From positions 1-27,931 of the IMG/VR virus record IMGVR_UViG_3300021354_000029: 27,931 bases of DNA; one strand, given 5' to 3'. This DNA comes from a virus. The notes beneath the pieces were generated by a model. The model was not told the origin of the DNA, did not search any database, and was given only the letters and a program-made list of their open reading frames with translations. Below are positions 1 to 27,931 of the stretch, one piece after another. The position numbers were made by a program, and so were the translations under genes. How positions within the stretch are numbered: the first letter of the stretch is position 1; the number at the start of each line of letters is the position of its first letter.

Positions 1-182
1 GTCCATCGCTGTATTTTATCGATTACACGTAACTTATCTTCAACGTCTGGATGTAGGGTAAGCCAAGCTGATGAATTGATGAATATGGCCTTGCAATTAG
101 CCTTATTTACAGTACCATATGTATGGCTCATATGTGATGTTTTGTATTTGGTTTCAGAACCAACCATTCTAGTTTCTTTCAT
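1..182 (-). CDS. Hypothetical protein, 5' part only (runs off the window)
   Basis: Reading the minus strand from the ATG at 182 gives an open frame of 60 codons to the window edge, starting MKETRMVGSETKYK and ending at ...DKIQRW. The translation is hydrophilic with one W-containing segment (NSSAWLTLHPDVEDKL) and I do not recognise a family. The start is chosen because a Bacteroidota-type -7 box (TATATTTG) lies three bases upstream, giving an almost leaderless transcript, and because it is the first ATG of the frame. The gene is transcribed away from the plus-strand late block and shares the AT-rich intergenic region 183-292 with it. It is probably part of an early or replication arm lying to the left. 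Function unknown. Confidence 0.6.
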   Translation of the reverse strand, partial: MKETRMVGSETKYKTSHMSHTYGTVNKANCKAIFINSSAWLTLHPDVEDKLRVIDKIQRW

Positions 183-185
183 ACG

Positions 186-193
186 CAAATATA
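186..193 (-). promoter_or_regulatory. Bacteroidota-type -7 promoter box (TATATTTG)
   Basis: On the minus strand the sequence TATATTTGCGT immediately precedes the ATG at 182. It matches the TAnnTTTG consensus of the -7 element recognised by the Bacteroidota primary sigma factor. I see no clear TTTG -33 element at the usual distance upstream. Transcription from this box would start at or next to the start codon. Confidence 0.5.
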
Positions 194-226
194 CTAATAA
201 TTTTTGAATATATTATCATTTCTAAT

Positions 227-256
227 GTTAAATTAATGTTAAATTTTGTTAAAATT
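227..256. repeat. Three phased direct repeats GTTAAA(A)TT, putative operator
   Basis: GTTAAATT at 227-234, GTTAAATT at 238-245 and GTTAAAATT at 248-256 are direct repeats spaced 11 and 10 bp apart, so one face of the helix is presented three times. They lie in the 110-bp non-coding gap between divergent genes starting at 182 (minus) and 293 (plus). That position suits a binding site for a regulator of one or both directions. The region is very AT-rich, so chance repetition is possible; no protein is identified as the ligand. Confidence 0.4.
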
Positions 257-292
257 CCAGGTTTTTTTATCAGAGCAGTATATTTATAGTAT

Positions 293-883
293 ATGAACAA
301 AAGAATTAAAATACTCAGCCAAGAAGAAGCAAAGTTTATTTTTGCTGGAATAAAGGAACGATTAGCAGCTCATCAACTAATGGATTATCTGCAAACCGAA
401 ATAACTCACGAAACGGATGTGGAAGACTATGATAGTTGGGATATAATCTGGAATCGTGGGAAGTGCCCAGAAATCCTTGAAATAAAGGTAAGAAATAAGT
501 TTCTGGTAGATTTCACCCCGTGTGGATATATCTTTGAATATAAGAAGTTCTATGAGCTTAAAAAGATACTTGGTACTGATAGAGCAAGTGAAACTGGACT
601 TAGAGGTAAATACTTGTGTTTTTTTTTTGATGGTGTAATCCTTTGGGATATCCGAAATGTTAAGGAAGAAGATTTCTTTCAAAAGAACCTACCCAAAAGT
701 ACTGTTAATAACACAGGGGATATAAGCAAGAAAATAACCTATCTCAAATATGAAGATGGTATTAAGATTGACTTTGTAATTGATTATGATAAATTAAAGT
801 TAGATGCTTGTGATATATTTAGATTCAAGTATCCACTTAACAAATTAAATGATGAAATAATAAATGGAACAACTAACGAATAA
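293..883 (+). CDS. Putative PD-(D/E)xK-nuclease-like protein
   Basis: This 196-residue protein is the first gene of the plus-strand block. Residues 47-65 read DSWD, then a turn, then EILEIKVR: an Asp at 50 and Glu63-x-Lys65 spaced as in the PD-(D/E)xK nuclease fold, where a strand carrying ExK follows the Asp by 10-15 residues. The segments after it (LVDFTPCGYIFEYKKF and GLRGKYLCFFFDGVILWDI) look like further core strands. Only this motif spacing supports the assignment; the fold is common and the motif short, so the protein could equally be a non-nuclease. Catalysis on DNA, whether host degradation, recombination or packaging-linked cleavage, is not established. The next gene starts inside its last 20 bases. 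Confidence 0.45.
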   Translation: MNKRIKILSQEEAKFIFAGIKERLAAHQLMDYLQTEITHETDVEDYDSWDIIWNRGKCPEILEIKVRNKFLVDFTPCGYIFEYKKFYELKKILGTDRASETGLRGKYLCFFFDGVILWDIRNVKEEDFFQKNLPKSTVNNTGDISKKITYLKYEDGIKIDFVIDYDKLKLDACDIFRFKYPLNKLNDEIINGTTNE

Positions 884-1163
884 ACGAGCTTATTATATTG
901 TTAATAAGGAATACTTGGCACAAAAGCGTAAGGAACGATATGAAGCCAATAAACAACACGAATTGCATTTAAACGCAATATACTATGAAAAGAACAAAGA
1001 AGCTATTAAGAAATGGAGAAAGGTCTATATGAAAGCGTACAATAAAAAAAGATATAAACAAGAACAACTTAACAGACAACTTCAACTTGAAAAGAATCAA
1101 ATTAAAAATAACCCTATGCCGCTGATTGGTTGCACAGGAATAACACAACAATCAACCAAATGA
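864..1163 (+). CDS. Small basic repetitive helical protein, unknown function
   Basis: The product has 99 residues and is very rich in Lys, Arg, Tyr, Asn and Gln. Two similar segments can be seen, YYIVNKEYLAQKRKERYEANK (about 10-30) and YYEKNKEAIKKWRKVYMKAYNKK (about 40-62), each of the pattern YYxxNKE followed by a basic helix and Y. Such charged Y/N/K/R repeats occur in phage proteins next to or inside nucleic-acid-binding proteins, so DNA or RNA binding is a reasonable guess but unproven. It overlaps the previous gene by 20 bp and its TGA stop overlaps the ATG of the next gene (ATGA at 1160-1163), which indicates translational coupling. It ends in a TGA stop, in contrast to the TAA of nearly all neighbours. 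Confidence 0.55.
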   Translation: MEQLTNKRAYYIVNKEYLAQKRKERYEANKQHELHLNAIYYEKNKEAIKKWRKVYMKAYNKKRYKQEQLNRQLQLEKNQIKNNPMPLIGCTGITQQSTK

Positions 1164-1288
1164 AAAGAGAAGACTTTACAGACCTATACGATTTCATTAC
1201 TCATTGCGAAGACTTAATTGAAATGGAGACTGATACTGAGGATAATGATGAGTGGCTTATATTCGCATTAGCTGCACAACTAACCTAA
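1160..1288 (+). CDS. Small acidic protein, unknown
   Basis: A 42-residue open frame starts at the ATG overlapping the stop of the preceding gene (ATGA) and ends at TAA 1286-1288. The sequence begins MKREDFTDLYDFITHCEDL and continues with an acidic stretch (EMETDTEDNDEWL) and a hydrophobic end. Support is positional: the tight stop-start overlap, codon use like the neighbours, and the otherwise empty gap of about 140 bp in a block with almost no spare DNA. The strong acidity contrasts with the basic protein encoded just upstream, so the two could interact, but that is speculation. Confidence 0.5.
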   Translation: MKREDFTDLYDFITHCEDLIEMETDTEDNDEWLIFALAAQLT

Positions 1289-1306
1289 GATGAATTGCTT
1301 GACGAT

Positions 1307-1510
1307 ATGGATGCAACATTTGACATTTACTACGAATACCTTAAGGAAGCCCAAGATGCGGAACTATTCCTTATCTGTGTAATCATCAGCAAGACCATTG
1401 TAATCGAACAGAATCACTACGCTACGCTAACTAAACAAGTCTTAGGGAAAAGCCTTAAGACCAAGATAAGACTCATCAACGAGGTAAAGAAAATTAAATA
1501 CCTATCTTAA
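1307..1510 (+). CDS. Hypothetical protein, 67 aa
   Basis: A short open frame with ATG at 1307 gives MDATFDIYYEYLKEAQDAEL..., ending NEVKKIKYLS. A TTG at 1295 would add four residues (an LDD-type extension after the initiator); ATG is preferred because no other gene here needs TTG. An acidic N-terminal half is followed by a hydrophobic helix (ELFLICVIISKTIVI) and a basic C terminus, suggesting a small helical protein; the hydrophobic stretch is short for a transmembrane segment. Its stop shares a base with the ATG of the sigma-like gene (TAATG at 1508-1512), implying coupled translation. No family recognised. Confidence 0.5.
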   Translation: MDATFDIYYEYLKEAQDAELFLICVIISKTIVIEQNHYATLTKQVLGKSLKTKIRLINEVKKIKYLS

Positions 1511-2052
1511 TGTATATACCCTATTGCCCCTCTTGTAAGACCAAGAAAGAAGTAATCAACCATCTAGCTCTAGATGAGTGCTATTACAAAAATATCAAAG
1601 AAAAGAGTAAAAAGCTTTACTATGAGGACCTAGCACAGGATATTCTCCTGGACCTATTAAACCGTACCGAACAGAAAATCCTTGAATTAAACCAGAAAAA
1701 CGAACTATTTAAGTATATAAATAGGATTATCTGGGCACAAATAAAGTCGTGGAACCGTAGAGATAGTCTAGTATGGAAATATGAGTCACATCAATTAGAA
1801 TTAGATGTACATCTAATGGCACAACAACCAGAAGAAAAAGAAGAAGACCTAACATATATAACTGACCAGATTAAAGAAGCAATAACTACACCTAATCTAT
1901 TACACTGGTACGAAGAAAAGATATTCAACTTAAAGGTAGATACTCAAATGAGCTATCGACAAATGGAAGAAATACTTGGTATACCAAGACAAAGCCTTTG
2001 TAGAACATTCAATATAGCTAAGGATAAAATAAAAAAACAAATTAAATTCTAA
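1510..2052 (+). CDS. Sigma-70-like phage transcription factor
   Basis: This 180-residue protein looks like a short sigma-70 family member. Residues 37-85 (YYEDLAQDILLDLL..., then LFKYINRIIWAQIKSWNRRD) resemble region 2, with the E-DLAQD helix typical of the core RNA polymerase-binding segment. Residues 147-178 (MSYRQMEEILGIPRQSLCR, then the FNIAKDKIK helix) form a helix-turn-helix of region-4 type for -35/-33 element recognition. The N terminus has a CPSC pair (C6, C9) and C24, possibly metal-binding. The region between is acidic (QQPEEKEEDL). It lies just upstream of the terminase and structural genes, which fits a late-gene sigma factor directing host RNA polymerase. Alternative: a DNA-binding regulator that only resembles sigma factors. 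Stop-start overlaps (TAATG) link it to both neighbours. Confidence 0.6.
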   Translation: MYIPYCPSCKTKKEVINHLALDECYYKNIKEKSKKLYYEDLAQDILLDLLNRTEQKILELNQKNELFKYINRIIWAQIKSWNRRDSLVWKYESHQLELDVHLMAQQPEEKEEDLTYITDQIKEAITTPNLLHWYEEKIFNLKVDTQMSYRQMEEILGIPRQSLCRTFNIAKDKIKKQIKF

Positions 2053-2312
2053 TGATTACACAAGACACAATTCAAACAATAGTTGTCCTTGCTTCCGTAG
2101 CTTGGACAACAACAAACTTCCAACCACTTCAAATTGGACTACAAGCACTCCCTAAGTACTGGGTGCTTATGATACTAAAGAAGGTACTAAGCTGTACAAC
2201 GTGCTTAGCTTTCTGGATGACACTAGGAGTAACTGGTAACTTAGCAACAGCTGCTATGACCACGGTACTTGCAACGTGGTTGCAAAATAACCTATCAATA
2301 ATGAAATTATAA
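2052..2312 (+). CDS. Small membrane protein with CxxC-x-x-FW motif
   Basis: The 86-residue product carries hydrophobic segments at about 8-22 (IQTIVVLASVAWTTT) and 60-80 (GNLATAAMTTVLATWL), with a middle segment around 37-58 that contains LSCTTCLAFWMTL. A C-x-x-C followed by FW at a membrane interface is reminiscent of small phage and bacterial membrane proteins of the DUF1360 kind; the family name is my guess from the motif. No signal peptide cleavage site is obvious. It overlaps the sigma-like gene by one base. Function unknown; roles in envelope modification or superinfection exclusion are possible but unsupported. Confidence 0.55.
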   Translation: MITQDTIQTIVVLASVAWTTTNFQPLQIGLQALPKYWVLMILKKVLSCTTCLAFWMTLGVTGNLATAAMTTVLATWLQNNLSIMKL

Positions 2313-2343
2313 TACAAACGCTTAAACAAACAATATAAGAGAT

Positions 2344-2589
2344 ATGACGACAGAACAAGCACAAAAGCTAAAAGCTATTCAAAAAAGAGGAATCCTAGGG
2401 ACTCCAGAAAAAGCCTACTTATGGGAATTATATACAGAAGTATTTGGTAGAGCACCAGAAGGAAGTCCAACGTGTGGAAATTGTGTGAACACCGCATTTT
2501 GGAAACTTATTCCACATATTGATTCATTCTTAGCTCAACCACCAGTAGCACAACCAGAAAATAAAGAAACACCTAAAAAGAAAAAGTAA
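2344..2589 (+). CDS. Small CxxC protein with basic tail, unknown
   Basis: Eighty-one residues: a helical N-terminal part (TEQAQKLKAIQKRGILGTPEKAYLWELYTEVFG), then SPTCGNCVNTAFWKL with a CGNC pair that could bind a metal or form a redox pair, then a Pro/Gln-rich stretch and a KKKK end. The start is preceded by AATATAAGAGAT, a context that recurs in front of other genes in this window. Its TAA overlaps the ATG of the ATP-grasp gene. I recognise the general pattern (a short helical domain with a CxxC before a lysine tail) from small Bacteroidota-phage proteins, but no function. Confidence 0.5.
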   Translation: MTTEQAQKLKAIQKRGILGTPEKAYLWELYTEVFGRAPEGSPTCGNCVNTAFWKLIPHIDSFLAQPPVAQPENKETPKKKK

Positions 2590-3866
2590 TGGGAAAATCA
2601 AACTTAAAAATATGTGTAGTTGAATCAATGGGAGGTATGTACCTCCCATTAGCATTAGAACTATCAAAGTACTTCGCTAAGACATATTACCACACAGCTT
2701 ATCAGTCACCCTTTCCATATTGTGCCCCCGATGCAGTAGGTACAGGATACGAACAAATTGAAGTAATAAGAAACTTCTGGGATAAATTAGATGGTATAGA
2801 CTTGGTGATTTTCCCAGATATATACTATGAGGATTGGGGATATATACTACGTAAGATGGGTAAGCTTGTTTGGGGTGGTAATCAATCAGAAGATATTGAA
2901 ACCAATCGTAACTTATTTTATGACCTATTAGAAAGGCTTAATATGAATAACGGAGACTACAAGGTAATCAAGGGAATTCAACCACTTAAACAATATCTTA
3001 AGAACAAAACTAATCTATTCGTTAAGGTAAGCTATTATCGTGGCCAGTTTGAGACTTTCCATTTCATTAGCCAAGCTCACAATGGAGTTCAATTAGATGA
3101 AATTGAATATAACTTAGGTCCTCTAGGAGATACGATTGAGTATATTGTTCAGTCACCAATCAAGAGTGATGCCGAGTTAGGAATTGACGGATATGCAGTT
3201 AATGGTTATACACCAAAGAACTTTATCCAGGGAATAGAAATAAAGAACGCTGGTTACTTAGGCAAAGCTGATAATATAACATCAGCACCAAAGCCAATAA
3301 CTGAAATTAATACCAAGTTCCAACCAGCATTAACCAGTTACAAGCACACAGGTTTCTATTCAACAGAAGTAAGATACAATAGCAAAACAAATGAAAGTTA
3401 TTACATTGACCCTTGTATGAGAGCTGGTAGCCCTCCAAGTAATGTATATCTAGCTATGATTGATAATTGGGATGAAATACTTGTTGAAGGAGCTAAGGGA
3501 CACCTAGTTGAACCAACGTTCAGAGCTAAGTATGGTTGTGAAATAATTCTTAAGTCTAGCTACGTTAATAATAACTATTTACCAGTATCATTTGACCCAG
3601 CATTTATTGAAAATGTTAAGTTAAAAGGAAGCTTTATTAAGAATAATGTATATTATGTTATCCCATTTGCTAAGGTGGTAGGATATGAATTGGAAGAGAT
3701 TGGTGGAGTTGTTACCATTGGAAATGATTATAATCAAGTAATGGAGGATGCATTAGCTATAGCAGCTAAGATAGAAGCGTATGACTTACGTTATGAAAGC
3801 ACAGCTATCGAACAAGCTCTGGAACAAATGCAAGGACTCGAAAAAAAGCTTAAGTTCAAATTCTAA
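2589..3866 (+). CDS. Putative ATP-grasp ligase, PurD-like
   Basis: The 425-residue protein has the general plan of phosphoribosylamine-glycine ligase-like ATP-grasp enzymes: an N-terminal Rossmann-like part (KICVVESMGGMYLPLALEL), IDLVIFPD at 70-77, a GKLVWGGNQSEDIETNR turn at 91-107 where PurD-type proteins have their domain switch, then FVKVSYYRG at 144-152 supplying a candidate ATP-phosphate lysine (K146). Further on are DTIEYIVQSPI (181-191), GIEIKNAGYLGK (215-226), TGFYSTEVRY (254-263) and IDPCMRAGSPP (273-283), which align in position with the metal-binding acidic residues and substrate loop of the fold. Classic glycine-rich ATP loops are not strict here, so activity is uncertain. Substrate unknown: purine synthesis, amide-bond formation or nucleotide/DNA modification are all possible. 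Overlaps the HAD gene by one base (TAATG), suggesting a joint pathway. Confidence 0.5.
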   Translation: MGKSNLKICVVESMGGMYLPLALELSKYFAKTYYHTAYQSPFPYCAPDAVGTGYEQIEVIRNFWDKLDGIDLVIFPDIYYEDWGYILRKMGKLVWGGNQSEDIETNRNLFYDLLERLNMNNGDYKVIKGIQPLKQYLKNKTNLFVKVSYYRGQFETFHFISQAHNGVQLDEIEYNLGPLGDTIEYIVQSPIKSDAELGIDGYAVNGYTPKNFIQGIEIKNAGYLGKADNITSAPKPITEINTKFQPALTSYKHTGFYSTEVRYNSKTNESYYIDPCMRAGSPPSNVYLAMIDNWDEILVEGAKGHLVEPTFRAKYGCEIILKSSYVNNNYLPVSFDPAFIENVKLKGSFIKNNVYYVIPFAKVVGYELEEIGGVVTIGNDYNQVMEDALAIAAKIEAYDLRYESTAIEQALEQMQGLEKKLKFKF

Positions 3867-4207
3867 TGGAAAGAACACCAGATTATATACTACGTTGCTC
3901 ATATGACTTCGATGGTACCCTATCAAGGCCAGATATTCAATTATATGCATTATACGATGTAATGACCAATAAAGAAGTATATATACTAACCAAAAGAGGT
4001 ATAAATGAAAATGAACCTCACGGTCCACAAGAAGTACTTGAAGTAGCTAATAAGATAGGAATACCATTTGATAGAGTTATATTTACAAGTGGTGGTCGTA
4101 AGGTTGATTATATTAATCAATTTGATATACAATTACACTATGATGATGAACCAGATGAAGTAATGGATATGAGGAAAAATACGAATGCTATCATCAGACA
4201 AGTATAA
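3866..4207 (+). CDS. HAD-superfamily phosphatase
   Basis: A compact 113-residue HAD hydrolase with all four motifs visible: YDFDGTLS with nucleophile D14 and acid/base D16; T42 in VYILTKRG as motif II; K79 in SGGRKVDYI as motif III; and D93-D94 in LHYDDEPDEV as the metal-binding motif IV. No cap domain is inserted, so the active site is open, as in polynucleotide phosphatases and phage nucleotidases of similar size. It probably removes a phosphate from a nucleotide, sugar or nucleic-acid end. Being translationally coupled to the ATP-grasp gene upstream, it may act on the same pathway. The 26-bp A-rich gap after it is the first real spacer before the terminase genes. Confidence 0.75.
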   Translation: MERTPDYILRCSYDFDGTLSRPDIQLYALYDVMTNKEVYILTKRGINENEPHGPQEVLEVANKIGIPFDRVIFTSGGRKVDYINQFDIQLHYDDEPDEVMDMRKNTNAIIRQV

Positions 4208-4233
4208 ACAAATAAAACACAAACACAAAATAT

Positions 4234-4677
4234 ATGGCAAAAAATACTAAATTACTGAAAAAGAAGATGTTAACTCAAATGGAAAAGAACTTATGTATCG
4301 TTTCAGATGCTTGTAAGAGTCTTAATGTATCCAGAGCAACTTATTATTTATGGTTAAATAATGACCCAGAATTTAAGCAAGCTATCAATGACCTAAATGA
4401 AAGGGTAATTGACATAACTGAACGAGCTTTATTGCAACGAATTGAAGAAGGTAGCGAAAAGGCAATATTCTTTCACTTGAAGCACAAGGGTCAAAAGAGA
4501 GGTTATTCTAACGTACAGAATATCAACGTAGAAGGTAATTTAGCTCACAGCATTACCCTAAGTATAGATGGGGTTACTAATCTATTATCCAATCCAGGAA
4601 GTATCCAGGATATAAACGATGAAGATGATGAGGATGGAGATGACCCAGAAAACTCTTCAAGAAACTATAGAGAATAA
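4234..4677 (+). CDS. terS: Terminase small subunit
   Basis: This 147-residue protein has a helix-turn-helix at about 20-47 (CIVSDACKSLNVSRATYYLWLNNDPEF), the hallmark of small terminase subunits of the homeodomain-like type that recognise the packaging site. A central helical part (ERALLQRIEEGSEKAIFFHLKHKGQKRGY) matches the conserved oligomerisation segment of the same group, including the usual K-x-x-G-x-x-RGY ending. The C terminus is strongly acidic (DINDEDDEDGDD), probably contacting the large subunit. TAATG overlap with the large terminase gene confirms the pairing. The start ATG follows an A-rich leader with no Shine-Dalgarno sequence. Confidence 0.85.
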   Translation: MAKNTKLLKKKMLTQMEKNLCIVSDACKSLNVSRATYYLWLNNDPEFKQAINDLNERVIDITERALLQRIEEGSEKAIFFHLKHKGQKRGYSNVQNINVEGNLAHSITLSIDGVTNLLSNPGSIQDINDEDDEDGDDPENSSRNYRE

Positions 4678-6011
4678 TGCATATTCAATTACCAACACCC
4701 TATCCAGCACAAATACCAATCCTTAAAGCACTATTAGATAATGAAACAAAATTCATTATACTTAATGGTAGCAGACAGGTTGGTAAGACCTTTATTGCTG
4801 TAGAGGCCAGCGTATACTGGGCCCTATCAAAGCCTAATGAAGATATAATGGTCGTATCTCCAACTGATACTCAAGTACAAAAGATTAATAAACAAACACT
4901 TAAGTTATTATCGGGTGTTCCTAATCTAATTAAAAGGTCTTCATCATCTCAAGGTGGTGGAGAGATTGAATTTTCAAATGGAAGTATCATTAGATATAGG
5001 GCCGCTGGAAGCAAGGCCTCATTAAGAGGCTATTCATTATCAAAGATAATCCTAGATGAGTGTGCATTCATTGATAAAGAAGTATTTCAACTGGATATAA
5101 GTCCATCCTTATCTAAGGGGAATAATAAGAAGATACTATTTACAAGTACACCTAAAGGAAAGAATTATTTCTTTGAAATGTTTAATAAGGGTTTAATGGA
5201 TGGTAAGAAGTATAAATCCTTCAAGTTACACTATTCAGCTAACCCTCACGCTGATTTAGAGTTTATTGCTAATCAGAAGAAAGAGTTACATCCAGACTTC
5301 TTTTCACAGGAATATGATGGCGAATTTATAGATTCAGCAAGTGTATTCCGTAACATAGATGAAGTGGCTACACTAAGACTCACACCGTATCCTGTACCAA
5401 ATGATAGATATACCTGTGGAATTGATATTGGTATGCTTACCGACTTTACAGTTATAAGCGTACTTAATCAAAGAAATGAGATGGTATACTATGATAGATT
5501 TACAGGATTAGAGGCACCAGAATTGATTGAAAGGCTACTTATAACGCTGAATACGTTCAAGCCGATATACACGTACTTGGAGAAGAATAATCAAGGACTT
5601 CCAATCCTAGATATCATTCAAAGAAGATTCCCTAATATATACGGCTTTGATACTACAGCTATCTCAAAGCCAGATATGATTAATAAACTGATAGCAGCGT
5701 TCTCATCTAAGTCAATAAGAATACCTAATGATGAGATTATAAAGGCAGAATTACAGGGTTTTATATACGAATATACCAGCAATGGTAAGGTTAAGTTTCA
5801 CGCAGCAAATGGCTTTCACGATGATATTGTTATGTCGCTGGCTATTACACACAAGTGTAACTTGGATTATAATCAAGTTAATTCTGGTACGGTTATCATA
5901 CCTGGAATTATCTTGGATTCACCACTACTTGATTTAGGGGTTAAAAACGAACCTTCAAGCGTGTATGTGAGCTATGATAGGGGTAGAAATAATATCAACA
6001 GATGGTTGTAA
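4677..6011 (+). CDS. terL: Terminase large subunit
   Basis: The packaging ATPase-nuclease, 444 residues. The N-terminal ATPase has a Walker A GSRQVGKT at 31-38, Walker B KIILDE with D127-E128, and the coupling motif FTSTPKG at 155-161. The C-terminal RNase H-like nuclease shows D250 in CGIDIG, E302 in YLEKNNQG and D382-D383 in FHDDIVMSLA, the acidic triad that binds the two metal ions. The length is typical of headful-type terminases. It pumps DNA into the prohead through the portal, which in this genome lies 17.7 kb downstream rather than next to it. Translation is coupled to terS through a one-base overlap. The assignment is secure; the packaging mode (cos, pac or other) is not shown. Confidence 0.95.
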   Translation: MHIQLPTPYPAQIPILKALLDNETKFIILNGSRQVGKTFIAVEASVYWALSKPNEDIMVVSPTDTQVQKINKQTLKLLSGVPNLIKRSSSSQGGGEIEFSNGSIIRYRAAGSKASLRGYSLSKIILDECAFIDKEVFQLDISPSLSKGNNKKILFTSTPKGKNYFFEMFNKGLMDGKKYKSFKLHYSANPHADLEFIANQKKELHPDFFSQEYDGEFIDSASVFRNIDEVATLRLTPYPVPNDRYTCGIDIGMLTDFTVISVLNQRNEMVYYDRFTGLEAPELIERLLITLNTFKPIYTYLEKNNQGLPILDIIQRRFPNIYGFDTTAISKPDMINKLIAAFSSKSIRIPNDEIIKAELQGFIYEYTSNGKVKFHAANGFHDDIVMSLAITHKCNLDYNQVNSGTVIIPGIILDSPLLDLGVKNEPSSVYVSYDRGRNNINRWL

Positions 6012-6056
6012 TCAATCAGAAACAAATAACAATATACTAATTAAACACACTAAAAA

Positions 6057-9000
6057 ATGAACGTAGGAAGCAATCAATTAACTCTCAATAATATCATTAA
6101 TTTTCTTGCCAGCTTAGCTGCTGGTCACAAGATGATTAGTGCATTTGGTTATGGCCCTATATATGACCTTACCAATGCAAAGAATCAAAGCTATCCTTAC
6201 TTATGGGTAGAACCACAAAGAAGCATTATCCACAAGGACCATATTGAATTAAAACTTAAGTTATTCCTTATGGATGAAGTATCTAAGGGTAATGAGAATA
6301 GAAATGATGTTCATTCAGATACCTTTGGTACACTACTTCAATTGAGAGCTTATATTTATAAGGATTTAGCAGTATGGTTACTTCCTAGTGATGATTCAGA
6401 TATTGAGCCTTTATATGAAAAGTTTGATAATGATACTACTGGATGGTCTTTAAGTCTTAATTTAAAGTTTGATTGGAGAGCTGATGTATGTACTATACCT
6501 GGATTATATTTAAGTGGAACAACCTTTCAAACTGGTTGTGACTTTATCAATGTATCCTCTACGAATTATCTACCATTAACTGGTGGACAATTAACTGGTG
6601 ATTTAAGTGGTACAACCATTTATATGAATGATTATTATTCTGGAGGTACCGAGTTATCAACTGTTATTTATGATATAGCAAGTAGTGTTGTACCGCCAGC
6701 GAGCAATTTATATTGGACAAGTGGTAGTACAGGAGCATATTCATTAAAGACAATTAATGATACAACAACTGATGCCACAGGAAATTATGCTATTGCAGAA
6801 GGATGTGAAACAACAGCTCAAGGTGATTATTCACACGCTGAAGGAAATGCTTCTATTGCCTCTGGAACTACCAGCCACGCAGAAGGAGCAAGTACACAAG
6901 CACTTGGTGTTAATTCACACTCCGAAGGTGATAGTTCGATAGCTCAAGGAGATACAAGTCACGCTGAAGGAAATTCAATTGCTATAGGATTAGTTAGTCA
7001 CGCAGAGGGTTATTCAACTACAGCAACTGGAGACCATTCACATTCTGAAGGTGATACCACACAGGCAAATGGAATTTCTTCTCATACTGAAGGATTCTAT
7101 TCAATAGCACAAGGAAATTTTTCACACGCTGAAGGACAATCAACAGAAACAGTAGGTTATAATTCTCATTCTGAAGGTAATTCAACAATAGCTTATGGTA
7201 ATAATTCTCACGTTGAAGGTGATAGTAGTATAACAAATGGTGATGCAAGTCACGCTGAAGGTTATCATACAACAGCAACTGGAGACCATTCACATTCTGA
7301 AGGAGCATTTACACAAGCAATTGGAGAGGCATCTCACGCTGAAGGCCTTGCTTCACAAGCTGTTGGTGCTTATAGTCACGCTGGTGGTGTTAATTCAATA
7401 GCAACAGGTAGTACATCTTTTGTTTTTGGTAATAACAATAAAGCAAATGGGAATAATACAGCTGTTCTTGGTGGTAATAATATAACTGGAACTGAAGATA
7501 ATAGTACTTATGTACCTACCTTATTCGTGATGAATGCGTTAACTGATAACTCAGCAACCAACTTATTAGTGAGAGAGGCAACAGGTGAGATAAGGATGAG
7601 GGCGTTATCAAGTATAAGTACTGTTACTATCACAGGTGGTACTTATAATCCAAATACTGGTGTAACAACTCTTTATAATTCAACTGGTGGTACCATATCA
7701 ATTAGTGGTTATTATACAGGATTTACTGGAGGATTAGTAAGTGGTGCAACTCAATTTACAGGTGGATTAACAGCTAATACGCTTAACTTATTATCAGCAA
7801 CAACCAATAATGGAGTAACAAATGTATTAGCGTTGAATCCTATAACGAATCAAGTTGTTTTAAGAACGCTTATCCCAGACAATACGGTTACAGGGTTCAC
7901 ATTTAATCCATCAACATATGATTTAACAATTACTCAGAATAATGGATTATTACCACTTACTACCAACTTAGGTATACTTGCAAGTGATATGGTTGTTACT
8001 GGAGGTACATATAACCCAAATACAGGTGTAGCAACATTCACTAATAATAGCGGTGGTACCTTTCAAGTTACAGGATTCTTAACAGGTCATACTGATACAT
8101 ATGTAACTGGAATGACATTTTCATCCAATACGCTTACGTTATATCAGACACAAGGTAATGCAAGTGTTTCTCAGTTGATAAATAATTTTTCTTCTCTTTC
8201 TGCAAATTCTTTTTCTGCAACGACATATTATGGTTTACCTGTTGATGTGCTAGTTACTGGTGGTACATATACCAACGGTACAGCTATATTTACTAATAAT
8301 ACAGGTGGTACATTTAGTGTAACTGGATTTAGTACTAGTACAGCAACAGCTTTCACAGGTGGAACAGTAACAGGTGCAACTAATTTCACAGGAGGATTAA
8401 CTGGTAATACTTTTTCTGCAACAACAGCCATTATAGGTAATAGTGGTAATGAGGGTGGTGGTATAACAGTAAATGGGACCACATATGATTCTTCTTTTAA
8501 GGTAAGTGATATTAATGGAAATAACTTAGCACAAACAATCCTTCATCGACATTCAACAACACTTGAACCTTTAATTGTAGGTGCAAGAAGCAATTCAAAT
8601 AATAATGGTCACACAGGTGTAACAGCTAATCAAAATGTATTTTCAATTTATGGTGTTGGTTATATAGGAAATGATTACAAACAATTCGGACAAATAAGTC
8701 TTGGAGTTGATTCATTAGGTTCTTTAAGTAATACTTCATCTCCTGGTATAATTAAATTTTTAACTACTCCAAATGGAAGTGTAACGCCTATTGTTGCAGT
8801 TACTATTAATAGTCAGCAGCAATTAACAGCAAATGCAATAAGTGCTACTACTGTTACTGCAACTACTCTTACAGCAACAACATATCAAGGTATACCGAGT
8901 GTTCTTGGTGTTCTTGCTGATGGACAGAGTGGTGTGATTGCAACTGGTGTATTAGGATATAAGGTATTAGATTTTCCTGGAATTATAACTGGATATGATA

Positions 9001-9257
9001 TTGTGGCATCCACCACAGGTTATTGTCAATTTGATATATGGAAGATTGCAGCTGGTACAACACTTCCAACAAGTGCAAACACCATTACATCAACAAATAA
9101 ACCAACGCTAAGTTCTGGATTGATAATTTCATCTACCAATTTATCTGGATGGACAACAACCTTTGCTGCTGGTGATATAATCGCTTATAACGTTGTATCA
9201 GCAAGTACAGTAACCAAAGCAACACTAACACTTAAAACACTTATAAATACACAATAA
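6057..9257 (+). CDS. Tail fibre/adhesin: tail-completion-like N terminus plus YadA-type repeats
   Basis: A 1066-residue protein in clear sections. Residues 1-150 form a compact non-repetitive domain (FGYGPIYDL..., YPYLWVEP..., LFLMDEV..., DVHSDTF) that resembles tail-completion or tail-terminator proteins and may anchor it to the virion. From about 244 to 477 there are 14-residue repeats of the SHAEG-x-x-TxAxG type seen in head domains of trimeric autotransporter adhesins such as YadA, ending in a VFGNNNKANG cap. Residues 520-800 hold imperfect TGGTYNPNTGV...GGTFxVTGF repeats rich in Gly, Thr, Ser and Asn. The last ~120 residues (GYDIVASTTGYCQFDIWKI...) form a probable distal carbohydrate- or receptor-binding domain. 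It likely trimerises as a receptor-binding fibre. A 45-bp A-rich gap separates it from terL. Confidence 0.75.
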   Translation: MNVGSNQLTLNNIINFLASLAAGHKMISAFGYGPIYDLTNAKNQSYPYLWVEPQRSIIHKDHIELKLKLFLMDEVSKGNENRNDVHSDTFGTLLQLRAYIYKDLAVWLLPSDDSDIEPLYEKFDNDTTGWSLSLNLKFDWRADVCTIPGLYLSGTTFQTGCDFINVSSTNYLPLTGGQLTGDLSGTTIYMNDYYSGGTELSTVIYDIASSVVPPASNLYWTSGSTGAYSLKTINDTTTDATGNYAIAEGCETTAQGDYSHAEGNASIASGTTSHAEGASTQALGVNSHSEGDSSIAQGDTSHAEGNSIAIGLVSHAEGYSTTATGDHSHSEGDTTQANGISSHTEGFYSIAQGNFSHAEGQSTETVGYNSHSEGNSTIAYGNNSHVEGDSSITNGDASHAEGYHTTATGDHSHSEGAFTQAIGEASHAEGLASQAVGAYSHAGGVNSIATGSTSFVFGNNNKANGNNTAVLGGNNITGTEDNSTYVPTLFVMNALTDNSATNLLVREATGEIRMRALSSISTVTITGGTYNPNTGVTTLYNSTGGTISISGYYTGFTGGLVSGATQFTGGLTANTLNLLSATTNNGVTNVLALNPITNQVVLRTLIPDNTVTGFTFNPSTYDLTITQNNGLLPLTTNLGILASDMVVTGGTYNPNTGVATFTNNSGGTFQVTGFLTGHTDTYVTGMTFSSNTLTLYQTQGNASVSQLINNFSSLSANSFSATTYYGLPVDVLVTGGTYTNGTAIFTNNTGGTFSVTGFSTSTATAFTGGTVTGATNFTGGLTGNTFSATTAIIGNSGNEGGGITVNGTTYDSSFKVSDINGNNLAQTILHRHSTTLEPLIVGARSNSNNNGHTGVTANQNVFSIYGVGYIGNDYKQFGQISLGVDSLGSLSNTSSPGIIKFLTTPNGSVTPIVAVTINSQQQLTANAISATTVTATTLTATTYQGIPSVLGVLADGQSGVIATGVLGYKVLDFPGIITGYDIVASTTGYCQFDIWKIAAGTTLPTSANTITSTNKPTLSSGLIISSTNLSGWTTTFAAGDIIAYNVVSASTVTKATLTLKTLINTQ
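6780..7490 (+). repeat. YadA-head 42-bp coding repeats
   Basis: The DNA encodes a tandem series of 14-residue units, each 42 bp, with recurring core codons for S-H-A/S-E-G. A 32-bp stretch (ACAGCAACTGGAGACCATTC and the next 12 bases) occurs identically at 7020-7051 and 7272-7303, exactly 252 bp apart, or six units. This suggests growth by duplication of a multi-unit block. The repeats are in frame throughout, so copy-number change would lengthen or shorten the fibre without breaking the gene. Confidence 0.8.
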
Positions 9258-9259
9258 TT

Positions 9260-9454
9260 ATGGCAACATACGTAGAACAAAATAGAACAGAACAAAAAAC
9301 AATAATTGTTAGTGCTACTTACACGCTATCAGACGGAAGCGTTCAGATAATTGATGTGCCTGTATTTATGCCTAATAACGAAGAAGACATTCAAAATGCT
9401 TTAATAAATAGAGGGGCAACTCTTGAAGCATTATTAAATCAAACTAATCAATAA
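9260..9454 (+). CDS. Small hypothetical protein between fibre genes
   Basis: Sixty-four residues (MATYVEQNRTEQKTIIVSAT..., ending LEALLNQTNQ). The first half is beta-prone (KTIIVSATYTLSDGSVQIIDVPVFM), the second helical. Set between the large fibre gene (two-base gap) and the next fibre-like gene (one-base TAATG overlap), it is likely a small virion component or fibre assembly factor. No family recognised. Confidence 0.5.
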   Translation: MATYVEQNRTEQKTIIVSATYTLSDGSVQIIDVPVFMPNNEEDIQNALINRGATLEALLNQTNQ

Positions 9455-10680
9455 TGGCTACAATTGTTATAAGTAATACAGGTGGGAATTATAATGCCGC
9501 TGGAACGTGGGTTGGTGGTGTTATACCAACAAGTGCTGATACCGTAAGTGCTACTACAACAAGTGGACCACTTGGTATAACAACTGGTGCGGTTGCTGGT
9601 AGTGTTGATTTCACCCAGTATTTAAACACACTTTCAGTCGCATCAAATTATAACTTATATGGCTCAAGCTTAATTCTTGGAAGTGGTATGACACTTACTG
9701 GTGCTTTTAATATTGTAGCCAATAACCCTAATGTGACACTTAAATCAAATGGAAAGACTTGCAACGTTACTCTTGTTTTTAGTAATGCTGTAACTGGAGG
9801 TACAATAACCTTCTCTGATGCTTGGACATCAAGTGCCACACTTCAATTTGCCGTTGGTGCCAATTCAACAGTTAATATTACTTCAACCCTAACATCCACA
9901 TCGTTATTGCAACCACAAGGCGTTGCTTTATTTTTTAGTGGAGGAACCATTAAATTAAGTGGTGGATTTACGCTCGGAGCTGGAACAAGTCCTGTTGGAA
10001 CAACCGTTATTAATGTGACTGGAACAACAACAGTAACTGGTAGTGGTGGTGCATATCTTGGAACTCCATTTGTTATAAATGCTGGTGCTGGAATTGTAAC
10101 ATTCCCAAACGCTGGTATATTTGGTTATGCCTCAACTACAAATACATTCACATATACAAGTGGTGTGGTGGTTACATCTGGAAATACACTTTATTTAGGT
10201 CCTTCAACCCTAAATACAAATGGTATAAATTGGGATGCAATAATCGCAAGTTATACGGGTGGTGGAACAATAAATTTAACTTCACCATTAAACGCAAATT
10301 CGTTACTTCTTAGTTTTGGACCTTATACATTTGGTGGGACATCTGGTTTTAACATTAAAAACCTTTCAACAACAGGAGCAATAGGTGGTGGTGGTACCAC
10401 TCATACACTTGCAGCTGGTGTTAATTATACAATAACAAGTGCATTTACATCAACCAACGGAACAAGTGCAAATAGAGAGGCATTCAAGTCATCAGTTTCT
10501 GGAACAAAAGCTATTTTAACTCTTGCTCAAGGAGCTACTTGTGACTTAAGTTTTGTCAACGCCACAGATATTGATTCAAGTCAAGGAAGAACCATATGGA
10601 CATATAAGGGTGTGCTAACTGGAACAACAAATTGGAATCTTTTGAATACAAATAATACAACAATAACAGCATTATTTTAA
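9454..10680 (+). CDS. Fibre-like beta-structured structural protein (paralogue 1)
   Basis: The 408-residue product is composed largely of Gly, Thr, Ser, Asn and short hydrophobics in a pattern expected for beta-helix or beta-sandwich fibre proteins. It opens with GGNYNAAGTWVGGVIPTSAD, a W-x-GG-x-x-PTSAD start found also in the next gene, and ends with DIDSSQGRTIWTYKGVLTG...NW followed by a hydrophobic tail, also shared. Internal sections such as TFTYTSGVVVTSGNTLYLG match the neighbour. It is probably a virion-surface or tail-tip protein with adhesive or decoration role. No enzyme motif is visible. It is translationally coupled to the 64-residue gene upstream and separated by three bases from its paralogue. 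Confidence 0.6.
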   Translation: MATIVISNTGGNYNAAGTWVGGVIPTSADTVSATTTSGPLGITTGAVAGSVDFTQYLNTLSVASNYNLYGSSLILGSGMTLTGAFNIVANNPNVTLKSNGKTCNVTLVFSNAVTGGTITFSDAWTSSATLQFAVGANSTVNITSTLTSTSLLQPQGVALFFSGGTIKLSGGFTLGAGTSPVGTTVINVTGTTTVTGSGGAYLGTPFVINAGAGIVTFPNAGIFGYASTTNTFTYTSGVVVTSGNTLYLGPSTLNTNGINWDAIIASYTGGGTINLTSPLNANSLLLSFGPYTFGGTSGFNIKNLSTTGAIGGGGTTHTLAAGVNYTITSAFTSTNGTSANREAFKSSVSGTKAILTLAQGATCDLSFVNATDIDSSQGRTIWTYKGVLTGTTNWNLLNTNNTTITALF

Positions 10681-10683
10681 GAT

Positions 10684-12396
10684 ATGGCATTAAGATATTT
10701 TTTAAATAACGGAACAGCTTGGAATTCAAATACCAATTGGTCAACAACAGATGGTGGTGTAAGTGGTGCAACATATCCAACATCTGCTGATACAGCTTAT
10801 TTCACAAGCAATAGTGGTCCTTGTACAATTACAGGAGTAAACGCTGCTGTTGGTAGTCTTTATTTTAGCGGAGCGACAGCTTATAATAAAACATTTAATG
10901 TTATAAGTGGTGGTGTTAATTTATATGGTATTGGTGGTAATGCTGTGTTATTTCTAAGTCCTAATATGACGGTAACAGGTTCAACAACAGCTTGTAATAC
11001 ACAACCAAGTGTAACAGCTTGCACCATAACATCTAATGGTACTCCTTGGAATGGATATTTCCAATTTCTTAGTGGTATAAGTACTGTGACATATACAGAT
11101 GCGATGGTATTTAATGGTCCAAATGTTTATTATCAAAATGGAGGTACATCATCAATTGCTTCAACACTAACGTTTAATAATGGTTTTCAAGTGAATACAA
11201 GTGGACAGATTGGTACATTTAATGGCGGAACTGTTTATATAAAAGGTGGAACTTGGCAAGGAAATGCCAGTATAAACGGTACATCAAATTTTATTGTGAA
11301 TAATACTACAATAAGTAATTTTGGTCCAAGTTTTACAAATAACTTAACATTTGCTGGTACAGGTACAACAACATTTGCCACTAATTTTACTATATTTACA
11401 CCTTGTACACTTACATATACAAGTGGTAATATTATAACAACAGGTGGTACACTTGTAGTATATGGTTCAACAACGCTTCAAACAAGTGGAATGAGTTGGA
11501 ATAATGTTTCATTTAATAACGCACCTAACATTACTCTTCTATCAAACTTAAATGTTTATAACACACTCACAATTAATGGAACTGCTGGAACAACATTTAC
11601 AGGTGGAACGGGACTATTAAATTTCACATCTGGAGGTACTGTCACAGGTTCTTTAACACTTACCCCAACAGCTGGTGTTGGTGCTGTATTACCAAATGAT
11701 TGTAATGTATTGGATTTAACCATTACCTGTGGTAGTTCATCTGCTTCTATTACTGTTAATAATATAAACGTTTATAGGAATTTTACGTGTAATGGCTCAC
11801 AGGTATTTAGTTCTCCAATATCAGCACCGTTCAACGTTAATATGGTTGGTACTGGAAATGTGACAACGACTGCTGCTGCTGGCATAGATTTTTGGGTTAA
11901 TATCAATACCACAGGTACTACAACATTCACATCTGGTAGTACATTTGCTATGAGAGGATATCCAGCTGGTGGTTTCAGACAAAGTGGTTTTAAGTATTCT
12001 GCTGGTACAGTTGTTGTACAAAGTGGTCATATCTTTTCAGTACCAACTGCTGGAACAGTAAACTTAAATATTGATAGTGGTCCAATTATTTGGTCTAACT
12101 TTAACTTAAGTGCTGGTATATCGATACCAGCAAATGGCACTGTAATAGTTGGTGATAGTTTTACAACAGTAGCTGGTGTATCAACAGCTGCTGCTCATAT
12201 TTTAGTATCTGGAACTACAGGTTCTAAGCTTACTTTACTTAAAAGTGCAACACAGAGTCTTGAATTTCTTAATGGAACGAATATAGATAGTTCTGGTGGT
12301 CAAACAATTCTTACTTATAAGGGTGTAATTAGTGGAACAAATAATTGGAGTGTGATTAACGCTAATGGACCAAGAACAATAAGTAGTATATTTTAA
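10684..12396 (+). CDS. Fibre-like beta-structured structural protein (paralogue 2)
   Basis: A 570-residue paralogue of the preceding gene product. The N terminus (AWNSNTNWSTTDGG...YPTSADTAYFT) matches the W...PTSAD start of its neighbour, TLTYTSGNIITTGGTLVVYG matches its internal segment, and FLNGTNIDSSGGQTILTYKG near the end matches its C-terminal module. The protein is longer by additional G/T/S/N-rich sections and contains about ten scattered cysteines (for example in NTQPSVTACTITS and DCNVLDLTITCG). No catalytic residues are recognised. Likely a tail-tip or fibre component; tandem duplication followed by divergence explains the pair. Preceded by TTTTAAGATATG, a start context used by several genes here. 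Confidence 0.6.
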   Translation: MALRYFLNNGTAWNSNTNWSTTDGGVSGATYPTSADTAYFTSNSGPCTITGVNAAVGSLYFSGATAYNKTFNVISGGVNLYGIGGNAVLFLSPNMTVTGSTTACNTQPSVTACTITSNGTPWNGYFQFLSGISTVTYTDAMVFNGPNVYYQNGGTSSIASTLTFNNGFQVNTSGQIGTFNGGTVYIKGGTWQGNASINGTSNFIVNNTTISNFGPSFTNNLTFAGTGTTTFATNFTIFTPCTLTYTSGNIITTGGTLVVYGSTTLQTSGMSWNNVSFNNAPNITLLSNLNVYNTLTINGTAGTTFTGGTGLLNFTSGGTVTGSLTLTPTAGVGAVLPNDCNVLDLTITCGSSSASITVNNINVYRNFTCNGSQVFSSPISAPFNVNMVGTGNVTTTAAAGIDFWVNINTTGTTTFTSGSTFAMRGYPAGGFRQSGFKYSAGTVVVQSGHIFSVPTAGTVNLNIDSGPIIWSNFNLSAGISIPANGTVIVGDSFTTVAGVSTAAAHILVSGTTGSKLTLLKSATQSLEFLNGTNIDSSGGQTILTYKGVISGTNNWSVINANGPRTISSIF

Positions 12397-12398
12397 TT

Positions 12399-12719
12399 AT
12401 GAATTATCCATTAACAGAACAACAATTAAGTAGTCTAGCTTCGAATTGGACAAGTGACCTTCAATCAGCCCTTCAATCAGCTGGACATATTGAAACAGGT
12501 AGACTTTCCAATTCAATTAGGGTATCTTTCAAGAAGACTAGTAATGGTTTTGAAATAGATATGAATTCGTTAGGATATATACGCTACTTAGATAATGGAA
12601 TGTTTTTAAAAAACTTCCTTCAAAAAAAGCAAAAGGAAATGGTATCTATACTTAATAGATATATGAAAGAGGACCTTCAGAATCAAATAAAAGATATAAA
12701 CAATAAAATAAAGAAATAA
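12399..12719 (+). CDS. HK97 gp10-like neck/tail completion protein, putative
   Basis: The 106-residue protein has the features of the HK97-gp10-like group: an N-terminal helix followed by HIETGRLSNSIRVSFKK (30-46), where the GRLxNSI segment is characteristic, then a beta hairpin ending in YIRYLDNGMF (57-66), corresponding to the usual Y-x-x-x-x-E/D-x-G element. The C-terminal helix is Lys/Gln-rich. Members of this family sit at the head-tail or neck interface. In this phage it lies at the start of the tail module, not next to the capsid gene. It is somewhat shorter than usual. The call rests on these motifs only. Confidence 0.5.
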   Translation: MNYPLTEQQLSSLASNWTSDLQSALQSAGHIETGRLSNSIRVSFKKTSNGFEIDMNSLGYIRYLDNGMFLKNFLQKKQKEMVSILNRYMKEDLQNQIKDINNKIKK

Positions 12720-12720
12720 T

Positions 12721-13965
12721 ATGGCAATATCACTTACATCAACACCAAAGGCAGTAATGCCCGTATATAATCCAATTTGGTTTAACCTAACCTCTACCAA
12801 CGTGGCTCAACCTAATTTCAAGTATTTATTTCAAATCTATACTGGAACAGCGGCTACTGGAACTCCATTAGCTACAATTAAGCTATTACCTAGACCAGTT
12901 ACCAATAATTGTATATTTAGTCCAGCGAGGATACTTGAAAGTGTATTAAGTTATGATTCAAGTAGTCTAGGTAGTATTAATGGTGGTGTACAAAACATTA
13001 TATCTGGAGTAACAAGTTATAATCACACAACTAATTATTATATCAATTTTGGTGAAGAATATGGTCCATTATCTGGGGTAACTCAATATACTGGATTAAC
13101 TCATTCAACTGGGTATACTTTTAATGGTGTATTAGAATATGACCAAGTACCTTATTGGAATCCAAATATTGGAAGTATAATTGCACTAACTGAACAACCA
13201 AATGACGTTGGAGCTGTTGTTTATGTTAAAAATGATACTGATAGAGGAACTCTATCATTCTTTGATTATGGTGCAACAGGTAGATATATAGGTATTGATA
13301 TATATCACGCTGATGGAACTGATACATATCATCAAATAATATATAATGGATGGAGTGGAGCATCACCAGATAATAGAGTAGTTCACGTACCAAGTGGTCC
13401 TTGGAATTGGAATAACGTTCCTCAATCATTATTCACAACAAGTGGTAGTGTTGCTGGTAATATCATAGATGTAACATCAGATACGGGTTATACTGTATGG
13501 ATGATTGATAATTATGGTTATACATCAGAATCAAAGGGTTATGTAATTGATACTAGATGTTCCAAGTACGAAACTGTTAGGGTACAATTCCTTAATCGTT
13601 TAGGTGGCTTTGATTATTTCAATTTCAACTTGGTATCAAGAAAAACAGCAAATGTAACCAGAAATAGTTATAAACAGAACTTGGCTTATAATTATTCTGT
13701 AGGGGATAGGGAGAAAACAACACTTGATGTAGATGGAAATTATGTATATCAATTGAATTCGGATTGGATATCTAATGCTGAGATGATTTGGCTTGAAGAG
13801 TTATTAACAAGCACAAATATCAATATAATCAATTCAGATGGCAGTCCAATACCAGTTCAAATGCTAGAGGATACGCTGGAGATTAAAAAGACGATAAATG
13901 ACAATTTATTTAATGTAACATTTAGTTTCGAAAGTTCAGCAAGTATCTTATCACAACGTAGTTAA
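12721..13965 (+). CDS. Tail/baseplate structural protein (distal-tail-like)
   Basis: A 414-residue structural protein of a kind common in Bacteroidota phages: N-terminal PVYNPIWFNLTSTNVAQPNF, a variable central section (including WNPNIGSIIALTEQ and DYGATGRYIGIDIYHADG), and a conserved C-terminal half (CSKYETVRVQFLNRLGGFDY, then NSYKQNLAYNYSVGDREKTT, then WISNAEMIWLEELLTS and IPVQMLEDTLEIKK). By position, between the completion protein and the large hub gene, it is probably a distal-tail or baseplate ring subunit. The central part may be an inserted carbohydrate-binding module. The precise role is inferred from gene order. A 16-bp spacer containing AATATATAAGAT separates it from the next gene. 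Confidence 0.6.
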   Translation: MAISLTSTPKAVMPVYNPIWFNLTSTNVAQPNFKYLFQIYTGTAATGTPLATIKLLPRPVTNNCIFSPARILESVLSYDSSSLGSINGGVQNIISGVTSYNHTTNYYINFGEEYGPLSGVTQYTGLTHSTGYTFNGVLEYDQVPYWNPNIGSIIALTEQPNDVGAVVYVKNDTDRGTLSFFDYGATGRYIGIDIYHADGTDTYHQIIYNGWSGASPDNRVVHVPSGPWNWNNVPQSLFTTSGSVAGNIIDVTSDTGYTVWMIDNYGYTSESKGYVIDTRCSKYETVRVQFLNRLGGFDYFNFNLVSRKTANVTRNSYKQNLAYNYSVGDREKTTLDVDGNYVYQLNSDWISNAEMIWLEELLTSTNINIINSDGSPIPVQMLEDTLEIKKTINDNLFNVTFSFESSASILSQRS

Positions 13966-13981
13966 TCCCAATATATAAGAT

Positions 13982-16900
13982 ATGAATGCTAGAATAGAAC
14001 TATTTGTTAACCTAACTGGAAGTACTGCACAGGGTCAAGTTGACCTTTTTGGTGATGAGCCTATAGTGCTTAAGATGGCAGCTGCTGATATACGTGATAT
14101 AAAGTCACGTAAGTCTAGTTATAGTCAATCCTTTGTCGTACCTGGTACAAAGAATAATAACTTATTATTCAATAGTATTTATAATATAGGTATTGATAGT
14201 CAATTCGATGCAAGGAAGAAAACCCCAGCATTCTTACAAGTTGATAGTATTCCAGTAATGACAGGTAATCTTCAGTTAACTGGTATTAATGTAGATGATG
14301 AAAAGAATGTAACCTATGAAGTAAGTCTTTTTGACGATACTGGTAACTTTATAGATGCCTTAGGAGCAACAGAGTTAACTGATTATAAGTGGAATGAATT
14401 GGACCATACGTGGTCATATTCATCTATAACCAATTCTTGGACTGGTTCATCTCAACCCTATTTCTATCCACTAATTGACCTAGGGTACGATTGGAGCGTT
14501 TCTAGCTTAAATTCTGGACAAGGAGTTAGCTTTCAATATCCGATGTATCCAGCTACACAAGTTAAAACAATCATTGATAAGATATTTTCAAGTACAGGAT
14601 ATACCTATACATCTAATTTCTTTAATTCAGATTATTTCAAGAACTTATATATACCATTTGTAGGTTTAAAGGAGTTAGCAAATACAACAACCTTTGCCAC
14701 AAGCAGACAATTCCTTATTCATTCAACAACAGGATATACGGTAAGTAGTGGTATAACCTATTCAAATATAGGTGGAATCGTTCAGAATACTACAATAGTA
14801 ACTTCAGAGAATAGATTATTTTTTAATAATGTAACACCACCAAACTTCAATAATAGTGGTTTATTTAATATTACTACATCTGATTATACAGCTGATACAG
14901 GACTTGAGGTGCAATTCTTTATTAATGTTGGCTTTTCAGCTGATACAAGTAGTGGTTTAACTCTATTAGGTTCTGCCTTACCAGGAGATATTTCCAATTA
15001 TTCAAACTTGATAGTTAATTTCTATCGTGATGGTGGGACAGGTACTCCAGTATTAGCTTGTCCTCCAGTATATGTTGGTATACCTACTTCACAGAATACA
15101 GGTTATACTGGTAATTTATTTTGTCAATCAACACCATTAACAGCGGTACCAAATGAAAAGTTTTGGGCTACCTATAAGGTTTACTTTGTTCTTCAGAATC
15201 CTAATTCTGGAACTACACATACATTTAATTTTGGCTTTATTCCAACTAATACATATGAATATAATAATGTAAGTCAAAGAATCGTTCCATTTCAAATGGT
15301 TGATTATGGTTCTTGGATTCCTAAGAAGATTAAGGTTCTAGATTTTCTAACAAGCATTATCACGATGCACAACCTATATGTTGTACCAGACCCAAATAAT
15401 CCTAAGAGTCTTATTATAGAACCTAGAGATGATTGGTATTCAAGTGGAAAGACACTTGATTGGTCAACTAAATGGGATGCTAGCGTACCAGTTACACAAC
15501 AATTACTATCAGAACAAACCAATAAGAGAATTGTATTCAGCTACGCTGAGGATACAGACTTTTATTCTGATAACTATAAGAAAGCTACCAATCGTATCTT
15601 TGGTGATTATTATCAAGTAGTTGATAATGATTTTGCTGTACAAGATGATTATAATATAGATACAATATTTGCACCAACACCAAGCGTAGCTGTATTGGAA
15701 AGTGGTTCTTTTGTTCCACCAGATTTAACAGGTTTTACTGCTAACGAATTCGTTATCCCTAAGATAGGCAAGACGGATAGCAATAATCATTTTGGTTCAA
15801 CCAATTATAAGATTCGTATACTTCAAAAGAATCCTAATAACTTAATACCTCTAACCAATGGTGATAGTTGGATGCTTAATTATACCAAGTACACAAGTTA
15901 TCCTTATTTAGGAATGCTTAGTCATCCTAGTGTAATGTCAGCTGCAACCGATATAAGTTTTGGACAAGTAAATTATGAATTTTATACACTTCCAGCAATA
16001 ACCAATAATAACCTAGTGAATAAGTATTGGCAGAAGTATCTTAATCAAATAATGGATAAGGATGCGAAGATAGTAACTTGTAACCTATATCTTAAACCAA
16101 ATGATATAGCTACGTTATCGTTGAATGATACTATATTTATGGATGGTCTTACATCTGATGGTGGTCATTATTATTTAATCAATAGTATTGAATACACACC
16201 AACAGCAAATGTAACTAGTAAGGTTGAGTTGATTAAGTTAAATGAAAAGTTTGTTAGTACAAGTGGAAGCAGTCCAATAAGTAATGTATTTGGGCAAATA
16301 CCACTTCAGAGTATTAATATGGCTGGTGGACAGAGTTATTCAACAGGTAGCATAGCTATGGGTAATAATGTTGTTATTTCAACTCAAGCAGCTGGAAGCG
16401 TTGCCATAGGGGATACAATAAGTGTTGGCAGTCCAAGGAGTCTAGTAGTTGGTAGTGGAAGTACAATAGGTGGTGGAGCAGCTGGTAGTGTTATCTTTGG
16501 TAATGGAATATTAGCAACAACAGGTAATACTGTATATATGAATAATGCTGTTATAAGTAGTGGTGGAACCATTAATGGAGTATCAGCGGCACAAATAGTA
16601 GCTAATAGTAGTATATGGAGTGCTGGTACTGGTACATATTCAATCGTAGCAATTAACGATACTAATAATGTGGCTAGTAGTAATTATGATTATGCAGAAG
16701 GAGCTACAACAACAGCAAGAGGTGGTGCAAGTCACGCTGAAGGAAATATAACAACTGCCTTTGGACAAACAAGTCACGCTGAGGGTGACCATACAACAGC
16801 TATAGGTATTGTTAGTCATTCAGAAGGTGGATATACAACAGCACAAGGAGATTATAGTCACGCTGGTGGTTATGGTATTAATGTATTACATTTTGGTGAA

Positions 16901-17314
16901 TGGGGTAGAAGTTCAGATATGACTCAAAAAGGAGCATATGGAATAACTCATTATTCAACACAAACAACGACCAATACACCAAGTGAAGCATTCCTTGATG
17001 GTTTTGGTGGTAGTCAACGTTTTACCATTCCAAATAATTCAGCTTATAAGGTAAAGGTATATGCAGTTGCAATTGAAATTACAACAGGTTATCCTTCAAA
17101 GGAATGGGAAGGAAGTGGACTTATAAAGAATAATGCTGGTGCTGTAAGTCTTGTTGGTTCATTAACGATGTCATCAACGAATGGTGATGCGGCATTATCA
17201 ACAACAAGCATAGCTATGACAGCAGCAAGTGGAGCACTTGTTGCAACAGTAACTGGTATAAGTGGTACAGCTGTAAGATGGAGTATCAAATGTGAATACA
17301 CAAGTGTAAGCTAA
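13982..17314 (+). CDS. Tail hub/baseplate protein with YadA-type repeats and fibre C terminus
   Basis: This 1110-residue protein joins a structural hub to an adhesin-like end. Residues 1-160 (DIRDIKSRKSSYSQSFVVPG..., YKWNELDHTWS) and 450-560 (KVLDFLTSIITMHNLYVVPD, LIIEPRDDWY, DWSTKWD) are of a type found in Bacteroidota-phage baseplate hubs, analogous in position to Tal/gp27 proteins. Around 785-830 are GSIAMGNNV...GSVAIGD repeats, followed at about 903-963 by SHAEG-type YadA-head repeats also found in the fibre gene at 6057. The C-terminal 100 residues (RFTIPNNSAYKVKVYAVAIE, ...NNAGAVSLVGSLTM, VTGISGTAVRWSIKCEYTSV) match a beta-rich module common at the ends of phage fibres. It probably caps the tail and contacts the receptor. 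Confidence 0.7.
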   Translation: MNARIELFVNLTGSTAQGQVDLFGDEPIVLKMAAADIRDIKSRKSSYSQSFVVPGTKNNNLLFNSIYNIGIDSQFDARKKTPAFLQVDSIPVMTGNLQLTGINVDDEKNVTYEVSLFDDTGNFIDALGATELTDYKWNELDHTWSYSSITNSWTGSSQPYFYPLIDLGYDWSVSSLNSGQGVSFQYPMYPATQVKTIIDKIFSSTGYTYTSNFFNSDYFKNLYIPFVGLKELANTTTFATSRQFLIHSTTGYTVSSGITYSNIGGIVQNTTIVTSENRLFFNNVTPPNFNNSGLFNITTSDYTADTGLEVQFFINVGFSADTSSGLTLLGSALPGDISNYSNLIVNFYRDGGTGTPVLACPPVYVGIPTSQNTGYTGNLFCQSTPLTAVPNEKFWATYKVYFVLQNPNSGTTHTFNFGFIPTNTYEYNNVSQRIVPFQMVDYGSWIPKKIKVLDFLTSIITMHNLYVVPDPNNPKSLIIEPRDDWYSSGKTLDWSTKWDASVPVTQQLLSEQTNKRIVFSYAEDTDFYSDNYKKATNRIFGDYYQVVDNDFAVQDDYNIDTIFAPTPSVAVLESGSFVPPDLTGFTANEFVIPKIGKTDSNNHFGSTNYKIRILQKNPNNLIPLTNGDSWMLNYTKYTSYPYLGMLSHPSVMSAATDISFGQVNYEFYTLPAITNNNLVNKYWQKYLNQIMDKDAKIVTCNLYLKPNDIATLSLNDTIFMDGLTSDGGHYYLINSIEYTPTANVTSKVELIKLNEKFVSTSGSSPISNVFGQIPLQSINMAGGQSYSTGSIAMGNNVVISTQAAGSVAIGDTISVGSPRSLVVGSGSTIGGGAAGSVIFGNGILATTGNTVYMNNAVISSGGTINGVSAAQIVANSSIWSAGTGTYSIVAINDTNNVASSNYDYAEGATTTARGGASHAEGNITTAFGQTSHAEGDHTTAIGIVSHSEGGYTTAQGDYSHAGGYGINVLHFGEWGRSSDMTQKGAYGITHYSTQTTTNTPSEAFLDGFGGSQRFTIPNNSAYKVKVYAVAIEITTGYPSKEWEGSGLIKNNAGAVSLVGSLTMSSTNGDAALSTTSIAMTAASGALVATVTGISGTAVRWSIKCEYTSVS

Positions 17315-17339
17315 TAATTAAAACAAAAACAAATAGAAA

Positions 17340-19277
17340 ATGGCAGAAGAATTAAATCTAAATATAAACGTTGATTCATCCCAACTAGATAAAGCTGGGA
17401 ATAAGATTAAGGAAGTTGGTGAACATACTGGTGGTCTTAGAAAAGAATTAAGAGCAACAACAGAAGCAACCAAAGGACTTGGTGAAGCGTTTGGAGGTGC
17501 CTCTAAGGATTTAGGTGCATTATCTGAAGGTTCAAGGATGGCTTATGCTGGCTTCGAATTAATGGAAGGTGGTCTTAAGGGTCTTGCAGATACTATGGCA
17601 GCTAATCCATTTTTACTTGCAGCTATTGCTATTGCAGCAGTTGTTGTAAGTCTTGGTGAGATGAATAAGGAATTCGCTAAGACTCGTGTTGAAGTTATTA
17701 AATCTGGGGAGAAGTTAAAGGAATTTGGTAAGATGGCTGAAGATGCTGATAGGGAATTAGCTCAAGCCAAGGATGACCTTGCTCTAGCTAATGGTACTCT
17801 AACCAAGTCTGAATATGATAGATTAAAGGCTTTAAGAGAAGGTCAAAAGATAATTGAACAAAATACTGAAAAACAAGCTAAGAGTCTTGGTGAATTAAGA
17901 CTAAACGCTATTAATGCTGGTAAGGCTTTTGAAGCTTCAAATAATTGGTTAGGTAAGTTAACTGGTCAATATCAATTAAACTTAGATGCTAAGAATAAAG
18001 CTCTCAAGGAATTAAATGATGCTGAAGAGTTAATGGTTAAAAGTGATAAAGATAGAGCTGAGGCCGCATCTAAAAAAGCTGATGCTAAACAAAAAAATGA
18101 TGAAAAGAAGGATGATAAGAAGGATGCTAGTGATTTAAAGAAGGCAGAGGAAAAAGCTAGAAAAGAATTAAAAATCAGACTAGATTTGGATAAAGCAATC
18201 CTTGCTGCTGATAAGGATAATCTAGTTAAGAAGAAAAAGGTTTTAGATGATGAATTAGCTGAAAAGCTAATGGATGCTGATTTAACAGAATCTGAAATCC
18301 TAACGATTAAAAAGACATACGAACAAAATTGGGAGAATATTCAACAAGAAGCTAGAAGTAAACAAGAAGCTGAATCAATTAAAGAAGCAGAATTCTATAA
18401 GAAGCTTATGGAAGAAACTGCCAAGGAACAGGAAAAGGCTAAGGAAAGGGAGAGAAAGAATACTGAAAAGACGCTTGAATTAAAGCTTAAGGCTGATAAG
18501 GATTATGCGGCAGCACATAAGTTAAGTCTTAATGTACAATATCAAGTTGTAAGTGATGAACAAGACTTGGAAATTAAAAAGATTAATGATATCAGAGCTA
18601 AACAGTTATTTGATGCTAAGGATGATGCTGAGGCAATTAAACAGATTAATCAAGATGCTGATGATGCTATTGTTCAAATAAAAGCTGATTCAGCTGAAAA
18701 GATTGATAAGATAAATAAGGACTCATTAAATAAAGCAATCGGTGCTGCTCAAGACCTTAATAATGCATTACAGGGATTATCAGATGCGTATTTTGCCTTC
18801 AAGACTGAAAACTTAAAGAAAGGTAGCCAAGCTGAATTAGACGCTGCTAAGAAACAATTCAAGATAAATAAGGGACTTAGTATTGTAAATGCTTTGATTC
18901 ACGGAGCTGAAGGTAGTGCTAAGATATGGTCAACTTGGGCTGATTATCCAATTGTTGCGGCAGCACTTCAAGCAGTTGAAATTGCAACCGTAGGTCTTCA
19001 AATTGGTAAGATTAAGAATCAACAATTCCCAAGTAGTGAAAGTCCAGGTGGTAGCGTTGGTTCTGGAGGTGGTGGTTCATCTATGGGTGGATTTACACCA
19101 CAGAGTCTACAACAAATTGGTAGTGGGCAGCCTGGATTTAATAATCCATTAACACCAACAAGTCAAGGGACAAATTCAAATAATCAACCATCTAAGATGT
19201 ATGTAGTTGCTAGTGATATTACATCATCTCAAAATAAAAATGCTGTGCTAGATAGAAGAGCCAGCTTCAATCATTAA
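17340..19277 (+). CDS. Tape measure protein
   Basis: A 645-residue, strongly helical, Lys/Glu/Ala/Asp-rich protein. A coiled-coil N terminus is followed by a hydrophobic segment at 90-105 (PFLLAAIAIAAVVVSL), then long charged heptad-rich helices at about 110-500, a second semi-hydrophobic part at 515-560 (SIVNALIHGAEGSAKIW..., VAAALQAVEIATVGL) and a Gly/Ser/Gln-rich C terminus. This is the pattern of tape measure proteins, which set tail length and pass into the host envelope. At the usual 0.15 nm per residue it predicts a tail near 95 nm. No lytic transglycosylase or peptidase domain is visible. Unusually, the chaperone gene follows rather than precedes it. Confidence 0.85.
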   Translation: MAEELNLNINVDSSQLDKAGNKIKEVGEHTGGLRKELRATTEATKGLGEAFGGASKDLGALSEGSRMAYAGFELMEGGLKGLADTMAANPFLLAAIAIAAVVVSLGEMNKEFAKTRVEVIKSGEKLKEFGKMAEDADRELAQAKDDLALANGTLTKSEYDRLKALREGQKIIEQNTEKQAKSLGELRLNAINAGKAFEASNNWLGKLTGQYQLNLDAKNKALKELNDAEELMVKSDKDRAEAASKKADAKQKNDEKKDDKKDASDLKKAEEKARKELKIRLDLDKAILAADKDNLVKKKKVLDDELAEKLMDADLTESEILTIKKTYEQNWENIQQEARSKQEAESIKEAEFYKKLMEETAKEQEKAKERERKNTEKTLELKLKADKDYAAAHKLSLNVQYQVVSDEQDLEIKKINDIRAKQLFDAKDDAEAIKQINQDADDAIVQIKADSAEKIDKINKDSLNKAIGAAQDLNNALQGLSDAYFAFKTENLKKGSQAELDAAKKQFKINKGLSIVNALIHGAEGSAKIWSTWADYPIVAAALQAVEIATVGLQIGKIKNQQFPSSESPGGSVGSGGGGSSMGGFTPQSLQQIGSGQPGFNNPLTPTSQGTNSNNQPSKMYVVASDITSSQNKNAVLDRRASFNH

Positions 19278-19280
19278 TAT

Positions 19281-19943
19281 ATGGAAACAGTTAAATACAA
19301 TAAGATTACCCTTAATATACCAACCTCTTGGTCTGATATAACACTTGAAAGATTCGTAGCCCTTAAAGAGCACGAAAAGATGAATGGTAAGATGGACTAT
19401 ATTGATTATAGTCTAGGTTATATAAGTATCGTTACAGGTATAAGCCTTGAAGAACTAGACTACTTAACCCCTATTGAATATAATACCCTATTAAATGAAT
19501 TACTAGGTATTACCAAGTCGGAGATAAAACCACTTGATAATCCTACTTATGTTATAGATGGACAGACATATATGCTAGATTCTGATATAAGTAAGATAAG
19601 CCTTGGTCAATATTCCGACTTGGATGATATCCTAAAGGAAGGTGACTTATGGGATGTAGCTCACAAGATAACAGCTAGTTTTTATAGAAAAGCTAATGCA
19701 CCAAAAGAAAGTGGGATTAAAGCTAAGTATAATAAGCTAATGAAGAAATCAATTCCAATGGATAAATATGTAATTGAGGATTATGACTATACAAGGTTAC
19801 TAGAGACTTCAGAGGTATTTTTATATAAGTTACCAATGGATGTAGTATATAGTATCGTGGTTTTTTTTTTAACTATCGTAAAAACCTTGCAGAAAATTAT
19901 AAAGGACTCTTCCCTTCTAGCGGAAGAGAATCCAGGAACTTAG
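19281..19943 (+). CDS. Tail assembly chaperone, zero-frame product
   Basis: In the zero frame this gene encodes 220 residues (NIPTSWSDITLERFVALKEH..., PTYVIDGQTYMLDSDISKIS, LGQYSDLDDIL...). It resembles tail assembly chaperones (lambda gpG analogue) found next to tape measure genes. At codons 195-197 it runs through ten T residues (19861-19870); ribosomes that stay in frame terminate 24 codons later at TAG 19941-19943, which is an uncommon stop codon in this window. Those last residues (TIVKTLQKIIKDSSLLAEENPGT) are therefore probably the short alternative tail. It directly follows the tape measure gene with a three-base gap. Confidence 0.7.
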   Translation: METVKYNKITLNIPTSWSDITLERFVALKEHEKMNGKMDYIDYSLGYISIVTGISLEELDYLTPIEYNTLLNELLGITKSEIKPLDNPTYVIDGQTYMLDSDISKISLGQYSDLDDILKEGDLWDVAHKITASFYRKANAPKESGIKAKYNKLMKKSIPMDKYVIEDYDYTRLLETSEVFLYKLPMDVVYSIVVFFLTIVKTLQKIIKDSSLLAEENPGT

Positions 19944-20164
19944 ACGAAAAAACTAAACAAAATGAGCCAAAGACACTTGAACAGCAATTTAATGATAGAT
20001 GGTCTTGGTATAGCGTAATGAGAGAATTAGCTGGCGGTGACTTAACTAGACTTGAAGAGGTGGCTAATTTACCTCTGATATTTGTGTTAAATGACTTAAG
20101 TTATCAAAAAGAATTAAGTGATTATAAAAAGACCCTTGAATATAAAGGAAGGGGAGGAAAATAA
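19281..20164 (+). CDS. Tail assembly chaperone, -1 frameshift fusion (G/GT-type)
   Basis: Slipping -1 at the U UUU UUA heptamer (19865-19871) continues into a frame open from AAC 19871 to TAA 20162-20164, adding 97 residues and giving a product of about 294. The extension starts NYRKNLAENYKGLFPSSGRE and includes a conserved-looking helical part, RWSWYSVMRELAGGDLTRLE then NLPLIFVLNDLSYQKE. It has no ATG near its beginning (first in-frame ATG at about 20018) and otherwise leaves 225 bp empty in a block with almost no spare DNA. This matches the lambda gpG/gpGT arrangement, where a minor frameshifted product binds both chaperone partner and tape measure. A homopolymer sequencing error or a truly single long frame is the alternative explanation; either way the 97-residue part is coding. 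Confidence 0.75.
19865..19871 (+). promoter_or_regulatory. Programmed -1 ribosomal frameshift site, U UUU UUA
   Basis: The zero frame reads GTT TTT TTT TTA, so the last seven bases form the canonical X XXY YYZ slippery heptamer T TTT TTA. After slipping, both tRNAs can re-pair with TTT TTT. A stem CTCTTCC/GGAAGAG (19907-19913 with 19922-19928, 8-nt loop), extended by GGA/TCC across a two-base bulge, lies 32 nt downstream; that is farther than the usual 5-9 nt spacer, so its role as a stimulator is uncertain. Confidence 0.7.
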
Positions 20165-20168
20165 AACT

Positions 20169-20837
20169 ATGGAACCAAAGAAATTAAGAACAATCGAACT
20201 GTTAATAACAGATGACTTTGATAAAGATAAGGTTGATTATATCAGTCTTGTTGATGACCCAGCTATTCAAGTTGATTGGGTAGCTTTTTCAAATAAAGAA
20301 ATTAAACCTTATAAGTTTAAGGTGACCGATGAATCACAACATAAGCTTGTTGGTCCGTTGATGATACCAAATCAAAAGATATATAGAAATAACCGTGATA
20401 ATGAAGGAAATATTACAGAAGAATGGAATGTGGTATTCTCAGAGAAAAGCATTGAAAATGCTTCGAAGAAATACTTTGCCAATGGATTTAATAAGAATGT
20501 TAATATCAATCACGATGAAAAGGTAGATGGTGTTTGCATTATGGAATCTTGGATTATTCAAGACCCAGAATGTGATAAGGCTAAGCTATATGGCTTTGGT
20601 AACTTGCCTAAGGGAACTTGGATGGCAACCTTCCACGTTAAGAATGATGATATATGGGAAGGCTTCATTAAGACTGGAAAGCTTTTAGGATTTAGTGTAG
20701 AGGGATTATTTATCCAGGGGGAAGAAGTCTTTTCAAGAGCAACAGAAGAGGAAGATTTCAATGAAGAAGAAATCGAATTAATAAATAAAACAATTGAATT
20801 TTTATTGCGTAACCCAGACAAATTGGGACACCTATAA
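20169..20837 (+). CDS. Prohead maturation protease, XkdF-like
   Basis: The 222-residue protein begins MEPKKLRTIELLITDDFDKD and then DYISLVDDPAIQVDWVAFS, the start pattern of XkdF-type phage serine proteases. Candidate catalytic residues are H115 in NINHDE and S127 in CIMESWII, the H...ES spacing of prohead proteases, followed by GTWMATFHVKND (149-160) and LLGFSVEGLF (173-181), both conserved in the group. It would cleave the scaffold and capsid N termini during head maturation. The ATG at 20169 is chosen over a GTG at 20118 because the latter would add 17 residues that overlap the frameshifted chaperone end, and the leader before the ATG (GAAAATAAAACT) has the A-rich form used elsewhere. A 44-bp gap follows. 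Confidence 0.75.
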   Translation: MEPKKLRTIELLITDDFDKDKVDYISLVDDPAIQVDWVAFSNKEIKPYKFKVTDESQHKLVGPLMIPNQKIYRNNRDNEGNITEEWNVVFSEKSIENASKKYFANGFNKNVNINHDEKVDGVCIMESWIIQDPECDKAKLYGFGNLPKGTWMATFHVKNDDIWEGFIKTGKLLGFSVEGLFIQGEEVFSRATEEEDFNEEEIELINKTIEFLLRNPDKLGHL

Positions 20838-20881
20838 TAAATTGCTAATATAATAAATAACAAACAAATAAATCTAAAACA

Positions 20882-21562
20882 ATGAACAAAACAGAATTAA
20901 TGATAAGACTTCGTGAAATCTTTGAAATGACAAAGGTAGAGAAGTTCTTAGATGCAAAGGTAAATGATGGTTCAATTCTTCGTGTAGAAGGAGATTCTTT
21001 GGTTGAAGGTGCAAAGGTAGTTCTAGTTAGTGCAGATGGTGCGTCCATCGCTCCTAATGATGGCGAATTTACACTTGATGATGGTACTAAGATTGAGATT
21101 AAAGCAAGCGTGATTGAAAAGATTACACCAGCAACAGCTCCAATCGAACCAACAGCAGAAGCAACAACTGAAGATGTAACAGCAGCAGCTGCTCCAGCAC
21201 CAGTAGAAACACCAGCAGAAGCACCAACAACTCCAACAATGGGTCCAGATGGTGGAATCGATTTAGGAATGATAAGTGAGATTCTATCACAATTAAGTGA
21301 AAGAGTAGCTAACTTGGAAGCTAAATTAGGTGATGCTAATGCAGAAGCACCAGCAGCATTTTCAGCTGAGAAGCCTAAGGTAACTTATCCTACTTATGAA
21401 AAAGGACAAAAGATTGATGATTACTTATCACAGGTAAGAGCTTTCAACAGAAGCAAAGCAGAATCATTTGGTAACACAAGACCACTAACAACAAATAATC
21501 CAATTAAACCAAGCTTCTTAGGTAATATCAAGGGTAGCTTTAACGTTTCAAACGGAAATTAA
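20882..21562 (+). CDS. Scaffold-like head assembly protein, putative
   Basis: A 226-residue protein between protease and major capsid genes. The N-terminal part contains two DG-type turns (NDGSILRVEGDSLVEGAKVV and FTLDDGTKIEIKASVIEKI), a beta-rich module that I associate with Bacteroidota-phage head genes. It is followed by a low-complexity Ala/Pro/Thr linker (about 82-120), a helix (MISEILSQLSERVANLEAKL) suited to coiled-coil contact, and a C-terminal segment rich in Asn, Ser and Pro. Position, helix content and low-complexity linker point to a scaffold that is cleaved by the neighbouring protease. Leader CAAATAAATCTAAAACA has no Shine-Dalgarno sequence. Confidence 0.55.
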   Translation: MNKTELMIRLREIFEMTKVEKFLDAKVNDGSILRVEGDSLVEGAKVVLVSADGASIAPNDGEFTLDDGTKIEIKASVIEKITPATAPIEPTAEATTEDVTAAAAPAPVETPAEAPTTPTMGPDGGIDLGMISEILSQLSERVANLEAKLGDANAEAPAAFSAEKPKVTYPTYEKGQKIDDYLSQVRAFNRSKAESFGNTRPLTTNNPIKPSFLGNIKGSFNVSNGN

Positions 21563-21597
21563 TAATAACAATAACTAAAAACAAATAAAACAAAACA
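21563..21597 (+). promoter_or_regulatory. A-rich translation-initiation leader of the capsid gene
   Basis: The 35 bases before the capsid ATG hold no Shine-Dalgarno sequence but an A/AAC-rich tract (AAACAAATAAAACAAAACA). In Bacteroidota, A-rich unstructured leaders replace the Shine-Dalgarno interaction and drive strong translation, which suits the most abundant virion protein. Similar but shorter tracts precede the tape measure, terS and scaffold genes. Confidence 0.5.
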
Positions 21598-22608
21598 ATG
21601 GCAAACGGATTTAATTTTACAGCCTTAAACAAATATGTTGATGAGTTAAGCTCACCACTTATGCGTAAAGTATTACTTGAAGGTACGACTTCTAAATGGA
21701 TACAAGTCATCCCAGGTATTAAACACTCACAAGCACTTAACGTGTTTGAACAAACCCTTAACGTACAAAATGACAACACTTGTGGTGCTGGCTTCGTAGG
21801 TTCTGGTACAACAACACTATCACAACAAGTATTAACGGTATGTCCTTTAAAGTTCAACCAATCTTTCTGTGTATATCAAGCTGGTGGTCTTCAAGACTAT
21901 TGGACAGGTATGTTAATGAAGGCTGGAAGTTACCACGATACTATCGCACCTTTTGAGTCCGTAATCACAGATTATATCACCGATTTGTGGCAGCAAGAAC
22001 TGGATAAAACGCTTTGGGTGGGCGGCTATGCACCAACTGGCGCACATTCTGGCGATACTGCTGGTAACTCTGGTTACTACTCATCTTGTCAAGGTTTCTT
22101 ATACCAAGTTTATAACACAGCTGCTTCTGGAAGTGTAACAACTGTTAGTTATTCTGGTACACCAACTGCTGCTAACATTCTTAACATAGTTGATGCTATC
22201 GTTGTTAACATCGATACAAACATCCTTCAACAAGATGACTTAATTATGTGGGTTTCTCCAGCAACTATCCAAACTTATAAGCTTGCGTTGAGGAACTCTA
22301 ATAACTATCATATCTATGTATCTGACGCTAAATCAGTAATTGCTGGTGGTGACGGAAGTGCTAAAGAAAACTCATTAACTCAAACAGTTCCTGGTTTCAA
22401 CATTACAATGGTTGCAACTGTAGGTTTAAAAGGATACAATGGTATCTTCACAACTTGGGCTGGTAATATGGTTATGGGCACCGATTTAATGAATGACTAT
22501 GAGTCAATTTTCAGCTATTATAGCCAGGATTACGATGAGCTACGTATGGTGGGCCGTATGCGTATTGGGTCGCAAATAAAGTTCCCATCTCAAGTAGTAT
22601 TGTATTAA
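21598..22608 (+). CDS. Major capsid protein
   Basis: A 336-residue protein downstream of protease and scaffold genes, as expected for the HK97-fold shell subunit. Segments consistent with the fold are the N-terminal arm (MANGFNFTALNKYVDELSSP), long helix and beta strands around 100-150 (FESVITDYITDLWQQELDKT), the P-domain region (AANILNIVDAIVVNIDTNIL, DDLIMWVSPATIQTYKLAL) and the C-terminal strand (RMVGRMRIGSQIKFPSQVVLY). The identification rests on gene order, size and these features, not on a clear signature. Two stretches (about 21980-22056 and 22525-22585) use GGC, GTG, CGT and CAG codons much more than the neighbouring genes. A strong hairpin follows at 22638-22658. Its own leader is the strongest A-rich tract in the window. 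Confidence 0.7.
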   Translation: MANGFNFTALNKYVDELSSPLMRKVLLEGTTSKWIQVIPGIKHSQALNVFEQTLNVQNDNTCGAGFVGSGTTTLSQQVLTVCPLKFNQSFCVYQAGGLQDYWTGMLMKAGSYHDTIAPFESVITDYITDLWQQELDKTLWVGGYAPTGAHSGDTAGNSGYYSSCQGFLYQVYNTAASGSVTTVSYSGTPTAANILNIVDAIVVNIDTNILQQDDLIMWVSPATIQTYKLALRNSNNYHIYVSDAKSVIAGGDGSAKENSLTQTVPGFNITMVATVGLKGYNGIFTTWAGNMVMGTDLMNDYESIFSYYSQDYDELRMVGRMRIGSQIKFPSQVVLY

Positions 22609-22637
22609 TCGTTATACACTAAATAAAATAATTAATA

Positions 22638-22658
22638 TGGGGGTGTAAAATACCCCCA
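22638..22658 (+). terminator. GC-rich hairpin after the capsid gene
   Basis: TGGGGGTG (22638-22645) pairs with TACCCCCA (22651-22658) around a five-base loop TAAAA, giving 8 bp with one G-U pair. No T run follows, so it is probably not a full intrinsic terminator. It may protect the 3' end of capsid mRNA or attenuate transcription into the next gene. It lies 30 bp after the capsid stop and 30 bp before the next ATG, in an otherwise A-rich gap. Confidence 0.5.
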
Positions 22659-22688
22659 GTATTAAACAAACTTAAAACTTAAAACAAA

Positions 22689-23207
22689 ATGTCTTGTAGA
22701 TTAACAAGTGGTTATCCAACTCAATGTCAAGATGGTATGCCTGGGATTAAGACCATATATATTGCGAATTACGCAGATTTTACTGGTTATACCCTAGATG
22801 CTAACAGTGTTGTTACAGGTTTGACTCTTAGTGGTTCAGCGAAATTCTATACCTTCAACTTAAATAAAGAAGCTGGTGAATTTATTGAAAACATTAACAC
22901 AAACGCAACGAATGGCACAACTGCATATGAGCAAGTGGTAAACCTATACTTATCAAAATATCAAACTAGCCTTCGTAATCAAATTACGCTATTAGCTAAA
23001 TCAAAAACCATAATCATATTTGCTGACCGTAACGGCCAGTTCTGGTTAGGTGGTTCTGAAAATGGTTTCAACGCTACTGGTGGTAGTGGTGTAGTAGGTA
23101 AGGCATTCTTAGGTGATGCAAATGGATGGAATATCTCATTAGCAGCTCAAGAATCTCAACCAGCTTATGAAGTGAATTCTTCACTAATTGCTTCTATTAC
23201 AGCTTAA
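22689..23207 (+). CDS. Structural protein, candidate tail tube subunit
   Basis: A 172-residue protein with GMPGIKTIYIANYADFTGYT (18-37), an alternating beta section (KFYTFNLNKEAGEFIENINT), a helix/strand unit (LRNQITLLAKSKTIIIFADR) and a C-terminal NGQFWLGGSENGFNATGG...GVVGKAFLGDANGW module. Proteins with this pattern follow the capsid gene in many Bacteroidota phages; the NG-x-(F/Y)-W-x-x-G-x-x-NG...G-x-A-x-x-D-x-x-G pattern is compatible with a tail tube (gpV-like) fold. No tube gene is evident in the tail module, so this is the best candidate, but it could be a head decoration protein. It ends just before an intrinsic terminator. Confidence 0.45.
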   Translation: MSCRLTSGYPTQCQDGMPGIKTIYIANYADFTGYTLDANSVVTGLTLSGSAKFYTFNLNKEAGEFIENINTNATNGTTAYEQVVNLYLSKYQTSLRNQITLLAKSKTIIIFADRNGQFWLGGSENGFNATGGSGVVGKAFLGDANGWNISLAAQESQPAYEVNSSLIASITA

Positions 23208-23234
23208 GGGTTTTCTTATTCCTTTAAAAAACTT

Positions 23235-23266
23235 GGACATAACCTCTCGTTATGTCCATTTTTTTT
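23235..23266 (+). terminator. Intrinsic (Rho-independent) terminator
   Basis: GGACATAAC (23235-23243) pairs perfectly with GTTATGTCC (23249-23257) around a five-base CTCTC loop, followed by A and eight T residues (23259-23266). One further T-A pair extends the stem. This is a textbook terminator, 28 bp after the stop at 23207. It would end transcripts carrying the capsid and tube-like genes; the portal and lysis genes beyond need read-through, anti-termination or their own promoter. Confidence 0.85.
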
Positions 23267-23314
23267 AATACAAACCCTAGATATCCCAATATAAACTATA
23301 TAAAACCTGTTGAA

Positions 23315-23740
23315 ATGATTAACATAACCAAAAATGCTGAGAATGACTGCGTATTTACTTTACAAGAAAATAGTACCTTATTCAATGAACAAGCTATCAT
23401 TCCTTATTATTTATTTGCATTTACCAGTCAACAAAGCAATAATACCGTTTATTTCGTTGCTGATGATATAAGTACTTGTACAACATCTTATAATGAATTT
23501 ATCATAACAGAAACTGGAAGTACCTATACAAATCTAACTGGTGGAACCATTAACTTAGCTCCACTTAATTTCTATGACTATGTGGTATATGAACAAACAA
23601 CTAGAGACAACTTAAACCCAGCTAATAGTGTTGGAGTGGTTGAAAAAGGAATCGTATTTGTTAGTGATATTCAAGAACAAATATATACATCCTTCTCACC
23701 AACAGGAACAACTAACGATTATATAATATATAGACCCTAA
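23315..23740 (+). CDS. Small structural protein of Bacteroidota phages, unknown role
   Basis: Starting at the ATG at 23315 the product has 141 residues (MINITKNAENDCVFTLQENS..., YLFAFTSQQSNNTVYFVADD, FYDYVVYEQTTRDN, VVEKGIVFVSD). It has the beta-rich MIxITKN...TLxE...YLFxF...D-x-S pattern that I recognise from structural gene regions in Bacteroidota phages, perhaps a head or connector accessory. An in-frame ATG at 23252 would add 21 residues, but it lies inside the stem of the terminator at 23235-23266 and the extra residues (FFNTNPRYPN...) look unlike the family start, so 23315 is preferred. The preceding bases (AACCTGTTGAA) are not strongly A-rich, which leaves a little doubt. The stop abuts the portal ATG. 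Confidence 0.5.
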   Translation: MINITKNAENDCVFTLQENSTLFNEQAIIPYYLFAFTSQQSNNTVYFVADDISTCTTSYNEFIITETGSTYTNLTGGTINLAPLNFYDYVVYEQTTRDNLNPANSVGVVEKGIVFVSDIQEQIYTSFSPTGTTNDYIIYRP

Positions 23741-25321
23741 ATGGAAAACGATTTTTTAGACGAATTAAGAGCAAATCAACCAATCAAGAGTGATACTATG
23801 GTAGCACACTCTTTCAGTAAGTATAATGTACCAAAGTTTATTGAATCTCCTGGAAAGGATTGGATTCAATCTGGTAGTGATAACCTATTCCCTCAATATC
23901 TTGTGGATATGTTCGGTAAGTCATCTACTCATAACTCTATCATCCTTATTAAACAAAAACAAATTGCTGGTGAAGGATGGAGTATTGATGATACAGCTGA
24001 CGCTGACCAAAGTGCAGCACTTAAACAATTTATAAGTAGACCTAATAAACGTGAGAGTCTTAATGCAATCCTTTCTAAGGTTGCTCTTGACCAACAATTA
24101 TTCGGTTATTGGACCCTTGGAATTAAATGGTCAGATTGCAGAACAAAGATTGAAAGCGTATACCATATAGATGCAGCTAAGATTAGAATTGGTAAGCCAG
24201 ATGATGATTCTGAAGAATATATTGAAAGTGATTATTGGTATTCTGATGATTGGTCTAAGTATCGTAAACCTAAGTTTACACCAGAAAGAATCGCTAGATT
24301 CTCGCCTAGTAATAGAATAGACCAATTTCAATTGCTATTGGTTAAGAAATATACTCCAGGACTTAATTTCTATTGCTTCCCAGATTATCAACCTTGCTTA
24401 AATGCAATTGAATTACAATACGAATTATCCAACCTACAATTAAATAGTATTAAGAATGGCTTAAGCCCTTCACTTTTAATATCTATGAATTCTGGTGCAC
24501 CAAGTGCTGAACAACAAGATGTTAACTATAAAGCATTCAATAACCTTTATAGAGGAAGTGATAATGCTGGTAAGTTCATATTATTTTATAATAAGGATAA
24601 ATCAAGTGAACCAACTATTACACCACTTGAGACATCTAACTTACATCAATTATATGGTGAATTATCTAATAGTATCCGTGACCAGATTATCGAAGGTCAC
24701 CGTATTCCAAAGATACTTGCCAGCGTTAATAGTCCAGGGGAACTTGGAGCCTCTAATGAAATTGCTCAAGAACAAGAACGTTTTTATAACACAGTTATCG
24801 CTCCAGAACAAGTTGAAATTGAAAATGTAATCAACGAATTGCTTCATATCAACGGATTTAGCGTTAAGTTATATATCAAAGACCTTCAACCAATATCGTT
24901 CCAGTATAATGAAGCTACACTTCTACAAATACTTACCGTAGATGAAATGAGAAAGAAACTAGGATATGCACCATTATCTGAATCAGATAGACAAGAGTTG
25001 TATAGCCGTAATAAGATTGAAAAACAACCTAGAGTACCTTCAACCCATACAGCTATGGAAAGCGAACCTAGTGCTCCAGTTAATGATAATATCAAGAACT
25101 TAAGTGCTAAGCAACATCAACAAATGCTTAGAGTAATACGTCAAGTATCTAAAGGACAATTAACAAGAGAAGCTGGTAGCGTACTATTAAGTACTGGTCT
25201 TGGGTTAAATTCTGATGATATAAATGCACTTTTACCAGAAGTTGAAGATGAAATGGATGCTGTTAAACCATATACTGACCAAACAGACGATAAACTAACA
25301 CACAAAAAATTACTTAAATAA
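23741..25321 (+). CDS. Portal protein, HK97-like family
   Basis: The 526-residue protein has the order of portal subunits: an N-terminal clip/wing region (SGSDNLFPQYLVDMFGKSSTH, NSIILIKQKQIAGEGWSI), a helical stem with DQQLFGYWTLGIKW, a wing/crown region (AAKIRIGKPDDD...), NLQLNSIKNGLSPSLLISMN and DQIIEGHRIPKILASVNSPG with GELGASNEIAQEQERFYNTVIAP in the crown, which is the part most alike among phage portals. It forms the dodecameric DNA channel at one capsid vertex, docks TerL during packaging and later the connector. Length is typical. A charged, possibly disordered C terminus follows. The location downstream of capsid and 17.7 kb from terL is unusual. It starts directly at the base after the previous stop. 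Confidence 0.8.
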   Translation: MENDFLDELRANQPIKSDTMVAHSFSKYNVPKFIESPGKDWIQSGSDNLFPQYLVDMFGKSSTHNSIILIKQKQIAGEGWSIDDTADADQSAALKQFISRPNKRESLNAILSKVALDQQLFGYWTLGIKWSDCRTKIESVYHIDAAKIRIGKPDDDSEEYIESDYWYSDDWSKYRKPKFTPERIARFSPSNRIDQFQLLLVKKYTPGLNFYCFPDYQPCLNAIELQYELSNLQLNSIKNGLSPSLLISMNSGAPSAEQQDVNYKAFNNLYRGSDNAGKFILFYNKDKSSEPTITPLETSNLHQLYGELSNSIRDQIIEGHRIPKILASVNSPGELGASNEIAQEQERFYNTVIAPEQVEIENVINELLHINGFSVKLYIKDLQPISFQYNEATLLQILTVDEMRKKLGYAPLSESDRQELYSRNKIEKQPRVPSTHTAMESEPSAPVNDNIKNLSAKQHQQMLRVIRQVSKGQLTREAGSVLLSTGLGLNSDDINALLPEVEDEMDAVKPYTDQTDDKLTHKKLLK

Positions 25322-25324
25322 TCA

Positions 25325-25966
25325 ATGGCTACACCTATTCAGTATACTGTTTCCCCCTCTACCGTCCTATTTTGTGACGCAGACTACGTTAAGCAAACCA
25401 CTTCAATGAATGCAGATGTTGAAGAAGGATTAATCCGTACAGGTATCGTTACCTGTCAAGATAAATATATCCTTCCAGCAATGGGTAGTTCTCTATTTGA
25501 AGACCTAAAGTCACAAATCGTTAGTAATAACCTATCAAGTGATTATGAGGTATTATTACTTAATTACATTAGACCAGCACTTGCATTCTCTTGTATAAGT
25601 GAAATCATTCCAATGATGGTATTCAGACTTCAAAATAAGGGACTTGAGATAAAGCACTCAGAGAATTCAAATAGCCCTAGTATTGAACAAATGGATTACT
25701 TGCGTAATCACTATACAAGTACAGGACAATATTATTTACAAAGACTGTCACAATTCCTAAAGGACCAATATAGTCAGTATAATAAGTATCCATTATACTA
25801 TAATAACGGTGTATCTGGTATTGATGTTATTCAACCAAATGCAACAAGTTATCAAGCTGGAGGATTATATATTCCAGGATTAAATACAGGTGGACTTGGA
25901 CTTGGTGGGTTAGATACAACTGGATGGGGAATATCTCGTGAACCAGGAAGCGGAAATATAATGTAA
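25325..25966 (+). CDS. Head-tail connector (adaptor) protein, DUF6712-like
   Basis: A 213-residue helical protein following the portal. Segments such as TGIVTCQDKYILPAMGSSLF, LLLNYIRPALAFSCISEIIP, VFRLQNKGLEIKHSENSNS and QYYLQRLSQFLKDQYSQYN resemble gp6/gp15-type adaptor proteins of Bacteroidota phages, which form the ring below the portal; I believe the family is DUF6712, but this is from memory. The last ~45 residues are Gly/Leu/Thr-rich (GLNTGGLGLGGLDTTGWG), an extra low-complexity tail. The neighbourhood (portal immediately upstream, three bases apart) supports the call. Confidence 0.65.
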   Translation: MATPIQYTVSPSTVLFCDADYVKQTTSMNADVEEGLIRTGIVTCQDKYILPAMGSSLFEDLKSQIVSNNLSSDYEVLLLNYIRPALAFSCISEIIPMMVFRLQNKGLEIKHSENSNSPSIEQMDYLRNHYTSTGQYYLQRLSQFLKDQYSQYNKYPLYYNNGVSGIDVIQPNATSYQAGGLYIPGLNTGGLGLGGLDTTGWGISREPGSGNIM

Positions 25967-25997
25967 TGTTTTATTAATAAAGAGTAGAATTAAAGAA

Positions 25998-26162
25998 ATG
26001 GAACGTATAATGCATCACGAACACTTAAGTATCTGGTTAACAACTGGAAGTGCACTAGGAATCACCCTAGCAAATATAAACCCAATCCTAACCTGTCTAT
26101 CACTTGTATTAGCTATAAGTTATACAGGATATAAGTTTTGGAAAGAATTTAAAAATAAATAG
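25998..26162 (+). CDS. Small membrane protein, candidate lysis-cassette component
   Basis: A 54-residue open frame from ATG 25998 to TAG 26160-26162: MERIMHHEHLSIWLTTGSAL, then a hydrophobic run GITLANINPILTCLSLVLAI (about 21-40) and a basic end YKFWKEFKNK. One or two membrane segments with a positively charged C terminus fit a small holin- or antiholin-like protein, and the lysozyme gene is downstream. The stop is TAG, as in the other small membrane gene in this region. Function is not proven. Confidence 0.55.
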   Translation: MERIMHHEHLSIWLTTGSALGITLANINPILTCLSLVLAISYTGYKFWKEFKNK

Positions 26163-26164
26163 GT

Positions 26165-26269
26165 ATGGAAATGCCAAGTGCTAAGGAGTATTTGCTTAGT
26201 ATAAGAGCTAAGATAGGACCAGATGTATTAATAACTGGTCCTCGCACAGTTAACTATGAAAAGCTTTAA
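26165..26269 (+). CDS. Very small ORF, 34 aa, unknown
   Basis: ATG 26165 to TAA 26267-26269 encodes MEMPSAKEYLLSIRAKIGPD and a C terminus LITGPRTVNYEKL. It starts two bases after the previous stop and fills a gap between membrane-protein genes, so it may be translated, but it is short and an 8-bp inverted repeat lies inside it. No family recognised; treat as tentative. Confidence 0.35.
   Translation: MEMPSAKEYLLSIRAKIGPDVLITGPRTVNYEKL
26215..26242. repeat. 8-bp inverted repeat within a small ORF
   Basis: AGGACCAG (26215-26222) and CTGGTCCT (26235-26242) are perfect complements separated by a 12-base AT-rich loop. No T run follows, so it is not an intrinsic terminator. It could be an RNA-processing hairpin upstream of the tRNA and lysozyme genes, a protein-binding dyad, or coincidence. 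Confidence 0.4.
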
Positions 26270-26307
26270 TTTGAATTAAATGACCCAAATATAAAATTTA
26301 AAGATAA

Positions 26308-26496
26308 ATGAAAAAGTTATTTGAAAAATATTATCAACCAACCCCAACCAATATTCGTAAAATCGGGGATAGCTTATTAGCAGCATCAACTATTGTATCA
26401 ACATATGCAATCAGTAATGATTATAAAGCTATTGGGATAGCTGCGTTGATAGGTGGTGTAGTTGGTAAGTTCTTAAGCAACTTCTTCACAGAATAG
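26308..26496 (+). CDS. Small membrane protein, holin candidate
   Basis: The 62-residue product starts MKKLFEKYYQPTPTNIRKIG, then has one hydrophobic segment (DSLLAASTIVSTYAI), a short NDYKA turn and a second (IGIAALIGGVVGKFLSNFF), ending acidic. The positively charged N terminus followed by two helices with a hairpin turn fits a class II holin. It lies just upstream of the endolysin gene, which lacks a signal sequence and so needs a holin. I recognise the type (KxWxPTPxxxRKIGDxLLAAS...) from Bacteroidota phages, where its function is not settled. Stop codon is TAG, rare here. Confidence 0.6.
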   Translation: MKKLFEKYYQPTPTNIRKIGDSLLAASTIVSTYAISNDYKAIGIAALIGGVVGKFLSNFFTE

Positions 26497-26502
26497 ATAT
26501 AT

Positions 26503-26574
26503 TGCGGTTCGGAGAAATGGTAACTCATCGGGCTCATAACCCGAAGATAGTAGGTTCGATTCCTACAGCCGCTA
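26503..26574 (+). tRNA. tRNA-Met (CAU), initiator type (fMet)
   Basis: A complete 72-nt cloverleaf: acceptor GCGGTT/AGCCGC with an unpaired 1:72 position (T26503 against T26573); D stem GAG/CTC with GG in the loop; anticodon stem TCGGG/CCCGA with loop CTCATAA (anticodon CAT at 26535-26537); five-base variable region AGATA; T stem GTAGG/CCTAC with loop TTCGATT; discriminator A26574. Three marks of bacterial initiator tRNA are present: a mismatched 1:72 pair, three successive G-C pairs at the bottom of the anticodon stem, and the A11:U24-type D-stem pair. Position 8 is C rather than the usual U, and CCA is not encoded. It lies between the holin candidate and lysozyme genes. Confidence 0.85.
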
Positions 26575-26589
26575 CTAGAGTTTTAAGAT

Positions 26590-27057
26590 ATGGACCATAT
26601 CACACATATTAACGAAGAAGGATTGGAGCTTATCAAGTCATTTGAATCATTTGTTAACCATCCTTATCCAGACCCAGCCACTGGGAAAATGCCTTATACA
26701 ATAGGCTATGGTACCACCATTTATCCAAATGGTATTAGGGTTAGTCTATCTGACCCTAATATAACTGAAAAACAAGCCTCAGACCTTCTATTAGCAAACC
26801 TAAAGCACTATGAAGAAGGTGTTGATAGCCTTACAACTGATAACCTCACCAGCAATCAATTCTCAGCCCTTGTAAGCTGGGTGTATAATCTAGGGTTAAA
26901 TAACCTTAAATCAAGTTCCTTATTGAAACTTATCAATTCAAATCCAAGTGACCCACTTATTAAAAATGAATGGCTTAAATGGTGTTATGCAAATGGACAC
27001 AAGATGGATGGGTTATTACGAAGAAGAGAAGCAGAATTTGCATTATATTGTAAATAA
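26590..27057 (+). CDS. Endolysin, GH24 (T4-type) lysozyme
   Basis: A 155-residue muramidase that hydrolyses the MurNAc-GlcNAc bond of peptidoglycan. The catalytic triad of T4 lysozyme is visible: E19 in IKSFESF, D28 exactly nine residues on in YPDPATG, and T37 in YTIGYGTT. The rest fits GH24: QASDLLLANL, LTSNQFSALVSWVYNLGLNN with the conserved AL-S---N-G block, and RRREAEFALY at the end. No signal peptide or SAR helix is present, so release depends on a holin, probably one of the small membrane proteins just upstream. It is preceded by TTTTAAGATATG and followed by a terminator, closing the late operon. Confidence 0.9.
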   Translation: MDHITHINEEGLELIKSFESFVNHPYPDPATGKMPYTIGYGTTIYPNGIRVSLSDPNITEKQASDLLLANLKHYEEGVDSLTTDNLTSNQFSALVSWVYNLGLNNLKSSSLLKLINSNPSDPLIKNEWLKWCYANGHKMDGLLRRREAEFALYCK

Positions 27058-27058
27058 A

Positions 27059-27077
27059 AAGGGCCCCATGGGCCCTT
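27059..27077. terminator. Bidirectional terminator between convergent genes
   Basis: AAGGGCCC (27059-27066) pairs with GGGCCCTT (27070-27077) around a CAT loop, giving 8 bp of mostly G-C stem. On the plus strand it is followed by AATTATTTT; on the minus strand by TTTTTATTTA, a good U tract. It sits between the lysozyme stop (27057) and the stop of the minus-strand gene (27080), so it can end transcription from both directions. Confidence 0.75.
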
Positions 27078-27079
27078 AA

Positions 27080-27511
27080 TTATTTTAGTGTATTTTTCTT
27101 TTTGAATATCTCCAAGAACATCTCCTGTTCCTTAACCTTCTTCTTCTTATATCTATTGAAATCTCTTAACTTATAACCAATCCAACTCCTTCTGCTTGAA
27201 GGACTGAGGCTTATCATTTCATCGGTATTTAGATTACGAATCTGTACCTGTCCTTCCAATTCACATATCTCTAGTGTACCCTCAGAATTCAAATAGAATA
27301 CCTTCTTAATGGTATCTATGTATTCCTCTTTATACTTGAATAACTCTTTCAACTTAGGTATATCACTTAGACTGATATCACCATAGGGTTTAAATACTGA
27401 AATAAGGTCATTCTGTGACTCTAGGAAGATGCAAGTATAGTTTCCACAGGAATACCTTATACATACCCTATCATTCTCCAGAACGCTTAGATTTAAGTTA
27501 TAGGTCGGCAT
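27080..27511 (-). CDS. Hypothetical protein, 143 aa
   Basis: The product is mixed beta (TYNLNLSVLENDRVCIRYSC, YTCIFLESQNDLISVFKPYG) in the first half and strongly basic at the C terminus (YKLRDFNRYKKKKVKEQEMF, IFKKKNTLK). A middle section (GTLEICELEGQVQIRNLNTD) could be a second small beta module. I do not recognise it. It overlaps the upstream minus-strand gene by 14 bp and ends at the bidirectional terminator, so it is the last gene of a leftward operon, probably early genes in contrast to the rightward late genes. Confidence 0.55.
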   Translation of the reverse strand: MPTYNLNLSVLENDRVCIRYSCGNYTCIFLESQNDLISVFKPYGDISLSDIPKLKELFKYKEEYIDTIKKVFYLNSEGTLEICELEGQVQIRNLNTDEMISLSPSSRRSWIGYKLRDFNRYKKKKVKEQEMFLEIFKKKNTLK

Positions 27512-27800
27512 CTCTTAATCGTTGATTGATTTGTCTTTTAATATTATCGAAGTTATACTTAACTTGAGATTGGATATATTCCAATTCCTTATCTAGGATA
27601 TCACACATATCAATTTCTGTAAGACAGAATAGGATTTCTTTGCAATGGTTGGTAGTTAGATTAATCATATCACGAATGACGGCAGCCTCTTCAAAGTTCT
27701 CATCTTCGATGGCTTTAAGAAGCTTATAGGTTTCTAAGTAGGTATAATCAACAAAGTCATCAAGGACTTCATTTACCAGAGTGTCATTAGTTTCTTTCAT
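27498..27800 (-). CDS. Small helical protein with a UVR-like motif
   Basis: One hundred residues, almost all helical and acidic. Residues about 26-48 read KLLKAIEDENFEEAAVIRDM, which matches the UVR motif of UvrB/UvrC (L-x-x-A-I-x-x-E-x-F-E-x-A-A-x-I-R-D), a helical hairpin used for protein-protein contact. Nothing else of UvrB or UvrC is present, so this is a stand-alone UVR-hairpin protein, perhaps contacting host repair proteins or a phage partner. The rest is a coiled-coil-like segment (LTEIDMCDILDKELEYIQSQ). It lies in a leftward operon with the next gene downstream (14-bp overlap). Confidence 0.55.
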   Translation of the reverse strand: MKETNDTLVNEVLDDFVDYTYLETYKLLKAIEDENFEEAAVIRDMINLTTNHCKEILFCLTEIDMCDILDKELEYIQSQVKYNFDNIKRQINQRLRDADL

Positions 27801-27805
27801 AGTTA

Positions 27806-27931
27806 TTATTCATTAATTATTAGATTAAAAAATTCAGCTAAAAAACCACATAATAATGCGAAAATTAAAGCTATTAAAGTAGGATTGTAAAGTATATTTA
27901 TCCAACCTATTATACCAGCACTATATAATAC
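27806..27931 (-). CDS. Membrane protein, C-terminal end only (runs off the window)
   Basis: The minus strand is open from the window edge to TAA at 27808-27806, encoding 41 residues: VLYSAGIIGWINILYNPTLI followed by a strongly hydrophobic ALIFALLCGFLAEFFNLIIN. It therefore ends in at least one transmembrane helix. The next gene of the same strand begins five bases later. The beginning lies outside the window, so size and function are unknown; a second membrane segment probably precedes. Confidence 0.5.
   Translation of the reverse strand, partial: VLYSAGIIGWINILYNPTLIALIFALLCGFLAEFFNLIINE

Follow-up and report, generated by a model that had tools for sequence, protein, structure and literature searches.

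The locus at positions 19,281 to 20,164 of the window (the whole 27,931-nucleotide stretch of viral DNA analyzed, IMG/VR record IMGVR_UViG_3300021354_000029) is predicted from its sequence to yield a short form of 220 aa nested within the start of a long form of 294 aa, with residues 1-196 in common. The long form would result from the addition of about one extra U, or the re-reading of one base, at a run of ten T's, which would shift decoding into the -1 frame for 97 codons. Given its anatomy, which is like that of lambda G/GT, the long and short pair would most likely serve as a tail assembly chaperone. The main agent of the frame change in the window's clade would be RNA polymerase slipping on T runs of at least 9, with a possible contribution from ribosomes that slip at the U-rich heptamers. 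We assign the full statement (nested products, chaperone role, and RNA polymerase as the main agent) a probability of roughly 0.6. The two frames, the run that joins them, their conservation among relatives, and a minimum run of nine T's whatever the codon phase are properties of the DNA itself and are described below, with the coordinates collected in Table 1.

Table 1. Positions of the recoded gene, its slip site, and neighboring features in the window.
Feature	Coordinates	Strand	Remarks
Zero-frame ORF, putative short form (G-like)	19281..19943	+	220 aa, ATG 19281; homologues
T10 candidate slip site	19861..19870	+	T9-T12 in 248/250 relatives
In-phase heptamer U_UUU_UUU	19862..19868	+	position kept family-wide
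Second in-phase heptamer U_UUU_UUA	19865..19871	+	sequence reading
-1 frame extension, T-domain-like C-terminus of the predicted 294-aa long form	19871..20164	+	97 codons + TAA
Zero-frame tail 3' of the slip site	19872..19943	+	23 codons here; ~60 in most relatives
Probable tape measure protein gene	17340..19277	+	645 aa; length, coiled-coil-like sequence, position
Gene following the extension, head maturation protease (Peptidase_S78_2)	20169..20837	+	family match
Empty slot between terminase large subunit and cl1-like gene	6012..6056	+	relatives carry the recoded gene there

In the frame of the ATG at 19281 the site reads GTG GTT TTT TTT TTA ACT, and one base back the sequence continues as AAC TAT CGT AAA. 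The conserved domain of the 220-aa ORF comprises residues 1-196 and ends in VVFF, and the zero-frame stop codon occupies 19941-19943. The initial annotation had reported a U UUU UUA heptamer at 19865-19871, followed by a -1 frame that was open for 97 codons, lacked a usable start near its beginning, and filled an otherwise empty 225-bp gap. These readings were borne out: the T run holds this heptamer and also U_UUU_UUU in phase, the -1 frame is open from 19871 to 20161 and closes with TAA at 20162-20164, its first ATG lies ∼150 nt in, and the ATG of the next gene (20169) follows after a gap of the length claimed. Its proposal that 9 or 11 T's would join the frames was wrong for 9; with 9 T's in the window run the zero frame encounters TAA at once, and 8 or 11 T's would fuse the frames. 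Two A/T runs of at least 10 were observed in the window (at 19861 and 619) versus ∼0.5 expected in 28 kb of random sequence with the same dinucleotide content, so the T10 run alone is unremarkable and it is the conservation that makes it remarkable. The other T10 run, at 619-628, lies inside an ORF at 293-883 (...LCFFFDG...); by frame reading an inserted T there leads to an immediate stop, such that slippage at that position would truncate the product.

A scan with the zero-frame protein yielded a first relative that was 26% identical (L002); it has nine T's, and its -1 frame encodes a homologous extension. Alignments of each half provided 160 viral contigs, and further alignments added ∼150 more. 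The homologue searches did not select on frame, so the -1 relation was not built into the collection. Among 250 non-identical loci, a set that includes cultured Nonlabens phages, bacterial contigs, and independent samples, all-frame profile searches identified a homologous C-terminus in the -1 frame, starting directly at a T9-T12 run, in 248 cases (190 with T9, 55 with T10, and 3 with T12). Both halves diverge to about 25 to 30% identity with the frame relation held, and the same -1 arrangement, with T9 too, was present in Bacteroidota bacterial contigs and prophages. A protein search of phage records recovered the cultured and completely sequenced Nonlabens phages P12024S and P12024L, which possess nine T's and an extension in the -1 frame. 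Flavobacterium phage 6H gave a weak N-terminal match, and the extension was absent from it. A nucleotide search of phages returned no match. Several proteins of 226 to 267 aa in a viral fold library matched both halves and are candidates for fused, single-frame relatives. We regard programmed recoding, as such, as very nearly certain.

Two other accounts bear directly on this collection. If the true run had 11 (or 8) T's, the locus would have one continuous frame, and the apparent shift would come from a mistake in sequencing or assembly, or from decay of the gene. Single-T variants of this kind do exist: L189 (T11) has a continuous frame and is 99.8% identical to L188 (T10), and L065 (T9) has its C-terminus in the +1 frame and pairs with L051 (T10). 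Each neighbor is >99.6% identical and retains the -1 relation, so these two exceptions among the 250 loci are outliers among near-identical sequences, and we read them as single-T variants or errors at the homopolymer. The -1 relation is shared by 248 of 250 loci from independent samples, including cultured phages and bacterial contigs, which rules out sequencing error as the general cause for the family and leaves this account extremely improbable for the window. According to the second account, the -1 frame is a separate overlapping gene with its own start, as it is in GenBank, where the Nonlabens phage locus is split into two hypothetical proteins (P12024S_38 and P12024S_39) with the second half as its own CDS; internal ATG codons are found in some members. 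We consider this reading very unlikely, because conservation of the -1 protein begins two codons after the T run (an FR motif), upstream of the annotated ATG, there is no conserved start-codon column in that region, and the T run is kept in every member. For JQ823122.1 (23136-23830; L003/L412), genes 38 and 39 of P12024S look like one recoded gene, and the annotation of the second half starts too late, at an internal ATG.

To characterize the site across the family, the run length and codon phase were tabulated over 256 loci by identity clusters. At 50% identity the T run was at least 9 in 33 of 35 clusters, with T8 in two distant ones (L333 and L345). When the run starts from codon position 2 (xTT TTT TTT Txx) there is usually one extra 3' T, and when it starts from codon position 3 (xxT TTT TTT TTx) there are almost always two; two or more extra 3' T's were found in 4 of 24 clusters of the former and 10 of 11 of the latter (Fisher p = 5.1e-5; p = 7e-5 at 40% clusters), values that are indicative since independence among the clusters is incomplete. 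The codon phase of the run changed seven times on the tree, as counted by parsimony. A run of eight T's in the second phase would encode the same junction residues as the common nine-T phase (FFY in the zero frame and FFL in the -1 frame), so the protein sequence does not explain the minimum of nine; such an 8-T run was encountered in one cluster only. The total run length is thus held at nine or more across phases, a property to which RNA polymerase, unlike the ribosome, is sensitive.

The use of such runs elsewhere in these genomes was assessed for 883 other genes from the same loci by comparison with synonymous shuffles. T8 and T9 occurred at 0.36 and 0.27 of expectation, and A8, A9, and A10 or more at 0.49, 0.22, and 0.11, respectively, while runs of 5 to 6 were near 0.7 to 0.9, such that avoidance grows with length. 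Baranov et al. linked a length effect of this type to transcriptional slippage at ∼9 A/T residues (PMC1088944), and the avoidance pattern in the 883 genes matches that slippage-prone length, in contrast to the near-universal retention of the run in the recoded gene. Part of the avoidance could stem from replication slippage or ribosomal slips. The features of transcriptional slippage that are present are therefore an A/T homopolymer of ∼9 or more, conservation of its length and not its phase, and avoidance of such runs elsewhere. They point to RNA polymerase as the main agent in the window's clade, a conclusion that we favor by a modest degree of confidence.

Two other candidate signals were set aside. 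A conserved downstream stem-loop was rejected because folding of 32 T9-clade representatives gave no excess RNA structure next to the site (mean z ∼0), with a slight excess in the clade with seven T's described below; stimulatory structure is common at ribosomal frameshift sites but not required. The immediate stop in the third frame (median 1 codon), considered as a sign of slippage, follows largely from a conserved Phe-Arg encoded as TTT AGR; AGR use at the site was not clearly above background (p = 0.66, 0.15, and 0.02 at 50, 70, and 90% clusters).

Distant homologues of the gene were identified by profile searches of bacterial genomes, in which the two halves aligned with hhalign probabilities of 95.6 and 95.9 (E ∼1e-8), and a scan with one of them provided 66 viral contigs. 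The site in this sister clade is NNT TTT TTT, most often CAT TTT TTT, and always in one phase. Exactly seven T's were present in 45 of 53 sites, eight in six, and nine in two, and a slight excess of RNA structure was noted at the site (z -0.5 to -0.6). A ribosomal site is marked by constraint on the heptamer alone, a pattern that holds in the sister clade and fails in the window's clade. These results suggest that the sister clade uses ribosomal -1 frameshifting on the heptamer. The sister-clade loci (L346-L411) are mostly on contigs of 20 to 30 kb, and their zero frame ends at a nearly fixed distance of 38 to 41 codons after the heptamer. In L330 (1015-1668), a distant relative, a continuous 218-aa ORF behind a terminase gene has a C-terminus like that of the seven-T clade and no T run. 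Divergence of its N-terminal half prevents scoring, and this ORF is possibly a natural single-frame version of the recoded gene.

The sister clade also lends support to an account in which recoding throughout the family is purely ribosomal, with -1 frameshifting at U_UUU_UUU or U_UUU_UUA, no strong stimulator, and a T run that merely encodes Phe-Phe-Phe/Leu. The strict seven-T heptamer of those sites is in line with this account, as is the in-phase U_UUU_UUU of every member, although any T9 run guarantees the latter. The T8 runs of the two distant members of the window's clade and the second T10 in another gene of the window count against RNA polymerase as the agent. In PMC5009743, tail-chaperone recoding is described as ribosomal, and frameshifting in certain tailed phages is reported to need no stimulatory signals. 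The same text gives U_UUU_UUU and U_UUU_UUA as much less shift-prone in E. coli than A_AAA_AAG; moreover, a purely ribosomal mechanism does not predict a run of at least nine across codon phases, and the 32 representatives of the window's clade yielded no downstream structure. We hold the purely ribosomal account to be a real but lesser possibility. The initial annotation had called the site a canonical -1 frameshift site and had proposed alignment of related phages as a check. That alignment, with both the T run and the -1 downstream frame conserved in 248 of 250 relatives, strongly supports a conserved programmed frame change, whereas the ribosomal mechanism is now one of two, given a T run of at least nine whatever the codon phase.

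The zero frame past the slip site showed constraint of its own. It was open for a median of 59 codons compared with ∼16 expected given the protein encoded by the extension, and this openness exceeded chance at p < 0.05 in 20 of 32 representatives. Synonymous codon choice in the extension was distorted, with G/df of 5.9 in its first nine codons versus 1.4 upstream. These codon patterns make it probable that, in most relatives, selection acts on a tail specific to the short form. AGG was strongly preferred over AGA at the conserved Arg, a bias that may reflect dual coding rather than an RNA signal; AGG equals a zero-frame Gly codon. The dual-coding claim does not rest on the window, where the zero-frame tail is 23 codons (p = 0.43). 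For the composite picture of RNA polymerase slippage in the T9 clade, ribosomal -1 frameshifting on U_UUU_UUU in the sister clade, and a dual-coding overlap in most members, we consider the odds to be about even.

The lambda chaperone contacts the tape measure protein through its G part, and its T part brings in the tail tube protein. The recoded protein may, by analogy, have comparable G and T roles. An AF2 model of the shared part had a pLDDT of 89.6, and that of the extension, which is helical, 78.6. Neither half matched a Pfam or NCBIfam family. In the relatives, one half matched PHROG 32199, with E values as low as 1e-18, and the other matched PHROG 38404 weakly (E 0.02-0.05). Both PHROGs are catalogued as families of unknown function, unrelated to each other. 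A fold search of viral proteins (BFVD) matched the Nonlabens protein and many proteins of uncultured phages, along with weak matches (E 0.03 and 0.2) to proteins annotated as tail assembly chaperones. No PDB chain reached Z of at least 5 in a fold search, an absence that does not prove a new fold, and a PDB sequence search for homology to annotated chaperones gave nothing useful. Two features of the chaperone class are nevertheless present: a conserved second ORF without its own start that overlaps the first in the -1 frame, and a shift-prone site where the shared part ends. The gene does not occupy the usual position of such genes, immediately upstream of the tape measure gene; in the window it directly follows the probable tape measure gene, for which no family match was obtained.

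Gene order differs between the window and its relatives. In most relatives the recoded gene resides just behind the gene for the terminase large subunit (TerL) and is followed by a cluster of cl1, gp10-like, cl2, and cl4. The window also has this cluster, but there the cl1 homologue comes immediately after TerL, and the recoded gene is found behind the tape measure gene (17340-20168). Judging by the empty slot between TerL and the cl1-like gene and by its present position, the recoded gene appears to have been relocated in the window. Two long proteins of the window (6057-9257 and 13982-17314) contain SHAEG-type repeats (YadA-head-like); in the first, the repeats are fused behind a cl1-like N-terminus.

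The TerL - recoded gene - cl1 - gp10-like order in most relatives would fit a recoded phage protein with a non-tail role, such as head-tail joining or packaging, as would the lack of confident chaperone homology in the Pfam, NCBIfam, fold, and PDB searches; such a role is compatible with either mechanism of slippage. We judge it unlikely, because the window gene adjoins the probable tape measure gene, recoding that gives two product lengths within a tail module is a defining trait of tail chaperones, and the weak fold matches were to annotated tail assembly chaperones. A tail assembly chaperone of the G/GT type is the likely identity, based on this anatomy and on the neighboring probable tape measure gene. 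The G/GT arrangement named in the initial annotation thus stands as far as anatomy goes (a recoded C-terminal extension, tail genes, and a probable tape measure gene alongside), and not as a match in sequence or confident fold to a known chaperone, with the gene of the relatives adjoining terminase.

Like lambda G/GT (Xu, Hendrix and Duda 2004, cited in PMC5009743 and PMC3711429), the locus would make a product of two lengths by a -1 change of frame, with a C-terminal extension of ∼80 to 100 aa and a tail-gene neighborhood. It differs from lambda in having poly-T of at least 9 in place of GGGAAAG, a zero-frame tail (∼60 codons in most relatives) that overlaps the extension, and a location that is beside TerL in the relatives and, in the window, after the tape measure gene; detectable homology to lambda G/GT is absent. 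Genes reported to undergo transcriptional slippage, such as those of IS transposases, Shigella mxiE and spa13, and Thermus dnaX (PMC1088944 and PMC5009743), rely on a homopolymer of ∼9 or more A/T residues that alters the frame independently of phase, and such runs are avoided elsewhere in coding DNA, as here. The named examples are bacterial genes and transposons, whereas the recoded gene here is from a phage, and no report of transcriptional slippage in a phage tail-type gene was found in the limited library of literature searched. The dnaX homologues of E. coli and Thermus use ribosomal frameshifting and transcriptional slippage, respectively (Larsen et al. 2000, as cited in PMC3711429). 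The T9 and T7 clades resemble that pair, with the agents here read from sequence.

In hundreds of Bacteroidota phages, gene prediction breaks up or misses the long form, and its two halves are database unknowns. Few known uses of frameshifting in phages are as widespread as recoded tail chaperones, and the cases described in the literature consulted are ribosomal. The occurrence of sister clades with seven and with at least nine T's makes the question of the agent directly testable. If the slip is transcriptional in the window's clade, this would suggest that selection keeps the two protein lengths and not the machine that makes them.

Follow-up and report, generated by a model that had tools for sequence, protein, structure and literature searches.

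An initiator-type tRNA of a phage-only clade at the end of the late operon of a small phage

The window, i.e. the whole stretch of 27,931 nucleotides analysed here, is a linear IMG/VR fragment of 27.9 kb in which a single tRNA is found. This tRNA lies among late genes, whose arrangement is given below together with some comparisons to G502 (IMGVR_UViG_3300020042_010077, 29.7 kb, also handled as L345), a distant relative found through the pattern of the tRNA itself.

23741-25321, + strand: portal protein (phrog_11226, E 1e-33), 30% identical to the G502 portal; gene order as in G502
25325-25966, + strand: conserved protein after the portal, in a connector-like position (phrog_35048)
25998-26162, + strand: 54-aa membrane-type protein, holin candidate (weak match to the holin family phrog_920, E 0.0098)
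26165-26310, + strand: short reading frame interrupted by an in-frame TAA (26267-26269; 34 + 13 codons), overlapping the next start codon
26308-26496, + strand: 62-aa membrane-type protein, 41.8% identical to a protein of LR756502
26503-26574, + strand: initiator-type tRNA, anticodon CAU (ARAGORN, Rfam, profile scores and sequence features)
26590-27057, + strand: endolysin, GH24 phage lysozyme (PF00959, E 1.9e-33; phrog_7)
27059-27077, + strand: terminator-like hairpin, on both strands, closing the late operon
27498-27800, - strand: convergent gene with a UVR motif (PF02151, E 7e-7; weak similarity to G502, E 0.009 over 19 aa)

The packing around the tRNA is tight: the stop codon of the 62-aa gene is 6 nt upstream and the ATG of the endolysin 15 nt after A73, while two minus-strand genes follow beyond the hairpin. 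The first-pass annotation had placed the tRNA inside a lysis cassette. In the window this holds, with a GH24 endolysin downstream and a weak holin match upstream; as a conserved position it does not, as no endolysin follows the tRNA in G502 (see below). For each gene next to the tRNA, the best match among annotated phages is in LR756502, whose genome is 642 kb (50.3% for the endolysin); the two counterparts sit at separate places there. The small frame at 26165-26310 reads MEMPSAKEYLLSIRAKIGPDVLITGPRTVNYEKL, stop, FELNDPNIKFKDK, stop, so that it continues past its in-frame TAA; a general recoding is unlikely since TAA ends 25 of the 29 genes of the window. Nearly all these genes (27/29) start with ATG, none (0/29) is preceded by a Shine-Dalgarno-like motif (AGGA, GGAG or GAGG), and six TAATG stop-start overlaps occur among them. 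A sigma-70 promoter scan, which does not cover Bacteroidota promoters, revealed no excess in the region.

ARAGORN makes only one tRNA call in the window, a tRNA-Met(CAT) at 26503-26575, and the Rfam family RF00005 matches 26503-26574 with 56.9 bits (E 5e-10); both describe a complete cloverleaf with a CAU anticodon. A chance tRNA match was rejected. No other Rfam family, including GOLLD and tmRNA, was found in the window, even with E values up to 1. The acceptor end comprises U1.U72, G2:C71, C3:G70, G4:C69 and A73, which is followed by CTA, so that CCA is not templated. The anticodon arm reads TCGGG-CTCATAA-CCCGA, thus with GGG/CCC pairs at 29-31:39-41. In the D stem A11:U24 is present and A13.A22 is mismatched, which weakens this stem; position 8 is a C where U8 is usual, and position 26 is an A. 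C8, the A13.A22 mismatch, the missing CCA and the tight spacing go beyond what the first-pass annotation had listed. Compared with shuffled sequences, the gain in folding is only modest (z -1.6).

All the features from which the first-pass annotation had proposed an initiator, i.e. the CAU anticodon, the U-U at 1:72, the three G-C pairs and A11:U24, are indeed present in the sequence. Of 9917 annotated bacterial CAU tRNAs, those with U-U at 1:72 are 207 initiators, one elongator Met and one Ile2; A:U at 11:24 is shared by 4430 initiators, and no elongator has it (PMC5143459). Initiation and re-initiation require a 1:72 mismatch, for recognition by the formylase, and three G:C pairs, for binding to the P site (PMC2268962); the tRNA of the window has both, with no Watson-Crick pair at 1:72 and three consecutive G-C pairs at 29-31:39-41. 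We scored it with two sequence profiles—used in place of the covariance models initially suggested—built from genomes of the phylum of a Bacteroidota centre: one of initiators (31 genes, 13 distinct) and one of elongator Met/Ile2 CAU tRNAs (26 genes, 17 distinct). It obtained 58.7 bits with the former vs 18.6 with the latter. An elongator tRNA-Met or a tRNA-Ile2(CAU) was accordingly rejected: the paired 1:72 and C11:G24 are absent, and U1.U72 and A11:U24 stand in their place. Taken with the hallmark frequencies, these scores strongly support the initial call, and judged by its sequence the tRNA is clearly of the initiator type.

The tRNA resembles the Bacteroidota tRNA-fMet in its CAU anticodon, non-paired 1:72, G2:C71, C3:G70, G4:C69, A11:U24, GGG/CCC pairs and A73, and its anticodon arm is identical to that of host initiators. 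U-U is also the commonest 1:72 pair in the sampled hosts, but the search pattern favoured U-U. On the other hand it differs from the Bacteroidota tRNA-fMet by C8, A13.A22, A26, the acceptor stem and the sequence after the anticodon stem (GAAGAT instead of GAAGGT), and the closest full-length host match is only 82% identical (395 genomes of the same phylum, 369 of them with a match). U8, which belongs to the general tRNA consensus and does not define initiators, is found in 86 of the 87 sampled host initiators. By contrast C8 occurs in 12/103 viral and 0/87 host initiator-type tRNAs, and A13.A22 in 16/103 and 0/87 respectively; as both samples come from pattern searches, these figures are contrasts and not population frequencies.

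In a tree of initiator tRNAs, which is weak evidence as it is built on 72 positions only, the tRNAs of the window and of G502 group together (0.97) and are nested in a phage-only clade of 13 members without any host (local support 0.92). The marks of this clade that the tRNA of the window displays are C8, A13.A22, the GGAGAAATGG D arm and the phage-only grouping. The other members belong to large phages (L002, L348, L349, L351, L352, L354, L358, L359, L361, L362 and L364), which share with the window the D arm GGAGAAATGGTAACTC, C8 and the initiator hallmarks; with a relaxed pattern the same D arm was recovered in 19 viral stretches. The contexts differ: many of these tRNAs come from large phages that are rich in tRNAs or also encode a tmRNA or a GOLLD RNA, whereas in the window the phage is small and a single tRNA sits at the late-operon end. 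The tRNA of L002, a phage contig of 48.9 kb with 31 tRNAs, is identical to that of the window at 64 of 72 positions. All eight differences fall in stems or at 1:72, including three compensatory double changes and one pair changed to G-U, a pattern which shows, at the sequence level, that the tRNA is under structural constraint.

Further RNAs accompany the tRNAs of this clade in large phage contigs. In several of them the initiator-type tRNA is immediately preceded, on its 5' side, by a GOLLD RNA (RF02032, 256-318 bits):

L349, 4751-5227, - strand: GOLLD RNA (RF02032)
L353, 1526-2002, - strand: GOLLD RNA (RF02032)
L359, 955-1440, - strand: GOLLD RNA (RF02032)
L358, 1977-2493, + strand: GOLLD RNA (RF02032)

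The proximity of GOLLD to tRNAs is already known, and one GOLLD RNA was originally noticed 3' of a Met tRNA (PMC12286853). At least 11 contigs have a tmRNA (RF00023) in the same stretch as an initiator-type tRNA (L349, L353, L355, L358, L361, L348, L002, L352, L357, L356 and L364), and a 144-aa frame judged SmpB-like by eye is present in L349, L353 and L364. A second CAU tRNA accompanies the C8 initiator in L002 (4166-4240), L348 (2477-2548) and L356 (1380-1451); that of L002 combines initiator-like ends with a CAAGG/CCTTG anticodon stem, and the two others are related to it.

The tRNA of G502, also the only one of its record, is identical to that of the window at 69 of 72 positions. The three differences are G9A and a compensatory swap in the T stem (sequence positions 50 and 62, A-U to U-A). 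The late genes of the two phages follow the same order, while their proteins are mostly 22-38% identical, apart from one stretch of 52% in a tail-type protein. By contrast a 77-nt block that includes the tRNA reaches 96% identity (E 1e-29): it is the strongest DNA match between both records, its alignment stops within a few bases of the tRNA borders, and the remaining alignable stretches are about 68-77% identical. In G502 the portal is followed by the phrog_35048 protein, a holin (phrog_199, a family other than that of the holin candidate of the window), the tRNA, a terminator hairpin and minus-strand genes. The hairpin, AAAGGCCCGTAAGGGCCTT, stands directly 3' of the tRNA and is similar to that of the window, and the next minus-strand gene weakly resembles the UVR-motif gene. 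Since no endolysin separates the tRNA of G502 from the terminator, what is conserved is the link to the late-operon 3' end and not that to the endolysin. The shared gene order and arrangement support, as far as sequence comparison can, a common ancestor for both; a later exchange of the tRNA may also have taken place. Besides, two distant tail-type regions of the window (7251-7492 and 16733-16870) both match positions 29201-29439 of G502, which points to a repeated module common to the two phages.

G502 is the only relative found with this arrangement. No such tRNA appears in the partial stretches of G007, G009 and G011, which have related portals, nor, for the window kind, in the available stretches of 22 terminase relatives (about 40% at best), two of which carry some unclassified tRNA. 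The cultured Nonlabens phage P12024S, with a distant portal, has no annotated tRNA, and single-protein pattern searches of viral contigs with the portal and the endolysin found no relatives.

Initiator tRNAs are nevertheless not rare in phages. At least 119 viral stretches matched the core initiator pattern, some of these matches being integration sites, so that the initial statement that phages usually carry elongator tRNAs understates how common the initiator type is. Nor is a lone initiator unique: among the 80 metagenomic contigs examined, roughly 15, which are 32-81 kb long and may be fragments, have a single full-length tRNA placed clear of the contig ends, in varied contexts. In the literature consulted, mostly non-subscription papers, phage tRNAs of the initiator type are mentioned only in passing. 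The annotated tRNA-Met of the crAss-like phage cr114_1 and of Bohxovirus have, as in the window, an initiator-like D stem and few accompanying tRNAs; they differ by their third anticodon-stem G-C pair, replaced by A-U or U-A, and by their gene context, the tRNA of cr114_1 lying just before the terminase gene. Initiator tRNA fragments without a proper 5' part adjoin frames that look integrase-like by eye in L062, L044, L065, L071, L084, L088 and L094, and initiator tRNA genes thus look like a common phage integration site.

What, then, could the tRNA do at this place? Its initiator-type sequence, structural constraint, conserved position and phage-only kinship are visible from sequence comparison, and a phage-only family together with the same place in a distant relative indicate that it is probably functional in the virus rather than accidental. 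We rather favor, with reasonable though incomplete confidence, a functional initiator tRNA of a phage lineage which, from the end of the late operon, supplies start-codon decoding for the late genes. The tRNA would be co-transcribed with the structural and lysis genes, excised from the late mRNA by the host RNase P and 3' nucleases, and completed with CCA by a host enzyme—most Bacteroidetes tRNA genes do not template their CCA (PMC5143459). It would then receive methionine from the host MetRS, be formylated by the methionyl-tRNA formyltransferase of the host, and be used by IF2 on host ribosomes. With every late transcript one extra initiator would be made, so that the supply of start-codon decoding would grow with the late mRNA load, a dosage benefit that we infer. 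The beneficiaries would be the late genes with their AUG starts, TAATG couplings and lack of Shine-Dalgarno-like motifs. C8 in place of U8, the A13.A22 mismatch and the modest fold score count against a function, as does the finding of a single relative with this arrangement. A boost of initiation late in infection nevertheless remains the best explanation that these comparisons suggest for the tRNA.

The phage copy could instead replace host initiators destroyed by toxins or defence nucleases, of the VapC type or others, either by dosage or by resisting enzymes that read the D arm, position 8 or the acceptor stem. Initiator tRNA is cut by VapC enzymes, phage tRNAs widely counter tRNA-cleaving defences (PMC10264068), and C8, A13.A22, A26 and the acceptor stem all distinguish the tRNA of the window from those of hosts. 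However, phages are reported to generally avoid tRNA-fMet where VapC-LT2 targets it (PMC10264068), and a late-operon position would deliver the replacement late. Moreover, nucleases of the anticodon loop should cut the phage copy too, its anticodon arm being that of host initiators; escape from cleavage through an altered sequence, which had also been proposed, is thus unsupported for these enzymes. Additional copies might still allow an escape, and nucleases that recognise other parts of the tRNA might still be evaded; we hold replacement as a whole for unlikely. The tight packing could also evoke a processing element, the excision of the tRNA cutting the lysis mRNA between the 62-aa gene and the endolysin, leaving the endolysin with a nearly leaderless 5' end and setting the timing of lysis. 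This is very improbable: in G502 the tRNA stands directly before the terminator with no gene to release, a plain tRNA would suffice and the initiator hallmarks need not be kept, and gene 10684 has a leader similar to that of the endolysin, TTTTAAGATATG.

A neutral passenger from a large tRNA-rich phage, whose loss is still to come, would agree with the nearest kin being found in such phages, like L002. We give it equally little credit: the place is kept in G502, the identity of the tRNA is 96% vs about 30% for the proteins, and a compensatory change has occurred. As to an attachment site, or the relic of an integration into a host initiator tRNA gene, several viral contigs do hold only the 3' part of such a gene beside integrase-like genes, further partial matches being weak. 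Here, however, the tRNA is complete, including an acceptor stem of its own, and is kin to phage tRNAs. An integration site was rejected on the best host match of 82% and on the lack of any match to Phage_integrase (PF00589) in the window and in G502, which leaves this origin hardly credible.

Beyond late supply, the C8/A13.A22 clade might be a phage-specialised initiator, tuned for initiation on phage mRNAs without Shine-Dalgarno motifs or for escape from host handling, and belonging to a wider takeover of translation start and rescue; we regard this as speculative and rather doubtful. A C at position 8 cannot carry 4-thiouridine. In the large relatives a phage tmRNA is often found close to the tRNA of the same clade, and a GOLLD RNA sometimes immediately precedes this tRNA. 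If such a takeover exists, the phage of the window and G502 would represent its pared-down form, with a single tRNA linked to the late-operon end.

Within the scope of these searches two things are new: a C8 clade confined to phages and, in a small phage lineage, a late-operon-end position that has been conserved. The reasons for which phages carry tRNAs have long been debated, mostly in terms of codon supply and escape from nucleases. An initiator tRNA brings no codon capacity, and that of the window has no altered anticodon loop, so that a single conserved initiator in a phage of roughly 30 kb isolates a third idea, the control of translation initiation. The phage of the window would thus offer a simple system, in which the deletion of one gene could test this control.
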